Source: Acidisarcina polymorpha
GTDB taxonomy: Bacteria; Acidobacteriota; Terriglobia; Terriglobales; Acidobacteriaceae
Direction of reading: 5' to 3'
Length of the DNA: 64,000 bases
Assembly (NCBI RefSeq): GCF_003330725.1
Contig: NZ_CP030840.1
Location: 7,000,116-7,064,115 of the forward strand
Shown: positions 1 through 64,000 of the stretch, piece by piece
How positions within the stretch are numbered: the first letter of the stretch is position 1
Layout of the letters: each line of letters opens with the position of its first letter
Notes under the pieces: model-generated
The model's input: the letters and a program-made list of their open reading frames with translations, nothing else
Told to the model about the DNA's origin: nothing
Database searches by the model: none
Program-made: the position numbers and the translations under genes

Positions 1-534
1 TCTCCAAGCGCGGCCTCGGGGATGATCCTCATCGATAGCGATGGCGCCGACGCGCAGAAGCGCCTCAGTCCGATCGTTTTGCTGAAAGCCTACCAGGGAG
101 TCCTGGCCCACGACGACAAGAATGACCTGGCTGAACGTTACGAATCGCTCCTTCAAACTATGTCGAGCGACAAGGACGACGCATCGGTATTCAGCGCACT
201 GGCGAGCTCTGAGTTGGCGAAGCACACGGACGAAGGCAATCGCATGGCGATCCACGATCTGTCGGAGGCGATCCGCCTGCATTCCGATTCTCCCCGGGAT
301 TACATGCTGCTCTCGGAGCTGGACTATCGTGCAAGTGACCTTAACTCGGCGATCACGACGCTCACCACAGCTCTCGCACAATTCCCCTATGTTCCCACAC
401 CCTATGAAAATCTTGCGGTTTGCTATCTGCGCTCGGGGCAGTCGTCGAAAGCCTCCGAGATCATTCATCGCGGGCTGGAAATCTTTCCATCCGATAGAAA
501 CCTTCTTCTTCTAGATCAACGAATACATCCTTAG
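1..534 (+). CDS. TPR protein, C-terminal part (5' cut by window edge)
   Basis: The frame is open to base 1, and the first ATG (position 22) lacks a ribosome binding site, so this is the 3' end of a longer gene. The visible 170 or so residues are helical and contain TPR-like repeats: a segment around residues 85-120 (PRDYMLLSELDYRASDLNSA) and another around 120-155 with the pattern YENLAVCYLRSGQSSKASEI. Such repeats are protein-protein interaction scaffolds. I cannot tell what domain stands upstream. Secreted TPR proteins are common in acidobacteria, and a second one lies at 15.3 kb. The product is inferred only from the repeat pattern. Confidence 0.6.
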   Translation, partial: SPSAASGMILIDSDGADAQKRLSPIVLLKAYQGVLAHDDKNDLAERYESLLQTMSSDKDDASVFSALASSELAKHTDEGNRMAIHDLSEAIRLHSDSPRDYMLLSELDYRASDLNSAITTLTTALAQFPYVPTPYENLAVCYLRSGQSSKASEIIHRGLEIFPSDRNLLLLDQRIHP

Positions 535-567
535 GAAAGCTTTGATTGAATGGACAAACTTCCCTCC

Positions 568-617
568 GCGGCTGAAGCCGCATTCATTCTGTTCAATTTG
601 TGGCACGACTGAAGTCG
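568..617. repeat. REP-like pair of short palindromes
   Basis: Two perfect small hairpins sharing a CTGAAG centre lie 24 bases apart: GCGGCTGAAGCCGC at 568-581 and CGACTGAAGTCG at 606-617. A further CTTCAG follows at 622. They sit in the 196-base gap before the GH42 gene. The shared core and paired layout resemble repetitive extragenic palindromes. Family membership is inference, since copy number elsewhere in the genome cannot be seen here. Confidence 0.35.
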
Positions 618-730
618 GTCCCTTCAGGCGTTGGACTTAAGCAGAGCTTCCTTAGGGCGGAGTAACTCCATTCCTATAAGTACTTACCGTGCACTTTGAG
701 TTTTCACCAGCACTTTATCTAGAGGAGCGA

Positions 731-2872
731 ATGACTTATTTCCGCAGAATCCAAGGGCGAATAGCCTGCAAGCTCTTCCTTCATCTCGCCACGATGTCGC
801 TTACTTTGATCTCAAGCGCGGAGACGCAGCAGAGTGTGGCCCACGCCAAATGGCCTGGTCCGGGACAGCTCTTCGTTGGAGCCTGCTACCAGCCCGTCGA
901 CCGTTCACCTGAAGAGATCGATCAGGATATCGCCTTGATGAAAGGCGCCGGCTTCAACGTAGTCCGCATGGGCGATCTTTCATGGGATTCTTTTGAGCCG
1001 GCGGAGGGTCAGTTCAACTTCGAATGGTTCGACAGAATCATCGACAAAATGCAAGCCGCCGGAATCCATGTGATTCTGGATATTCCGGGGCCGCCTGCTC
1101 CGATCTGGCTTCACCGCGCCTATCCCGGTGTCGATATCGTCAATCAGTCCGGCGACCGCGTTCCTCCCGCCGAGCGCTACATGGACGATATCTCCGATCC
1201 GGACTACCGTCGCGAAGTTGCTATCCTGGGCGAGGCGATGATGAAGCGCTATGCTCGTCATCCCGCCTTGATCGCCGTTGGATACGACAACGAGATCGGC
1301 AATGGGTACATGTCGTATTCTCCCGCGGACCGGTTGCGCTTTATCGGGTGGCTCAAGAACAAGTACGGCTCCATCGACGCGCTCAACAAGGCATGGGCGA
1401 CGCAACGCTGGTCCCGCCGCCTGGCGAGCTTCGATGATGTCGACCTTCCGTTGGCAGACGGTCCCGGGCCTTCGGAGCGCTTCCTCGATCTGCACAGATT
1501 CTGGTCCGACACCACGGTTTCTCTCCTAGCAGGCCTTGACCAAGAGCGAAGGCGGATCGCTCCCGATCTTCCGGCGATCTCGAATCTCTGGGACAATGCT
1601 CCCCGCAGAGGCTTCGACTATCTCAGCACCTATAAGTCATACGTATCGTACGGCGCGGAGGGCTTTTATCCGGGAGACCCGGTCAGTGGGGCTTTCGGAG
1701 CGACCATGGTCAAAGGAGATCTACCGACGCCGATCTGGTTCAACGAATTTACGGCGGGGGGCGGCGGCTTCTATGGCACGCCCGGGCGAAGCCGCATGTA
1801 CGCGTACCTCGGTCTCCTGCTCGGTTCGCAAGCCACACTCGCCTGGACCTTCAACAGTCATCTCGGTGGCGAGGAACAGGCATTGTTCGGCCTGATCGAC
1901 CATGACAATACCCCGTCTTGGAAGCTCGACGAGTTCGCGCACATTGCCAGCGACTTCAAGCGGCTGCAGACGCTTGGCTTCCCTCGCTATCCTCGTCCCG
2001 AGGTGGCGATCGCATACTCGTTCGCCTCCTTTGTCGACTCCCATCCCAACGGGCCGTCCAACACCACGCTGCAATACTTCAAATACCCCTATACAGACCA
2101 GGTGCAGGGGGCCTTCGCGCCGCTCTTCCGAGACAACATGGATGTCAGCATCATCAACGTCGGCCATGCCGATCTGACTCCTTACAAACTCGTCGTCGTG
2201 CCCGCGGATTTTGTTATGGACGAGGCCAGCGCGACCGCCCTGCGAGAGTATGTGCGCGCAGGCGGCGCGGTGCTTATGACCGCGTTCTCCGCCAAGGTGG
2301 ATGAACATGGCCAATGGTTTAACACGCCGCTCCCGGGCCGCTTGAGCGACGTGTTCGGTATCAAGGTGAATGCTTTTTACGAGACACCAAAACCTCTCAG
2401 CTATGAACTGGACGGAAAGAGCTACCAGACCGATGTTCGCTTTTACGAAGTGCCTGAACCGTCCACAGCGACTACGCTCGCACGCTTCAAGGACCTTCCG
2501 GCCGATGTGCCGGCCATCACGATCAATCAGTTCGGAAAGGGCAAGGCGCTTTATATCGCGATGCCAGCCAGCGACAAAGTCATGCAGCCGATCTTGAACC
2601 AGCTGATCGCGACCCTTAGTCTTCATCGGGGGCCCGAAACCCCGGAAGGTGTCTATGCCCGAAGCGTGCAGGGCCGGACCCTGTATGTGAACAGCACTGC
2701 CTCCTCGCAGAGCATTCCTCTACCGGGTTTGTTCCATGCCACTCTCTCAGACCGCGACATGCATGACACTCTTCAGCTGAAGTCGTTTGAAGTGGAACTA
2801 GTCCAAACAAAAAATAATGACGCGCTAATGCAGGCCAAACCTAATGCAGGCCAAACAAAGATCGGCGAATGA
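731..2872 (+). CDS. Secreted GH42 beta-galactosidase-like glycoside hydrolase
   Basis: This protein of about 713 residues is predicted to hydrolyse terminal beta-galactosides, or related beta-glycosides, outside the cytoplasm. The start at 731 is chosen over the upstream ATG at 689 because GAGGAG sits just before it and a signal peptide follows (basic start, hydrophobic stretch to about residue 33). The catalytic TIM barrel begins with a GACYQP segment near residue 55. The acid/base glutamate is E188 in GYDNEIG and the nucleophile is E339 in WFNEF, both in GH42-like contexts. A trimerisation-like middle domain and a small C-terminal domain follow. The stop lies one base before the next start (GH29), so the two are probably cotranscribed. 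The last codons lie in a 16-bp tandem duplication. Substrate specificity is inferred from the neighbouring fucosidases and xylosidase. Confidence 0.85.
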   Translation: MTYFRRIQGRIACKLFLHLATMSLTLISSAETQQSVAHAKWPGPGQLFVGACYQPVDRSPEEIDQDIALMKGAGFNVVRMGDLSWDSFEPAEGQFNFEWFDRIIDKMQAAGIHVILDIPGPPAPIWLHRAYPGVDIVNQSGDRVPPAERYMDDISDPDYRREVAILGEAMMKRYARHPALIAVGYDNEIGNGYMSYSPADRLRFIGWLKNKYGSIDALNKAWATQRWSRRLASFDDVDLPLADGPGPSERFLDLHRFWSDTTVSLLAGLDQERRRIAPDLPAISNLWDNAPRRGFDYLSTYKSYVSYGAEGFYPGDPVSGAFGATMVKGDLPTPIWFNEFTAGGGGFYGTPGRSRMYAYLGLLLGSQATLAWTFNSHLGGEEQALFGLIDHDNTPSWKLDEFAHIASDFKRLQTLGFPRYPRPEVAIAYSFASFVDSHPNGPSNTTLQYFKYPYTDQVQGAFAPLFRDNMDVSIINVGHADLTPYKLVVVPADFVMDEASATALREYVRAGGAVLMTAFSAKVDEHGQWFNTPLPGRLSDVFGIKVNAFYETPKPLSYELDGKSYQTDVRFYEVPEPSTATTLARFKDLPADVPAITINQFGKGKALYIAMPASDKVMQPILNQLIATLSLHRGPETPEGVYARSVQGRTLYVNSTASSQSIPLPGLFHATLSDRDMHDTLQLKSFEVELVQTKNNDALMQAKPNAGQTKIGE
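2825..2856 (+). repeat. Perfect 16-bp tandem duplication at the GH42/GH29 junction
   Basis: The 16-mer CTAATGCAGGCCAAAC occurs twice head to tail (2825-2840 and 2841-2856). Sixteen is not a multiple of three, so the number of copies decides the reading frame at the end of the GH42 gene. With one copy removed, the GH42 frame would run directly into the GH29 frame without a stop. Confidence 0.9.
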
Positions 2873-2873
2873 C

Positions 2874-5179
2874 ATGAAACGATTCCAGATAAAAAGCAGG
2901 AGCTTGATCGAGGCGGCAGTTTTGTCTACGGCGTTGTTCGCCGGCGGCCAGGTGTCGAGCGGCACAGACCATTCCCCTCAAGCCCCCATCCCTTACTCGA
3001 CTTTGCAGCACCTGTTGAGCACGGATTCCTCCGCGACGATAGTAGAGAAAGCTGCCAAGGTTCTGCCGCGTCAAAACCAGACAGAATGGATGCGACTCGA
3101 ACGAACGTTCTTCATTCACTTTGGACCCAATACATTTCGCGAGGTCGAATGGGGCACAGGCCGTGAAGATCCGCGGGTATTCAATCCGACCCAGTTGGAC
3201 GCCGACCAGTGGATGCGCGCCGTCAAGGACGGCGGCGGCAAGATGGTGGTCTTGGTCTGTAAGCACCATGACGGCTTGAGCTTGTGGCCCACTCGATACT
3301 CCAGGCACTCGGTTGCGGAAAGTCCATGGCGCGACGGTAGCGGCAACCTTGTACGCGAAGTTGCCGATGCCGCGCGGAAGTATGGGATCGAGCTAGGTGT
3401 CTATCTCTCGCCCGCCGATCTATACCAGTTAAGAACCAATCCAACCAATCCGGATGGCTACTACGGAGATAACAGCCGTAAGGTGGCATCGACCATACCG
3501 ACCAATCCAGCCAGCTTTAAAGCGGACCCATCAAGAGCACGCAAGATAGTCGCAGGCGGCCCTCAGTTCCGCTATGACGTCGATGACTACAACCGCTATT
3601 TCTTGAACCAGCTCTATGAACTGCTTACCGAGTATGGCCCAATCCGCGAAGTATGGTTCGATGGGGCGAATCCGGATCCCAGTGTTCATGAGGAGTATGA
3701 CTACAACGCCTGGTACAGCATGATACGCAAGCTGCAGCCCAAAGCTATCATCTTCGGTAAAGGCCCAGATGGACGATGGGTGGGCAATGAAGGTGGTATA
3801 GGCAGAACCACCGAATGGAGCGTCATCCCACTACCTGCTCCGCCCGACGAGTTCCGCTGGCCCGATATGAGAGACAAGGATCTCGGCAGCGGCGACAAAC
3901 TTACGCCTGGCTCCTACTTATGGTGGTACCCAGCCGAGACCAACGTTCCTATTCTGCATGGGTGGTTCTGGGCCCCGCAAAAACCATCACGGACTGCGGC
4001 CGAGTTGATCGACATCTACTATCAATCCGTTGGTCGTAACAGCAACTGGATCCTGAATATCTCTCCAGACAACCGCGGGTTAATACCCGATCTTCAGGTG
4101 GCCCATCTGAAGCTGATGAATCAAGTCATCGACAAAACCTTTGCAAACAATCTCGCCAATGGAGGGACCATAGCCGCTGATAGCTCAAACGGCGATCATC
4201 CCCCCGCTCACATCCTGGATGGCGATCTGGATACGTGGTGGGAAGCGACTGCTGGCAAAACTGCGGCGTCGCTGACTTTGACTCTTCCTGCTCCAGTCAC
4301 CTTCGATGTCATGTCCCTCCAGGAGGCGGTCGACCACCGCAGTCAGCGGGTAGAGTCTTTCAGCGCGACATTTGGGATGGCTCCAGCTGGAAGCAGATGG
4401 ACGAGCAAACCACCATCGGTCACAAGCGCTTGTTGAGGTGGGACACGCCTGTAACCACCGATCGCGTTCGAGTACGGATTACAGGATCCCGTTTAGAGCC
4501 TACTCTGGCAGAGCTTGGTCTGTTCAAGCAGGCCTCCTATGTAGGCGCTCCAGTCATTTCCAACCGCAGCCCCGAAGGATTCGTAAGTATTAGCAGCCCC
4601 CAAAATCTGCCGGTGGTTTATACCTTGGACGGCACCATACCAACCGCAAAGTCTCACCTCTACACCGCGTCCATTCCTCTGTCGAGGGGCGGCACCGTGC
4701 AGGCTGCCTGCCTCACATCTCAAGGCACAGTTGGGATGGTCGCCTCTCGACGCTTTGCCGGCTTGGCCGCTAACGGCTGGAAGGTTGTAGGGACGAACTC
4801 ATCGGCGCAGAACGCGATCGACGGCAGTCCAGAGACATTCTGGATGAGCTCCAAAAGTTCAGAAACACCGCCGCAGATCACGATCGACATGGGCAGCGTC
4901 CAAAACATCGCCGGATTTGCCTATCTACCACATACCGGAACCCACATAGGCCTCATATCAAAGTACCGTTTTGAGACAAGCACGGACGGCCAACGCTGGA
5001 CAACGGATGTGAGCGATGGTCGCTTTGACAACATACAAAACAATCCCGAGCTTCAGGAAGTGAAATTCGCTCCGGTCAAAGCACGATTCTTTCGCCTTAC
5101 TGTTAATGAAGATGTAGGCAAGTCTGGGACGATGAGTATAGCGGAGATTTCGGTTCTCCCTGATGCTGCAACTTACTAA
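2874..5179 (+). pseudogene. GH29 alpha-L-fucosidase with F5/8C domain, frameshifted
   Basis: The gene encodes a secreted alpha-L-fucosidase broken by one frameshift. The first part (ATG 2874, stop at 4436) has a signal peptide, the GH29 barrel with the KHHDG segment near residue 130, and the nucleophile D263 in VWFDG, so the catalytic domain is complete. From about 4364-4372 the homologous reading continues in the other forward frame (WDGSSWK onward to 5179). It encodes the rest of a beta-sandwich, a chitobiase-type segment (VVYTLDGTIPT) and an F5/8 type C (CBM32-like) domain with IDGSPETFW. Restoring one base near GCGACATTTGG would rejoin the frames. The truncated product could still be active but would lose its carbohydrate-binding end. 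The start overlaps nothing and follows the GH42 stop by one base. An ATG at 2844 is less likely because it lies inside GH42 and before the signal peptide. Confidence 0.85.
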
Positions 5180-5371
5180 CGCTGCTCGGTCTCGGCAGCC
5201 CGCATTCAGAGAAGAGCCGTTACAAGAATCGCCAGCAACTCAGTTAGGGAGATTGCTCCCTATTTCTGCCGGCTTGCGTCCTCGCCCGCCAGCCATCACC
5301 TTGCCGACGGACACCACTGCCGGGTCGAAGCCTTTGATAGCCATTGCCGCCACCTGAAAGGTGGCCGTTGT
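5180..5371. other. Non-coding remnant DNA between GH29 and the RepA relic
   Basis: Short open stretches exist in several frames but none has a plausible start, and I recognise none. On the minus strand, a frame ending near 5271 reads FQVAAMAIKGFDPAVVSV and looks protein-like, so it may be the 3' end of a further decayed gene. Confidence 0.3.
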
Positions 5372-5757
5372 CGGACCCGCCGAGGTTTTGTCCGAAGCGC
5401 TTCGGTACAGATCCAGGAAAGCAGCAGTCGAGGGCGATTGCCGAACGGAAGCTTGTTGTCGCCCCCTGGCGATTAGAACGAGCTTGTAGGGGCCTATTTT
5501 GTCGCTTGTATTGCAGTTGGTCGCCTGGGTCCGTCCGCGGGAGCGAACAGAGGGTCAGCATCCTGGCCACGACGCCGATGTCCGGACAGGCCTCTTGAGG
5601 AGTTTTGCCAAGACTGCTGATCTGTTTCCGTCGTGTGTAATGATGCCGGTTCTGGCTCGATGTTCCAACACGCTGGGGTGTGGATTGAAAAATCTCGGGA
5701 ATTTGCGGAAGGAGGACGGAAAGACGAGTCAGTTCCCCAAAGCCCGTGAGGCCTCTT
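5372..5757 (-). pseudogene. Decayed RepA-like plasmid replication initiator fragment
   Basis: On the minus strand, three successive frames together give the conserved core of the RepA_C-type plasmid replication protein family. The order is ARMLTLCSLPRTDPG near 5570-5525, GPYKLVLIA near 5493-5468 after a shift at a GGCCCC run, and GDNKLPFGNRPRLLLSWICT with TEALRT near 5462-5385 after a second shift at a GGGGG run. The family normally shows LCSLPRTNPG, NGPYTL and KLPYGN.PRLLLAW..TEAVRT in the same order, so the match is by order as well as by motif. The expected downstream part (LG.SLSEFMR...) is missing and a stop lies upstream near 5757. It is therefore a relic, probably from an integrated plasmid or from past residence of this locus on a plasmid. 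Identification is by eye. Confidence 0.7.
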
Positions 5758-5835
5758 TATCAGCCATCCAGCCCTTCTTTGAAGTCCATTCAGACGACGA
5801 TCCGAGAAGTCGATTTAGACAACCCTCAGGCGGCC

Positions 5836-8469
5836 TCATCTAGGCACAACATACACCACCTTTTTCCCCTCATACTCAAACGGATGCGCTGAGCTTGAGT
5901 CCACAGCGACGATCTTGAATTGTCTCGACTGCAGCATTCCGGAGAACTCCCCGCTCCGTTGTCCTACCGAAAGCTCCCTCCTGGCGTCGTCCCAGTGGAA
6001 CTGGATCGTGCTTCGCATTCCCTTCTCGTAGTTATAATTCGTGCCTTCATCCTCATACAGCGTGAAGTCTCCGTCCGCTCCAGGATAGACGCGGATCTCC
6101 AGATCGCTGGACGGTTTCTCGCCCGCGTATTGTTCGACCGGACCGATCGGGACGATGCTTCCGGCTCTGACCAGCAGCGGTATCTGCTCCAGAGGGGAGG
6201 CGACGTCGGCAGCGCCCGAGGCGACCCGGCTTCCCGTCCAGTAGTTGTACCATCCCCCCGGAGTAGCGGGTGCGTAGACCGGCCAGCGCACCGCCCCCGC
6301 TTCCAACACCGGAGCGACCAGGAAGGCGGGACCGAACATGTACTCATACTTCTGCGTGAGCGCTTGATCGTCGTGCGCGAAATCCATCACCAGCGGACGC
6401 ATCAGCGTCGATCCCTGAAAGCTGACGGCTGCGGCCTGAGAATAGATATAGGGCAGCAACTGCTGACGAAGGTCGAGGTAGCTGCGCACCTCCCTTTCGA
6501 CCTTATCTCCATAGCGCCAGGGCTCGGTGTCGGTTTGGAATCCATGCACGCGTTGCAGCGGAGAGAAGGTTGAAAACTGAAACCACCTCAGGAACCGCTC
6601 CTGATATTCGGGATCCGTATATTGACCGGCGCCCGGACGAAAGAACCCGCCGGCATCCGTAGTCCAATAGGGCAGTCCGCTCGCGGTGTACCCGAGGCCC
6701 GCCGTGATCTGCCTTCGCAGCGTCTCCCAACTGTTGCCGACATCGCCGGACCAGGTGGCGGAGGCATAGCGCTGTTGCCCTAAAAACGCGCACCGGCTCA
6801 ATATGAAAACCCGCTTCGTGGGCGCATCCTTTCTCTGGCCCTCGTAAACGGTCTTGTTCACAAGCAGCGGAAAGATGTCACGCACCTTGCCGCCAGGGCC
6901 GGCAAAGGTAGTTCTTCCGGCAAGGTCGTCGTTCTCCGGTTCGGTGGCGTCCTGCCACCAGGCATCGATCCCGAGCGATAACATACGTTCGCTGAAATTC
7001 TTCCAATAGAGCGCGGCCGCAGCCGGGTTGAAGAAATCGATCCACTGAGTCCCAGGAATGTAGTAGCCCTTCGCCGTGAATTGCTTGCCGACGTCAGTCG
7101 CTGGATCGATCTTCGACCACACCGAAACCATCAGCTTGACATGCATGGCGTGCAGCCGGTCGATCATCCCGGCGGGATCCGGATAGTATTGCTCATCCCA
7201 CTTCATCGCGTTCCAGCCGTACTTGCCCCAGTACTGCCAGTCCTGCACGATAAGATCGAGCGGCAACTGGCGCTTTCTGAACTCCTCCGCCGTATCCAGA
7301 ATCTCCTGGCTGGAGTGGAACCGCTCCCTGCAGTGGATGTATCCATACGCCCACAGCGGCATCAACGGCGCAGGCCCCGTGATCTGGCGGTAAGTGGCGA
7401 TCACGTCATCGGCGGTCGGCCCTCCGAAGACGACATAATCGACCGCGTCCGCTACCGGAGATCGCAATACGGTGCGGTCGGCGGTGGCTCTGAAAAAAAG
7501 CACCGGCTGATCATCCTGCGCCCCGGTAACGCGGATGCTGTGGTGGCCCGCGGTGAGATCGCCAAACCAGCTGGTTGTGGGAGGGAGCCAGAAGTTCGCG
7601 AAGTCGACAACCACCTTCCCATCGATCTCAACATGGTACCGGCGGGCCATCTTCTGCCCCACATCCAGCATGAAGGCATACCGGCCGCTGCTGGGAACGT
7701 CCAGACCGCCAGTAAATTCGCCCTCCCGTCGGACTACCCGTCTCGCGCCTTCTGCCGTGGTGACATTGGCTGTCGTTTCGTTGCCTGTTGACGTTCGCGT
7801 CAGCACTGCACGTTCATTCGCGGGGTTCAGGTCGGTCAAACCGTAGTTATGCCAAAGAATCCCATAGCCGTTGCTCGACAGCAGAAAAGGAATGGCGATC
7901 TGGGTGTTGACCTGCGTCAAGCGCCGGGGAAGATCTCGAATGTCGAGGAAGCCGTCTTGGAATTCTCCGCTTCCGAACAAATGTTCGCCGGCTGGGGAGT
8001 CGAAGGCCTGCTCTACCGCAAAGGTCGGCTCGCCCTGTACAGTGGATGGCTCCAGCCTGCGCGTGCCCGGAGCTTCGGACAAGAACGTCTTTCCCGAACC
8101 ATCGGTATAGTGAAGTGCTCCGCTACTACGATCAAAGACCGCCTTCATTTTGGATGTCGCGAGCACAACGCTGGTCTTGTCATGCGAGACCTTGAACGCC
8201 GGGACGGATGTTTGCGGCAGCAACACCAGACTTGGGCTCTCCACACCCGGTCCCTTCGCACAGCGAATGCGGAACGCCGTCGCCGTGATCGGGCTTATCG
8301 TAAGCACGCATGTGTCCGTGGTGATTTGCACCCCGGATTCTACCCGCTTGATCGCTCCGCTCGATGCGCCCTGTGCAGGTTCAGCGGCGAATGCACACAA
8401 GACAAGGAGCCCCGCAACGATCGCCTGACACGGGAAGGCGAATAGGTTTCGTCGAACGAAATGATTCAA
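5836..8469 (-). CDS. GH31 alpha-xylosidase-type hydrolase with PA14 insert
   Basis: This secreted 877-residue retaining alpha-glycosidase most likely releases alpha-xylose from xyloglucan oligosaccharides. The start is a TTG preceded by GAGGATCATT. A stop lies a few codons upstream in frame and no ATG is available. A signal peptide follows (hydrophobic to about residue 35). An N-terminal beta-sandwich is interrupted at about residues 225-330 by a PA14-like module, as in characterised xyloglucan-specific GH31 xylosidases. The barrel carries nucleophile D507 in WWQDATEPE and acid/base D576 in WSGDVG. The second GH31 gene lies upstream on the same strand after a 90-base gap, so the two may be cotranscribed. 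Alpha-glucosidase activity cannot be excluded from sequence alone. Confidence 0.88.
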   Translation of the reverse strand: MNHFVRRNLFAFPCQAIVAGLLVLCAFAAEPAQGASSGAIKRVESGVQITTDTCVLTISPITATAFRIRCAKGPGVESPSLVLLPQTSVPAFKVSHDKTSVVLATSKMKAVFDRSSGALHYTDGSGKTFLSEAPGTRRLEPSTVQGEPTFAVEQAFDSPAGEHLFGSGEFQDGFLDIRDLPRRLTQVNTQIAIPFLLSSNGYGILWHNYGLTDLNPANERAVLTRTSTGNETTANVTTAEGARRVVRREGEFTGGLDVPSSGRYAFMLDVGQKMARRYHVEIDGKVVVDFANFWLPPTTSWFGDLTAGHHSIRVTGAQDDQPVLFFRATADRTVLRSPVADAVDYVVFGGPTADDVIATYRQITGPAPLMPLWAYGYIHCRERFHSSQEILDTAEEFRKRQLPLDLIVQDWQYWGKYGWNAMKWDEQYYPDPAGMIDRLHAMHVKLMVSVWSKIDPATDVGKQFTAKGYYIPGTQWIDFFNPAAAALYWKNFSERMLSLGIDAWWQDATEPENDDLAGRTTFAGPGGKVRDIFPLLVNKTVYEGQRKDAPTKRVFILSRCAFLGQQRYASATWSGDVGNSWETLRRQITAGLGYTASGLPYWTTDAGGFFRPGAGQYTDPEYQERFLRWFQFSTFSPLQRVHGFQTDTEPWRYGDKVEREVRSYLDLRQQLLPYIYSQAAAVSFQGSTLMRPLVMDFAHDDQALTQKYEYMFGPAFLVAPVLEAGAVRWPVYAPATPGGWYNYWTGSRVASGAADVASPLEQIPLLVRAGSIVPIGPVEQYAGEKPSSDLEIRVYPGADGDFTLYEDEGTNYNYEKGMRSTIQFHWDDARRELSVGQRSGEFSGMLQSRQFKIVAVDSSSAHPFEYEGKKVVYVVPR

Positions 8470-8559
8470 AATGATCCTCTACTCCGCCTGCCGGCGCTCA
8501 AATTCCACCGACCAGGCGCTAACCTTCGCGTACTTTCATTGAAGGGCTTTGTGTAAGAC

Positions 8560-11043
8560 CTACTTACCCGTCACCGTCACGACAGACGAATCCGGACCGC
8601 TCCACCCAGGCGCTCCCTCATGTTTCAGTTGCTGCGCGGCGTCGTCCCAGGTCAGGGTCGTGACCGAACCCGCGCCCTTTTCATAGCCGTAGGTCTTCCC
8701 GTCGTCCTGGAAGAGGGTGAAGCTGGCATTCGCGCCCGGATACACCCGGACTGACGCAACCGTCTGCGGCAGCGATGCGCTCAGCACCTCCGACCCGAGC
8801 GGAATAATGCTTCCCGCTTTCACGAACAAGGGCAGCGTCTCGATCGGCGCGTCGGCCGTAATGGTCTGTCCTCCGTGCAGCCGCTCATTGGTCCAATAGT
8901 TGAACCAATCGCAGCCAGCCGGCAGATACACCGTTCGCTGAGTTGCGCCTTGCTCAGTCACCGGCGCCACCAGCAACGCCGGGCCGTACATGTACTCGTC
9001 AGGAATGTCGGCGGCCTTCGGGTCGTTGGGAAAATCCATGAACAGCGCCCTCGTATACGGAGCGCCCGTCTGATAACTCTTGTACGCAAGCGAGTAGGTG
9101 TACGGCAGAAGCTGGTAGCGCAGCCGGAGATACTTCGCGAGAATCGGCTCCGCCTGCTTGCCGTAAGCCCAGACCTCGTTATGATTTCTTTCTCCGTGCG
9201 CGCGCATCACCGGCTGAAAGGCGCCCCATTCAAACCAGCGCACGAACAGCTCGGGATAATCTTCATAGTTGCCAATCGTCCCGCGCACATCCGAGCCATC
9301 AATCAGCGGTTTGTGCGGAGCGTGATAGTCCGCCGGCACCGACGGAGAAAAGAACCCCGCAATGTCGGTGTCCCAGTACGGCAATCCAGTCGCTGTAAAG
9401 TTCAGTCCTGCGGGGATCGAGCGCTTGAGCATGTCCCACGTCGAAACAATGTCGCTCGACCAGAACACCGTGCCGTTGCGTTGCGCTCCCAGGTAGGCCG
9501 CCCGGGCCAGGATCATCACTCTCCGGCTGTCGCCGAAATCCCTCCGAAACCCGTCGTACACCGACGCCGTGTGAAAGAGCGGATAGACGTTGTAGAAGCG
9601 CGTACCGGAGCCGACCGAGAAGACGTCCTTCGCCGGGTCGACATCCGGCTCGGTCTCATCCAGCCAGAGGTAGTCGAAGCCGTAGGGCTTCACATACCGG
9701 TCGCGAATCTTCTCCCAGAACCAGTTTGCGGCCTCGGGATTCGTCGTGTCGATGTTCGGCCCGATTGCGTCCGTAAAGCCGCCCGAATCCGGCTTCCCGT
9801 CCCGCGTATGGATCAGCCAGCCTTTGCTTTGCAGCATGTCATAGAACTGCGTTCCCGGCGCATAGTGCGGCCACACGCTCAACAGTGTGCCGACGCCCAT
9901 CGCATGCAGCTCGCGATTCATCGCCGCCGGATCCGGCCACCGTTTGGGATCCAGGTCCATCTCGCCTTGCTTCGTCATATTGAGAAAATCGACGACCATC
10001 ACATCGAGCGGCAGATTCTTCGCGCGGTACTCCTTGGCAACATCCAGTACCTGTTCCTGCGTCGGGTAAATTGCCTTGCTCTGGATGTATCCATACGTCG
10101 CCCTCGGCAGCATGTGGGTGGTTCCCGTCAGCAGACGGTAGCCTTCATAAATCTCGTCGCTGGTCTCGCCGGCAATCACGAAATATGAGACCCGATCGCC
10201 AACCTCTGACGACCACAGATTCCGCCCATTGATCCCCAGATCCACCGTCGTCTTGGAGGGGTTGTCCCACACCAGCCCGTACCCAAGGCTCGACACCATG
10301 AACGGAACGCACACGTCCTGGCCGCCAATCGCCACGTAGTCATGCCAACACCGGATTTCGTGGTCGCGCAGATCCATCCATCCCTTCTGCTGCTGCCCCA
10401 GGCCGTAGTAGTGTTCGCCTGCCGGCGAGTCGAACATCGACGAAACCCGGTAGCCTTTGGCGCCCGCGTCATTCGCAGCCACCTCCGGGCTCTCCGGCGC
10501 CATCATCCAGGTGCGCATATGCAGCAGCGTCTTGCCTTCCGGCGTGGTCACCAGCAGCGCATCGTTGTGCGGACCGCGCCCACCGTCGTTGGGACCATTC
10601 CCGCCGCCTCCTCCAAAGTAGTGGCTGCGCAACTCAAGGTTCAGCGCATCGAGCGGCATTGGCCGCGGAAGCTTGTCCTTCGGCAAGTCTCCCGGTGCCA
10701 GGCGCACCACCATCCGCGCCGAGCGGTACACATCGTAGCCTTCAGCGTCGCGCTCGTGCGTCCATCCCTCAGCGGCGGGTTTCGCGACAAAGCCGTATCC
10801 AGGAGCGCTGGTCGCACCCGCCCGGTCCGTACTCATGGTTACGCGCAAAATGTTTGGCGCATACGGCTCGAGCGAAATCACCCGGCTCGGCCGCTCCAGC
10901 ACCAGCGGACCGCCTTGAGCGAACGCCGTCCCGCCCGATGACGCCGCCAGCAGCATCAAGCCCACAGCGTATGCTGGGAACTTCCCTGGAAACCGACACC
11001 CGATCCGAACCCCTATGCCTTTCACGAAGCACCAAATCTGCAT
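8560..11043 (-). CDS. Secreted GH31 family glycoside hydrolase
   Basis: This retaining alpha-glycosidase has about 827 residues. The ATG at 11043 is chosen because GGGAGAAGA precedes it. The long N-terminus is basic, then hydrophobic, ending near AFAQ, as a signal peptide would. The N-terminal domain contains a glycine-rich loop (YFGGGGGNGPNDGG). The catalytic domain shows YGYIQSK, nucleophile D462 in LWLDETEPD and acid/base D531 in WSSDI, followed by RWFEWGAFQP typical of GH31. It has no PA14 insert and differs clearly from its downstream neighbour, so the pair is not a recent duplication. It could be an alpha-xylosidase or an alpha-glucosidase, and the xyloglucan-type context favours the former. 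Confidence 0.87.
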   Translation of the reverse strand: MQIWCFVKGIGVRIGCRFPGKFPAYAVGLMLLAASSGGTAFAQGGPLVLERPSRVISLEPYAPNILRVTMSTDRAGATSAPGYGFVAKPAAEGWTHERDAEGYDVYRSARMVVRLAPGDLPKDKLPRPMPLDALNLELRSHYFGGGGGNGPNDGGRGPHNDALLVTTPEGKTLLHMRTWMMAPESPEVAANDAGAKGYRVSSMFDSPAGEHYYGLGQQQKGWMDLRDHEIRCWHDYVAIGGQDVCVPFMVSSLGYGLVWDNPSKTTVDLGINGRNLWSSEVGDRVSYFVIAGETSDEIYEGYRLLTGTTHMLPRATYGYIQSKAIYPTQEQVLDVAKEYRAKNLPLDVMVVDFLNMTKQGEMDLDPKRWPDPAAMNRELHAMGVGTLLSVWPHYAPGTQFYDMLQSKGWLIHTRDGKPDSGGFTDAIGPNIDTTNPEAANWFWEKIRDRYVKPYGFDYLWLDETEPDVDPAKDVFSVGSGTRFYNVYPLFHTASVYDGFRRDFGDSRRVMILARAAYLGAQRNGTVFWSSDIVSTWDMLKRSIPAGLNFTATGLPYWDTDIAGFFSPSVPADYHAPHKPLIDGSDVRGTIGNYEDYPELFVRWFEWGAFQPVMRAHGERNHNEVWAYGKQAEPILAKYLRLRYQLLPYTYSLAYKSYQTGAPYTRALFMDFPNDPKAADIPDEYMYGPALLVAPVTEQGATQRTVYLPAGCDWFNYWTNERLHGGQTITADAPIETLPLFVKAGSIIPLGSEVLSASLPQTVASVRVYPGANASFTLFQDDGKTYGYEKGAGSVTTLTWDDAAQQLKHEGAPGWSGPDSSVVTVTGK

Positions 11044-11225
11044 TCTTCTCCCACCTGTCAACCGTCATTTCTACTGGAGAGACTCTGTGGATCATCCCGC
11101 TGAATCTCGCTTCGCCGTGCTCACCGTACAAGTTTGATTGAAGCCGTATTTGGGGGGCGAAGAAGGTGTGCTCATCCGCGCCGAGTCGCGGGCGTGTTCA
11201 CGTCATTCCCCTCCTGACATCCTCG

Positions 11226-11261
11226 AAAAAGGAGCCGCGCAATGATGAACAAAGCGCGGCT
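11226..11261 (-). terminator. Rho-independent terminator downstream of the TonB receptor
   Basis: Read on the minus strand, AGCCGCGC and GCGCGGCT pair around a 13-base loop and are followed by CC and TTTTT. This is a standard intrinsic terminator for transcripts leaving the receptor gene. Confidence 0.65.
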
Positions 11262-11285
11262 TAGGAGGCCTACACCTTACGGCGG

Positions 11286-11329
11286 AGGGTTGGTGGCAGT
11301 CGAAGCATGATGCGTCGACTGCCACAACC
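11286..11329 (-). terminator. Long hairpin just after the TonB receptor stop
   Basis: GTGGCAGTCGA (11292-11302) pairs perfectly with TCGACTGCCAC (11314-11324). The stem extends by GGGTT/AACCC with one bulged base, giving 16 pairs. No U-tract follows on the minus strand, so it may stabilise the mRNA end or act together with the terminator at 11226-11261. The remaining bases from 11044 to 11359 show no gene. Confidence 0.5.
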
Positions 11330-11359
11330 CGGTAGGTCGCCGATATCGCAAGTTGCAAC

Positions 11360-14300
11360 TCAAAAGAGAACGGTCACCGAGAATTCCAATTGTCGTGGCT
11401 GCGCTCCAATGGCCATGCCGGTGATCACTCCATTACCCGGGCAATCGATACAGCTGCTTGGATTTGCTGGGCTGATGAAATTGAAGACGTTGAACGCATC
11501 AAGGCGGAACTGCGCGTTGATGTTTTCATGGATCGGGGTGTTCTTCGATACCGACAGATCGGTATTGAAGAACGATGGGCCGAAATAGCTGTTGCGCCCG
11601 GCGTTGCCGAACTGATCCAGACCAGGCCTCGAGAACGGTCCGGAAGTCGAGCCTTGCGCTGTAAGCGCGGCAACCGGAGTAAAGTATGTTCGCGAGTGCG
11701 ACGCAGTATTGAAAGAAGTGAGATGGGTTGGTAGAACGCCGCCGGCCTTGTTGGGCATGCAAGGACCGTTGGGTATGTCGGATCCGCACTCCCCGTAGCT
11801 GGGAGTGAAGGGCAGCCCGCTCGACCAGTTCAATGACGTACCCGACTCCCAGCCAGCGATCAAATAGTTCGCCCATGTCGGTACGTTGTTGAAGAGCTGC
11901 CGGTTGCGGCCGAATGGCAGATCGTAGTTCCCATAGAGCTGGAACTCCTGCTCGCGCAGATCGTCGAATCTCCCGTACATGACTTTCCGGTTGATCTCGT
12001 CGTAATCGTTGTTCCCGTAGTTGAGCGACGACTGCCACGAATACCTTGCTGTAAATTGCAGACCTTGAGTGAAGTGCTTGTCCAAGGTCAACTGCAGGGC
12101 GTTGTAATGACTATCGAATCCATCGTGGTAGTAGGTTAGGTCCTGGGTCCAGCCAAACTGCGCAAAGTAGTGTCGCAGGTAGTTCGTGTTGCTGGTTGTG
12201 GCTTGTCCGGCCACCGGCTGGGTCGCAGGGGCATTTGGGTCCCAGCAGAGCCCTTGACCGGTAATGCTCTGGACGCCGGGAATGCACGCGCCGACCGCAT
12301 TGAGGTTCACCGTCTGCCCGTCTCCGGCAAACGTGTGGCTGCCTTTGTTTCCGGCGTAAGCAATGGTCGCCGAGAGGGAGCTGGTCAGTTGCCGCTGGAT
12401 GCTTAAATTCCATGCGTCCACGGTCGGTAGAAGTTGCGGGTTCCCGCGGACTTTGGCGGCCAGGCCATTCGGGATCGGGATTAGACCGCTGGCGGGAACG
12501 GTTGGAAAGGTGAACGGCGTAGGACCAGTGGAGAGATTGAATGCGGCGGTATTCGCCCCCGCATTGGTGAGATTCTGATTGGCCAGCACCGGAAGATTCT
12601 GGGTCACCACATGGCCGAAGAGCGTGCCGAAGACGCCAATGTCGAAGCTTCGTCCGTAGCCCGCGCGGATCACAGTTTTAGGATCGAGTTGATAGGCGAG
12701 GCCGAGTCGCGGCGCTATGTTCTTGAAGTCCTTCTGGACATTCATCGCGGTATTGTAGGGGCCCACGCCCGCCACGCGAATCGACCCATTGGTGAGATCG
12801 GCGAAGCCGCCCTGCCCGACGCCATTCACCGTCTCAGGGAAATATACCTCCCAGCGGAGCCCGGCGGTGAGTGTCAGATTAGGCGTGATGCGCCAGTTGT
12901 CCTGAACGTAGCTGAAGATAATCTTCTGCGACTCTTTTGCATTGACTGACGTGCTCACATAGCGGGCGAAATTCGTAACATCGCCCAACAGGAAGGACGC
13001 CAGGCCCAGGCCTCCGGGCGCGGGCGCGCTCGCGGTCGTGTTTTCAGTATCGGTAGCGCTGAACGTGATCTCGCCCGCTCGATTGTTATCGCTCGGCACG
13101 CGTAGATTTCGGGCATAGCGCAGATCCGCGCCGAACCGGATGCTGTGATTACCGATGATCTTCGTCCAGTTGTTCACTACCTGGTATTGGTCTTCGGTCT
13201 CCTGCAGATGGCAGTTGCACGCGTTGACCTGCAGACTCGAACCAAAGCTTGACAGTCCATCGCCACTCGTTCCGCTTGCGTTGTTCATGAAGAAACCGGG
13301 AGCGCCGGCAGTGAAGGTCGTGCCCAGGTTCAATCCCGGGATGCCCGCCATGGCGGCCAGGTCCTCGGTGCCATCATACTTTTCCGTGGAGACGTGGTAG
13401 CGCAGGTATCCCAGGCGGAAGTCGGTGAGCAGTTTAGGATTCAACGCGACGTCCATGCCCGCGACCGCGCTCTGATTCTTGCCCTTGGCGGATCCTCCAA
13501 AGTCATTTTGGGCGGACTGAAATCCCGCGCCCCCGGCCGCCCCAAAGATCGTTCCGGCCGAGTTGGCATTGTCGAAATAGCTGTAGCGGCCAAAGGTGTG
13601 TATTCCCTCACGAAGCTCATAGTCGACGCGCACATCGAACTGGTTCTGGTTCGTGACCCCGGTGCCGCCTCCGTTGTAGTTATTGGCGGTGCCATCCTGC
13701 GTGCCCGGAGCGTTCGGCAGCGGGATCAGGTTCAGAAGGTAGAGCGCCTGCGGAGAGAGGTACTGGTTGGGTATGAAGTTGTTGGCAAAGGCCTGGGGTT
13801 GCGCACCCGGCGTAGTGGGTGCAACCACCGCCCCGGTCGAGTCAACAAAAACCCGCGGATTGTAGATCTGGCCCTGCGCCGTCCCGCGCCCGATGAGAAA
13901 CTCGCTCAGATCGCATCCCGCCCCGGAGAGACATGAGTTATGGGCCAGCGCCGTCGGAACGGTTACTTGAGCCGAAGCTCCATTCCGCTGCCGGACGCCC
14001 TGGTAGTCGCCGAAGAAGAACAGTTTGTTCTTCAGAATCGGCCCGCCCAGCGACCCGCCGAATTGGCTGTAAAGCGCCGGCGGAATCAGGCGGCTCGTCA
14101 GCGCGGAATATGGCGCTGACTGGTTGAAAGGATTTCGCGCCTGCTGCGCGTCGCTTCGCCGATAGTCGAACGCGTCGCCATGGAGGCTGTTGGTTCCCGA
14201 CTTAGTCTGCGCGTTCACCACCGCGGCGACCGATTGCCCGAACTCCGCGTCATAGCTTTGCGTGATGATCTTGGCTTCCCCGATCGCATCCAGCGGAGGG

Positions 14301-14956
14301 TTGATCACAATCTGTCCCAAAATAGGGTCCTGGTTCGATGCGCCGTCGAGCAGATACCCGACCCCGGCGAAGAACTGTCCCTGGATGTTCACCGTCGGGC
14401 TGCCCTGCGCGTCCTCGGCGTTGTTCTGCTGCCAGCTCATCGACTGGGCGCCCGGAATCAACAGCTCAAGGCTCGCAAAGTTACGCCCCGTAATCGGCAG
14501 GCCGGAGATGGTTTTTTGGTTGAAGACAGTGCCCACCTCGGCGCGATCAGTTTGCAGCTGCGGGGCCTCGCTGGTGACCGTTACCGTGCTGCTGGCGCTG
14601 CCGACGGTGAGCTTCAGGTCGACCTTCGGCGACGTGTCGGCCGAGACCTGAATTCCCGGGTTGTCCACGGTGCCGAAACCGGCGGCGGTAGCCTTGACGT
14701 CGTAAACGTCCGGAATCAAATTCCGCACGGTGTATTCACCCGATGGATTGGAGGTCGCTACAACCGATGTTCCCTTGCTTTGATCGGTCACCGTGATGGT
14801 CGCATTGGGAATAGCCGCGCCGGTCGCGTCGGTGACTGTTCCGAAGATTGACCCGTAAATGACTTGCGCTTCGACAGCAATGGGCTGCCCGCAGATCCAT
14901 CCGATTGCCACCACTAGCAACACATACCCGAGGACCTTTTCGCTTCTTTTCCGCAT
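11360..14956 (-). CDS. Oar-like TonB-dependent receptor with carboxypeptidase-regulatory-like domain
   Basis: This outer-membrane receptor of about 1,198 residues is expected to import oligosaccharides using TonB energy. The ATG at 14956 follows AGGAGG by a short spacer. A GTG one codon upstream is less likely. A signal peptide is followed by a CarboxypepD_reg-like beta-sandwich (IFGTVTDATGAAIPNATITV, about residues 35-110), a plug with GLPITGRNF and LLDGASNQD, and a long beta-barrel ending in an aromatic C-terminus (FSVTVLF), the usual barrel-assembly signal. No SusD-like partner is present. This is typical of acidobacterial receptors and unlike Bacteroidetes PULs. Its position among GH genes suggests uptake of their products. 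Two hairpins follow the gene, and a cluster of inverted repeats lies upstream. Confidence 0.9.
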   Translation of the reverse strand: MRKRSEKVLGYVLLVVAIGWICGQPIAVEAQVIYGSIFGTVTDATGAAIPNATITVTDQSKGTSVVATSNPSGEYTVRNLIPDVYDVKATAAGFGTVDNPGIQVSADTSPKVDLKLTVGSASSTVTVTSEAPQLQTDRAEVGTVFNQKTISGLPITGRNFASLELLIPGAQSMSWQQNNAEDAQGSPTVNIQGQFFAGVGYLLDGASNQDPILGQIVINPPLDAIGEAKIITQSYDAEFGQSVAAVVNAQTKSGTNSLHGDAFDYRRSDAQQARNPFNQSAPYSALTSRLIPPALYSQFGGSLGGPILKNKLFFFGDYQGVRQRNGASAQVTVPTALAHNSCLSGAGCDLSEFLIGRGTAQGQIYNPRVFVDSTGAVVAPTTPGAQPQAFANNFIPNQYLSPQALYLLNLIPLPNAPGTQDGTANNYNGGGTGVTNQNQFDVRVDYELREGIHTFGRYSYFDNANSAGTIFGAAGGAGFQSAQNDFGGSAKGKNQSAVAGMDVALNPKLLTDFRLGYLRYHVSTEKYDGTEDLAAMAGIPGLNLGTTFTAGAPGFFMNNASGTSGDGLSSFGSSLQVNACNCHLQETEDQYQVVNNWTKIIGNHSIRFGADLRYARNLRVPSDNNRAGEITFSATDTENTTASAPAPGGLGLASFLLGDVTNFARYVSTSVNAKESQKIIFSYVQDNWRITPNLTLTAGLRWEVYFPETVNGVGQGGFADLTNGSIRVAGVGPYNTAMNVQKDFKNIAPRLGLAYQLDPKTVIRAGYGRSFDIGVFGTLFGHVVTQNLPVLANQNLTNAGANTAAFNLSTGPTPFTFPTVPASGLIPIPNGLAAKVRGNPQLLPTVDAWNLSIQRQLTSSLSATIAYAGNKGSHTFAGDGQTVNLNAVGACIPGVQSITGQGLCWDPNAPATQPVAGQATTSNTNYLRHYFAQFGWTQDLTYYHDGFDSHYNALQLTLDKHFTQGLQFTARYSWQSSLNYGNNDYDEINRKVMYGRFDDLREQEFQLYGNYDLPFGRNRQLFNNVPTWANYLIAGWESGTSLNWSSGLPFTPSYGECGSDIPNGPCMPNKAGGVLPTHLTSFNTASHSRTYFTPVAALTAQGSTSGPFSRPGLDQFGNAGRNSYFGPSFFNTDLSVSKNTPIHENINAQFRLDAFNVFNFISPANPSSCIDCPGNGVITGMAIGAQPRQLEFSVTVLF

Positions 14957-15034
14957 CACTCCTCCTAAAGATTTACAAGCAGTACTTCTGTTCTTGGTCT
15001 TTGCCGAGAGATCTGGAACAACTTATCCAAGCCA

Positions 15035-15166
15035 TTGAAAACAGCGGTTTCGTTGGCGAAACTCTCAGGTTTTCAACAACCTGATTGATCGTCAGACAGC
15101 TTTAATCCTCATCGTTTACTTTAACGGAAAAGTACACACCGCCATCTAGCCTTTGTCAAGGACAAA
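15035..15166. promoter_or_regulatory. Stacked inverted repeats in a divergent promoter region
   Basis: The 305-base gap between the TonB receptor (minus) and the TPR gene (plus) holds three separate dyads. The first is a nested one: TTGAAAAC (15035-15042) with GTTTTCAA (15069-15076) enclosing GTTTCG (15047-15052) with CGAAAC (15057-15062). The second is TACTTT/AAAGTA at 15117-15134. The third is TTTGTC-AAG-GACAAA at 15152-15166. These are likely operator sites for a regulator that is not encoded in this window. The rest of the gap shows nothing else. Confidence 0.45.
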
Positions 15167-15261
15167 TTTGTGCCTGTACGCCAGCGAACAACGCCCGTCC
15201 GAGTCCGAATCGCAATGGTGCGTATCTTGGGTAGAATCCCTATGGGCGAGGATTCCCTGCG

Positions 15262-16311
15262 ATGCGTCTTCCCATGTTGCGATACTGCTTTTCCGCCTCC
15301 TGCCGAATAGCAGTAGCTATCGCGTGCCTCTCGGGTCCGTTCGCGACATTGCTCGCCGGCCAGACTGTCGATCGAGTCTCCGAAGCCCAGGCACTCATGA
15401 ACAAAGGGCAGCTGGACAAAGCCCTCGAGTTACTAACTCCGTCAGCCGCTGCCAGTCCAGAGGCGAAAGGATCTGAATATCTGCGCGGACTGATCCTCTA
15501 CGAAAAGGGCGACCTGCAAAACGCAGCGGCAGCTTTCGCGAAGGCATCAACGCAGGATCCAACCGACCTGGAAGCGATGAAGATGCAAGGCGCTAGTCTG
15601 TTCCGCATGGGCAGAGCCGCGGAGGCGATTCCCCTGCTCGAGAGAGCTTCGGGATCAACGCAGCAAATGAACGTCGATCCGCAATACGTCCTCGGACTCT
15701 GCTACCTGGATACAGATCGTCTCGATGACGCCCGCCACGCCTTTGCAGCGCAATACGAATTCTTGCCCGACTCCGCACCGGCCTATCTGCTCGAGGGCCG
15801 TATGCTGCTGCGCCGGCAATCCCTGCCCGCCGCAGAAAAATCGACGCGCAAGGCGCTTGAACTTAAACCCGATTTACCCTCAGCCCACCTGCAACTGGGC
15901 CAAATTGCGCTCGCGCGAAATGATCTTCACGAAGCAGTGTCGCAGTTCATCATGGAGCGTGATTTGAATCCCATGTTTGGCGCCGTCTACGATCGGCTTG
16001 GCGATGCCTATCTCCGCAGCGGTGACTATATCAATGCCCAAAAAGCTCTGGACCGCGCCGTTCTTCTTGAACCGACCTTAAACATACCTTACATACTGCT
16101 CGGTAAAGTGCTGCTCGAGCAGAACGACGCCCTGATGGCGACAATGTATCTCAAGCATGCCATCGAAATCGACACGAAGAACTCAATGGCGCACGCGCTG
16201 CTCGGACGCGCCTACCGCTCCCTCGGCCGCACCGACGACGCCGTAGCCGAGCTGCGTACCGCCGCGAAGCTGCAGGAGACAGAAGCGCCCGTTGTCGAAC
16301 AATCTAAATAA
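15262..16311 (+). CDS. Secreted TPR-repeat protein
   Basis: This 349-residue protein has an N-terminal signal peptide (hydrophobic segment ending at LLAGQ, about residue 33) followed by an almost continuous array of TPR units. Examples are ALMNKGQLDKALELL near residue 45, GLILYEKGDLQNAAAAFAKA near 75, then AYLLEGRMLLRRQSLPAAEK and LLGRAYRSLGRTDDAVAELR near the C-terminus. It should act as a periplasmic scaffold. It is divergent from the TonB receptor and shares the region with the stacked inverted repeats, so the two may be co-regulated. The ATG at 15262 has only a weak AGG upstream. No enzymatic domain is visible. Confidence 0.8.
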   Translation: MRLPMLRYCFSASCRIAVAIACLSGPFATLLAGQTVDRVSEAQALMNKGQLDKALELLTPSAAASPEAKGSEYLRGLILYEKGDLQNAAAAFAKASTQDPTDLEAMKMQGASLFRMGRAAEAIPLLERASGSTQQMNVDPQYVLGLCYLDTDRLDDARHAFAAQYEFLPDSAPAYLLEGRMLLRRQSLPAAEKSTRKALELKPDLPSAHLQLGQIALARNDLHEAVSQFIMERDLNPMFGAVYDRLGDAYLRSGDYINAQKALDRAVLLEPTLNIPYILLGKVLLEQNDALMATMYLKHAIEIDTKNSMAHALLGRAYRSLGRTDDAVAELRTAAKLQETEAPVVEQSK

Positions 16312-16336
16312 CGTAGCTTCCTTCGAGTGTGTTGAC

Positions 16337-17962
16337 TCAAGCTGGGAGTATCCGGAACGAAAACGCATTCTTACACGGCGGACTTGCGGGTAATTCGATC
16401 TGGAGACCTGATGCTCCGCGCGTCCATTTCAGCTCCGATTTCGATCCAAGAAGCTGCACACTTCGAACTTGGCCAGGATAATTTGGAGAGTTCTGGGCGA
16501 GCGACTTGATAAAAATCTTGCCATCCGAAGGCCAGCCGAGTGCGATAGCGTAGAGCACCTCGCCCTTCGTCGTGAACCGTATGTCCGCATGATCGAACTT
16601 CAGCCTCTCCAGTTGATACGAGGGCAGCGCTTTCGCCTCGATGGAGGGCCCTTCTCCAGCGATTTTCCAGGGACGCGTTCCCTTGATCGCTTCGGAGTTG
16701 ACGTCTTGCCAATCCGCAAGTTCCCCCAGAAATGCGAGTTCATCGCTGTCCGGCTCCCCATTGCCCGGCAAAGGAATGTTGAGAAGTAGATTGCCATTCT
16801 TGCTGACGATATCGACCATCAAGGGAATCATCAATGACGCTTTCTTGTAGGCATGGTTTTCGAAGAGCTTTCGATCGTAATGCCAACTGCCGATGCATGC
16901 CTCGGTCTGCCATGGCTCCTTCTGGAGCTTGTCCGCCAGCGACATTTCGAAGTCGCGCGTGAGTGTGCCCCACACCGGCTCGGGAACCTCTTTGAGATCG
17001 ACCACTCCTTCCAGACGCCCGCCATGCGATTGCACATTCTTGTTGTAGTAGTAGGCAATGATCTGCGGCGCCAGGTCGGGTATTCCAAGCCACACCTTCA
17101 AATCCGGAGCCCCCGGTCCGCCGGCATCGAAATCGAACCGCGCGCCATCGTCGAAGTTCAGGATGTCTGGATTGTAGTGATCGATCACGTCCTGTACCCG
17201 CAGAAGAAACTGCTGCACAAACTCGGGACAGGGCGTGTTCTTTGCGTGCGGCTTGCCATTGATCATCTGGGGATCCATGCCGTCCCACCACTTGCCCTTC
17301 CCGTCGGCGCTGGTCTGCATGCCATCGTATGGAACGCCAGCCAGCGGTCCGGTCGTGTCGCTCTTATAGCGGACCGGAAGAAACTCGTCCCACACGCGAT
17401 GCGGAGTGCCGTGATAGCTCACGCCGAACCGCAGTCCGTTCGAACGCGCGACCTTCGCCCAGCCGCCGACGATGTCCCGCTTCGGCCCGATGTTAATGCT
17501 GTTCCAAGGCTGGTATTTCGAATTCCAGCAATCGAAATTATCATGGTGCGTCGCTAAGGCGACCAGATACTCCGCGCCCGCTCGTTTGTATAACTTGATA
17601 AGTGCTTCCGGATCCCATCGTTCGGCTCTCCAGAGATTGCAGATGTCCTTATACCCGAACTGCGAGGGATGTCCGTAGTTCTTGACGTGGTACTCGTATT
17701 GAGGCATGCCCTGGATATACATGTTCCGCGCATACCAATCACCTTGCTCGGGGACGCACTGGGGGCTCCAATGGGCCCAAATCCCGAACTTGGCATCCCG
17801 AAACCAGTCAGGGCAACGATACGATTTCAGAGACTCCCAAAATGGCAGGTATGGCCCATCTGGAATCTGTCCGCGAAAGAACGGAGACCCTTCAAGGGCT
17901 CTCGCCATCCGCGACAACGCGATCATCGACATCCCGCCGGTCAGAAACCCCCTGCGCTTCAT
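16337..17962 (-). CDS. GH29 alpha-L-fucosidase, Tat-exported
   Basis: This is the second fucosidase of the locus, about 541 residues and intact. It starts at ATG 17962 (the GTG one codon upstream is not needed), with CAGGAG upstream. The N-terminus KRRGFLTGG is a twin-arginine type signal, implying export of a folded protein. The barrel shows FGIWAHW near residue 62, the THHDNF segment near 140 and the nucleophile D271 in ILNFDDG. A C-terminal beta-sandwich follows (about residues 445-540). The stop of the upstream GH54 gene overlaps this start as TGATG, which indicates translational coupling and one operon. It is only distantly similar to the first GH29, so the two may prefer different fucosyl linkages. 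Confidence 0.88.
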   Translation of the reverse strand: MKRRGFLTGGMSMIALSRMARALEGSPFFRGQIPDGPYLPFWESLKSYRCPDWFRDAKFGIWAHWSPQCVPEQGDWYARNMYIQGMPQYEYHVKNYGHPSQFGYKDICNLWRAERWDPEALIKLYKRAGAEYLVALATHHDNFDCWNSKYQPWNSINIGPKRDIVGGWAKVARSNGLRFGVSYHGTPHRVWDEFLPVRYKSDTTGPLAGVPYDGMQTSADGKGKWWDGMDPQMINGKPHAKNTPCPEFVQQFLLRVQDVIDHYNPDILNFDDGARFDFDAGGPGAPDLKVWLGIPDLAPQIIAYYYNKNVQSHGGRLEGVVDLKEVPEPVWGTLTRDFEMSLADKLQKEPWQTEACIGSWHYDRKLFENHAYKKASLMIPLMVDIVSKNGNLLLNIPLPGNGEPDSDELAFLGELADWQDVNSEAIKGTRPWKIAGEGPSIEAKALPSYQLERLKFDHADIRFTTKGEVLYAIALGWPSDGKIFIKSLAQNSPNYPGQVRSVQLLGSKSELKWTRGASGLQIELPASPPCKNAFSFRILPA

Positions 17963-20900
17963 CACTGCGGTCTCCTGCGATATTGGTTAGTGCCGCCGGG
18001 TGTGGGAACGTTGTCCGCTACTGGCGTTCCGCTGAGATGATTCCGAGTTAAAGCCGTAGTGAGAGTAATGCCGGTACCGGAAACCGGCACACCATCCGCG
18101 TGTGCACGGTTCAGCGGAGCTTTGATGGTTATCATAGCGCCGCCGGACCTGCGTATGGACGCGATCACCGCCGTCTCCGCATTGGCGCCGCTGTCAATCG
18201 TGATGGTCTGGCCGGCACTGAAGCCGGTGCCGCTCACGACCGGGACGAGAGTCGCCCCCGCAGCCACAGCCGTACTCACGGTGCTGGCGCCTGGCGTCCC
18301 CACGGTTGCAATCACGGCCGTCTCGAGATCCGCTCCCGCGTCGATCCGGATGGTCTGACCTGGCTCGAAGCCGGTCACGTTCGCAACCTTGATATTGGTC
18401 GCGCCAGCCGGCGAGGCTAATGGCAGGCTAGTCGCCGCCTGCACCAGGAAATCGGAGCAGTTGCTGTCGCTCTCGACGCCGTCCGGAAAGCGGCCCGCGC
18501 TCCGATTGGTCGTGTCCGTCGAACCGCTCGCTTGATAACCGCCGTTCGGCCCGGGCGTTGGCACAAAGCAGCCTCCGTGCTCTGATCCGGAGGCGGCCTG
18601 GTAGCCTTCGGCGGCCCATGGGTCGACGAGGCCGCCATAATTCAGGCTGTCGACCACCAGGCCCGAGGCGTCGCGCAGCACCATGTTGCCCTCTCGCACG
18701 ATAATGGTGCGTCCAAACAGCGGAGAAATGGTGGTAAGCTCAGGGCCCCCAAACCATTGGTTCGGCTGTGGCGTCCCCTGGTAGCCGGCAGTCTTCACTG
18801 CGGCGTCGCGCACCGCTGCATTAATCGGATGCGCCTTGGTAAGCGGCTTATCGAGCGTGATCCCGCTGCCAATCGCTTGAACCGGCTCATTGCTGGAGTG
18901 CGGAAAGACCGTCGCCGGCTCGAAGCTGATCCCGGTTCCGCGGTTGCTGAAGGGAAGATTGGCCGCATGGGCGAACTTCAGCGGAGCGGCCAGTTCGAGA
19001 CCCGTGCCCGGGGTAACCGCGGATTCACCGTCGATATGCGCCCGCGTAAGCGCAGGTGAGAATTCAATCTTGGCGCCTGACGGGCTGGCGCCCCCAACCG
19101 CGGTGATAGTCACCGGCTCCTGGTTCGCCGGAGTGCCGACAGTCAACTTGTCGCCGACCGCAAAGCCACTCGAATTACGAACGTTGATGCTGGTCGCCCC
19201 CGCGCTGACGTCAGCCGAAAGGTTGGCGCGAGTTCCCTGCGTACCGACCTTCGTAATCGTAACGGTTTCGATCCCATGGCCCATGCTGTCAATGTCCAGC
19301 CGGATCTTATCGCCAACCGAGATGTCGGCGACGGAGGTCACTTTGATGTTCGTCGAACCGGCAGCAGCGTCCGTCGCAAGATAGGGCTGGGTGCCTGGCT
19401 TGCCGACGGCGGTGACCGTGGCCACCTCATACTGCTCCAGTCCCCGACCAACCACAGGGTAGGTCGCTCCATAACCGAGAGCGATTTTCTCCCCGACCTC
19501 AAAGCCCGAGACGCTTTGCACGGGCACATTGGTTGAACCGGGCGGGATTGTCATCACCGGACCATCAGGCACCGGCTGCCACAGGGTCGTGTGATTGCTG
19601 GCCGCCGTGCCGATCTTCGCGACCTTGCCGTTTTCCGCGTCCGAACCGGCACCGATGCTGATCGTATCGCCGACCGACATCGCAGCCGTGCTCCTGACGT
19701 GGAGCGTGGTCTCACCCGCTTTCGCGGCAACGGCAAGCCCGGAGTTGGCGAGACCGAGCAGGTAAAAACGACCCGCCGCCAGCTTCGTTCCATCTGGGAT
19801 CTTCACCGTGGAGAAGGTCGCCTGCTGGGCCGGGTGTTCCGTCAACGTCCAGTTGGAAATGTCGACATCGCTGGAGCCAGCGTTGTAAAGCTCGATGAAA
19901 GAATCGGTAGGGTTGGCCGGCGGACCGGCGCTAACGCGAAACTCATTGATCTTTACTGGGCTGACGTTCCGCACCTTCTCGACCGCTGTCTCGGTTTCCT
20001 TCGCGCCACTCGCTGAGTTCGTCCATGATGCGCTCCCAATCAGGTCGCCATTCAATCCCTCCGGTCCTGAGGTCACCTTGAAGGTTGCGCTCACGCTCGC
20101 GCCTGGCGCGACCGGGTCGGAAATCGTTTTCGTGGCGCCGCCGCCCGCAACGACAGCGCTCCATTGATTGCTGGGCAGTGAAATGCTCAGCGTGACACCC
20201 GCCGCGGGAGACCCGGCAGTGTTTGTAAAGGTCACCGTCGTGTCCTGCGAAGACCCCGGCGAGAAGGTCTGCAGCCCTGGAGGAGTGGCAGTCGCTGCTG
20301 CCGCGGCAATACTTAGCCGAGGTCCTTCATACTTGGCCGCGACCACGTTGGCTTGGACCAGCTGATCAGTAGCATCCGTCGGAAAAGTACCCGCGGCCGT
20401 CACCGCCCCCTCATAGAACGTGCCTTGCGAACCGTTGCTGTTGTCTCCGCCATTGCCGAGAAGGATCGCGCCCTGTTTGCGCATCGGGTCATAGGTGGCA
20501 TTGACCCGCGGTCCACTGAACATCACCGACAGCGCGCCCTGCTGTGCGTCGCCGCCCATCGATGTCCAATGGTGCGGTTCCCCTTTCGCGATCGCGGTTA
20601 CAAACCGCCAGGTGACGTTCGGCAGGTTGACGCAGAGTTTGGAGCCGTCCGGATTGACGCAGCCAACCAGGTTATTCTCCTGATCTGTCATCACCCAAGG
20701 CCCGGGCGGATTTCCGTGATACCAGGGGATGGCATCGCCATAGTAAGTAGTCTCCATCGTCCCGTTATCATCGTCGCGGCTGTCGATCTCCGCATTGCCA
20801 TAGTCGAAGCAGCAGCCGGAGTTGAAATGGCGGCCGTTGATCACCCAGTACTGTCCCTCCGCCTGGTCATCGACCGCCGTACCCCTCGCGTCGTTCTGGC

Positions 20901-21444
20901 GAAGGCCCATTCCTGGCTCGATAAAGACCCCATAGACCTTGTGGCCCATGACCATAATCGGCGCCATGTCGGCTATCGGGAGATTGTTGAAGCCGCCCAT
21001 GGCAGGGCCGCTGAAACCGCCGCGCGGTGCTTGTGTAAGGTCGTTGTGCTTGGGCGATTGATCGTAGACGGTGGTGATCCAGCAGTACGTGTTGGCGCAG
21101 AACGCGTCTTGCGCGGCCGCATTGGCATATCCGCCTGCATTCGGGACCGGCGACGCAACCGGCTGAACGACATCGATGTTCAGCGTCTTGCCATCCGACT
21201 GGCGTAGCACCTGATAGAGGGGCCCGTTATAGGAGGCGTATAGCGCCCGCGTCGTGCTGTGGGCAGCCACACACGGGTCACCCGCGGCCGCGTAAACATC
21301 GCATGGACCCTGCGGCCGGGGCGGAGCAACGTTGACTCCCCCGTTGACTTGTTGCCCCATCGCCAACATCGAGCCAGGCAGCATGAGCGCCACTGCGATT
21401 AGAAGTACAAGACTGATTCTGGTGTTCTTGTTCATCCGATTCAT
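17962..21444 (-). CDS. GH54 alpha-L-arabinofuranosidase with NEW3, lamin-tail and repeat modules
   Basis: This secreted protein of 1,160 residues has a signal peptide (to about residue 31). Its GH54 catalytic domain (about 38-375) begins CDVYAAAGDPCVAAHSTTRA and contains the vicinal-cysteine motif SGCCFDYGNAE with nucleophile E219 and the acid/base D334 in GNGGDNSNG. It should release terminal arabinofuranose. A NEW3-like domain (about 385-480) follows, then the first half of a lamin-tail (LTD) domain with SFIELYNAGSSDVDISNWTL. About 300 residues built from a repeated module (SxxxFxVGDxIxIG type) come next, then the second half of the LTD (VVDSLNYGG, later NCSDFLVQ), then two more module copies. 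The GH54 abfB arabinofuranosidase-binding domain seen in fungi is absent. It is the first gene of an operon with the GH29 gene. A LacI-type palindrome lies 21 bases upstream of the start. Confidence 0.85.
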   Translation of the reverse strand: MNRMNKNTRISLVLLIAVALMLPGSMLAMGQQVNGGVNVAPPRPQGPCDVYAAAGDPCVAAHSTTRALYASYNGPLYQVLRQSDGKTLNIDVVQPVASPVPNAGGYANAAAQDAFCANTYCWITTVYDQSPKHNDLTQAPRGGFSGPAMGGFNNLPIADMAPIMVMGHKVYGVFIEPGMGLRQNDARGTAVDDQAEGQYWVINGRHFNSGCCFDYGNAEIDSRDDDNGTMETTYYGDAIPWYHGNPPGPWVMTDQENNLVGCVNPDGSKLCVNLPNVTWRFVTAIAKGEPHHWTSMGGDAQQGALSVMFSGPRVNATYDPMRKQGAILLGNGGDNSNGSQGTFYEGAVTAAGTFPTDATDQLVQANVVAAKYEGPRLSIAAAAATATPPGLQTFSPGSSQDTTVTFTNTAGSPAAGVTLSISLPSNQWSAVVAGGGATKTISDPVAPGASVSATFKVTSGPEGLNGDLIGSASWTNSASGAKETETAVEKVRNVSPVKINEFRVSAGPPANPTDSFIELYNAGSSDVDISNWTLTEHPAQQATFSTVKIPDGTKLAAGRFYLLGLANSGLAVAAKAGETTLHVRSTAAMSVGDTISIGAGSDAENGKVAKIGTAASNHTTLWQPVPDGPVMTIPPGSTNVPVQSVSGFEVGEKIALGYGATYPVVGRGLEQYEVATVTAVGKPGTQPYLATDAAAGSTNIKVTSVADISVGDKIRLDIDSMGHGIETVTITKVGTQGTRANLSADVSAGATSINVRNSSGFAVGDKLTVGTPANQEPVTITAVGGASPSGAKIEFSPALTRAHIDGESAVTPGTGLELAAPLKFAHAANLPFSNRGTGISFEPATVFPHSSNEPVQAIGSGITLDKPLTKAHPINAAVRDAAVKTAGYQGTPQPNQWFGGPELTTISPLFGRTIIVREGNMVLRDASGLVVDSLNYGGLVDPWAAEGYQAASGSEHGGCFVPTPGPNGGYQASGSTDTTNRSAGRFPDGVESDSNCSDFLVQAATSLPLASPAGATNIKVANVTGFEPGQTIRIDAGADLETAVIATVGTPGASTVSTAVAAGATLVPVVSGTGFSAGQTITIDSGANAETAVIASIRRSGGAMITIKAPLNRAHADGVPVSGTGITLTTALTRNHLSGTPVADNVPTPGGTNQYRRRPQ
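18000..19740 (-). repeat. Six-copy protein-repeat module within the GH54 gene
   Basis: Six related coding segments can be aligned by eye around a T(S/N)IxVxSxxGFxVGDxIxIG core: TTLHVRSTAAMSVGDTISIG, STNVPVQSVSGFEVGEKIAL, STNIKVTSVADISVGDKIRL, ATSINVRNSSGFAVGDKLTV, ATNIKVANVTGFEPGQTIRI and ATLVPVVSGTGFSAGQTITI. Four lie in the middle of the LTD domain and two at the C-terminus. Each is usually followed by ExxxIxxVGTxG and an AHxxGxxV element. The function is unknown; a beta-rich spacer or a cell-surface or glycan-contact module is possible. Confidence 0.7.
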
Positions 21445-21464
21445 CTGCCCGTCGAAAATCTCAA

Positions 21465-21476
21465 GTAAACGCTTAC
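21465..21476. promoter_or_regulatory. LacI-family-like operator candidate upstream of GH54
   Basis: GTAAACGCTTAC is a near-perfect palindrome with the central CG and the (A/G)CG(C/T) core of LacI-family operators. It lies 21 bases upstream of the GH54 start. No LacI-type gene is in the window, so the assignment rests on the motif alone. Confidence 0.35.
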
Positions 21477-21553
21477 CAGAGAACCCTAAGGGGAACCTTC
21501 GTAGCTGTCAAGAACATGCCTCCTCGAGCCTTCGCGGTCCTGCTAAATCCCAT

Positions 21554-23297
21554 CTACGACCGTTCAGACGCTGAGCGCATCCGCGTTGACGATTCGAGAA
21601 GCCGATGAAAACGTTCTGGATCGCTCGCCAGTGAGGCCGAATACGCCGAAGCCCGCTCCCATTGAAACAGCAATTGGTCCTTCGGCTGAAGGTCAAAGAC
21701 AGGTTCCCGCTTGGCTGCTGCATTGGAAAAGCGGCCCTCGTCCCAATCCTTGCTCAACGCGCTCGCCAGAAGCTGATCGCGTTCCGCTATGGCCCGAATC
21801 AGCTGGTCTGAAGCTGCCCGCTCGATCGGTGTTTTGACGGCGCGCTCGATGACGACTGTCTCACGCCAGAACATTCGTTCCAGATACTCGACAGAGAGTT
21901 CAAATGCTTGAAAGTCCGAGAGATTCTTGATGACTAGGACTTCTAACTGCACGAGGAGACTCCGAATTTGAGTAAAGGGATTTGCAGGCGGCGAAGCACT
22001 CTCCAGTAAAGCTGCAAGCTGCTTATCACTGCTCCATGGAACCGGCAACAGCAAGCCCATCCACGACGATGACTCTCGGTCCTTCTGATACGGCGCTGAT
22101 TCGTAAATCATCTGGAACACTTGGCCCCAGCTCTCGTTCCACTTCGCCTGATAGTGCTTCTCAACGAAACGGCGGAATCCCGACGTCTGCGCTGCCGCGG
22201 TTCCTTCATTCAAGGCGACCGCAGCATACGCGAAGCCGTCCCAGATAGAATTCTGCACATACCGGCTGGGAATCCAGTTGGTCACAATGACGCCCATCGA
22301 GTTCGGGTCTTTGGTTCCCAGGTACGCATCGGCGAAAGCATCAACATTCCGGAGCTGTTCCGTGCCTACCCTTGCGCCCCACTTATAGCAAGACAAGGCG
22401 GGCGCTCCTATCCCGCGAGAACCATTGGCGCTGACTTTCTGAAAGGTCTCGCGAAGATCGGCGGAACTGTTATCCGCATAATTCCAATCCATGACGATAA
22501 TGCTTTTGTTGAGTTGACTGAGTATCTCTGGTTCTTTGTGAAGAACATAGTCGCCCCATACAATCAGCTGCTTTCCCAGTCCTCCGGAAATCTGATGGAG
22601 CGAATTGAGGTACTCCGCCCAGATCTCGACTCTTGTTTTTGCTTGAAGTGCTTTGCGGGAGAGGACCGAGCCGCCCCAGTTCACCTCATCGCAGCCGCCG
22701 TGAAGATACACAGATGGGAAGACCTGAGACCTCACGGTACAGCTTCTGGAATAACTGCAGCGATTCCGGATCGACCGGGATGATACCTGTAAATTCAACA
22801 GAATCGCCCGTCGAGTCGCGATCAAGAAGATGAGCGTACTTCGGAGAGCGGGTGATGTACCCCGTATGTCCAAATGACTCCAGCTCGGGAAGTAACTCCA
22901 CCCCGTGTTGCTGGCCATACTCCACTAGAGTTTTTAACTGGTCCGCCGTAAATGCATTTTCATGAGTAACAAGATCGGGAACCGAGGTGAAGCGCATTGC
23001 GCTGCCCTGGTCGTCGGCGAGACGAAACTGCAGCGTATTGAGCTCCCAGTCTGCGCAGAACTCGATGACTCGTTTGTAGTAGTTCATGGTCTCGGGCACC
23101 CGTCCGGCATCGACCATCAGGCCACGCATCTTTTTACCTGCTGCGCTCTTTCCGGCGTCGGATCCAGCTGCCTGTGCCAGGGAAAGCTTGGGATGCATCC
23201 CGCAGCTGCCCGCCAGTGCTAGCGGTCTTGCCGCCAATCCAGCGACAACGGCTCCCGTTCCCACAAGAAAGTCTCGCCTGCTCGTATCCCCATTCAT
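21554..23297 (-). pseudogene. GH20 beta-N-acetylhexosaminidase, frameshifted next to its active site
   Basis: The protein belongs to the GH20-like hexosaminidase group. The first frame (ATG 23297) has a twin-arginine signal (SRRDFLVG), then MRGLMVDAGR and the barrel start ELLPELESFGHTGY. It terminates at 22686 after an out-of-frame tail. Homologous coding resumes in another minus-strand frame from about 22735 with YLHGGCDEVNW, whose D-E pair (codons at 22691-22686) is the catalytic diad. It runs on through WGDYVL, KWGARVGTEQ and WDGFAYAAVA to 21554. The shift falls between 22721 and 22735 (around CAGACC on the plus strand) and corresponds to one extra base. As it stands, the protein would end exactly at the catalytic residues and be inactive. 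A sequencing error is the main alternative. Confidence 0.8.
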
Positions 23298-23359
23298 CTA
23301 CGTGGTCATCCTCTCCAGCATGGTCAAACAACGAGCTTACTGCAAGCCGCTATTCGGCC

Positions 23360-23376
23360 TGAGACACAAAGTCTCA
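23360..23376. promoter_or_regulatory. Short perfect dyad upstream of GH20
   Basis: TGAGAC and GTCTCA flank the five bases ACAAA, about 63 bases upstream of the GH20 start. It could be an operator half-site pair. The rest of 23298-23588 shows no convincing gene. Confidence 0.2.
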
Positions 23377-23588
23377 TGAGTGATCCTGAGCTCGACAGAA
23401 GGAGACGCTTTTTTCCCTCGAAGTTCATGCGAAGCTGAAGCCTGGCTCCCGCTCAGCATACAGTTGAGCCTTGAGCGTCGAACCAGCTCTCCCCGTTGGC
23501 AAGGCGAGCAGAAGCCGCACCACGCTCCACGACTAGGACTGCCCCGCTAGACAGGTTTAGCGGAGAATCGCGGTCACCGGCGCAAGGT

Positions 23589-24180
23589 TCAAGCATCCGC
23601 ATCCGCTTCTTGTCGCATGGCGCCCAAGGGAGAATCTCCCGGGCCTTTTGGAACTGGCGGCATCGCGAATGGTCCATCGTCATTGAAGTTCCGCCCATTT
23701 GCCCTTGCTTCGTACTCTTTGAACGCCATCGAGAAATTCGCGCGGCCGTGTGACAATCCGCGCAGCGCGGTCCCATAGCCGAGCATGTTCGCGAGTGGCG
23801 CCACCGCCTTGATGACTAGGACCCCACCCACCATTTCCATCCCCTCGCTTGTCATACCCTCGATCTTCATACTCTCGCTTTTCATACCTTCGATGCGTCC
23901 ACGCCGCGAGTTCAGATCGCCGATGATCTCTCCCGCAAAGACTTCGGGTAGCGACACCTCGACCGACATCACCGGTTCGAGCACCACTGGCTTCGCCCGG
24001 CGAGCGGCCTCCTTGAGCGCCATCGATCCGGCAATCCTGAACGCCAATTCGTTCGAATCCAACTCATGATAGCTGCCGTCGAGGAGCCTCACCTTAATGT
24101 CCACCATCTCGTGCCCGGCCAGAATGCCGCCCCGCATCGCTTCCCGGATGCCTTGCTCAATCGGCTGGACATAGCAAATT
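23589..24180 (-). pseudogene. EF-G (fusA paralogue) relic, domains IV-V only
   Basis: The minus-strand frame from about 24180 down to 23589 encodes the last third of a translation elongation factor [21 protein letters not shown], then [16 protein letters not shown], then [20 protein letters not shown], then [18 protein letters not shown]. The GTPase and domains II-III are missing. Sequence upstream of YVQPIEQ in the same frame is unrelated to EF-G, so the 5' break is sharp, near 24175. At the RIEGM position, where EF-G normally continues directly into the beta-strand, five-residue repeats have been inserted. The fragment cannot act as an elongation factor. It is probably a remnant of a second fusA copy. 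Confidence 0.75.
23836..23895 (-). repeat. 15-bp tandem repeat inside the EF-G relic
   Basis: On the plus strand, CAT trinucleotides recur exactly every 15 bases (23838, 23853, 23868, 23883) within similar units such as CATACCCTCGATCTT and CATACTCTCGCTTTT. The encoded peptide is a five-residue repeat of the type (K/T)(S/I)E(G/S)M. Confidence 0.8.
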
Positions 24181-24192
24181 CGTGGAGGGGCC

Positions 24193-24309
24193 GTGACTCT
24201 GGACGACTCGGAAATGCTTCGTGACCAGATCGATATGACAATTCGGGCGCTCAAACGCAAGCGAGCCTTTGCGCCTAGTCCCGAGATATCATTGCAGGAT
24301 GAAGGTTGA
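24193..24309 (+). CDS. Candidate small protein A of a small-ORF cluster
   Basis: A 38-codon frame begins with GTG at 24193 behind GGAGGGG, with an alternative ATG at 24214. It encodes an acidic-basic helix-rich peptide containing [20 protein letters not shown]. Its stop overlaps the start of the next candidate (24299). I do not recognise it. Support is the ribosome binding site and the close packing of four frames; a chance frame is possible. Confidence 0.3.
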
Positions 24310-24432
24310 AAAAGACCAATTCGACCCGCTCTCGACAAGATGTTTCAGCAGAAGCCTGAGAAAACCAGCGAGATAAAGGGCGAGCCGGGGAGCACCGGGC
24401 CGATAATAGCGCCGAAGCCAGCAAAGCCATGA
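24299..24432 (+). pseudogene. Candidate small protein B, apparently frameshifted
   Basis: The ATG at 24299 opens [11 protein letters not shown] and terminates at 24376 in that frame. A different plus frame then reads [20 protein letters not shown] and ends APKPAKP at 24432. The two pieces read naturally as one protein of about 44 residues if one base is added near 24330-24336 (CTCTCGACAAG). The second stop overlaps the start of candidate C as ATGA. Neither piece matches a family I can name. Confidence 0.3.
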
Positions 24433-24530
24433 CGCTCGCCGTATTGCCGTGGCGGGTCGATATTTTGGCATGCGTGGCCATGGGTCTGTTGATCTTTCTA
24501 TTCAGTAGAGCCCGGATGCGGAAGAAGTAG
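24429..24530 (+). CDS. Candidate 33-residue single-pass membrane protein C
   Basis: The ATG at 24429 overlaps the stop of candidate B by four bases (ATGA). The product begins MTLAVLPWRVD, has one strongly hydrophobic segment (ILACVAMGLLIFLF), then ends with a basic tail RARMRKK. This positive-inside layout fits a small inner-membrane protein with a cytoplasmic C-terminus. It is too short for family assignment. Confidence 0.35.
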   Translation: MTLAVLPWRVDILACVAMGLLIFLFSRARMRKK

Positions 24531-24531
24531 G

Positions 24532-24642
24532 ATGCTTAATGGGCACAACTTTACGGTATGGCAGCGAGTGCTGTGCGTTGCTATAGGCCTCGCTGCGATC
24601 TATGTCCCATTTTTGATGGGTAGAAGAAAAAACAAAAGGTAA
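24532..24642 (+). CDS. Candidate 36-residue single-pass membrane protein D
   Basis: The start ATG lies two bases after the stop of candidate C and is preceded by GAAGAAGTAGG. The peptide has one hydrophobic segment (VLCVAIGLAAIYVPFLM) and a very basic end GRRKNKR, the same plan as candidate C. The two may be partners, such as small accessory subunits of a membrane complex, but no such complex is encoded nearby. Confidence 0.35.
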   Translation: MLNGHNFTVWQRVLCVAIGLAAIYVPFLMGRRKNKR

Positions 24643-25014
24643 AACTGCCCTGTCACGGTAAACCCAGACAAGCCCTGAGCTATTTATGTGTCAAGTGCAT
24701 AATCTTGCGACCAAATGCTCGAAATCACGCTGATTAAGCCGATCATGAAGTTATCCCACTGTTCACGGCTTTCTCACAGACTGCTGGAGCCCGCTAGGGC
24801 TCAAGTCGGATCTCCAACTATTCGTACAGACGGGACGCTATGCGAAGCGCTCGACCATTTACTCGTATAATTCAAATTTTTTCGCCCTTAGCCGCATTCT
24901 GAAATGCCACGCAAGTAAACCCAATGCGCTTCAACTGAAACACACTGAAGCTCCTGCCGCCAAATTCACAAAATCCTCGCCTTAGAGCACTATGGAACAA
25001 GAGGACTACGCCGA
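24643..25014. other. Intergenic region upstream of pncB, with hairpin and leader ORF
   Basis: The region holds a perfect hairpin GAGCCC-GCTA-GGGCTC at 24787-24802 and a consensus TATAAT at 24866-24871 without a good -35. It also holds an eight-codon frame MEQEDYAE at 24992-25018 whose stop overlaps the GTG start of pncB. No other gene is seen. Confidence 0.4.
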
Positions 25015-26400
25015 GTGATTGTCAACTTTGCCGAGCGGGCCCACAACCATAACTGGAACCTGGATCCGATCACCCGTTCATTGCTCGATACCGATTTCTA
25101 CAAGCTGCTGATGCTGCAGTTCATCTGGAAGCACTTCCCTGCGACTAATGCCTCCTTCGATCTGATCAACCGCTCGACCTCGGTGCGGTTAGCCGACATG
25201 ATCTCGCGCGAAGAGCTGGTCGCCCAGCTTGAACACGTGCGTACTCTGCGCTTCCACAAGTCGGAGTTGATCTGGCTGGCGGGCAACACCTTCTACGGCC
25301 GCAAGGGGATCTTCGAGCCGGCCTTCCTGGAGTGGCTGGAGCGCGATTTCAGCCTCTCCGACTACGAGCTCTGGATCGAAGACGGACAGTTCCGGCTGCA
25401 GTTCGACGGGCCCTGGACCTCGACCACGATGTGGGAGCTCTATGCCCTGTCCATCCTCGATGAACTCAAAACCCGTGCCAGCCTCAAGGGCATGACCGAG
25501 ATCGACCTTGACATGTTCTACGCTCGCGCCAAGACCAAGCTCTGGAGCAAGATGGAGCGGCTCCGCGGAGTACCCTGTCTCAGAATCGCCGACTTTGGCA
25601 CCCGGCGGCGGCACAGCTTTCTCTGGCAGGAATATGCCATCAACCTGGCGCGCACCGCCCTCGGCGATTGCTTCGCCGGCACTTCGAATACCTACATGGC
25701 CTACAAACACGACATGGAAGCCATCGGGACCAACGCTCATGAACTGCCGATGGCGCTCGCCGCTCTGGCCAACAACGATGAAGAGCTGCAGTCCTCGCAA
25801 TACCGGGTCCTCGAGCTATGGCAGCAGACCTACCAGGGCGAACTGCTCATCATGCTGCCTGATACCTTCGGCACCACCCAATTTTTGAAATCCGCACCGC
25901 AATGGACCGCCAACTGGACCGGCCAGCGCGTCGACAGCAAAGACCCGTTCCTCGCCGGCGATGAATACATCGACTGGCTGGTTCAACGAGGCAAAGACCC
26001 GCGAACCAAGCTGTTGATCGCCTCCGATGCCCTTGACGTGGACATCATCCTCAGCCTGCACGCCTACTTCTCCGGGATGATCCTCGGCGATGCCACGCCC
26101 CATGATTTCTATTCCGCCGCAGATTTTCTCGACCCCGAAAAGTGGGTGCCCAGTCGCCGCATCCGCTTCAGCTCCGGTTGGGGAACTTTACTCACGAACG
26201 ATTTCCGCGGCTGCGATCCCGGCGACGGCGACCAGTTCGACCCCATCAGCCTGGTTTGCAAACTCACCAGCGCCGATGGACGGCCAGCCGTGAAACTCTC
26301 GGACAACTATGCCAAAGCCACCGGCCTCCCCGAAGAGATCGAACGCTATCGCCGCGTCTTCGGCACCGCGGGAGTCGCCAACGTTCCGGTACTCGTGTGA
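25015..26400 (+). CDS. pncB: Nicotinate phosphoribosyltransferase
   Basis: This 461-residue cytoplasmic enzyme of NAD salvage converts nicotinate, PRPP and ATP to nicotinate mononucleotide. Family landmarks are SLLDTDFYKLLMLQ near residue 22, DFGTRRRHS near 196 (containing the phosphorylatable histidine region), GTNAHELPMAL near 240 and IASDALDVD near 340. The start is a GTG preceded by AGAGGA. No ATG is available in frame, and the usual family N-terminus begins about 20 residues further in. A short leader frame overlaps the start. It stands alone on the plus strand. Confidence 0.92.
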   Translation: MIVNFAERAHNHNWNLDPITRSLLDTDFYKLLMLQFIWKHFPATNASFDLINRSTSVRLADMISREELVAQLEHVRTLRFHKSELIWLAGNTFYGRKGIFEPAFLEWLERDFSLSDYELWIEDGQFRLQFDGPWTSTTMWELYALSILDELKTRASLKGMTEIDLDMFYARAKTKLWSKMERLRGVPCLRIADFGTRRRHSFLWQEYAINLARTALGDCFAGTSNTYMAYKHDMEAIGTNAHELPMALAALANNDEELQSSQYRVLELWQQTYQGELLIMLPDTFGTTQFLKSAPQWTANWTGQRVDSKDPFLAGDEYIDWLVQRGKDPRTKLLIASDALDVDIILSLHAYFSGMILGDATPHDFYSAADFLDPEKWVPSRRIRFSSGWGTLLTNDFRGCDPGDGDQFDPISLVCKLTSADGRPAVKLSDNYAKATGLPEEIERYRRVFGTAGVANVPVLV

Positions 26401-26420
26401 TTAAGTGAAAAGCAGTCGCG

Positions 26421-26470
26421 TGGCGGGATGGCGGGAACCGGGATGGTGGGATTTTGATCGGCGGGATGAC
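26421..26470. repeat. GGCGGGATGG-type short repeats after pncB
   Basis: GGCGGGATG and variants (GCGGGA, CGGGATGG, TGGGAT) recur four to five times within 50 bases. A small palindrome CTAGAAATCTAG follows at 26493-26504. No U-tract is present, so I do not call a terminator. Confidence 0.4.
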
Positions 26471-26573
26471 ACTTTCAGACCAGAACCAGACTAGAAATCT
26501 AGCCCGACAGCGACAAAATCCAGCCATCCCTCAAAACCCCTCTGCAGCGTGTCAAAAGTGGGCAAAAACGAAC

Positions 26574-26608
26574 CAAAAAAGACCCCGAATCAACAGGATT
26601 CTGGGGTC
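26574..26608 (-). terminator. Rho-independent terminator of the zinc-ribbon gene
   Basis: On the minus strand, GACCCCAGAATC and GATTCGGGGTC pair around CTGTT and are followed by TTTTTTT. The position, just downstream of the zinc-ribbon gene, fits. Confidence 0.85.
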
Positions 26609-26634
26609 GTCTTAGAGTAAGAGTTTTTTGAAGG

Positions 26635-26814
26635 TTAAAGTTTTTCGTGAAACTCGCATGCGGAACAGGAGATATATACGCCGCCCGGAACGCCGCGTTC
26701 CCGGTCTTTTACCCGTTTCACAATGCGGGTCGGCTTGCTGCACTTCGGACAATCCGTGCTCTTAGAGGTGTCCATTACCTTCTTGCGGTCTGCTGTTTTG
26801 GCAATCTTGGCCAT
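26635..26814 (-). CDS. Small zinc-ribbon protein, function unknown
   Basis: This 59-residue basic protein starts MAKIAKTADRKKV and carries a CxxC pair (CPKC) and a second CxxC pair (CSAC), the arrangement of a zinc ribbon as in small ribosome-associated or RNA-binding proteins. The ATG at 26814 has AAGGAG upstream, so the longer frame beginning at 26850 is not used. It resembles L33-type ribosomal proteins in size and charge, but I cannot assign it to one. It is monocistronic, with a strong terminator. Confidence 0.75.
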   Translation of the reverse strand: MAKIAKTADRKKVMDTSKSTDCPKCSKPTRIVKRVKDRERGVPGGVYISCSACEFHEKL

Positions 26815-26997
26815 CGAAATAATCTCCTTCTTGTCTGGGAACGCCCTCAACTCAAAGCAAGGCGAAGCCCTTCGCCATCAATGCTTTAGCTGAGAGCTGA
26901 CGCGCCCGGCTTCCCTGGAATCTGCCCAAATCATGGCGCGGCCGCGCTGGCGATGGAAGGGATGACGCAGTAGAATCTCGAACTCGCTGCCTAAATT

Positions 26998-28251
26998 TTA
27001 CATGAAGCGGCCATTCCACTGCGAAGGTCCGGGGCTTCCGTTCCCGGAACCGCTCGCCGGCGCCTGATTTGGCGGACTGGCTGGCGCTTGTGTTGGCGGA
27101 TTCGTCGGCGCCTGATTCGGCGGGCTGGCTGGCTTGCTCCCATCCATCCCCGGAGGAAATTGGACCTTGTCCAACTGCGGAACGTTCTGACTTACCGGCA
27201 AAGTCTCCCCCGGCTTTTTGAGGGTTGGCGGCGCCGAGACGGCAGACTCGTGACCGCGCGAATCTGCGCTGGTGTCGCCTAGCTTGACCTCACGAACATT
27301 GGGGTTTGGAGCAGTCGACCAGTAATCGCCCATCTCATCCGTGCTGCGGATAATCGGCGGCTGGCCGAGCTTCGCATCTTCGACGCGAATGACCCGGTTC
27401 CCGTTGAAGCGCACAAACTCAACATCCTTGGGCGGCTCCCCGTAGATCCATTCTTCGAACGGCATATCGCCGTCGCGCTCCCTGCTCTTGCTGTCGGGAT
27501 GGCCTAAGGCGTGAATCACCATCTCCTGGTTCATCCCTACGAGGACATGATGAGCCAGGATCGCTTCCCTCAGTTTCGGCGGGAGCGTGTCCGTGTATGC
27601 CTGGATGGGGGTCTTTAATTTAAAGTCGACCAAAGGCTGCAGCAGCTCTTTCACTTGAGTGCCCGTCATCTCGGGGACGAACTTCTCGAACTGCAAAGTG
27701 ATCCGCACACCGGTCGGCTGTTGACCGTCGTCTCGAGCGAGCGGAATCATCATTCCCCCTGCCCCCACCGAGATATGCCGCAGAATCCGATGCTTCTGGT
27801 CCGGGCCGCCATTCAGTTCGAAAACAATCTTGTCCTGCACAAACTTGACGTCGGTAATCATCACCCGGTCAGCCGCCTGGAAGGCGACACCGTTGTGCTC
27901 AAGCGCTTTGACATACTCCGTTCCATTCGGGTTCGCTGCACCATTCGCCACCAGTAATATGCCCTTGCTGCCGCGCGGAAGCGGTCGCATCGCGAAGCCT
28001 TGCTCCGCCTCGAGCACCCGCACGAGTTCTAGCTTGGTCCGCTGCAGCACCGGCTGGCTGCTCAGTTCCACGTGAGTGCGCTTGATGTCGGTGTAGCGGC
28101 TTTCGATCTTATCGGTTTCTACCGTAAATACCTGGGCCGCGGCGAACTGGTAGGCCATCAACCCAGCACAGCAGCCGGAGAGCATCTGCACCGCTAGGCG
28201 GATCCGTCTCTGCGAAATGTCTCGTTTTGCTCTCGAAACGATCCCGGTCAT
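26998..28251 (-). CDS. Conserved secreted protein with proline-rich tail
   Basis: This protein of about 417 residues is not a family I can name. The start at 28251 has GAGGT upstream and is followed by a basic, then hydrophobic segment ending at AAAQ, i.e. a signal peptide. The central part (about residues 45-330) includes RPLPRGSKGILLVANGA and a segment MVIHALGHPDSKSRERDGD followed by EEWIYGEPPKDVEFVRF. This last part resembles a small-protein-A/OmlA-like fold seen in outer-membrane lipoproteins. The C-terminus has low-complexity repeats PPNQAP and PPTQAPA (about 385-415). The cellular role is unknown; a periplasmic location is likely. Confidence 0.65.
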   Translation of the reverse strand: MTGIVSRAKRDISQRRIRLAVQMLSGCCAGLMAYQFAAAQVFTVETDKIESRYTDIKRTHVELSSQPVLQRTKLELVRVLEAEQGFAMRPLPRGSKGILLVANGAANPNGTEYVKALEHNGVAFQAADRVMITDVKFVQDKIVFELNGGPDQKHRILRHISVGAGGMMIPLARDDGQQPTGVRITLQFEKFVPEMTGTQVKELLQPLVDFKLKTPIQAYTDTLPPKLREAILAHHVLVGMNQEMVIHALGHPDSKSRERDGDMPFEEWIYGEPPKDVEFVRFNGNRVIRVEDAKLGQPPIIRSTDEMGDYWSTAPNPNVREVKLGDTSADSRGHESAVSAPPTLKKPGETLPVSQNVPQLDKVQFPPGMDGSKPASPPNQAPTNPPTQAPASPPNQAPASGSGNGSPGPSQWNGRFM

Positions 28252-28469
28252 AAGGACCTCGCTTCTTTGATCGCGGACGACCAATAGCGTACTACCGGTA
28301 GGATGGCGCGATTCTGCGCTCTTGGCAAGCATTGTCGACAGAAAACTTTACTTCCTCTTTGGACGCCGCGAACAAGCCTAGACGAACCGGCTGATATGGA
28401 ACTTCTCGATTTGAAACTTCTCCATGTGCCAAAACCGCATCCTATTCTTTCGAAAAGGGAAGAGGCTTC

Positions 28470-29057
28470 ATGACTCCAGCTCGTTTGACGATCTCATGTA
28501 TGGTTTTAGTTCTAGCCACGGGGTGCTCCAGCAAGAAGGACGCCAACAAAGCAAACTTTAAAGATGCCATCAACACCTACTACAGCGTTCATCCCGAGTG
28601 CCTTTGGACCACCTCGGTCAAGTTTCCGACTCGTGCCGACACCTCCGATACCAGCAAAACCACTCAATATGACGCTTTAACCGACCAAGGGCTACTCACC
28701 CGCCAGCAGGACAGCCGCAAGGTTTTTATCTTCGGCTCAAAGCAAGTCAACGACTATGACCTCTCCGACAAGGGCCGCTCGGCTTGGACGGCCGATCCGC
28801 AGGAACCAGGATCCGGCAACTTCTGCTTCGGCCACCGGGACGTCACCACCGTCGACGACTTCACCGTGAATGGCGGAACGGCGACCGCTGACTATCACTA
28901 TCAACTGGGCGCAGTCTCGCCTTGGGCGGATAACGCGGAGGTGAAGACTGCGTTTCCGACGGTCCAGGCTGCTCTCGCGTCCCCGCTGTCGGACAAAGCA
29001 AGCTTGACCCTGGCCGATAGCGGCTGGGTGGTCACCCCGACCCCAAAGACCCCCTAG
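28470..29057 (+). CDS. Predicted lipoprotein, function unknown
   Basis: This 195-residue protein has a lipobox LATGC with C19 as the lipidation site and no aspartate at +2, so outer-membrane sorting is plausible. GGGAAGAGG precedes the ATG. The mature part is rich in Ser/Thr/Asp and contains a DQGLLTRQQ segment. A later stretch (VNGGTATADYHYQLG) looks like alternating beta-strands. It stands alone, divergent from the upstream gene. I recognise no catalytic motif. Confidence 0.65.
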   Translation: MTPARLTISCMVLVLATGCSSKKDANKANFKDAINTYYSVHPECLWTTSVKFPTRADTSDTSKTTQYDALTDQGLLTRQQDSRKVFIFGSKQVNDYDLSDKGRSAWTADPQEPGSGNFCFGHRDVTTVDDFTVNGGTATADYHYQLGAVSPWADNAEVKTAFPTVQAALASPLSDKASLTLADSGWVVTPTPKTP

Positions 29058-29197
29058 TCACCGGAAGGGCGTCGGTCATGCCTTCCCCCAGGAAAGTTGG
29101 GCGTTGCAAGGAAAGCGGCAACGCCCGGCTCAGACTCTATTGAATAGATTGGCGACGACACAGGGCTTGTGTGCAGAACTGAAATCGCGATTCCGAT

Positions 29198-29869
29198 TCA
29201 GTCTACTGCCAGACTCAGTTGGTGGCGCACGTCCGCGCCCCGCACCCAGAAAATCACATCCGCTGCAATGTTCGAGGCGTGATCGGCAATCCGCTCCAGG
29301 CTCCGGGATATAAGGATCCCGTTCAGCGCCTGAATGGTGACATCAGGAGTCTCCTGGATCACGCCGATCAACCCACTGCGAGCAACCCGGTTCATACGGT
29401 CGATCTCATCGTCCATCGTCATGACCGATTCGGCGACCAAGGCGTCTGCGTCCAGCAGCGCTTGAATTGCGGTTCGGATCATGCGCGACGCGACTTCACC
29501 CATCCCGCCGACGTCAACTGGAAGGTCTGCGCTTTCGTACTCCAGCAGATCCAGCGTCCTGCGGGCGATACCCATCGACTGATCGCCGATCCGTTCCAGA
29601 TCGCTATTGATTTTGATCACGGACAGAATGAATCTCAGATCGATTGCCATCGGCTGCTCTTTGGCGAGAAGCTCATAAGCCATCTCGTCGACTTCGCGGT
29701 GTGCCAGGTTGATGGCGGCTTCATTGTCCCGAACATACTGGCACAGCCCGGGATCCCGCTGCAGATAGGCATCCACCGCTGCCTGCACGGCCTGCTGCGA
29801 TAAGGCCGCCATCGCAAGCAGCTTGTCCTTCAGTGCATCGAGTTGCTGGTGGAAGTGGATTCTCGGCAA
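29198..29869 (-). CDS. phoU: Phosphate-specific transport regulator PhoU
   Basis: This 223-residue cytoplasmic helical protein of the PhoU family modulates the PhoR/PhoB response and Pst transport. It shows the duplicated three-helix bundle with metal-binding signatures EVDEMAYELL near residue 60, SDLERIGDQSMGIARR near 90 and RSLERIADHASNIAADV near 195. The start is most likely TTG at 29869. The frame has a stop six codons upstream and no ATG, and GAGG lies upstream. No pst or pho genes are adjacent, so it is separated from its usual partners. Confidence 0.9.
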   Translation of the reverse strand: MPRIHFHQQLDALKDKLLAMAALSQQAVQAAVDAYLQRDPGLCQYVRDNEAAINLAHREVDEMAYELLAKEQPMAIDLRFILSVIKINSDLERIGDQSMGIARRTLDLLEYESADLPVDVGGMGEVASRMIRTAIQALLDADALVAESVMTMDDEIDRMNRVARSGLIGVIQETPDVTIQALNGILISRSLERIADHASNIAADVIFWVRGADVRHQLSLAVD

Positions 29870-30025
29870 ACTTCTAGCACCTCTTCAAGAATTGTGCGCT
29901 ATGCATTGTGAGAGAGATGCAAATTTATCTCGCAGAACCAAAATTACTAATACGAAAGTTCCAATGCGGAGTCGTTTTTCTCGAAAGTGAACTTTGAATG
30001 CCCGAATTGAAGCCGCGCATCATTG

Positions 30026-30039
30026 AACCCGTACGGGTT
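30026..30039. promoter_or_regulatory. Perfect 14-bp palindrome downstream of phhA
   Basis: AACCCGTACGGGTT is fully symmetrical. It lies between phhA (which ends at 30076) and phoU, and could be an operator or a small hairpin at the end of the phhA transcript. No U-tract follows on the minus strand. Confidence 0.3.
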
Positions 30040-30075
30040 TGCAGTGTGACTGGCCTCATCGCCCAAGCTGTCTCG

Positions 30076-30840
30076 CTATAGACGGCGTTCGGCCTCACGG
30101 GCAGCATCATAGATCTGCTCGAACGAGTCGACTGCGTAGAGCACCTTCTGCATTTCAGAGACAAGAAACTTCTGGTTCAGCACCTGATCCAGGTTAAAAT
30201 CCCGGATCTCTGGCCCACTCCCATTCAACGCCCGCAGGACGTGCTGAGATTCTCCTGGCGAAGAGATCAAACCACTTCCGTAGAGTTTGATTTGGCCGCC
30301 CTGGCGAATGACGCCAAACTCGACCGTAAACCAGAAGAGCCTCCCCATGCGTTCCAATGCATCCTTGTCATGCAAGGCCGCGCACACCTTTCCATACTGT
30401 TGCAGAAAATCGGCGAAGACCGGATGAGCATGCATGGGAACGTGTCCGAAGACATCGTGAAAAATATCGGGCTGGGGGATGTATTCGAGCGACTCACGAC
30501 CGCGTAGCCAGGTGGTCGTGGGAAATCGCCGGCCAGCCAGCATCTCGAAGAAGGCCGCCGGAGGCAGAAATCCACTCACCGGTGTGGAATTCCATCCGGT
30601 TCGAGGCTCCAGGCGCTGGCTGATCTCGGTAAGGTTTGGAATCGAGTCCTCCTGCAAACCGATTGCTTCGAAGCCGGCGAGATACTCCGCACAAGCGTGC
30701 TCGCGAAGCTCAGGCATGCGGCGGCGGACGAGTTCGGCCCAGATCCCATGCTGCTCTGCCGTATACGCGGCCCAGTCCTGCTGTACCAGGTAGGAACTAG
30801 CTGCTTCCGCTTCCGGCTTTCCCATCGCAGTTATCATCAT
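30076..30840 (-). CDS. phhA: Phenylalanine 4-monooxygenase
   Basis: This 254-residue, single-domain bacterial aromatic amino acid hydroxylase converts phenylalanine to tyrosine with tetrahydropterin and O2. The iron ligands are present: the two histidines of PDIFHDVFGH near residue 140 and the glutamate of FWFTVEFG near 186. PRTGWNSTPVSGFLP (pterin and substrate side) is also typical. ATGs at 30840 and 30837 are adjacent. The second has the better spacing from GGAG. No regulatory ACT domain is present, as usual for bacteria. It is divergent from an HPPD homologue, the pairing expected for aromatic amino acid catabolism. Confidence 0.93.
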   Translation of the reverse strand: MMITAMGKPEAEAASSYLVQQDWAAYTAEQHGIWAELVRRRMPELREHACAEYLAGFEAIGLQEDSIPNLTEISQRLEPRTGWNSTPVSGFLPPAAFFEMLAGRRFPTTTWLRGRESLEYIPQPDIFHDVFGHVPMHAHPVFADFLQQYGKVCAALHDKDALERMGRLFWFTVEFGVIRQGGQIKLYGSGLISSPGESQHVLRALNGSGPEIRDFNLDQVLNQKFLVSEMQKVLYAVDSFEQIYDAAREAERRL

Positions 30841-31261
30841 GTCTCCAATACGGCTGCTAAGGCTGCCAGCAGATCCACCTACGACCGCTCTTCGTGCGAG
30901 CGGGGGAACCTGAAAAACCTGGATGCGGGTGCCTATAGAAAACGGACAGACGCCCTCCCAATCATAGAGCCGAACCCCTATCAGACGCCTGCTCCAGGGA
31001 AACCGTTACCAAGGCGGCTGGCCTCGCCTCCCGATCTCGGAAGCCTGGCTCATTCGCTCTCGCAGAGTTGAGTCCGCCAGGGCGAAATCTCTCAGTGGTG
31101 CCCACAGTACTCTTGCTGGTTCTGATACCGCTGCTGATAGTGACCTTGGGCTCTGGCCAACTCTCCATAAACAGGTATATCTTTGGCAATCGTTGCGGCA
31201 TTCCGGGTTTCATGGGAGTCCGACAACGTCTTTCATCAGCATCGAAATTGGAGTAACTCTC
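30841..31261. other. Divergent intergenic region phhA / HPPD homologue
   Basis: These 421 bases lie between divergent starts. Open frames exist on both strands but lack ribosome binding sites. One plus-strand frame from 31068 has a hydrophobic stretch but only a TTG start. I see no clear promoter or riboswitch. Confidence 0.4.
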
Positions 31262-32386
31262 ATGTCGTCTATGCTTTTGCATCCGGAAGTCCAAACCCCT
31301 AAGGGCTTTCTCCCCATCACTGGTACGGATTACATCGAGTTGTATGTCGGGAATGCCCGCCAATCCGCATACTTCTACCGCGCCGCCCTCGGCATGTGTC
31401 TGGTCGCCTGGGCGGGGCCGGAAACCGGCCTCCATGACCGCGCTTCTTACGTTCTGCAGCAAGGCAATATACGCCTGGTTCTTACCACGCCACTCCGCCC
31501 CGATGGGGGAATGGCTGAACACATTCGCCGTCATGGCGACGGGGTACGCGACATCGCCATGTGCGTCACCGATGCGAAACTCGCCTGGCGGGAAGCCACC
31601 AAACGCGGTGCCCGGAGCGTTCACGAGTGTCATACGCTTGAAGACCATTGCGGTCGTGTCAAAGTCGCCTCGGTTGCGGCCTATGGCGACACTATCCATA
31701 CGTTCGTGGAGCGGGAAAACTACACTGGGCCATTTCTCCCCGGCTATGAATCGACCGACGAAGATCATGCGGCGCGTCCGGTCGGCCTAACCCGAATCGA
31801 CCATATTTCCGGGAATGTGGGCTGGAATGAGCTCCATCGGTGGGTCGATTTCTACCGCGACACCCTCGGTTTTTCGTTATATCCGAAGTCCGGAGAGGCC
31901 GGGCCGGCGGGATACCTTTCGTTCAAGGCACAAGTTGTCAGCAGCGCAGAAGGAAGGATCCTCTTTCCTCTTAAAGAACCGGCGGAGGGGCGGGATCGCT
32001 CCCGGATCGAGCAATATCTCGAGTCCTATCACGGTCCGGGAGTCGAGAACATCGCCCTGGCAACCGGGGACATGCTCGGCACCGTGGCGAAATTGCGCCA
32101 GCAGGGGGTGCAATTCAGCAGTGTCCCGTCGAGCTACTATCGACAGCTCCGGGCAAGAGTCGGCAACCTCGACGAGCCCCTGGAAGAGCTCGAAAGATTG
32201 GGGATCCTGGTCGATCGGGACGACGATGGATACTTGCTGCAAGCCTTCACTCGACCCGTTGAGGATCGTCCGACACTTTTCTTTCAGATCATTCAGCGGA
32301 AGGGCAGCCGCGGCTTCGGAGAAGGAAACCACAAAGCTCTCGCTGAGGCTATCGCGGCAGAAAAGCGATTTCTCCGCTATCGCTAG
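31262..32386 (+). CDS. HPPD-family protein lacking two of three iron ligands
   Basis: By overall sequence this 374-residue protein is a 4-hydroxyphenylpyruvate dioxygenase homologue. It has two vicinal-oxygen-chelate halves, the IDHISGNV start of the second half, FYRDTLGF, and the C-terminal IIQRKGSRGFGEGN signature. In characterised HPPD the Fe(II) ligands are a His in DH.(T/S).N, a His in G(V/I)QH(I/V)A and the Glu in FFE.IQR. Here the first is H181, but the second position is N263 (GVENIAL, codon AAC) and the third is Q342 (FFQIIQR, codon CAG). Canonical Fe-dependent activity is therefore doubtful. The start at 31262 has GGAG eight bases upstream. It is divergent from phhA, which would supply tyrosine. 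No homogentisate dioxygenase is in the window. Confidence 0.85.
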   Translation: MSSMLLHPEVQTPKGFLPITGTDYIELYVGNARQSAYFYRAALGMCLVAWAGPETGLHDRASYVLQQGNIRLVLTTPLRPDGGMAEHIRRHGDGVRDIAMCVTDAKLAWREATKRGARSVHECHTLEDHCGRVKVASVAAYGDTIHTFVERENYTGPFLPGYESTDEDHAARPVGLTRIDHISGNVGWNELHRWVDFYRDTLGFSLYPKSGEAGPAGYLSFKAQVVSSAEGRILFPLKEPAEGRDRSRIEQYLESYHGPGVENIALATGDMLGTVAKLRQQGVQFSSVPSSYYRQLRARVGNLDEPLEELERLGILVDRDDDGYLLQAFTRPVEDRPTLFFQIIQRKGSRGFGEGNHKALAEAIAAEKRFLRYR

Positions 32387-32480
32387 CGCAGGGGAGTTGC
32401 GCTACTGCTTTGGCAACTTCTTGCAGAGGTTCTGTTCACCACAGTTGTCCTCACGGCAGCAACTGTGGTGGTCAAGAGAC

Positions 32481-32654
32481 TTAAGCTGGTCCGTGATCGC
32501 CGGGAGCCAGACTGGATAGCTGGCGTCCCTGGTCTGCGTCCAAGAGGGCTGCACGGCTGGTTCGGACGACCGCGGCAAATGTCCAAAAAAGAAAGGCGAC
32601 GGCGGTTAGACTCATCGCAGTAATGAGCCAAAGTGTTATGTCATCGTACGACAT
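32481..32654 (-). CDS. Candidate small single-pass membrane protein
   Basis: A 57-residue frame starting MSYDDITLWLI at 32654, with GAGAGG upstream, has one long hydrophobic segment (ITAMSLTAVAFLFWTFAAVV). The opposite strand also has a hydrophobic open frame here (about 32396-32623) but it lacks a start codon after the HPPD stop, so the minus strand is preferred. There is no family assignment. Confidence 0.35.
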   Translation of the reverse strand: MSYDDITLWLITAMSLTAVAFLFWTFAAVVRTSRAALLDADQGRQLSSLAPGDHGPA

Positions 32655-32956
32655 GGATCGATACCTCTCGCGCTGCTTCCTGAGACGCATCTCACATCAG
32701 AACCAGCAGATTCAACCACATTCGGGACAAGAAATCAGCGAAGCAAAGGTAAGTTCTACTTTTGGATAAAGCTCTTCGGCTGGGCAAAGCTCATCTGGCT
32801 TCCCCTTCGGCGTTGCTTTTCAGGCCTCTTCAGAGACTTCCGACAAACTATAAGAAGGAAGATGTTTTCGCAAGCGAAGAAAAGGCGATAACAACTTCTC
32901 TGGAATCCAACTGCTGAGGCGCGCATCGCGCGAGGATCTGTTGACATCACATACGC
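32655..32956. other. Intergenic region before the aldo/keto reductase
   Basis: I see no gene, hairpin or clear promoter in these roughly 300 bases. Confidence 0.4.
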
Positions 32957-33982
32957 ATGGAATTCAGACAGCTCGGATATTCAGGCCTCAAAGTGCCTGT
33001 CATCAGCTACGGAACGGGCACCTTCGGGGGCGCCAACGAGTTTTTCAAAGCCTGGGGCTCAAGCGATGTTAAAGAGGCAACCCGCCTCATCGACATATGC
33101 CTGGAGTCAGGCGTCAACCTCTTCGATACCGCCGATATCTACTCACAAGGAGTATCTGAGGAGATACTGGGCAAAGCAATCGAAGGTCGCCGTAATCAGG
33201 TTTTGATCTCAACCAAGGCCACGTTCTCGATGGGCGATGGTCCCAATGATGTGGGCTCATCACGCTATCACCTGATCGAGGCCTGTGAGGCGAGCCTCCG
33301 CCGCCTGGGCACCGATCATATCGACATCTATCACCTGCACGGCTTTGACGCATTGACTCCGGCCGAGGAAGTTCTTAGCACACTGGACACCCTGGTAACG
33401 AGCGGCAAGGTGCGCTACATCGCGTGCTCTAACTTTTCTGGCTGGCACCTTATGAAGTCGCTCTCCGTCTCTGATCGCTACGGCTGGGCCAGGTATGTCG
33501 GTCACCAGGTGTACTACTCCCTGATCAGCCGCGAATACGAATGGGAGCTCATGCCGCTGGGGCTTGATCAGAAAGTAGGAGCGCTGATCTGGAGCCCGCT
33601 GGGCTGGGGGCGTCTGACCGGCAAGATCCGTCGCGGGCAACCGCTTCCGGAGCAAAGCCGCCTTCACAAGACCGCAGAGCAGGGGCCTCCGATCGACGAT
33701 GAGCATTTGTATAAGGTTGTTGATGCACTCGATGAAATTGCGCAAGAGACCGGAAAATCGGTTCCCCAGATAGCTTTGAACTGGCTACTGCAGCGTCCAA
33801 CAGTGTCAACCGTAATCATTGGAGCTCGAAACGAAGAGCAGCTTCGTGCGAACCTTGCTGCGACGGGCTGGAACCTGACCGCGGAGCAGGTTGCGAAGCT
33901 CGATAAGGCAAGCGAGGTCAAGCGCATTTATCCCTATTGGCACCAGGAACAGTTCGTCAACCGGAATCCGCTGCCAGTCTAG
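32957..33982 (+). CDS. Aldo/keto reductase
   Basis: This 341-residue NADP(H)-dependent TIM-barrel oxidoreductase is predicted to be cytoplasmic. The catalytic tetrad is visible as D57 and Y62 (FDTADIY), K87 (ISTKATF) and H128 (YHLHGFD). The cofactor end shows IIGARNEEQLRANL near residue 285. The sequence layout (YLQ-type loop WSPLGWGRLTGK, AKR11-like) fits general aldehyde or sugar reductases. No substrate can be inferred from neighbours. The gene stands alone on the plus strand. The ATG at 32957 gives the standard family N-terminus (MEFRQLGYSGLKVP). Confidence 0.88.
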   Translation: MEFRQLGYSGLKVPVISYGTGTFGGANEFFKAWGSSDVKEATRLIDICLESGVNLFDTADIYSQGVSEEILGKAIEGRRNQVLISTKATFSMGDGPNDVGSSRYHLIEACEASLRRLGTDHIDIYHLHGFDALTPAEEVLSTLDTLVTSGKVRYIACSNFSGWHLMKSLSVSDRYGWARYVGHQVYYSLISREYEWELMPLGLDQKVGALIWSPLGWGRLTGKIRRGQPLPEQSRLHKTAEQGPPIDDEHLYKVVDALDEIAQETGKSVPQIALNWLLQRPTVSTVIIGARNEEQLRANLAATGWNLTAEQVAKLDKASEVKRIYPYWHQEQFVNRNPLPV

Positions 33983-34055
33983 TCCGCGAAGTGCAGGGCT
34001 GACGAATATTCCCCATCGCCGTTTCTCTTGCGAGGAACGATTTCCCCGTCTTGGT

Positions 34056-34097
34056 GCGCCTCTCCTGCTATAGTCATCCGCATGGCAGGAGAGGCGC
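34056..34097 (+). promoter_or_regulatory. Perfect 13-bp hairpin covering the HdeD-like gene's ribosome binding site
   Basis: GCGCCTCTCCTGC (34056-34068) is the exact reverse complement of GCAGGAGAGGCGC (34085-34097), with a 16-base loop. The second arm contains the AGGAG ribosome binding site and ends one base before the ATG at 34099. If both arms are transcribed, translation initiation would be blocked until the stem opens. A TATAGT in the loop is an alternative reading, in which the repeat would be a DNA operator over a promoter. Confidence 0.7.
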
Positions 34098-34098
34098 A

Positions 34099-34650
34099 AT
34101 GAACGATACAGCTCTAAGTCAGCCTTTGAAGACGGCCAGCGGATGGGGGATCGCCTTCGCCATCCTGATCATCATTGCGGGCATCCTGGCGATTAGCTTG
34201 CCTTTGGCTTCGGGAATCGGGATTACCATCGTCGTTGGCTGGCTGCTGGTTTTCAGCGGTATCTTTCATATCGCCGATGCCTTTCACGCCAAGGGCGCGG
34301 GATCGTTCTTTTGGCGCCTGCTGGTCGGCATCGTCTTTATCATAGGCGGTCTCGATCTGGCGTTTGTTCCGCTTCGCGGCCTCTTCACCTTGACCTTCGT
34401 TCTTGCCATCATTCTGCTGGTACAAGGTGTGATTGGTATCGTCTCTTTCTTCCGCCACCGCGGCATGACCGGCGCCCCATGGATCTTGATCAATGGCCTG
34501 ATTACTCTCTTCCTCGGCTTGTTGATCTGGTGGGACGGTCCCGGCGCTGCCGTTTGGGTCATCGGCACCCTGGTCGGAGTGAACCTGATCTTCAGCGGTA
34601 TTTCTCGTCTCATGATCTGGGGAGCAGTGCGAAAATCGCTGACCGCGTAG
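34099..34650 (+). CDS. HdeD / DUF308-family membrane protein
   Basis: This inner-membrane protein of 183 residues has about six hydrophobic segments in three helical pairs. They include IAFAILIIIAGILAISLPLA near residue 20, ITIVVGWLLVFSGIFHIADA near 42 and LLVGIVFIIGGLDLAFVPL near 75. It matches the HdeD family linked to acid and general stress in enterobacteria. The role here is inferred. The start at 34099 is preceded by AGGAG at good distance; the longer frame from 34051 lacks one and crosses the hairpin. The hairpin over the ribosome binding site suggests conditional translation, which would suit a stress protein. Confidence 0.85.
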   Translation: MNDTALSQPLKTASGWGIAFAILIIIAGILAISLPLASGIGITIVVGWLLVFSGIFHIADAFHAKGAGSFFWRLLVGIVFIIGGLDLAFVPLRGLFTLTFVLAIILLVQGVIGIVSFFRHRGMTGAPWILINGLITLFLGLLIWWDGPGAAVWVIGTLVGVNLIFSGISRLMIWGAVRKSLTA

Positions 34651-34959
34651 CCTGTGAACTGAGCCTGACGCAATACCTACAGCATTGAGTCCACCTGCCT
34701 GCCGGCCCCAATTGGCGCGGACGTCCACTCTGGCGTCCACCCGCAGCCGAATTCCTCGAGTCCACCTCTTGCATTCGGTAAAATAGGATGTAACTGCGGG
34801 TGCTCGTACAAGCGCAGCCATGACCACGAGCAGTATATGCACGGATAGTTCAACAGGCGTCGCTCTACGGGGCGCGAGCTTCAAATTACAAGGACGCATT
34901 CGGGTGGAAGCTTCCTCATCGTCCAGAACGAATGCTTCGATAAAGACACCCGTTCAATC
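34651..34959. other. Intergenic region before the large secreted protein
   Basis: I see no gene or clear signal in these 309 bases. A near-consensus TAAAAT at 34780-34785 could be a -10 element, without a convincing -35. Confidence 0.3.
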
Positions 34960-37500
34960 ATGACTTTGAAAACTTTCTTCCGCCTGGTCATCCTCTCTAG
35001 CGCGCTCACGACGCTTGTCCGCGCCCAGACCGCTCCATTCGATCTCGCTGGTCCGGAGGTCGATGTTCGGGTAGAGCGTGCCGGCAAGACACTGCCCATT
35101 TCTGCTGTCCCCAATCTGCTTGCCGGCGACCGCATCTGGATCCATCCCGATTTACCGGACACTCAGTCCGCCCGCTATCTGCTGGTAGTCGCATTCCTCC
35201 GTGGAGCTACAAATCCACCTCCCGAGAACTGGTTTACCCGCGCCGAGACCTGGAACAAGAAGATACGCGACGAGGGCATCTTTGTTGTCGTGCCGCCGGA
35301 GGCCGAACAAGCGCTCATCTTCCTGGCGCCTGAGACCGGCGGAGACTATTCGACGCTTCGCAACGCGGTGCGTGCTCGCCCTGGCGCTTTCGTCCGTGCA
35401 TCCCAGGACCTCAACGTTGCCAGCCTGGATCGAAAACGGCTCGAGACGTACCTGCAGGCTATACGCGAGGCGGTTCTCAAAGAGCCCGACCAGCTTGAGG
35501 CCCGCTCGAAACTACTCGCTCGAAGTCTCAATATCAAAGTCGATCCCACCTGCTTTGACAAACCTGCTAACGAACAAGCCACCTGCCTTACGGCGCACAC
35601 CGATCAGATGGTGCTGACAGACGCCCATAGTCAGTCGATGGTGTCGACCGTCACCTCAGGCGCCACAGCGGACTTGATGACTCAACTCACCGCGACGCCC
35701 ACCGCGGGAGCCGGCTATTTCAGCCCTTATGTAGGCGCCATCATCGACATCGCTCGCATCCTCGATAATCTGCACACCGCCGAGTTTCAATACATTCCGG
35801 CGCTCTCTCTGCCGCAGCGGGACACGCTCAATCTCAAACTGAACAACCCGCCTTCCTTCAAAAATCCCAAGTCGGTGATCGTGATCGCCTTGCCTCCGGT
35901 GGAAGGACCACAAATACCTCCACTGCGAGCGGTCAATCCGAAGCAGACCTACTGTGTAGAGAAACCGGAGAGCGTCTTGAACGTGGAAGGCGCACCACTC
36001 GTCTTCGCGACCGATTACGCGCACGATCTTTCGATCCATATCCCTGAAAAATCCGGGAAAGAGACGATCGTGCCGATCACCGCCGATCCGAAGCTTGGCG
36101 GGTTTGTTCTGGACCCGAAGGCCCTTAGCGACAACAAGCTTGATCAAGAGGCCGTAGGCTATATGCGTGGCATGTGGGGGTTTCAACCCTTCGATGGTCC
36201 CAGCTTCCGATTGGCCAGCGCCAGACCGGAACAGTGGCATGTAGGCCCGTCCGACGAAAGCGCATTGATCACTGGACGCACCGATACTCTCCATCTCCAT
36301 GCGGACAGTTCTTCTTGTGTGTCAAATGTGACTGTGAAAGACGAGAAGGGAGAGAAGATCGCCGCTGCATGGAATATGAATGCGCCCGACGACCTCGAAG
36401 TTCAGCCGGCGCTTCAGAACACGCCTCCCGGAAAGATTACAGTCGCAGTTACCCAGTTCGGCGACAGTACTCCCGACGAGCTTCACCTCCAGGCCTACTC
36501 TGAAGCCGGACACCTGAGCAACTTCACACTCTACGCCGGTGATCAGCAAGGCGTTCTCCGCGGAACGCGTCTCGACCAGGTGGCTGGTCTCGACTTGAAC
36601 GGGACCCGCTTTGCTCCCGGAGCGTTGTCGAGGGCCGAGGAAGAGGACCAGCTGCAGATGTCCTTGATGCCGCAGACCAAACCGGAAATGCCGCAGACCA
36701 AGCCGGACTTCCAACCCAGTCAAAAGATCGTGGCGAAGGTCATGCTCAAGGACGGCCGAACGCTCCCCCTCCCGATCACCGTCGCAACGCCTCGCCCGCA
36801 AGTTACGGTGATCAGCAAGAGCATCCAGCCTGCCTCGGGTTTGCAACCGCCACTGTTACAGAATTCGAACACGCCACAGCTACAGATACATTTGACCGCC
36901 GCTGACGAGCTCTCTCTAGATGGTCAGCTTTCTTTCTCTTTGAAAGCCGTAGTTCCCGATCATTTCCCGCGCACTGAATCGATCGAAGTCGCCTCCGAAG
37001 ACGAATCCCTTCGATTCACGCTGAGCTTAGCTAATGGCCGATTGGTCCTCGAGGATGCGAAGACGATCGTTGCGACTCTCGACCCGGAGAAGGATCTCGG
37101 AAGCTCGGCCTTCGGGCCGCTGAAGTTCCGGCCCATCGATGCCGACGGCGCAGCCGGCGATTGGCAGCCCCTGGCGCAATTGGTGCGACTCCCGGTTCTC
37201 AGTCAGCTCAAGTGTGCGAAGACTCCGGACAGGCAGTGCACGCTGACCGGCTCGAATCTCTTTCTGATCGATGCGATTGCCTCTGATCCGAACTTTGCCA
37301 ACAGCGTCACGGTTCCAGAGGGCTATGCCGACTTGACGCTGACCGTTCCCCACCCCGACGCCAGCAGGACGCTCTATCTGAAACTGCGGGATGATCCTCA
37401 AGCGGTGAACACGGCGCAAGTGGCCGGACCGGCTTTAGACGTCTCTCAGCAAAGTGCCGCCGTACCGGCCCCAGCGGCTACCGTTGGCACTAATCACTGA
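34960..37500 (+). CDS. Large secreted protein of unknown function
   Basis: This 846-residue protein has an N-terminal signal peptide (cleavage near LVRAQ, residue 23). The first 60 residues resemble a beta-rich domain (DVRVERAGKTLPI) followed by GDRIWIHPDLP. The middle is mixed alpha/beta with a few cysteines. The C-terminal half (from about 440) looks like tandem beta-sandwich domains (TDTLHLHADSSSCVSNVTV, then GKITVAVTQFG). A short duplicated peptide MPQTKPEMPQTKPDF lies near residue 570. I recognise no catalytic motif. It may be an envelope or capsule-associated protein. No operon partner is evident; the next gene is convergent. Confidence 0.7.
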   Translation: MTLKTFFRLVILSSALTTLVRAQTAPFDLAGPEVDVRVERAGKTLPISAVPNLLAGDRIWIHPDLPDTQSARYLLVVAFLRGATNPPPENWFTRAETWNKKIRDEGIFVVVPPEAEQALIFLAPETGGDYSTLRNAVRARPGAFVRASQDLNVASLDRKRLETYLQAIREAVLKEPDQLEARSKLLARSLNIKVDPTCFDKPANEQATCLTAHTDQMVLTDAHSQSMVSTVTSGATADLMTQLTATPTAGAGYFSPYVGAIIDIARILDNLHTAEFQYIPALSLPQRDTLNLKLNNPPSFKNPKSVIVIALPPVEGPQIPPLRAVNPKQTYCVEKPESVLNVEGAPLVFATDYAHDLSIHIPEKSGKETIVPITADPKLGGFVLDPKALSDNKLDQEAVGYMRGMWGFQPFDGPSFRLASARPEQWHVGPSDESALITGRTDTLHLHADSSSCVSNVTVKDEKGEKIAAAWNMNAPDDLEVQPALQNTPPGKITVAVTQFGDSTPDELHLQAYSEAGHLSNFTLYAGDQQGVLRGTRLDQVAGLDLNGTRFAPGALSRAEEEDQLQMSLMPQTKPEMPQTKPDFQPSQKIVAKVMLKDGRTLPLPITVATPRPQVTVISKSIQPASGLQPPLLQNSNTPQLQIHLTAADELSLDGQLSFSLKAVVPDHFPRTESIEVASEDESLRFTLSLANGRLVLEDAKTIVATLDPEKDLGSSAFGPLKFRPIDADGAAGDWQPLAQLVRLPVLSQLKCAKTPDRQCTLTGSNLFLIDAIASDPNFANSVTVPEGYADLTLTVPHPDASRTLYLKLRDDPQAVNTAQVAGPALDVSQQSAAVPAPAATVGTNH

Positions 37501-37566
37501 GATCCAAGCGTCGTAATCACAATCCAGTCGCGACATTCGGGCCTCGCAATGACGTAAAGGCGGGGT

Positions 37567-38637
37567 TTATCTAAGCCGCGCCATAATCTCGTCCAGCACT
37601 GCCTTGCCGGGGCGAACCCGCTCTTGCGCCAATTGCCCCAGCGGTTCATCGACTACATTGAGCAGGTCAATGAAATTAGGCTTTTTGGGATCGATATAGA
37701 AGATACCAGTCAGCACTTCACCGCGCTCGTGCGACTCCATAAGCGCCTTGACTGCCGAAACCCGGCTCGATGGCTGATAGTCCTCATGCAGCTTGCGCAG
37801 CCGCAAATGAGAGCCGTCATGCATCTCGACATCGTAGGTCGTGCCCGGATCATACTCCACGGCAATGTCCTCGAAATGAGGCACGAAGCCAACTTCAGTG
37901 ATCGCCTCTTCATGCTCTTGCATGTACTTGTAGCTCTTGGTCGATCCCTCATGATCATTGAAGGTCACGCAAGGCGATATGACATCGAGCATCACCGTCC
38001 CTTTATGCGCAATGGCCGCCTTCAACATCGCCAGCAGCTGTTTCTTGTCGCCCGAGAAGGACCTTCCGACAAACGTAGCACCGAGTTGAATCGCCAAGGT
38101 GCAGGTGTCAATTGCCGGGAGATCGTTGACCACGCCAGTCTTCAGCTTGGAGCCGATATCGGCAGTCGCCGAGAATTGGCCCTTGGTGAGACCGTAGACG
38201 CCGTTATCTTCGATAATGTAGATCAACGGCAGATTGCGGCGCATCAGGTGGATGAACTGCCCGACTCCGATCGAGGCAGTATCGCCATCGCCGCTGACTC
38301 CAAGCGCGGTCATGGTGTGATTGGCGAGCAACGCGCCCGTCGCGACTGACGGCATGCGCCCATGCACACTGTTGAAGCTGTGCGCGCGGCCCATGAAGTA
38401 GGCCGGACTCTTGGAGGAACAGCCGATGCCGGAAAGCTTCAGCACCCGTTCCGGTTGTACGCCCATCTCGTACATTGCGTCGATGATGCGCTCGGAGATG
38501 GCGTTATGGCCGCAGCCCGCACAAAGGGTCGTCTTGCCGCCGCGATAATCGATTACCTGAAGGCCAAGACGATTGGTCTTCGGCGCCGGTGGCGGCAGGG
38601 GGGCTGGGCTCTTGGAAACTGATGCAACTTCAGACAT
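37567..38637 (-). CDS. korB: 2-oxoacid:ferredoxin oxidoreductase beta subunit
   Basis: This 356-residue subunit binds thiamine diphosphate and one 4Fe-4S cluster. Together with the alpha subunit upstream it oxidises 2-oxoglutarate (or a similar 2-oxoacid) to the acyl-CoA, reducing ferredoxin. Visible features are the cluster cysteines in LCAGCGHNA and GIGCSSK, the ThDP motif GDGDTASIGVGQFIH followed by IIEDNGVYGLTKGQFS, and a further cysteine in ISPCVTFNDHEG. It is the third gene of a compact minus-strand operon, 13 bases after a small coiled-coil gene. Confidence 0.92.
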   Translation of the reverse strand: MSEVASVSKSPAPLPPPAPKTNRLGLQVIDYRGGKTTLCAGCGHNAISERIIDAMYEMGVQPERVLKLSGIGCSSKSPAYFMGRAHSFNSVHGRMPSVATGALLANHTMTALGVSGDGDTASIGVGQFIHLMRRNLPLIYIIEDNGVYGLTKGQFSATADIGSKLKTGVVNDLPAIDTCTLAIQLGATFVGRSFSGDKKQLLAMLKAAIAHKGTVMLDVISPCVTFNDHEGSTKSYKYMQEHEEAITEVGFVPHFEDIAVEYDPGTTYDVEMHDGSHLRLRKLHEDYQPSSRVSAVKALMESHERGEVLTGIFYIDPKKPNFIDLLNVVDEPLGQLAQERVRPGKAVLDEIMARLR

Positions 38638-38650
38638 AAAGAAAATGCTC

Positions 38651-38911
38651 CTAGTTATGCTCGCGGCTTTCGAGTCGGTCTATCGGGTGTTCGTGGCTTC
38701 TAGCGAGTTCGACCAGCGACGAGAATCCAACCATCAGATCGTCCATAGTTCTTCTTTGTTTTTCTATGTTGACCGTTAGATCATCAACTCGTTCTTTAAG
38801 CTGCTTCAGATCGCCGCCAAGCTGCGACACATCCGCAGTGAGGAGTTCTATGTGGCCGGTAAGCGCCTCATGCCGCTCGGTAAGCCGATCCAGCCTTTCG
38901 TCGATGCTCAT
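38651..38911 (-). CDS. Small coiled-coil protein between korA and korB
   Basis: This 86-residue highly charged protein shows heptad repeats over nearly its whole length (ERLDRLTERHEALTGHIELL, then LGGDLKQLKERVDDLTVNI). Such a sequence should form a parallel or antiparallel coiled coil. It starts four bases after the korA stop with an AAGGA upstream, and ends 13 bases before korB, so it is translated with them. The family is unknown to me. It could help assemble the oxidoreductase or just be a passenger. Confidence 0.7.
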   Translation of the reverse strand: MSIDERLDRLTERHEALTGHIELLTADVSQLGGDLKQLKERVDDLTVNIEKQRRTMDDLMVGFSSLVELARSHEHPIDRLESREHN

Positions 38912-38915
38912 TCGG

Positions 38916-40799
38916 TCAGATCCTTTCCTGCAGGATCAACTCATCGGTCACTGACCGGGCATCCATCGGCAGCCCATTGAAGTGCCGGACGCTGCGAAGT
39001 TTCGTAATTTCCGAAGCTGGGAGGTCCAGTTTCAGCAGGCTCTGCATCTGCGCGTCCCGGTTCTGTTCGATCACATACACCCGCTCATGCGAAGCAATGA
39101 AGTCATGCACTTCGCGAGTAAATGGATACGCACGAATTCGCAGGTAGTCCGTTTCGACGCCATACTCCTTCTTCAACTGGTCGCGGCTCTCGATCACGGC
39201 GAAATCGGAGCTGCCAAAAGCAATCAAACCTACCTTGGAACGACCAGTCTGCGCCACGACCGGCTTGGGTACCAGCGTGCGCGCAGTCTCGAACTTGCGA
39301 TTCAGACGCTCCATCAGGTTCTGATAATCATCCGGCCGCTCTGTATATTGCGCCTTCTCGTTGTGTCCGCTGCCGCGGGTGAAATAGGCGGCTTGAGGAT
39401 GTTGGGTCCCGGGCAGGGTCCGGTAACCGATCGCATCGCCATCCACGTCTTTGTAGCGGGCAAACCCACCCAGACGATCAAGGTCGGCGGCACTGAGCAC
39501 CTTGCCGCGATTCAAAGGCTTGTCTGGATAAGCAAACGGTTCCGACATCCAGTTGTTCATGCCGATATCGAGGTCAGAGAGGACGAAGACGGGTGTCTGC
39601 AATTGCTCAGCCAGGTCGAAGGCGGCATAAGCAAACTCGTAGCATTCCCCGACGCTGCCCGGCAACAGAATGACCTGCTTGGTATCTCCATGAGATAAGA
39701 AGGCGATCGAGAGCAGGTCGGCCTGAGCGGTGCGAGTCGGCAGACCAGTAGACGGCCCGACACGCTGGACGTCAAAGATCACGCCCGGCACCTCGGCAAA
39801 ATATCCTAGGCCGGCAAACTCGGCCATGAGCGAAATACCCGGCCCCGAGGTAGCCGTCATGGAACGCGCCCCTGCCCATCCAGCCCCCAGCACCATCCCG
39901 ACGGCAGCGAGTTCGTCTTCCGCCTGGACGATAGCGAACGTCGCCTTGCCATCCGGCTCAACCCGATACTTCTTCATGAAATCAATCAACTGCTCGACCA
40001 GCGAGGACGATGGGGTGATCGGGTACCAGGTCACCACCGTCACTCCCGCAAACATGCAACCCAGCGCGGCAGCCGCATTGCCATCGATGATGATCTTGCC
40101 CTCGGTAGCGTGCATGCGCTCGAGCACAAACGGGTCATGCTTGGTGAGCGATTCAGTGGCATAGTCGTACCCAGCCTTGACCGCATTCCAGTTCAAGTCG
40201 GCCGCCTTTTGCTTCTTTGAGAACTGGCGACGCAGCGCTGCTTCGACGACCGTCAGGTCCATCTCGATGAGCTTGGCGACGACTCCGACATAGATCATGT
40301 TTTTGACCAGCTTCCGCAGCTTGGCCTCGGGACAGGCAGCGGCGGTCAGCTTGTCAAACGGCACCGGGTAGCAAAGCACATCCTCGCGATACTGGGCCAG
40401 GTTCTGGCTCTCTTCATAGATCGCGGCGGCGCCCGACGGCAGCGAGAGAATGTCCTCCTTGGCCGTCTCCGGGTTCATCGCCACCAGGATGTCAATCTCC
40501 TTCTTGCGGGCGACGTAGCCATGCTTGCTGGCGCGAATGGTGTACCACGTCGGCAGCCCGGCGATGTTCGACGGAAAAAGGTTCTTGCCGCTGACTGGAA
40601 TCCCCATGCCAAAGATGCTCTTCAGTAGAACATTATTGGCCGACTGCGAACCGGATCCGTTGACCGTGGCAACCTGGATACTGAAATCATTAACGATACG
40701 CTTCGCGGGGCTGGACACCGCGGTTTCCGGACTTCCCTGGACGTTCGCTGTTGAGTTGCTTGCCAGGGTAAGTTCTCCGGCTATATCTCCTGTCGCCAT
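38916..40799 (-). CDS. korA: 2-oxoacid:ferredoxin oxidoreductase, fused gamma-alpha subunit
   Basis: This subunit has about 627 residues. The N-terminal gamma domain carries GSGSQSANNVLLKSIFGMG and NLFPSNIAGLPTWY (about residues 50-100). The alpha domain follows with GNAAAALGCMFAGVTVVTWY and PITPSSSLVEQL near residue 260 and TSGPGISLMAEFAG near 320. This gamma-alpha fusion is the common bacterial arrangement, and it pairs with korB to form the ferredoxin-linked enzyme. The ATG at 40799 is chosen over an upstream TTG. It is the first gene of the korA / coiled-coil / korB operon. The exact 2-oxoacid is inferred; 2-oxoglutarate is most usual. Confidence 0.9.
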   Translation of the reverse strand: MATGDIAGELTLASNSTANVQGSPETAVSSPAKRIVNDFSIQVATVNGSGSQSANNVLLKSIFGMGIPVSGKNLFPSNIAGLPTWYTIRASKHGYVARKKEIDILVAMNPETAKEDILSLPSGAAAIYEESQNLAQYREDVLCYPVPFDKLTAAACPEAKLRKLVKNMIYVGVVAKLIEMDLTVVEAALRRQFSKKQKAADLNWNAVKAGYDYATESLTKHDPFVLERMHATEGKIIIDGNAAAALGCMFAGVTVVTWYPITPSSSLVEQLIDFMKKYRVEPDGKATFAIVQAEDELAAVGMVLGAGWAGARSMTATSGPGISLMAEFAGLGYFAEVPGVIFDVQRVGPSTGLPTRTAQADLLSIAFLSHGDTKQVILLPGSVGECYEFAYAAFDLAEQLQTPVFVLSDLDIGMNNWMSEPFAYPDKPLNRGKVLSAADLDRLGGFARYKDVDGDAIGYRTLPGTQHPQAAYFTRGSGHNEKAQYTERPDDYQNLMERLNRKFETARTLVPKPVVAQTGRSKVGLIAFGSSDFAVIESRDQLKKEYGVETDYLRIRAYPFTREVHDFIASHERVYVIEQNRDAQMQSLLKLDLPASEITKLRSVRHFNGLPMDARSVTDELILQERI

Positions 40800-40981
40800 T
40801 TGGCGGGTTCCCTTCAAAGGAGGATGGCACGGGAAGACTCTCTCAAATCGATCTCGTACATCTTTCAGTATAGTCGGCCGGAGGGTATAGGGGCCGCCTC
40901 GGCAGAGGGAACGGGAGCGATCGAAACCTGAGTGGTTACGAGGCGGCGATGAATGGCGATCTCGCGATATCGGCTACAGCG

Positions 40982-42046
40982 CTAATTCTTGAGCGTCGCC
41001 GTAATCTCAGTAATTTCGGCCTTCAGATCGGCCGTCAGCGGAAGCAGCGGCATCCGCGGCGGACCGCCATAATACCCGTTCAGATCGCAGGCAAACTTGA
41101 TGCCGGGGATTCCCAGCTCTCCGGCAACTCGCAGTGAGGCCCGCCGAATCCGCTCCTGTTTCTCCTGAGCGAGCTCTGGATCCTTATCCTTCCAGGCAGT
41201 GTAGATCTCCTCGCAAGCCTGGGGAGCGAAGGCCGCCAGGGCCAGGATTCCGCCCGCCGCGCCAGCTTCGAGAGACTCAAAGAGGAAATCCGGCGAACCA
41301 CTGAGCACCTGGAAACCCACCTCCTTTGTCCGCGTCTTGATCGTCGGTGCTGGGGGAGCCATCGCCAGGGCTCCCCCACCGCCGAGCATTTCAGCCGAAA
41401 CAAAGGTCGAGGACATCGCACCAAGCGCGGACTGCGCCTCGAACATACGCGCCGTGACAGCCGCAAATACCTCCGTCACCGTCACCTTGCGCCGGGGAGC
41501 AGACCGGGTTGCAGCCACCACCGCCGCAATTCGGTCAAGGCTGCCGCTGGAATCTTTCAAGCCGATGATGTTAGGGTGTGAAGCTAACTCGACGACTATC
41601 TCGACCGACAAGTTATACTTCGTGAACTTGGGAATGTTATAGAGAACGACCGGGAGTTCAGAGGCGTCCGCAACCATCCGGTAGTAGTTCAGAATGGCCG
41701 CGTCGCCCATCTGCGGAGTATAGAAGTTGGGCGTCCGCACCAGCACGGCATCGTAACGCTGATCTGCCGCAAACCTCGCCAATTTGAGCGTTTCAGCGAC
41801 GCTCTCGCGGCCGACTCCGGCAAGCAGCACCTTCTCCGCGGCGGCTGCTTCCCGAGCCGTCTTTAAGACTTCACGGGATTCATCGTCGCCTAGCATAACC
41901 GCCTCGCCAGTCGAGCCGAGTACAACCATGCCCGAGAGTGGACTGCGCGAGTAACGGTCCACGTTATGCTCGAGCTTGCGCAGATACAGACGCCCATCTG
42001 GATAAAACGGAGTGGTGATTGCGGCGAAAATGCCTTCGAGCAACAT
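40982..42046 (-). CDS. Dihydrodipicolinate synthase-family lyase/aldolase with insertion
   Basis: This class I aldolase-type enzyme has 354 residues; ordinary DapA has about 290. The Schiff-base lysine is K164 in IIGLKDSSG and the conserved tyrosine is Y136 in VVLYNIPK. GSTGEAVML near residue 45 matches the substrate-carboxylate loop. An additional stretch of roughly 55 residues (about 185-245, with GGGGALAMAPPAP) follows strand 6 and is not part of the common fold. Likely reactions are aldol condensation or cleavage of a 4-hydroxy-2-oxoglutarate or related keto acid; authentic DapA is less certain. It is the last gene of the carA-carB run, starting four bases after the TPR gene stop. Confidence 0.82.
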   Translation of the reverse strand: MLLEGIFAAITTPFYPDGRLYLRKLEHNVDRYSRSPLSGMVVLGSTGEAVMLGDDESREVLKTAREAAAAEKVLLAGVGRESVAETLKLARFAADQRYDAVLVRTPNFYTPQMGDAAILNYYRMVADASELPVVLYNIPKFTKYNLSVEIVVELASHPNIIGLKDSSGSLDRIAAVVAATRSAPRRKVTVTEVFAAVTARMFEAQSALGAMSSTFVSAEMLGGGGALAMAPPAPTIKTRTKEVGFQVLSGSPDFLFESLEAGAAGGILALAAFAPQACEEIYTAWKDKDPELAQEKQERIRRASLRVAGELGIPGIKFACDLNGYYGGPPRMPLLPLTADLKAEITEITATLKN

Positions 42047-42050
42047 AGCC

Positions 42051-42896
42051 TTATTGTACGGCGACCGCCGGCTTGGGCATCTCAGCGGGAAAGGGTGTGG
42101 CCCGCGATTGCAATAAGTTCACCACGACCGAGCGCACCAGGTCATAGCCCGGATCTCCACTAAACAGGCGATATTCGCTGTGGGTATCGCCGGTGTCCGA
42201 CTCCAGCGAGAACTGCCGCCCGCCGGCCGCCGCCTCTTGCGGATGTGCCTCAGCCCATGACTTCTGCGCGAAATCATCCGATTGGAGATCATACTCCCAC
42301 AGACGTTTTCCCCCCTGGCTCCGAACCAGAAAGCGGTAATAGGTGTGGAACTTGCCGACGGGTTGAAAGTATTGGACGACCTCCACCCTGTACTTCCCTA
42401 CTTTAAAGAGGTCGAGAAGAAACCCATTCGCTTTCATGGCATCGGGTGCATTGGGGCTGGCATGAAGCGCTATCAATTTGGCCCGCACCGCATCCCGCTG
42501 CTGAGTCTTTCCAGCCGCCGCATAAGCGGTTACCAGGGTGGTATCGACCCGCCAGTCGTCGGGCGCGAGCTGACGCGCCTTCTCCGCATAAGTGACGGCA
42601 ACATCTCCCAGGTAGAGGTTGAGGGCTGCCGAAGCCGCCAACAGATTCGCGCTTGCATTGTCTGGATCCTGTTGAAGTATGGTTTGGAATGAGGCCAGCG
42701 CCTTCTCCGGCTGGTTTGCCTTCAGATAGCTCAGTCCTTGATCCAGATCGGCGTTGCCCGGCTGCTGAGTGGACGGGCTCGCGGGCGCGTTAGCTGGTGC
42801 CGAAGTGGGCTGGTCCTGAGCGCCGCAAACGAGACCTGCTACTGCCAAGACCGCCAAGATCGCCGCGTCTCGCGTTGAGATAGAAAAAAGTGTCAT
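42051..42896 (-). CDS. TPR-containing exported protein
   Basis: This 281-residue protein has a signal peptide to about residue 26, then a Pro/Ala/Ser-rich linker. Two or three TPR units follow (LDQGLSYLKANQPEKALASF near 52 and SANLLAASAALNLYLGDVAV near 85). A C-terminal domain of mixed strand (VQYFQPVGKFHTYYRFLV near 170) comes last. Unlike the other TPR proteins here it has this extra domain, which I do not recognise. It lies between carB and the aldolase gene with very short spacers, so it belongs to the same transcription unit, although a functional link to pyrimidine or arginine synthesis is not obvious. Confidence 0.78.
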   Translation of the reverse strand: MTLFSISTRDAAILAVLAVAGLVCGAQDQPTSAPANAPASPSTQQPGNADLDQGLSYLKANQPEKALASFQTILQQDPDNASANLLAASAALNLYLGDVAVTYAEKARQLAPDDWRVDTTLVTAYAAAGKTQQRDAVRAKLIALHASPNAPDAMKANGFLLDLFKVGKYRVEVVQYFQPVGKFHTYYRFLVRSQGGKRLWEYDLQSDDFAQKSWAEAHPQEAAAGGRQFSLESDTGDTHSEYRLFSGDPGYDLVRSVVVNLLQSRATPFPAEMPKPAVAVQ

Positions 42897-42917
42897 GCAA
42901 CCGCCACGGCACCAATT

Positions 42918-45900
42918 CTACGCAAGTGACGATACCGCTGCTTTGGCGCTATGCAAATGCTGCAGGGCATTGACGGTGAGGGTGTTCCGCTGCAGCGCAG
43001 CGATGCCCTCAGCAGCTGCCCGGGCCGCGGCCATGGTCGTGATCGTGGGAATCCTCTGGGTAACGGCGGCGCGACGAATCGCCTTTTCGTCGAAGAACGT
43101 GTCCTGCCCTTGAGGGGTGTTCACGATCAGCTGGATCCGGTCGCCCTTGATGTAATCGACCACATTCGGACGCCCCTCTTTCACTTTGTAGACGCGATCG
43201 ACGATCATTCCATTCTGCGCGAGTACGACGGCGGTGCCTTCAGTCGCCACGATGTGAAAACCTAGCTCAATATATTGCCTGGCCAGCTCGACGAGCTGTG
43301 ACTTATCCCGATCATTCACGCTGAAGAAGACGGTTCCCTTAAGCGGCAGATATTGGCCCGCCGCAATTTGGGCCTTGGCAAATGCCTCTCCAAAATTGTC
43401 GGCAACTCCCATGACCTCGCCCGTCGACTTCATCTCCGGCCCCAGGACGGTATCGACGCCAGGGAATTTATTCCAGGGAAATACTGGCGACTTCACGAAA
43501 TAATGACTGCCGGTGTCGAGATCGCGGCCAGCAGCGAGTTGTTCCGGCAGCAAATCTTTCAGCTTGCGGCCCGTCATCAGCCGCGCCGCAATCTTGGCCA
43601 GGGGAATTCCGGTAGCCTTCGACACATAGGGAACGGTCCGCGAGGCCCGGGGATTCACTTCGATCACGAAGACCCTATCCGCGCCGCCTGGTTTCCGCTG
43701 AATGGCAAATTGCAGGTTCACCAAGCCCACCACGTTCAGCGCAAGCGCCAGCTTGCGCGTATATGTGCGGATGGTCTCGAGTACTTCTCCGGATAGGTCC
43801 ACTGCCGGAAGCACACAGGACGAGTCCCCGGAGTGAATTCCTGCTTCTTCGATGTGCTGCATGATGCCGGCGATGATGACGTCTTCTCGGTCGCAGAGCG
43901 CGTCCACATCGACCTCGATCGCATCCTCGAGGAAGTGGTCGATCAAGACTGGACGTTCCTGCGAATATTCGACCGCCTCAGTCATATAGCGGGAAACCGA
44001 CGGCGCATCATAGGCAATCACCATCGCGCGTCCGCCCAGCACATAGGAGGGCCGCACCAGTACCGGGTAGCCGATGCGATTCGCACCCTCGAGCGCCTCC
44101 TCGACGCTGGTCGCCATCACTCCCGGAGGCTGCGGAATACCTAACTCTTCGATCAGCTTCCCAAAACGCTTGCGATCTTCGGCCAGGTCAATCGACTCAG
44201 GAGACGTACCCAGGATGGGCACCCCGGCAGCCTTCAAACGCAAGGAAAGATTCAGCGGAGTCTGTCCTCCAAACTGAACAATCATGCCGACTTCCGCTCC
44301 ACTCGACGCCTCATGTTCATAAATCGCCAGCACATCTTCCAGCGTGAGTGGCTCGAAGTAAAGGCGATCGCTGGTGTCATAATCGGTCGAGACCGTCTCC
44401 GGGTTGCAGTTCACCATGATCGTCTCGTAATCGTCTTCCTTCAATGCAAAGGCAGCATGACAGCAGCAGTAATCGAACTCAATTCCCTGCCCGATCCGGT
44501 TAGGACCGCTGCCCAGAATAATCACCTTGCGCCTAGCCGTTGGGGCCGCTTCATCTTCCTCGTCGTAAGTCGAATAGAGATAAGGAGTCATGCTCTCGAA
44601 TTCGGCCGCGCAGGTGTCGACTAACTTGAAGACCGGTTTGATGCCCAGAGAGTTCCGCAGTTGACGGACCTGTTCGACGCCGTCGGCTCCCGGCAGCGAC
44701 CACACTTCCGCGAGGCGCTCATCAGAGACACCCATACGCTTGGCTTTTCGGATCAGCTCCGGTGACACACTGGTCACCGTTTGCTCGCTGACCAAGGCAA
44801 TCGTATCGGTGATCTCTTTGACATGGAAGAGAAACCATGGGTCCATCGAGGTCATGCGCGCCACTTCCCGCACCGTCATGCCGCGGCGAAAGGCGTAGCG
44901 GATGTAGTTCAGCCGCTCGGGCTGCGGAGTGACCAGCCGCTGCGTCAACCGTTTTGGATCGAGTACTTCAGCGGAGATCTTCTTGCCGGTGTCGAGCGAA
45001 CGCAACGCCTTCATCAGCGACTCTTTGAAGGTCCGTCCGATGGCCATGACCTCGCCGACCGACTTCATCTGCGGACTTAGGTTCTCATCCGCCCCGGGAA
45101 ACTTCTCGAACTGCCACTTCGGTATCTTCGTCACTACATAGTCGATGGTCGGCTCGAAGCAGGCCGGCGTTTTGCGGGTGATGTCGTTTGGTATTTCGTC
45201 GAGCGTGTAGCCGACCGCGAGCTTTGCGGCAATCTTGGCGATGGGAAAACCAGTCGCCTTCGAAGCCAGCGCCGAGGAACGCGAAACCCGGGGATTCATC
45301 TCGATCACAGTCATACGACCGTTCACCGGGTTCACCGCGAACTGCACATTCGATCCGCCGGTTTCAACACCGATCTCACGCATGACCTTGATGGCCGCGT
45401 CGCGCATCGCCTGGTATTCGCGATCCGTGAGCGTCTGCGCGGGGGCGACGGTGATCGAGTCGCCGGTATGCACGCCCATCGGATCCATATTTTCGATCGA
45501 GCAGATGATGATGACGTTGTCGGCGAGGTCGCGCATGACCTCGAGTTCATATTCCTTCCAACCCAGCACCGACTCTTCGATCAGGCACTCCTTCACCGGC
45601 GAAAGGTCGAGTCCGCGAGCGAGAATGTCCATCAGCTCTTCCCGGTTATAAGCGATGCCTCCGCCCGATCCACCGAGTGTGAAGGAGGGCCGGATGACCA
45701 CAGGAAAACCGATCTTGGTCGAGAACTCTAGCCCGTCGCGCAGGTTGTTCACCAGCGCCGAACGCGGCATATCCAGGCCGATACGGTTCATGGCATCTTT
45801 GAACAGCAGGCGGTCTTCGGCCTTCTTGATCGGCCCCAACTTAGCACCGATTAACTCCACATCATATTTATCGAGAATGCCCGCATCGGCCAGATCGACG

Positions 45901-46226
45901 GCCAGATTCAGCGCCGTCTGTCCGCCAACTGTCGGCAGCAGAGCGAACTTGCCGGTGCGCCCCTCGTCCTTGAGCATCTGGCTTTCGATCCGCAAAATCT
46001 CTTCGACGTATTCCCGAGTGAGCGGCTCGATATAGGTGCGGTCAGCCAGTTCGGGATCGGTCATGATGGTAGCCGGGTTCGAATTCACCAGCACCACTTC
46101 ATACCCCTCGGCGCGCAACGCCTTACAAGCTTGAGTGCCGGAGTAATCGAACTCCGCCGACTGTCCAATCACAATCGGCCCCGAGCCGATCACGAGAATC
46201 TTGGTAATGTCATTCCTGCGTGGCAT
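42918..46226 (-). CDS. carB: Carbamoyl-phosphate synthase large subunit
   Basis: This 1,102-residue enzyme subunit makes carbamoyl phosphate for arginine and pyrimidines from ammonia (delivered by CarA), bicarbonate and ATP. It has the two homologous ATP-grasp halves. The first starts [20 protein letters not shown] and contains [15 protein letters not shown]; the second starts [20 protein letters not shown] near residue 570. The C-terminal methylglyoxal-synthase-like regulatory domain is near 950-1080 ([18 protein letters not shown]). The ATG at 46226 has AAGGAAAAG upstream, and this site overlaps the stop of the toxin reading frame (TAAGG). The gene is intact. Confidence 0.97.
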
Positions 46227-46234
46227 TCTTTTCC

Positions 46235-46500
46235 TTACGTGTAAATCTCGCGGCGATGGCCGAACTGGATGACTAGGATTAGGAGTTCCCTGTTTCTGAT
46301 CTCACAGATGATCCGGTAGTCTCCCACGCGATATCGCCAATAGCCTTTGAGTTTCCTGTCAAAGCTTCGCCGTGCAGTCGTGCATCCGGTTCAACTGCTA
46401 CCCGCTGAAATACGTAGCTCGTGATCTGCAGTCGTATCTCCGGGCTGAGCTTGTCGAGTTGCTTCTCGGCCTTCTTGTTGAAGCTGATCTTCCAATCCAT
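46235..46500 (-). pseudogene. RelE/ParE-type toxin, frameshifted
   Basis: A toxin of about 88 residues would be encoded from ATG 46500: MDWKISFNKKAEKQLDKL, then GEALTG. After GEALTG the frame shifts at a TTT run (46351-46356), and the true continuation reads [20 protein letters not shown] and [17 protein letters not shown], ending at 46235. The [16 protein letters not shown] segment is the RelE/ParE core. The present frame reads on to a stop at 46279 with an unrelated tail. Restoring one A in GGAAAC would repair it. The ribonuclease is therefore probably inactive as it stands. It lies immediately before carB. Confidence 0.78.
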
Positions 46501-46696
46501 ACTTGCGAATCAACTCCTCGAGGCTGATGTGAGGCGCGCTGTCCTCGGACGCCTCGACCGCCAGGTCATAGCCTTCTCGGTCCTCGAGATATTCCGCGAT
46601 GGCTCTCCGCGCGAGTTCTGCCTTGCTCAAGCCGTCTTTCTTCGCATACAAATCCAGGATCTCTTCCAACTCCGGCTTCATATCGATCTCGAGCAT
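46391..46696 (-). CDS. Ribbon-helix-helix antitoxin
   Basis: The product starts MLEIDMKPELEEILDLYAKK at ATG 46696 with GAGGAGG upstream. It has the RHH-type segment DGLSKAELARRAIAEYLEDR, followed by an acidic tail that would wrap the toxin. The frame continues 33 residues beyond the usual end (LEELIRKYGLED) and overlaps the toxin gene by 110 bases, which is unusual; typical modules overlap by only a few bases. The first 70 or so residues are confident. It forms a toxin-antitoxin pair with the downstream frameshifted RelE-type gene, between carA and carB. Confidence 0.7.
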   Translation of the reverse strand: MLEIDMKPELEEILDLYAKKDGLSKAELARRAIAEYLEDREGYDLAVEASEDSAPHISLEELIRKYGLEDQLQQEGREATRQAQPGDTTADHELRISAGSS

Positions 46697-46767
46697 GGTG
46701 CTCCTCCTCATGGCAGCGGAATGTACGAGGTGAACTGTCGCAGCCAGTACTCAGCAGCCTCATTCCA

Positions 46768-47928
46768 TTATCGACCCCGCTTCCACTCCTCCATCATCGT
46801 GCGGAAGTCATGGAACAGATAATTCGAATCGTGCGGCCCCGGACTCGCCTCCGGATGATATTGCACACTAAATAGCGGCAGCGAACGATGCCGCAACCCT
46901 TCCAAGGTGTTGTCGTTCAGATCGATATGCGTCAGATCGACCTCGCTCTGCTTCAGCGAATCGGGATCGACGGCGAAATTGTGATTATGGGCAGTGATCT
47001 CGACCTTGCCGGAATCCATCTGCTTCACCGGATGATTCCCGCCGTGATGGCCAAACTTCAGCTTGTAAGTCTTCCCGCCCAACGCAATGCCGATTAACTG
47101 ATGCCCAAGACAAATGCCGAACATGGGCTTTTTACCGGCCAGCTTGCGAATATTTTCATGCGCATAAGTGACCGGCTCCGGGTCGCCGGGGCCATTTGAG
47201 AGAAAAATGCCGTCGGGCTTCAGCGCTAGAACATCTTCCGCCGAGGTCTCCGCCGGAACCACGGTGACGCGGCAAGCTTCGCGGGTCAACATGCGCAGAA
47301 TATTGTTCTTGATGCCGAAGTCGTAGGCCACGACATGCAAGTCGGCCGGAGGCAGCTTGGGCTGGTTTCCGTCCTCGTCGAGCGCGATCAACGGATCGTT
47401 GTTGTAATTCCGCGGATCGTTGCAGTCCCACTCGAAGACGGTCTTGGTGCTGACGACCTTGGCGAGGTCGGTGCCGTCCATTTTGCGGATGGCGCGAGCC
47501 TTCGCCACCAGCAAATCGCTATCGCTCTCGACGGTGGAGATGACCCCGCGCATGACGCCGTGGGTGCGCAGATGGCGCACCAGGGCGCGCGTGTCGATCT
47601 CCGAGATAACGGGAACGTTATAGCGTTCGAGATAATCGTCGGCGACTTGCTCAGAACGCCAGCTCGAGCTGACCGGCGAAAACTCGCGCGTGACCAAACC
47701 TTCAATAAAGGGTTTGGCCGCCTCATTGTCCGCGGAGTTGGTGCCGTAGTTGCCGATCTGCGGGTTGGTCAGGACGACAATCTGCCCCGCATAAGAAGGA
47801 TCGGTGAAAATTTCTTGATAACCGGTTAAGGAAGTATTGAAAACGACTTCGCCGGAACATTCGCCCTTGGCGCCGTGGCCTTCACCGCGGAAGATGCGCC
47901 CGTCTTCGAGCGCAAGGATAGCCTGCAT
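46768..47928 (-). CDS. carA: Carbamoyl-phosphate synthase small subunit
   Basis: This glutamine amidotransferase subunit has about 386 residues. The N-terminal domain starts [17 protein letters not shown] and contains the [14 protein letters not shown] segment. The class I glutaminase domain has the nucleophile cysteine in FGICLGHQL and the His-Glu pair in [11 protein letters not shown]. It supplies ammonia to CarB. The start at 47928 has GGAGAAG upstream; the TTG further upstream is not needed. It is separated from carB by the toxin-antitoxin module, with a short gap to the antitoxin start. Confidence 0.96.
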
Positions 47929-48040
47929 CGCTTCTCCGTGGAGTGGATTCAATAGATTTTAGCAGAAAACTTCCGCGCTACCCGGAACTGCGGCGGACGC
48001 GGCATGCGTATTTGATGGAAGTTTCACTTACAGGAAATCC

Positions 48041-48997
48041 ATGCGCAGAAGATGGATCGACTATCTCATGCTGGCCGCCTTCGCCGCGCTTGCCGCGACT
48101 GCGCAGCAGACCACCTTTCGTTCCGAAATACACCTCGTCACTCTGACCTTCAGCGTGCATGATGCTTCAGGGAAATTTGCGGCCGGGCTCGGCGCAAATG
48201 ACTTCAGCGTCTATGAGGACGGCGCTCCGCAGAAGATCGCGTCATTCTCCGGCGACTCTCAATTGCCCCTCAGAATTGGGCTGCTGGTCGACGTTTCCGA
48301 CTCCCAGAACCAGTTCCTTAAACGCCACGTCAAAGACACCGAGGCCTTCCTGCGTGAGATCCTCCGCCCCCAGGATCAAGTCTTCGCCCTCTGCTTCGGC
48401 GATCACATGAGGTTAGCAAGTGATCTGACATCCTCGCCGGCTGGCATCGTCACTGGGCTGCAGCACTTCGAGAAGAACGCAGGAAGTCTACCGGAGCTGG
48501 CTCCTGACCCGTCTCGCGAGGGGGGCACGGCGCTCTTCGACGCGGTATATGCCGGCGTCGAAGAGAAGCTCTCTGGCGGCAGCGGTTATCGCCGCGTCCT
48601 CATTTTGTTCACCGATGGAGAGGAAAATTCGAGCGCTCACGACGAAGTCGAAGCCATTGCGGAAGCTCAGGATGCAGACGTTCTTGTCTTCGCGGTACGC
48701 TACACGGCAATCCATCACGGCAGGATCTCCGCCAGAAATCAACAAGGCGCCGCTATCCTGCTCCACCTGACCGGACAGACCGGGGGCCGCGACTTCGATG
48801 GCCTGCATACAGACCTGTCGCAGGCATTCCAAGAGATTGCCGAAGAACTACGCTCTCAATACTCACTAAGCTACTACTCGACCAACAAGGCGGCGGATGG
48901 AAGCTTCCGCAAGGTCGTGATTCAAGCAGCGCCCGCTGGACTTGTCGTGCGCTCGAGAGCGGGATACTACGCTCGAACAAGTTCGCCATTTCCCTGA
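48041..48997 (+). CDS. Secreted VWFA-domain protein
   Basis: This 318-residue protein has a signal peptide (to about residue 21) and a short beta-rich domain (VTLTFSVHDASGKFAAGLGA). The VWFA-related domain begins LRIGLLVDVSDSQNQF, where DVSDS is a MIDAS-like motif. A later conserved segment is GGTALFDAVYAGVEEKL, followed by LFTDGEENSS. Proteins of this kind with an N-terminal beta-module are multi-copy in acidobacteria. The function is probably binding at the cell surface or in the periplasm. AGGAA precedes the ATG at 48041. It is monocistronic and divergent from carA. Confidence 0.85.
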   Translation: MRRRWIDYLMLAAFAALAATAQQTTFRSEIHLVTLTFSVHDASGKFAAGLGANDFSVYEDGAPQKIASFSGDSQLPLRIGLLVDVSDSQNQFLKRHVKDTEAFLREILRPQDQVFALCFGDHMRLASDLTSSPAGIVTGLQHFEKNAGSLPELAPDPSREGGTALFDAVYAGVEEKLSGGSGYRRVLILFTDGEENSSAHDEVEAIAEAQDADVLVFAVRYTAIHHGRISARNQQGAAILLHLTGQTGGRDFDGLHTDLSQAFQEIAEELRSQYSLSYYSTNKAADGSFRKVVIQAAPAGLVVRSRAGYYARTSSPFP

Positions 48998-49031
48998 CAG
49001 CAGCTTGCCATGGCGCTCTGGTTGACAACTC

Positions 49032-49424
49032 CTAATTCACCCTGGTGGGAGGAATGCCAAACGCTCCTTGTGAGCCGTCGGAGTGGTAATCGAGATAGGT
49101 ACGATATCCCTGCAAATCCTCTTCACTGACGACTGTTTCCAGGATCAGTTCCGGTTCGTGCTGAGCGAACATGCTGGCTTCCAGAGGAATATGCATCACC
49201 CCAAAAACATCATCTTCGACCGATCCTAAACTCAAGGACGCCGTATCGACCGCGTCAGGGCGTCCTACGAATTCCTCGCGATAAATGGCGATATGAATAA
49301 CGCCCCCGTCGATGACCAGGATCTTCGCAATGTTAAAGTGATGCGACCATCCACGAATGGAGTAGAGGCCGCCGACAATCCAGTTCGGTCCGGAATGCAG
49401 TGCAGCATTCGAGATATCGCTCAT
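49032..49424 (-). CDS. Conserved protein of unknown function cotranscribed with lepB
   Basis: This 130-residue soluble protein has no signal peptide. It overlaps the lepB stop as ATGA, so it is translationally coupled to signal peptidase I. Its middle part IAKILVIDGGVIHIAIYREE looks like a beta-hairpin region, followed by an acidic stretch with LGSVEDDVFGVMHIPLEAS. I recognise no family. The coupling suggests a shared operon but not necessarily a shared task. Confidence 0.7.
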   Translation of the reverse strand: MSDISNAALHSGPNWIVGGLYSIRGWSHHFNIAKILVIDGGVIHIAIYREEFVGRPDAVDTASLSLGSVEDDVFGVMHIPLEASMFAQHEPELILETVVSEEDLQGYRTYLDYHSDGSQGAFGIPPTRVN

Positions 49425-50029
49425 CGTACGACCCCCATCTCTTCTCGCGGCCAGTAAACAAAGGCGGCCTTGCCGTAAATTAGCTTCCGCTCCACCGGGC
49501 CAAAGTCGCGGCTGTCGCTCGAGATCGAGCGATGGTCTCCCATGACAAAGTATTCACCCTGCGGCACACGAAAGCTGTCCATCGAACGGACATCACGGAA
49601 ACGCTCTGGAACATATGGTTCAGCGACTGCTTTCCCGTTCACAAACACTTCTCCGTCATCAATGCGGACCGTGTCCCCCGGCAATCCGATCACGCGTTTG
49701 ATATAGCTCTTCTGTGTGTCCCGGGGATAGTAGAAGACGACAACATCGTCACGCTCGATCTTTTCAAAGTTATAGGCGAACTTGTTGATGAAGAGGCGGT
49801 CCTGGTCATGCAGTCGAGGCGCCATGCTCGTGCCCTCGACCTTCACCGGTTGATAAAGGAACGTAATGATGAGGAACGAGACAACAACTGAGATCATCAG
49901 GTCGCGCAGCCAGACCCGCAATTTCCCGGTAACCGGAGGAATCTCTTCCATCGAATCCTTACCGGACGAGCTCTCCACCGGGTTGGCTTCGAGCATGAGC
50001 AACGGGTTTTCGTTGAATGAATCGTTCAT
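49421..50029 (-). CDS. lepB: Signal peptidase I
   Basis: This 202-residue membrane-bound peptidase removes signal peptides from exported proteins, of which this window encodes many. One N-terminal transmembrane segment (LMISVVVSFLIITFLY, about residues 44-60) is followed by the catalytic serine S68 in EGTSMAP and the general-base lysine K111 in SYIKRVIGLPGD. The GDHRSISSDSR motif of box E is near residue 165. The start at 50029 gives an acidic cytoplasmic tail of about 40 residues. It is cotranscribed with the small gene downstream. Confidence 0.94.
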   Translation of the reverse strand: MNDSFNENPLLMLEANPVESSSGKDSMEEIPPVTGKLRVWLRDLMISVVVSFLIITFLYQPVKVEGTSMAPRLHDQDRLFINKFAYNFEKIERDDVVVFYYPRDTQKSYIKRVIGLPGDTVRIDDGEVFVNGKAVAEPYVPERFRDVRSMDSFRVPQGEYFVMGDHRSISSDSRDFGPVERKLIYGKAAFVYWPREEMGVVR

Positions 50030-50110
50030 CGTTGGAGTATCGCTTCAATTGTTTAACAACTGCTGGCGCGCTCCTCCATTCTACTTGGAATGTCTCTCAT
50101 TGAAGGCGTT

Positions 50111-50938
50111 TTAAGAGCAGCCCAGGCTTCCAGACGGGCAGGTCATTGGCGATCGGCTGGGCTTCTGCAGCGCCTGTCGCTGGTTGGCCGCAGGAACATA
50201 TTGCCCGGTAACATCGGGGCCGCCGAGATTGGACTCCTGCAAGGTCAACGGGCGCTGGAGCACCATCTCAATAGGCGTTCCTGAAGGAATGCTGATGTCA
50301 TTGCCATGCGTGAACAACGAGACAGCAGCCCCGGCGACCGCTCCCGCAGCCCCACCGATGCCTAGCCCTTCAAAGGGATGGCCGTTGACGCCACCCGAGA
50401 TGGCTCCGACGCCGCCACCGACCTCCGCGCCTCTGCCCGCTGCTTTCGCTACGTCGCCCGCGCTGCTGCCCTGCTGTATCTTCCCCTCGTCGCCTTTGAC
50501 TCTGGGGCCATCAGACCCCGGCAATCCACTCACCTGTCCGGGTATCTCGACGACCGAACCGTTCGGGAAGATGATGCTGGTGAAATGCATGGTCAGCTTG
50601 GCCGGACCCTTGATCCGGATGTGACGTTCGACCGAGTCGACGACCCCCTGCACATAGACCCCGGCGGGGATGACGGCCCGGCCGTTCGCCAGCACTGGAA
50701 AACTAGACTGCAAATAGACGCCGTCCCCCGCCTGAGCGGTCTTGGTGTTGATGGCGCTGCGAATGGTCAAGAGCACCTTGGTTCCAGCCGGGATCTCGAG
50801 CGTCTTCGCAGATGGTTTACTCGCCTCGTCGGGACCGGATTTGGCGGTCGAGGGGTTTGACGATGATTGCGCAACGACACCAAGATTCAGCATCATCACC
50901 GCCCCACAAGCCGCAATAATCCTTCCAAATTCACGCAT
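50111..50938 (-). CDS. Secreted protein with glycine-zipper segment
   Basis: This protein of about 275 residues starts at ATG 50938 with GAGG upstream; the GTG two codons earlier is less likely. A signal peptide precedes Ser-rich sequence. A central beta-domain (IPAGTKVLLTIRSAINTKTA to about residue 150) resembles the VirB10/TrbI-like fold, and matches a conserved acidobacterial protein type. It is followed by a Gly-rich segment (GGGVGAISGGVNG and GIGGAAGAVAGAAV) of the glycine-zipper kind that can span a membrane, then a short tail with SGTPIEMVLQRPL. The role is unknown; an envelope location is likely. Confidence 0.7.
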   Translation of the reverse strand: MREFGRIIAACGAVMMLNLGVVAQSSSNPSTAKSGPDEASKPSAKTLEIPAGTKVLLTIRSAINTKTAQAGDGVYLQSSFPVLANGRAVIPAGVYVQGVVDSVERHIRIKGPAKLTMHFTSIIFPNGSVVEIPGQVSGLPGSDGPRVKGDEGKIQQGSSAGDVAKAAGRGAEVGGGVGAISGGVNGHPFEGLGIGGAAGAVAGAAVSLFTHGNDISIPSGTPIEMVLQRPLTLQESNLGGPDVTGQYVPAANQRQALQKPSRSPMTCPSGSLGCS

Positions 50939-51009
50939 AATCACGCCTCTGCCAGATAGACGGGGATCGGACGGGATCGATAGCCGGGCGAGTTACCATA
51001 GGCTCACCG

Positions 51010-52167
51010 ATGAACATTGTTGACACTCCGGCGGAGATCATCGCTACTACTTTAAATCAGCGAATCCGCTTCGCCGACGCCTATTCTGTCCTCCAGGACG
51101 CAATTGCGGAGCGGGCATTCCCAGGCGCAAGTTTCGGGGTGTTCTACGAAGGAAAAATTCTTGCGTTAGACGGGCTTGGGGGATTTACCTACGACGAGGA
51201 TTCACCCGTCGTGCAGCCAGGAACGATTTACGACCTCGCCAGCATTACCAAAGTACTGGGAGCCACCTCTGCAGCAATGCTGCTCTACGAGCGCGGCCGC
51301 CTGGATCTCGATCAGATCCTTGGCGAAATCCTCCCTGGATTTGTGATCGGCATGCCTTCGGCGCGGGAACGATGCCGGGTAACGCTCCGTATGCTTCTAG
51401 CACATTCTTCAGGACTTCCAGCGTATGCCCCGCTTTTCGAAGCAAACCGCACGCCAAATGCACTGCTTGCCGCCTGCCTCCGTATGCCTCTGGAATCCAC
51501 CCCTGGCGCCCGTTCGGAGTATTCAGACATCGGCTTTATCCTGCTAGGTAAAGCGCTTGAGATTTTGGCTGGCGAAGAGCTCGATCGGTTTTGTAACCGC
51601 GAAGTCTTCCAACCCTTAGGCCTCACCGCTACCGGTTACAAACCTCCACTAGCCAGCCGAAACTTCATCCCTCCAACCGAAGACGATAAAGACTTTCGGC
51701 AGCGCGTTATCCAGGGGGAAGTCCACGACGAAAACTGCTTCGTTCTCGGAGGGATCAGCGGCCATGCGGGGCTTTTTTCGAACGCCCTGGATGTGCTTCG
51801 TTATGCTTCCTGCATCGTATCGAGTGGAAAAACAGAGAAGGGTGAGGTCCTCTTCTCACCCGAAACGTTGAGTCTCTTTGCCCGAAGGCAGGATTCTCCG
51901 TCAGATAGCTCGCGAGCGCTTGGCTGGGACACGCCATCGGGGGACTCGTCCTCAGGCCATCATTTCAGCAGCCACTCCGTTGGACATCTCGGCTACACGG
52001 GAACTTCTCTTTGGATTGACCTCGATCGGCGGCTCGCTGTCACGCTGCTCACCAATCGAACCTGGCCGGATCGTTCCTCGCAAGCCATTCGCAAAGTCCG
52101 TCCAGCCTTTTACGATGCCGTTTTCAATGCCATCGCAAGAGGAATGTGTCCCGTCTCACACCAGTAA
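51010..52167 (+). CDS. Serine hydrolase, beta-lactamase/penicillin-binding fold
   Basis: This 385-residue protein has the SxxK motif S78-x-x-K81 (LASITK), the tyrosine Y171 (EYSDIGF) and a HLGYTG motif near residue 330 in place of KTG. These place it in the class C beta-lactamase / esterase / D-aminopeptidase superfamily. No signal peptide is visible. It is followed after 104 bases by murQ on the same strand, so a role in muropeptide recycling is the best guess. Esterase activity cannot be excluded. A short inverted repeat CCCATTT/AAATGGG lies in the gap before murQ. Confidence 0.83.
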   Translation: MNIVDTPAEIIATTLNQRIRFADAYSVLQDAIAERAFPGASFGVFYEGKILALDGLGGFTYDEDSPVVQPGTIYDLASITKVLGATSAAMLLYERGRLDLDQILGEILPGFVIGMPSARERCRVTLRMLLAHSSGLPAYAPLFEANRTPNALLAACLRMPLESTPGARSEYSDIGFILLGKALEILAGEELDRFCNREVFQPLGLTATGYKPPLASRNFIPPTEDDKDFRQRVIQGEVHDENCFVLGGISGHAGLFSNALDVLRYASCIVSSGKTEKGEVLFSPETLSLFARRQDSPSDSSRALGWDTPSGDSSSGHHFSSHSVGHLGYTGTSLWIDLDRRLAVTLLTNRTWPDRSSQAIRKVRPAFYDAVFNAIARGMCPVSHQ

Positions 52168-52271
52168 ACGTTTGAGTACGTCCAATCAGGTAGGCGAGGA
52201 TTCAATTTTCCCATTTACAAGCCGGTTAGGTCTAAAATGGGGAAGTTCGTAGCGGGTAAACACTCAAAAAC

Positions 52272-53243
52272 ATGGCCACCATTACAACGAACGCAGAAAC
52301 GCAGAATAAGCCGGAGAGACAGCAACATTCGGCCGCGAGTCTCAACCATCTCACCACCGAAAGCGCGAACGAAGCTTCCCAAGGCTTCGATACGAAATCC
52401 GCTCTCGAAATCGCAAGAATAATCAACCACGAAGATTCGAAGATCTCCGCTGCGGTCAAGCGGGCGCTTCCGGAAATCGCTCTAGTCATCGATTCGGTTG
52501 CGCGCAGTCTGCGTGACGGAGGACGCCTTATTTATGTGGGCGCCGGATCGAGCGGCCGCATCGCCGCGCTCGACGCATGCGAGTGCCCACCATATTTCTC
52601 GACTCCGCCGCAGGCGGTGCAATACATCATGGCTGGCGGGCCGAAAGCACTTGCATCGGCTGTCGAGGTCAACGAAGACTCTGAAGAACTAGGGCAACGC
52701 GATATTGCGAGGCGGCGTCCCACTCGGAAAGACATGGTGATCGGACTCTCATCGAGCGGACGAACTCCGTACGTCGTGGCTGCCGTTGCCTATGCGCGCG
52801 CCCGCGGCGCTAAGACCGCGGCAATCACCTGCAATCAAAACACGCCGCTCGCTGACGCCGCCGACATCGTCATTGTTGCTGAGGTAGGCGCTGAAGTGAT
52901 CTCCGGGTCAACACGGATGAAAGCCGCGACTGCCCAGAAGATGATCACCAATATGATCACCACCGGCGCCATGACGCGTCTCGGATATGTCTACGAGAAT
53001 GCAATGGTCAACGTCCATATGCAAAACTCCAAGCTCGTGGAGCGCGGAATTTCATTGTTGATGAGGTCCTGTGACATCGATCGCGAGACTGCGGTGGACA
53101 CGATCAAGTCCGCAGGGCGCAGCATTCCTGTGGCGTTAGTCATGCTAAAGGCCGGTGTGGATAAACCTGAGGCCGTTCGACGACTCGCCCGCTCGGATGG
53201 AAACGTGCGGCTGGCGATCGAAGACACGACGCTCGAATTGTAG
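52272..53243 (+). CDS. murQ: N-acetylmuramic acid 6-phosphate etherase
   Basis: This 323-residue cytoplasmic enzyme of peptidoglycan recycling cleaves the lactyl ether of MurNAc-6-phosphate to give GlcNAc-6-phosphate and lactate. The SIS domain has VGAGSSGRIAALDACECPPY with the catalytic glutamate E104, later GLSSSGRTPYV and GSTRMKAATAQK. The N-terminal 30 residues are poorly conserved, which is common. It is preceded by the serine hydrolase gene and followed by a strong hairpin terminator. A UBA-like C-terminal helical domain (DRETAVDTIKSAGRSIPVAL) is present as usual. Confidence 0.95.
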   Translation: MATITTNAETQNKPERQQHSAASLNHLTTESANEASQGFDTKSALEIARIINHEDSKISAAVKRALPEIALVIDSVARSLRDGGRLIYVGAGSSGRIAALDACECPPYFSTPPQAVQYIMAGGPKALASAVEVNEDSEELGQRDIARRRPTRKDMVIGLSSSGRTPYVVAAVAYARARGAKTAAITCNQNTPLADAADIVIVAEVGAEVISGSTRMKAATAQKMITNMITTGAMTRLGYVYENAMVNVHMQNSKLVERGISLLMRSCDIDRETAVDTIKSAGRSIPVALVMLKAGVDKPEAVRRLARSDGNVRLAIEDTTLEL

Positions 53244-53258
53244 ATCCCTGAAACTAAC

Positions 53259-53291
53259 GAAAAGCCGCCTCCCGATGAGGCGGCTTTTCGT
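53259..53291. terminator. Bidirectional terminator between murQ and the carboxylesterase
   Basis: CGAAAAGCCGCCTC and GAGGCGGCTTTTCG are exact reverse complements around a five-base loop (CCGAT). Each strand ends in a TTTT run, so it can stop both convergent transcripts. Confidence 0.9.
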
Positions 53292-53378
53292 TTGAGACTA
53301 CTCTGCATCAAGATTGAGCCTTGCACTGAAGCGTCGTTGCAACGTGGCGCTGGCGCCAGCCCGATTCTTACTTGCCTC

Positions 53379-54953
53379 TTACTTGCCCCACACCTTGTCC
53401 AGGAACAAGTAACGATCGCGGTTACGATCCGGTTCGGCCGCCGGATCCGGGCTTAAGTGCATCACTTCCCATCCCGAATCGGCCTTGTAGTTCGGCCATT
53501 TTGGGAGCGTGTCGCCGTTCGGATCGCCGGTCTTGGCGAAGTTCGTCCAATATTTCCGCATAATCTCGCTCATCTTGTAATCCTCAGGCCGCCAGTTGTA
53601 TCCCTGCAAAAGATCGAGCGCTCCAAAGACGTAGGGGATCTCGGAGGAATGGTAGGCGGCGATTCCTCCGGGATGATTCGGGTCTGCGGGCGTAACCAGA
53701 TCAAAACGATAACGGTAGACCGGCTGAGAGCCATCGGCAACCGCGGCTTCGAGCCACTTCCAGGTAGAGAATGCGATGAACCGGTCACTCGCCAAGTCGG
53801 CGGCAGCGCGCACTACATCAGCATCGGAGGTCGCGGAGTAGAGTCGAAGCAATTCAGCTGACTCCGAACCAAACTGCTTGTCCAGATCGGCTTTGAAAAG
53901 CTCCAAGGTGATTTTTTCGTTGATTCCACCTTCGTCGCGATTCCAGCCTGCCAACAGCGGGACGTCATTCTGTTTCTTCGCCGCGAAGATGGCGGGAACG
54001 CTTTCCGGCAAGAAGTATCCGTCGACATCGGGAGCGAAGCGCACTCCGGGAGGCGGTTTGGCGGCGGCATCCAGCAACTGCTGCGCCGGGATAGCTCGTA
54101 GTTGCTCCAGCGTGGTTGCAGAAAGTACCGTCGTCGCGAAATTCGAGCCCTGCGATTCAGCATCCGCTAAAGCCTTGTAAGGCAGGCCGCCACTCGAGAA
54201 CGCGCCGCCACTCTCCCCAATCGCTCGAATGAAGAGCCCCTTAGCTAGCGGAGAAGCCATCTGTGAGCTGACCGAGAACGATCCCGCGCTCTCGCCAAAG
54301 ATAGTGACCTTGGCCGGGTCGCCGCCGAACGCCGCGATGTTTTTCTGTACCCACGCCATTGCTGCTGTCTGATCGAGGAAGCCATAATTCCCCGCGGCCT
54401 TCTGCGGGGACTCGGCGGCTAAGGCCGGATGCGCGAAAAAGCCAAAGATTCCCAGGCGATAGCTCATCGAGACAACCACTACCCCGTCCTTGGCGAGATC
54501 GGTTCCGTCCTGCCTCGGCTCGGAGGACGAGCCGCCGAGAAAGCCTCCGCCGTAGATCCAGACCATGACCGGCAACTTCGCGTTCTTATCGGCAGCAGGA
54601 GTCCAGACGTTCAGCGTCAAACAGTCTTCACTGGTGCCCGGGTCGCGAAAGACCATGTCTGCGTAGAGCTTGGACTGCATGCAGCGCGGACCGAACTCAG
54701 TCGCCTGGCGCACTCCATGCCATTTTGCCGCCGGCACCGGAGGCTTCCAGCGAAGCGGTCCAACCGGAGGTTGAGCGAAGGGAATGCCAAGGAATACCCG
54801 AACGTCGCCTTGCGCCTTTCCCGCAACCTTCCCCGATTTCGTCTTGACCATCAATTCGGGTTTCTTCTCAGCGAACGAAGGTTGAGTGAAAGGAACGATG
54901 GTCACGATCGCAGCGATTGACACCACACACAAACTCTTGAGTTTTTCGATCAC
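53379..54953 (-). CDS. Secreted type B carboxylesterase
   Basis: This 524-residue alpha/beta-hydrolase is exported by a signal peptide (to about residue 29). It shows EDCLTLNVW near residue 108, the oxyanion-hole segment WIYGGGF near 131, the nucleophile elbow FGESAGS near 222 and a later YHSSEIPYVFG with the likely histidine. It should hydrolyse carboxylic esters, perhaps plant-derived acyl or feruloyl esters, but the substrate is unknown. The start is GTG at 54953 with GGAGAATTC upstream. It stands alone, convergent with murQ. Confidence 0.88.
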   Translation of the reverse strand: MIEKLKSLCVVSIAAIVTIVPFTQPSFAEKKPELMVKTKSGKVAGKAQGDVRVFLGIPFAQPPVGPLRWKPPVPAAKWHGVRQATEFGPRCMQSKLYADMVFRDPGTSEDCLTLNVWTPAADKNAKLPVMVWIYGGGFLGGSSSEPRQDGTDLAKDGVVVVSMSYRLGIFGFFAHPALAAESPQKAAGNYGFLDQTAAMAWVQKNIAAFGGDPAKVTIFGESAGSFSVSSQMASPLAKGLFIRAIGESGGAFSSGGLPYKALADAESQGSNFATTVLSATTLEQLRAIPAQQLLDAAAKPPPGVRFAPDVDGYFLPESVPAIFAAKKQNDVPLLAGWNRDEGGINEKITLELFKADLDKQFGSESAELLRLYSATSDADVVRAAADLASDRFIAFSTWKWLEAAVADGSQPVYRYRFDLVTPADPNHPGGIAAYHSSEIPYVFGALDLLQGYNWRPEDYKMSEIMRKYWTNFAKTGDPNGDTLPKWPNYKADSGWEVMHLSPDPAAEPDRNRDRYLFLDKVWGK

Positions 54954-55095
54954 GAATTCTCCGCTTTGGAACAGGGTGAGAAACCTAGCGTTGCAAGTGT
55001 ACTAGTTGATGTCCAAAGTAGCCTCTCACTTTGCCGTAAAGTCGAGCAAGCTCCTGGTTTACAGTAAGATTTCAATTGGAGCAATCAAGCCGATT

Positions 55096-56406
55096 ATGGA
55101 TAAGTTTGTTGTGCGCGGCGGAAACCCGCTGCTCGGTACCATCCGTGTTAGTGGAGCCAAGAATTCAGCCCTTCCTTGCATGGCCGCGGCCATTCTCACC
55201 GAAGATGAAGTCGTTCTGGAAAATATTCCCCAGGTCCAGGACATCGAGACAGAACGCAAGCTGCTAGTCTCGATGGGCGCCGAAGTTGAGCTAGGCTATG
55301 GCCGGGCCCAACATCGCACCACGATCTCCTGCCGGGTGCTCTCCGATCCCACCGCGAAGTACGAGATCGTCAAGACCATGCGCGCTTCCTCGCTGGTGCT
55401 GGGACCTTTGGTCGCGCGCACCGGCCTGGCCCGGGTTGCGATGCCAGGCGGCTGCGCAATTGGCGGCCGTCCCATCGACCTCCACATCAAAGGGCTTGAA
55501 AGCATGGGCGCGGTGATCAGCTACGAACATGGCTATATTGAGGCACGCGCCGAACGCCTCAAAGGCGCGCACATTGTCTTCGACAAAGTCACGGTGACCG
55601 GGACCGAAGATCTGCTGATGGCTGCCGTTCTGGCCGAGGGCGAGAGCCTCTTTGAGAACTGCGCTCGGGAGCCCGAGGTGACCGACCTCGCTGCGCTACT
55701 TACCGCGATGGGCGCGAACATCGAAGGAGCAGGTACGGCGACCATTCGCGTCAAGGGCGTGGATAAGCTTCATGGAGCGCGCCATCGCATCAACCCCGAC
55801 CGCATCGAGGCCGGCACCTTCCTCATCGCCGGCGCCATCACCGGCGGCGATCTCTGCGTTGCCAACTGCAACCCAAGTCATTTGGGCGCCATCATCGGAA
55901 AACTCACCGAGGCTGGAGCACGGATCGACCCCATCAATGGAGAGTCGCTTCGCGTGCGCAGCGAAGGCACGCTCAAAGCCGTCGAGGTGTCCACCCAGGA
56001 ATATCCTGGATTTCCGACCGACATGCAGGCCCAGTACATGGCGCTCGCCACGCAGTCGGAAGGAACATCGCAGATTACCGAGAACATCTTCGAGAACCGT
56101 TTCATGCATGTGCAGGAGCTGGTTCGCATGGGGGCCGACATTCGGGTAGAAGGCCGCACCGCGACCATTCGCGGAAAGTCTCAGCTCTCCTCCGCTGCGG
56201 TGATGTGCTCTGATCTGCGCGCCTCGGCTTCGCTGGTCTTGGCCGCCTTGGTGGCCGATGGCGAGTCGATCCTCGACCGCGTATATCACATGGATCGCGG
56301 CTATGAGCACATTGAGGAAAAGCTGAGAGGCGTTGGCGCACAGATTCGCCGGATGGGCAATGTATTCGGAAACCCCAAGCGCGAGACCGTGGCAGCCGGG
56401 GCTTAG
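55096..56406 (+). CDS. murA: UDP-N-acetylglucosamine 1-carboxyvinyltransferase
   Basis: This enzyme of about 436 residues transfers enolpyruvate to UDP-GlcNAc, the first committed step of peptidoglycan synthesis. The start is set at 55096 because [20 protein letters not shown] is the conserved MurA N-terminus; ATGs at 55006 and 55009 would add 30 non-conserved residues. The catalytic cysteine is C120 in [11 protein letters not shown], so the fosfomycin-sensitive form is expected. [13 protein letters not shown] and the second-domain [20 protein letters not shown] are intact. The next gene follows after a short gap. Confidence 0.95.
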
Positions 56407-56438
56407 TTTTTGCATCTTAGAAGATGGAGCTGCGAAAG

Positions 56439-56921
56439 ATGGCAATCGATATTCGAGAACTACGCGAACAACTGGTGGAGTTACTCCGCGGTGGCAGCGC
56501 GCATGCCGACGTTAACTCAGTGCTGGCCGACTTTCCCACTGAGAAGCGCGCCGCCAAGCCGCAGGGCGCCCCCTACAATGCATGGCAACTCTTGTGGCAC
56601 ATCCACTTCACTCTTCACGACCTGCTGGATTTTTGTACAAACCCGAAGTATCTCGCTCCCAAGTGGCCAGATGACTATTGGCCTGCTGAGCATGTGCCTC
56701 CATCCGAAGATGCGTGGGATTCCGTGGCCCGCGGACTGCAAGCCGACCTTGCCGAATTCCAGAAGATCATTATGGATCCGGCAGAGAATATGTATGCAAC
56801 CATTCCGTGGGGCGACGGGCAGACCGTCCTTCGCGAGATCTTCTTGGCAGCCGACCACACCAGCTACCATCTAGGACAGATTGTTCTCTTGAGGAAGCAG
56901 CTCGACTCTTGGAAGAGCTGA
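56439..56921 (+). CDS. DinB-family protein
   Basis: This 160-residue four-helix-bundle protein of the DinB/YfiT superfamily is often a metal-dependent thiol or stress-related enzyme. Putative metal-binding histidines occur in LLWHIHF near residue 50 and DHTSYHLGQIVLLRK near 145. The start at 56439 has GGAG nine bases upstream and is preferred to 56424. It follows murA by about 30 bases and may share its transcript. The function within the superfamily cannot be told. Confidence 0.82.
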   Translation: MAIDIRELREQLVELLRGGSAHADVNSVLADFPTEKRAAKPQGAPYNAWQLLWHIHFTLHDLLDFCTNPKYLAPKWPDDYWPAEHVPPSEDAWDSVARGLQADLAEFQKIIMDPAENMYATIPWGDGQTVLREIFLAADHTSYHLGQIVLLRKQLDSWKS

Positions 56922-56932
56922 GCTGCCTATAC

Positions 56933-57018
56933 CAGGATTAGTTCTAGAGTTAATCCGAGTTAAGGATTAGCTCTAGAGTGAAGGATTAGCTGCCGACTTA
57001 AAGATTAGCTCTAGACTT
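56933..57018. repeat. Four degenerate 19-bp direct repeats
   Basis: Units with the consensus AAGGATTAGCTCTAGAxTT start at 56933, 56962, 56981 and 57000. The last three have a fixed 19-base period. Two contain the palindrome CTCTAGA(G). They lie in the convergent gap after the DinB gene and touch the end of the next gene. Confidence 0.75.
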
Positions 57019-57427
57019 ACCGCCAACTCACAGCCAGTTGCCACTTCAAATTGCGTACGGCAGTTTTGTGAAGGACCCGCTCAAACTCCTCAAGCTCTCT
57101 GATCACGTTCCGAGTATCGCACCCCAAATTATCGGGAGACTCTCTGAGGTACTCCATCAGCGCACAGATGGTCTCCAATCCGTCATCAGGGGAGAACCAT
57201 TGTGGTGGCGGCAGGGTCTTCGCCCACTCCGGATCGCCCGCGCCCTCATCCAGCAGTAAGGCCATCGAGTTATGGTCTGCAGAGAAGAACTCCAGCAGAG
57301 GCTTGACTCCCAATCGTTCCGCGAGCTTCTCCAGAGCATCTTCATTCCTTGCTAACACTCTGCCATTCACAAAGATGTCGAAGCCCGGATCCTCTCCCTC
57401 GACGACGATGTACATCGACGCGCTCAT
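57017..57427 (-). CDS. Conserved protein of unknown function
   Basis: This 136-residue acidic, soluble protein begins MSASMYIVVEGEDPGFD and has EDALEKLAERLGVKPLLEFF and WFSPDDGLETICALMEYL segments. The layout (beta-strand start, then helices) gives no recognised catalytic motif. A second in-frame ATG at 57415 is an alternative start. Its 3' end touches a 19-bp repeat array. Confidence 0.65.
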   Translation of the reverse strand: MSASMYIVVEGEDPGFDIFVNGRVLARNEDALEKLAERLGVKPLLEFFSADHNSMALLLDEGAGDPEWAKTLPPPQWFSPDDGLETICALMEYLRESPDNLGCDTRNVIRELEEFERVLHKTAVRNLKWQLAVSWR

Positions 57428-57457
57428 GCCAGTATGATAACCGACTGCGAGTTGGTT

Positions 57458-58351
57458 TCAGCCTTCAGTTGAGGCCGGCATTATCTGAATTGTCAATGGA
57501 GTGTCGCCCCCAGGTTTGTTCCTCCAAAGTACAGCAAGGCTCGCCGCCATCAACGCCATTCCAGCGACAGCTCTCCAGGTTGGCGTCTCGTGCAGAAGAA
57601 TCAAACCCTCGGCTACGCCGACGAGCGTAACCACCCATTGTGATGAAGTCACTTGGTAGCTTTGCAAGTGACGAAGTAGCCAATAATAAAGAGGAAATGC
57701 CAGCACACTTCCGAAAATCGCAGTCAGGAACTCGACCGCCAACGAATGTCCAGCCGGGAAATAGCTTGCGTGGTCTTCTACAAGCTGCGCCAAAGGAGCT
57801 AGGACGGCGGCAGCGAAGACGAACTGAATACCGCTCATCATCACCGGATGCACGCCGCTAAGTTCTCGCTTGACGATGACAACGGAACCAGCGATGAGGG
57901 TCGCGGCCGTAAGAACTGCGGCGATGCCAGGCAATTGAGCAGCGGCGAAAGAGAGTCCCTGAGAAACAAGAATAGCGGTTGCTCCTACGCCGCCAATCAA
58001 CGGAGTTAAGACCGTTCCGCTCGCTCGACCCTCGATCAGCGAGGCAATCAGCGGAGTCATCGAGAGAATAACCACCAGCAAACCCAGCGTGATATGTACC
58101 CCGGCCCAAACTGTGAGACCGGCCGGGAGCGCCATCATGGTGACACCCGTCAGTGCAGCGATGCCTACGTAACGGCGCCGGGGAAAGCGAATCCGCAATA
58201 TCGCGCTGATGGCAGCGAGCATCAGTGCGGCAACGGAGCAGCGCCAAGCTAGAGCGTGAAGCGGAGAGATATCCACATCACGAAGGATCAGCCACTCGGA
58301 TCCCCAAATCAAGCCGATCAACGTCAGTGTCGCCAATCGCCAGGCGCCCAT
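57458..58351 (-). CDS. EamA/DMT-family transporter
   Basis: This 297-residue integral inner-membrane protein has about ten hydrophobic segments in two homologous halves of five, as in the drug/metabolite transporter superfamily. The first, LATLTLIGLIWGSEWLIL, contains the typical WGS near residue 18. The second half starts near residue 155 (MMSGIQFVFAAAVLAPLAQL). It likely exports a metabolite or amino acid; the substrate is unknown. It is not tightly linked to a neighbour. Confidence 0.88.
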   Translation of the reverse strand: MGAWRLATLTLIGLIWGSEWLILRDVDISPLHALAWRCSVAALMLAAISAILRIRFPRRRYVGIAALTGVTMMALPAGLTVWAGVHITLGLLVVILSMTPLIASLIEGRASGTVLTPLIGGVGATAILVSQGLSFAAAQLPGIAAVLTAATLIAGSVVIVKRELSGVHPVMMSGIQFVFAAAVLAPLAQLVEDHASYFPAGHSLAVEFLTAIFGSVLAFPLYYWLLRHLQSYQVTSSQWVVTLVGVAEGLILLHETPTWRAVAGMALMAASLAVLWRNKPGGDTPLTIQIMPASTEG

Positions 58352-58532
58352 TCTATAAAGCTCCTAGAGCAGCTGCATCTAGTTCTGGATCGGAATGTGT
58401 TAACAAGCAAAATTTGTTCTGGTGAAAACGCCAGGATCCGGTGAGTGCCGCGGTAGCGCTGAATTCATGGCTAGCACCGGAGGTGGAAAGCTCCGTCTCC
58501 CCAAGCTGCTTACTAGAACCATCTACAAATAA

Positions 58533-58560
58533 GAATGGCTGCGTTGATCCGCAGCCATTC
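58533..58560 (-). terminator. Terminator-like hairpin after pnp
   Basis: GAATGGCTGCG (58533-58543) pairs exactly with CGCAGCCATTC (58550-58560). Read on the minus strand it is followed by TTATTTG, a partial U-tract, and lies 25 bases beyond the pnp stop. Confidence 0.65.
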
Positions 58561-58584
58561 TTCGTGCCTATTGCTCATGTAGAT

Positions 58585-61047
58585 TTAGCGTGGTCCGCGA
58601 CTTCCCGCCCCGGGTGCGCCGGGACCGCGGCCTCGTCCACTGCCACCGCTGCGGCGGCGACGGCGGCGCTGACCTGCAGGTCCAGCTCCCGAAGCCGAAC
58701 CACCACCCGCGGCTGCTCCGACAGTTGCTACCGGTGCGCCTTCGGCGCGGTTGAAGTTCGGCTCATCGCCTTCTTCGAAATCATCTCCACCCTCAACTTC
58801 GTCGAAGTCGTCGCCGCCTTCGATAGTGATGGTGCTGGCGTTCGAACTCGGCTGCCGTTCTACTGGTGCGTGGCCGCCCGGATTTGGCGTTCTCGTTGCC
58901 GGAGCAGCGCTGCCTTGCAGCTCGGCAGCGACACCAGGCTCAGGTAAGCCTAGCTTCTGGCGCTGCTCCTTCAACAATGCTTTACGGGAGAGCTTGATCC
59001 GGTTGCCTTCGATGCCCAGCACCCGAACCAGGACCTGATCGCCTTCATTCAGCTCGTCCTTAACTTCCTTGACCCGATGTTCGGCGATCTCGCTAATGTG
59101 CAGGAGTCCATCCGTGCCCGGAAATAGCTCGATAAATGCGCCGAATTCAGCGAGTCGAACCACCTTCCCGAGATAAGTCTTGCCTACCTCCGGAACTGCG
59201 GTCAGGTTGCCGATGATCTCGAGCGCCCTGGCCAATCCATCGGCATCAGAAGAAGCTACGTTGACCCGGCCAGTGTCTTCGACATCGATCTTGACGCCGG
59301 TTGATTCGATGATTCCACGAATGACCTTGCCACCTGGCCCGATGAGGTCGCGAATCTTATCCACCGGAATCTGCAACGTGCGAATCTGCGGAGCATGCTT
59401 CGATTTCTCCACTCGTGGCCCGCTGAGGTGAGCATCCATCGTGTCGAGCAGGAAGAGCCGCCCGCGCCGGGCCTGCTCCAGCGCCTCGCGCATGATTTGC
59501 GAGGTGATGCCGCTGATCTTGATGTCCATCTGCAAAGCAGTGATCCCGGTGCGCGTGCCAGCGACCTTGAAGTCCATGTCACCGTAGTGATCTTCCGCTC
59601 CGGCGATGTCGGTGAGGATCGCGTAGTTCTCGTCTTCCTTGACCAGACCCATGGCCACGCCGGCGACGGAGGCCTTGATCGGGATGCCGGCATCCATCAA
59701 CGCCAGGCTTGCGCCGCACACCGAAGCCATTGATGAAGAGCCGTTCGACTCGAGGATGTCGGAGACGATGCGAATCGCATAGGGCGACTCCTCTTCGCTT
59801 GGCAGCACGCCGGCAATGGCGCGCTCCGCCAACGCTCCGTGCCCGATTTCGCGGCGGCCCACCCCGGTCATGCGCCCGGTTTCTCCGACTGAAAACGGCG
59901 GGAAGTTATAGTGCAGCATGAAACGCTTCTTCTGCTCGCCCTGGAAACTCTCCAGCCGCTGCGAATCGTCGTTTGTGCCGAGCGTCGCGGTAACTAGAGC
60001 TTGAGTTTCGCCGCGCGTGAAGAGCGCCGAGCCGTGGGTGCGCGGGAGTACGCTGGTCTCGATCGTGATCTGACGAATCTCGTCGAAGGCGCGCCGGTCA
60101 GGACGGGTGCGCTCCTTGGTCACCTGCTCGCGGAAGATCTGCTCGCGAAGCGCTTCATAATACTTTGCCAGCTTTGCCTTGGCGCCGGCTTCGCCCTCAG
60201 GAAGTTCCTTGGCTAGGTCGTCCTTGATCTGCTTGATCAGCGCGTAGCTTTCGAACTTGCCATGCTTCTGGGTATCTAACGCGTCGCTTAAGCGGTCGCC
60301 GATCTTGGCTTTCAACGCCGCGAAATACTCATGATCGAACTCGATGGGCGCGACCGTACGCTTGGTTTTTCCCGCAAGGCCAACCAGTTCGTTGATTGCA
60401 ACAACGATCTTCTTGATCTCAACGTGGGCGAAATCAATAGCATCAGCGACCAACTCTTCGCTGACTTCTTTCGATCCGCTCTCGACCATCACGATGCCTT
60501 CGCTGGTGCCGACAATGGTGATGTTCAAGGTGCTGATCTCGCGCTCAGCGTACGAGGGATTGACGACGAACTCGCCATTCACATGACCAATGCGAACAGC
60601 ACCGACTGGGCCGTTAAAAGGGATATCCGAAAGCGCCAGAGCGGCGCTCGCCGCATTGATGCCGATGATGTCGGGATCGTTTTCCTTGTCGGCGGAAAAA
60701 ACCAGCGCAATGACCTGCGTCTCGTTGCGGAAGCCCTCCGGAAACAGCGGGCGTATCGGGCGGTCGATCTGCCGGGAGGTGAGGATTTCTCGCTCGCTTG
60801 GTCGGCCCTCACGCTTGATGAATCCCCCGGGAATGCGGCCACCGGCATAAGCATATTCACGGTAGTCGACGGTGAGAGGAAAGAAGTCAATACCTTCCTT
60901 GGGATCGGGCGAAGCGACCGCAGTCGCTAGGACCACGCTGTCACCCTGAGTCACCAATGCAGCGCCAGAGGCCTGCTTGGCCATCCGGCCCGTTTCAAAA
61001 TGCAACTGCTTGCCACCGGCAAGCTCGACGGTCACGTCGTGTTTCAT
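58585..61047 (-). CDS. pnp: Polyribonucleotide nucleotidyltransferase
   Basis: This 820-residue phosphorolytic 3'-5' exoribonuclease acts in mRNA turnover. It has two RNase PH domains (FETGRMAKQASGAALV near residue 18; FPPFSVGETGRMTGVGRREI near 380), a KH domain (IRDLIGPGGKVIRGIIE near 565) and an S1 domain (KTYLGKVVRLAEFGAFIEL near 630). The C-terminal tail of about 120 residues is longer than usual. It has an acidic stretch (GGDDFDEVEGGDDFEEGDE) and then an Arg/Gly-rich end (QRRRRRRSGGSGRGRG), which may contact RNA or partner proteins. The start has GAGGG upstream. It follows rpsO, the classic gene order. Confidence 0.96.
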   Translation of the reverse strand: MKHDVTVELAGGKQLHFETGRMAKQASGAALVTQGDSVVLATAVASPDPKEGIDFFPLTVDYREYAYAGGRIPGGFIKREGRPSEREILTSRQIDRPIRPLFPEGFRNETQVIALVFSADKENDPDIIGINAASAALALSDIPFNGPVGAVRIGHVNGEFVVNPSYAEREISTLNITIVGTSEGIVMVESGSKEVSEELVADAIDFAHVEIKKIVVAINELVGLAGKTKRTVAPIEFDHEYFAALKAKIGDRLSDALDTQKHGKFESYALIKQIKDDLAKELPEGEAGAKAKLAKYYEALREQIFREQVTKERTRPDRRAFDEIRQITIETSVLPRTHGSALFTRGETQALVTATLGTNDDSQRLESFQGEQKKRFMLHYNFPPFSVGETGRMTGVGRREIGHGALAERAIAGVLPSEEESPYAIRIVSDILESNGSSSMASVCGASLALMDAGIPIKASVAGVAMGLVKEDENYAILTDIAGAEDHYGDMDFKVAGTRTGITALQMDIKISGITSQIMREALEQARRGRLFLLDTMDAHLSGPRVEKSKHAPQIRTLQIPVDKIRDLIGPGGKVIRGIIESTGVKIDVEDTGRVNVASSDADGLARALEIIGNLTAVPEVGKTYLGKVVRLAEFGAFIELFPGTDGLLHISEIAEHRVKEVKDELNEGDQVLVRVLGIEGNRIKLSRKALLKEQRQKLGLPEPGVAAELQGSAAPATRTPNPGGHAPVERQPSSNASTITIEGGDDFDEVEGGDDFEEGDEPNFNRAEGAPVATVGAAAGGGSASGAGPAGQRRRRRRSGGSGRGRGPGAPGAGSRGPR

Positions 61048-61219
61048 GGAACCCTCATTTCTCGATCTGTCATGGGACGGGTAGGTCAGCGGAGAACGCG
61101 CGAACGCGAAGAGGCAGCATAGCCATCGGGCCTGCCGCCTTCGGAGGTCTGTCGGCCACTCTTATGGCCGGCTTCAGATATCTACACTCTCGCTGTATTG
61201 TTGGGGACAAGTGTCTCGC

Positions 61220-61486
61220 TTACTTGCGAATGCCCAGCTTGCCGATCACCTCGCGGTAGCGATCGGTATCGGTGGTCTTCAGGTAGTCCAGCAGGCGACG
61301 ACGCTTGCTTACCAGCATCAAGAGGCCACGGCGGGAAGCATGGTCTTTCTTGTGCGTTTTGAAGTGTTCGGTCAATTCGCCAATGCGTTCGCTAAGGATC
61401 GCTATCTGCACTTGAGGACTACCGGTATCGGAGTCATGAGTGCGGAAGCGGGTGATGATGTCGGTTTTTTTCTCTGCAGCCAGCAC
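61220..61486 (-). CDS. rpsO: 30S ribosomal protein S15
   Basis: This 88-residue protein binds 16S rRNA early in small-subunit assembly. It has the conserved segments [36 protein letters not shown] and [16 protein letters not shown]. The start is GTG at 61486 ([10 protein letters not shown]); no ATG is available. It stands upstream of pnp with a 172-base spacer, where autoregulation or processing is usual in bacteria, but no specific structure was identified here. Confidence 0.96.
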
Positions 61487-61713
61487 GGTGGTGCGTTACC
61501 TCTCTACGTTTTCTCTCGAGTCCACTCTAAGTGTCTGCTTAAGAGTAACATGGGCCAGGTTTTCGCGGCAACGACGGCAACCGCCCGACCGACCCCGCTG
61601 CGATTGTGCCTGAACAGGTCTAAATCAGCCAAACTGTCTCGTAATGTGCAGATTCTGATCGCGCCATTGCCATTCTTCCGGCCTTGGACTGGTTAAACTT
61701 TGATCCGAAATCT

Positions 61714-61721
61714 GGCATAAT
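61714..61721 (+). promoter_or_regulatory. Extended -10 promoter candidate
   Basis: TGGCATAAT matches the TGn extension plus a near-consensus -10, 20 bases before the ATG at 61741. A weak -35 (TTAAAC) stands 17 bases upstream. Confidence 0.35.
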
Positions 61722-61740
61722 TTGTTTGTTGAGAGATGCC

Positions 61741-61944
61741 ATGAATTCCGATCCGTTGAACCAATACCGTGACCAGCAACTCGAGCGTTGGGGCGCCACC
61801 CTCGAGGCCATTTGTGTGCGTGTCTCCGAATTGAAGGCGCCTGACCCGAACACCGGCGAACTCCGCGAGCCCACGCCCGAAGAAAAAACCATGATGATCC
61901 ATCGCGCCTGGGTCGAATCCTTTCCACTCACGCCGGGCCGCTAA
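61741..61944 (+). CDS. Small conserved protein, function unknown
   Basis: This 67-residue protein starts at 61741 with GAGAG upstream. The longer frame from 61684 has no ribosome binding site and covers the promoter region. It begins MNSDPLNQYRDQQLERW, with an EPTPEEKTMMIHRAW segment, suggesting a mostly helical soluble protein. I recognise no family. It is divergent from rpsO. Confidence 0.6.
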   Translation: MNSDPLNQYRDQQLERWGATLEAICVRVSELKAPDPNTGELREPTPEEKTMMIHRAWVESFPLTPGR

Positions 61945-62054
61945 GAACAGAAGCACGGCTACGACAACGCGAACCACTCAAGCCGGCAAGCCTTCCCGTA
62001 GGAAGAGGCCTGCCGCGCCCATTTGCTGGTCATCACGCCCCACTGTACTTCTGC

Positions 62055-63416
62055 TTAATGATCCCTATGCGCGAGCGGCCGCAGGCGCAGGAAAACTGCA
62101 ACTCCTACCGGATCGGAACCGTAGGCAGAACGTAGCGTTCCCGGCACTCCATAGGTCGTCACCTGCGCCCCGAGCGCGGTAGAGACATGAGGAAGCCAGC
62201 CAACTTCGCGATCGTAGCCGAAGGTATAGGCCTGAACTCGACCGACCGGTGTTTCTGTGAAGTTGACAGGCAAAGGATTCTCTCCCAGCAGCAATTCGTT
62301 CGAGCGATCGGTATTTTCGATCCGTGTCCAGATGGAGTTCTGGCGATGGAAGCGATAGGTAGACTCCAGCAAATAGCTGTTGAAGATCGCGTGGTCCTCG
62401 AGCGACCGGGTCCGCCCCCAAAGCACCGTGCTTGCCCAGTTGCCGCCGTGCAGCGCCCGGTTATACATGATCGAGGCCGTCATCCGCTGTTGGTTCTCTC
62501 GCGGATAAAGCGCTTCCAGGCTATGCAGTTGGCCAAACGAATACTGACCGCTCCAGTTTTTTCCGGGCTGCAGGGTCAGCCGGGTCGACCAGGAGTCGAT
62601 AGTTCCCTGCTGAATCTGCCAGCGGTGCTCATTCGGCTCGCGTCCATGAAAGCCGCTCGCCTCCAAACGAGCGATTCCGCTCGCGAGTCCAACCGTAACG
62701 ACATCATCAGAAATATGCGTCGAGTCTTCCTGGTGATGTCCGAGCGCTGCTAAAGGATCTTCACTTGCCGACTCCCGATGTGGATAGGCGGTCGGCCCAA
62801 TCGCAGGATCGCCTACCGGGGCGATATAGAGAGAGAGCAGCGTCTTCTCGGCAAGATGCCAATCGTAGAGCAAGGCCAGCTCCATAAAAAAATCGTGAGG
62901 ATGCTGGCCATCGACAATCGGCTTGCCGTAGGCGGTCTCCCCCTGCTGAAAGAGCAGTGGATATTGCCTACCGGTGATCGTCGCTGGCTCGAGACTCAAC
63001 ATCGCGCGTAGCGTCAGTTGTCCCCGCCCTAGCTGCCTCTGGGCCATCGGCATTATCCAGTTTGTAGACAAAAACTTGTCGCCTCCACGCGCGCTGGTCT
63101 GCTGCTCTTCCAACAGGAACGCATTCCCGTGAAACATGAGCATCCAGCCTCCGGTCATCTTCATGAGCATGGGAGTTGGCGTAGAGCCGGGTTGAGTGCT
63201 GGTGCCCGACGTGTCATGTTGGAGGATCGTGCTCAGGAAACCTTCGCCCGCCATGGGCGAGTCCATCTTCATTCCTGGGTCCATCTTCATCCCACTATCC
63301 ACGGGCATGTTCATCGGCCCGGCCATGGAATGGTCTGGCGCCTGCTGGGCCGGTACATAGGAAGAAAGCCACATGCCTAAAATCGACAGATAGCCGAACT
63401 TGTGTGCAAAACGCAT
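62055..63416 (-). CDS. Outer-membrane beta-barrel protein with Met-rich N-terminus
   Basis: This protein of about 453 residues starts at ATG 63416 with TGGAG upstream. A signal peptide ends near VPAQQ. The mature N-terminus is rich in methionine (MAGPMNMPVDSGMKMDPGMK), a feature of copper- or silver-handling proteins. The rest is a series of alternating amphipathic strands (GWMLMFHGNAFL, QQGTIDSWSTRLTLQPGKNW, VTTYGVPGTL). A histidine-rich patch HPHDFFMELALLYDWH lies near residue 180. A role in metal tolerance is inferred only from composition and the Cys-rich upstream protein. It is cotranscribed with that gene after a gap of about 90 bases. Confidence 0.7.
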   Translation of the reverse strand: MRFAHKFGYLSILGMWLSSYVPAQQAPDHSMAGPMNMPVDSGMKMDPGMKMDSPMAGEGFLSTILQHDTSGTSTQPGSTPTPMLMKMTGGWMLMFHGNAFLLEEQQTSARGGDKFLSTNWIMPMAQRQLGRGQLTLRAMLSLEPATITGRQYPLLFQQGETAYGKPIVDGQHPHDFFMELALLYDWHLAEKTLLSLYIAPVGDPAIGPTAYPHRESASEDPLAALGHHQEDSTHISDDVVTVGLASGIARLEASGFHGREPNEHRWQIQQGTIDSWSTRLTLQPGKNWSGQYSFGQLHSLEALYPRENQQRMTASIMYNRALHGGNWASTVLWGRTRSLEDHAIFNSYLLESTYRFHRQNSIWTRIENTDRSNELLLGENPLPVNFTETPVGRVQAYTFGYDREVGWLPHVSTALGAQVTTYGVPGTLRSAYGSDPVGVAVFLRLRPLAHRDH

Positions 63417-63508
63417 TTCATTCTCCATCCGCAAAAAAACCAGTCGGAAGGCCACCGGAGGCGAAGCGAAGCGCGTGCCAGTGACTCATCGGTGAGCGGA
63501 GAGATAGA

Positions 63509-63973
63509 TCAGATTCGTAATGAAATTGAGAGCGGATCGAACGACACAAGCCTCGGAGGCGTTCGTGGGGCATGGAAGGGCGGCCCGTCGGCGAGAACCA
63601 GGCCATAGGCTCGAGTCACGGCATGATGGGCAGGCAAAAGCACTCGACGATAGGTCTTGTCGCTGCGCTCAATCGCGTCGGGCGCAACTGCAGAGATCGA
63701 AGAGGATCCGCAAGTCGCCACGGCGAAACTGCAATCCTCTATCCCCTTCCGATCGGAAAAAGAACTCATCGCCGTAGGGGAACTGGATGCCATCGCTTGC
63801 ACCGTCCCGGCATTCTCGCAGCATGCGGATGACGCCATCGGAGTCATCTCGCAACAGCGCACGCTGAGCAAGGCTACACCCGGCAGGACCACCGCCAGCA
63901 GCAGGAACCAGGCGGTCCCCTTCAGCAACGAGCGGCCGCCTAATATCACTCGGAATGGATCTCCACCGGACAT
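63509..63973 (-). CDS. Cys-rich membrane-anchored protein, function unknown
   Basis: This 154-residue protein has one N-terminal hydrophobic segment (TAWFLLLAVVLPGVALLSV, about residues 20-38), followed by cysteine pairs (RCCEM and ACCENAG), then Ser/Ala-rich sequence and a C-terminal part with HAVTRAYGLVLADGPPFHAP. The cysteines and the Met-rich barrel gene downstream suggest metal binding or redox sensing in the periplasm, but no family is recognised. The window ends 27 bases upstream of the ATG, so its promoter and any upstream operon partner are not seen. Confidence 0.6.
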   Translation of the reverse strand: MSGGDPFRVILGGRSLLKGTAWFLLLAVVLPGVALLSVRCCEMTPMASSACCENAGTVQAMASSSPTAMSSFSDRKGIEDCSFAVATCGSSSISAVAPDAIERSDKTYRRVLLPAHHAVTRAYGLVLADGPPFHAPRTPPRLVSFDPLSISLRI

Positions 63974-64000
63974 CCCTATTCCATCCTAATCTCGCCCTTT

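Follow-up and report, generated by a model that had tools for sequence, protein, structure and literature searches.

Catalytically dead orthologues of enzymes are an already known phenomenon. Bleomycin-binding-type members of the VOC fold are small one-domain dimers that act as metal-free binders and do not carry the catalytic metal triad. In 4-hydroxymandelate synthase, by comparison, the metal site is intact. This enzyme is an Fe(II) dioxygenase (PMC3720870). In the 4-hydroxyphenylpyruvate dioxygenase (HPPD) of Arabidopsis, the metal is held by His226, His308 and Glu394, and S267, N282, Q307 and Q293 form a network around the bound substrate. Loss of catalytic efficiency was about 12-, 160-, 99- and 3722-fold for the S267A, N282A, Q307A and Q293A variants, respectively (PMC6750108).

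An HPPD-like gene of the soil acidobacterium Acidisarcina polymorpha is described here. It is located in a window of 64,000 nucleotides, which is the whole stretch of DNA that was analysed.

An HPPD-fold gene in its ancestral place

The gene and its surroundings are organised as follows.

31262..32386, forward strand: HPPD-fold protein of 374 aa, recognised by family profile, structure model and ORF
31313..31741, forward strand: N-terminal VOC domain, residues 18-160, conserved, with 26 of 28 family-invariant residues kept
31787..32365, forward strand: C-terminal, apparently formerly catalytic, VOC domain, residues 176-368, with 27 of 85 family-invariant residues replaced
30076..30840, reverse strand: phenylalanine 4-hydroxylase (PAH, Biopterin_H), the divergently oriented neighbour, which is intact and evolves at a normal rate
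30841..31261, no strand: 421-bp intergenic region separating PAH from the divergent HPPD-like gene, without a sigma-70 consensus

The reading frame is open from the ATG at 31262 to the stop ending at 32386, and end-to-end alignment with relatives revealed no disabling stop, frameshift or large deletion in it. The protein scores 353 bits against the NCBI HPPD equivalog TIGR01263 and thus passes the curated cut-off of 277, so that the warning in the initial annotation that the gene is easily misannotated as hpd was justified. Solved HPPDs align with it from end to end (E 8.5e-96 for 1t47). The preservation of the fold, which had also been proposed, is supported by an AlphaFold2 model built from a 39-sequence alignment (pLDDT 84.7, pTM 0.86), in which the complete two-domain VOC fold is predicted and only a rewritten loop at 211-218 and the termini fall below pLDDT 50. 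The best solved match to this model is 1t47, the HPPD of S. avermitilis (Z 48.1, rmsd 1.8 over 350 residues, 46% identity).

A profile search of the 7.6-Mb A. polymorpha genome (G000) found this protein to be the sole HPPD above the cut-off. The other match is a fragment of 29.8 bits, and no canonical hpd was found elsewhere in the genome. A paralogue beside a canonical hpd is therefore ruled out, as the genome has no second HPPD above the cut-off. In several relatives, for example G374, G206, G452 and G508, PhoU and PAH adjoin hpd, and the same arrangement is present in A. polymorpha. The gene is the ancestral acidobacterial hpd orthologue in its original place, with PhoU - PAH - hpd synteny, and not an extra paralogue.

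The divergent phenylalanine hydroxylase is intact, as had been noted: none of its 39 invariant residues is changed and its identity to relatives is 70.8%, versus 71.1% among the relatives themselves. The corresponding values for HPPD are 61.9% and 78.0%. Accelerated evolution is thus specific to HPPD, while the neighbouring PAH is normal. Tyrosine synthesis has no obvious need of PAH, as the genome contains a gene of the prephenate dehydrogenase family. A search around the HPPD-like gene detected no consensus promoter or terminator, and the 421-bp intergenic region gave no sigma-70 consensus. Elsewhere in the window, two large proteins, of 846 aa (34960-37500) and 444 aa (26998-28332), matched no Pfam family at E 1e-4.

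Replacement of the active site

The following positions of the C-terminal domain were identified by column comparison, or for residues 207-223 by comparison with the family sequence. Arabidopsis numbers were assigned by motif and spacing, and the columns are consistent.

31802..31804, forward strand: H181 (Arabidopsis His226), the sole retained iron ligand, codon CAT
31880..31930, forward strand: rewritten pocket loop and strand, residues 207-223, family FDDKDISTEYSALMS versus KSGEAG-PAGYLSFKA here, ending in A223 (Arabidopsis Ser267), with low model confidence at 211-218
31973..31975, forward strand: K238 replacing Asn (Arabidopsis Asn282)
32003..32005, forward strand: R248 replacing Gln (Arabidopsis Gln293)
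32045..32050, forward strand: E262-N263 replacing Gln-His (Arabidopsis Gln307 and the iron ligand His308)
32285..32287, forward strand: Q342 replacing the iron-ligand Glu (Arabidopsis Glu394)
32330..32332, forward strand: H357 replacing Phe (Arabidopsis Phe424), the adjacent N356 (Asn423) being kept

The initial annotation had claimed that two of the three Fe(II) ligands are replaced and that H181 is the only one left, and both statements held. The codon of N263 is AAC (32048-32050), versus CAC or CAT in 69/69 canonical relatives, and that of Q342 is CAG (32285-32287), versus GAG or GAA in 69/69. The ligand motifs read GVENIAL and FFQIIQR, versus GVQHIAL and FFEIIER in solved HPPDs. Since the alignment to the solved HPPDs is free of gaps around both ligands, there is no register shift or offset of the ligand columns, and no substitute His or Glu occupies them in this alignment.

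The damage extends beyond the metal site. The equivalents of Arabidopsis H226, S267, N282, Q293, Q307, H308, Q379, F381, F392, E394, N423 and F424 are invariant in 69 canonical relatives of the same class, which named members place in Terriglobia (Acidobacteriota). In the HPPD-like protein these twelve positions read H, A, K, R, E, N, Q, F, F, Q, N and H, so that five residues besides the two ligands are replaced (A223, K238, R248, E262 and H357). None of the seven changes occurs in the 69 relatives. The protein consequently has neither the 2-His-1-Glu Fe(II) facial triad of HPPD, in which N263 and Q342 stand instead of His and Glu, nor the Ser-Asn-Gln-Gln substrate network, which has become A223, K238, R248 and E262. 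Taken together, the residues strongly imply a loss of HPPD activity. The view that the rest of the protein is not degraded was only half right: it applies to the N-terminal domain, with 2/28 family-invariant residues changed, but not to the C-terminal one, with 27/85 (Fisher p 0.011). The C-terminal invariants are changed at about the same rate as the other residues of that domain.

Used alone as query against named genomes, the protein gave no match. An alignment of it with a second rewritten protein did detect relatives, and all the newly detected ones proved canonical in the triad and the four-residue network. Among 80 named genomes from Acidobacteriota, Bacteroidota, Kapaibacteria, Gemmatimonadota, Verrucomicrobiota and others, 79 have an intact triad and an intact four-residue network, the exception being Acidobacteriaceae bacterium ZG23-2 (G212). 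No other case of N or Q at the two ligand columns was seen among the approximately 165 relatives that were read, and this exact active-site state is known from one genome only.

Loss of the homogentisate pathway

Homogentisate dioxygenase (hmgA) and fumarylacetoacetase are both absent from the A. polymorpha genome, which is 96.4% complete, and so is a distant version of hmgA that scores 70-80 bits in other members. Close relatives with a canonical HPPD carry both hmgA (about 700 bits) and fumarylacetoacetase (500-580 bits). In a sample of 398 Acidobacteriaceae genomes, HPPD was matched in 155, and hmgA as well in 145 of those. The remaining ten have no hmgA match, and the four of them that are near-complete and were read (G000, G212, G364 and G278) all have an atypical HPPD, namely two rewritten copies, an 80-aa remnant and a homologue of 38% identity. 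The other six are mostly incomplete assemblies: the HPPDs read in G428, G502 and G548 are canonical, and G527, G668 and G676 were left out of the reading (G676 is rated 95% complete and its match is a fragment). A few genomes of another family of the class have no hmgA match yet encode a canonical HPPD, which means either that the link is not universal or that an unrecognised dioxygenase is present there.

In G364, the remnant lies beside a PAH that is missing residues 120-219, the pair (L171:5729-6533) being next to a PhoU gene. This genome, which also has no hmgA, represents a true decay of hpd and PAH. The homologue of G278 (L187:7837-8886) has an intact metal triad together with M238 and I357 (Arabidopsis 282 and 424), and its genome contains no hmgA, PAH or fumarylacetoacetase. 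It is possibly a different oxo-acid dioxygenase. In G206 and G452 (L078:8859-10990 and L079:7701-9838), a canonical HPPD precedes a protein resembling fumarylacetoacetate hydrolase and a distantly hmgA-like one that scores about 70 bits. The latter has the appearance of an alternative homogentisate dioxygenase that is common in the class.

A second rewritten copy

The genome of ZG23-2 has no hmgA, and its HPPD-like gene (L045:3022-4116 / L094:6001-7095) is likewise a full ORF and an hpd orthologue in place. The two proteins are altered at many of the same C-terminal positions and have V183S, A220S, I328A and Q368K in common. In G212, 2/28 N-terminal and 39/85 C-terminal family-invariant residues are changed (Fisher p 0.0002). 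The invariant positions changed in both proteins number 20 (Fisher p 4e-5). However, the ZG23-2 protein keeps all three metal ligands and Q262, differs by P223, S238, H248, I340, D356 and S357 (the P, S, H, D and S corresponding to Arabidopsis 267, 282, 293, 423 and 424), is 54% identical to the A. polymorpha protein and comes from a genome without PAH. Its locus consists of PhoU, a luciferase-like monooxygenase, hpd and then a MAYSVKVEYADAR protein, as in the genus mate G508, with PAH gone.

A phylogenetic tree pairs both rewritten proteins with a support of 96/92, their terminal branches being 1.03 (A. polymorpha) and 2.06 (G212) versus a median of 0.11. When G212 was held with its own genus, the resulting tree was not rejected (AU p 0.456). 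A single old clade of both proteins is disfavoured on account of the two long branches, this AU result and the synteny of the G212 locus with that of a canonical genus mate. Because its genus mates are canonical, an independent origin of the G212 copy is probable, and two independent rewritings are the simpler account.

Selection on the rewritten gene

Differences from a canonical relative amount to 0.26, 0.18 and 0.61 at codon positions 1, 2 and 3, and the codon-position GC of the HPPD-like gene is normal. A branch-wide omega of 1 was rejected by a codon model (2dlnL 52, p 5e-13). Free single-omega fits were saturated, with synonymous time at its bound, and bounded two-phase models were used instead. 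When sites were divided into two classes, a relaxed-purifying second phase outperformed a neutral tail by 9-28 lnL units and gave a second-phase omega of 0.11-0.20 here and 0.17-0.31 in G212, values and comparison alike depending on the assumed branch times since synonymous sites are saturated on the branch. A neutral tail after normal evolution of realistic length would have been expected to produce 2.4-3.6 stops here and 4.4-5.3 in G212, while none is observed in either. Since the shift, purifying selection has weakened but not ceased.

Interpretation

The explanation that we favour, and hold to be somewhat more probable than its negation, is that this HPPD orthologue in its ancestral place lost its dioxygenase activity with the pathway and was kept, most plausibly as a metal-free ligand binder. 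Homogentisate dioxygenase and fumarylacetoacetase would have been lost first in the lineage. With the pathway gone, homogentisate would have become useless and the chemistry of HPPD could have been given up. Both the Fe(II) site (N263, Q342) and the network positioning 4-hydroxyphenylpyruvate (A223, K238, R248, E262) would then have been replaced, presumably with loss of iron and of homogentisate formation, while the fold and the open frame would have been retained under relaxed yet purifying selection. The product would be a non-catalytic, metal-free two-domain VOC protein accommodating a small molecule in the old pocket, which would be lined by the charged K238, R248, E262 and H357 beside the retained H181, Q327, F329, F340 and N356. 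The ligand may be guessed to be small and probably an anionic aromatic, perhaps an aromatic oxo-acid or an amino acid linked to the adjacent PAH. A broader proposal, put forward tentatively, is that hmgA loss in Acidobacteriaceae turned an in-place hpd at least twice into a retained non-HPPD protein, which in A. polymorpha would be either a metal-free binder or a new enzyme, no longer an oxygenase, whose charged pocket has been rebuilt. It would then be a natural pseudoenzyme of HPPD type whose origin goes back to pathway loss.

The main rival is a slow decay, in which the gene became functionless after hmgA loss, or its activity harmful, and has been drifting towards a pseudogene but is still free of stops and frameshifts. 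Such a course is possible because pathway loss predicts relaxation and because G364 shows its endpoint. The atypical HPPD genes of the near-complete hmgA-less genomes, among them the remnant beside an internally deleted PAH, agree with it, as do the long terminal branch and the replacement of C-terminal invariants at roughly the domain-average rate. Nevertheless, the full-length ORF has no stop where the neutral tail predicts several, neutral-tail models fit worse than relaxed purifying selection, 26 of the 28 N-terminal invariants are kept, the codon-position GC is normal and the predicted fold is intact, so that we regard decay as serious but rather unlikely. The original contention of selection on a different activity instead of simple decay is thereby upheld in part: the codon models speak for continued selection rather than free drift, but the loss of the downstream pathway makes relaxed selection a serious competitor. 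It is improbable, though conceivable, that the pocket was rebuilt for another reaction, either metal-free or with another metal site made, for example, of H181 with E262 and/or H357. Several polar or charged replacements (K238, R248, E262, H357) are gathered in one pocket, and the rewriting of the same positions in G212 with the triad kept, along with the shared changed invariants, suggests a common direction. Yet the two rewritten proteins share no conserved new motif beyond a handful of residues, and PAH, the only obvious functional partner, is missing from G212.

Asn and Gln are able to ligate metal weakly, and the family score lies above the cut-off, from which one might suppose that the protein remains an HPPD, or acts as some other Fe-dependent oxo-acid dioxygenase, with N and Q tolerated as ligands. 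We consider this very improbable, as four further residues important for catalysis in Arabidopsis HPPD are changed (PMC6750108) and the genome has no downstream pathway. Finally, a sequencing or assembly artefact could be suspected since N263 and Q342 are each one base away from the family codons. It is hardly credible given that the replacements at seven pocket residues are not all single-base changes, and that a protein divergence of about 35% is accompanied by an open frame and a normal codon bias.

Comparison with known systems

Neither a metal-free HPPD nor a report on a related strain was found in the literature searched, and a dead orthologue of HPPD type that is tied to hmgA loss and accompanied by another rewritten copy seems to be new. 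If the retention of a non-catalytic protein is true, the gene would be a natural case of an enzyme orthologue that outlived its pathway by shedding catalysis, and one family would offer a comparison set in which another rewritten copy and a genuine remnant stand beside canonical relatives. The gene is also a caution that the curated HPPD equivalog model labels proteins without the iron site as hpd, which matters for pathway reconstruction.

With HPPD itself (TIGR01263; 1t47), the protein shares the whole two-domain VOC fold, the family score and a PAH-adjacent position as in relatives, but two Fe ligands, all four network residues and Phe424 are replaced and the homogentisate pathway is absent from the genome. 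4-Hydroxymandelate synthase (2r5v) has the same fold (Z 44.6) and an HPPD ancestry, but its identity is 32% and its intact Fe(II) triad is not found here. In contrast to the two-domain protein of A. polymorpha, bleomycin-binding-type VOC proteins are small and single-domained; as far as their general description goes, they resemble it in having a VOC fold without the metal triad and in the mode of action proposed here.
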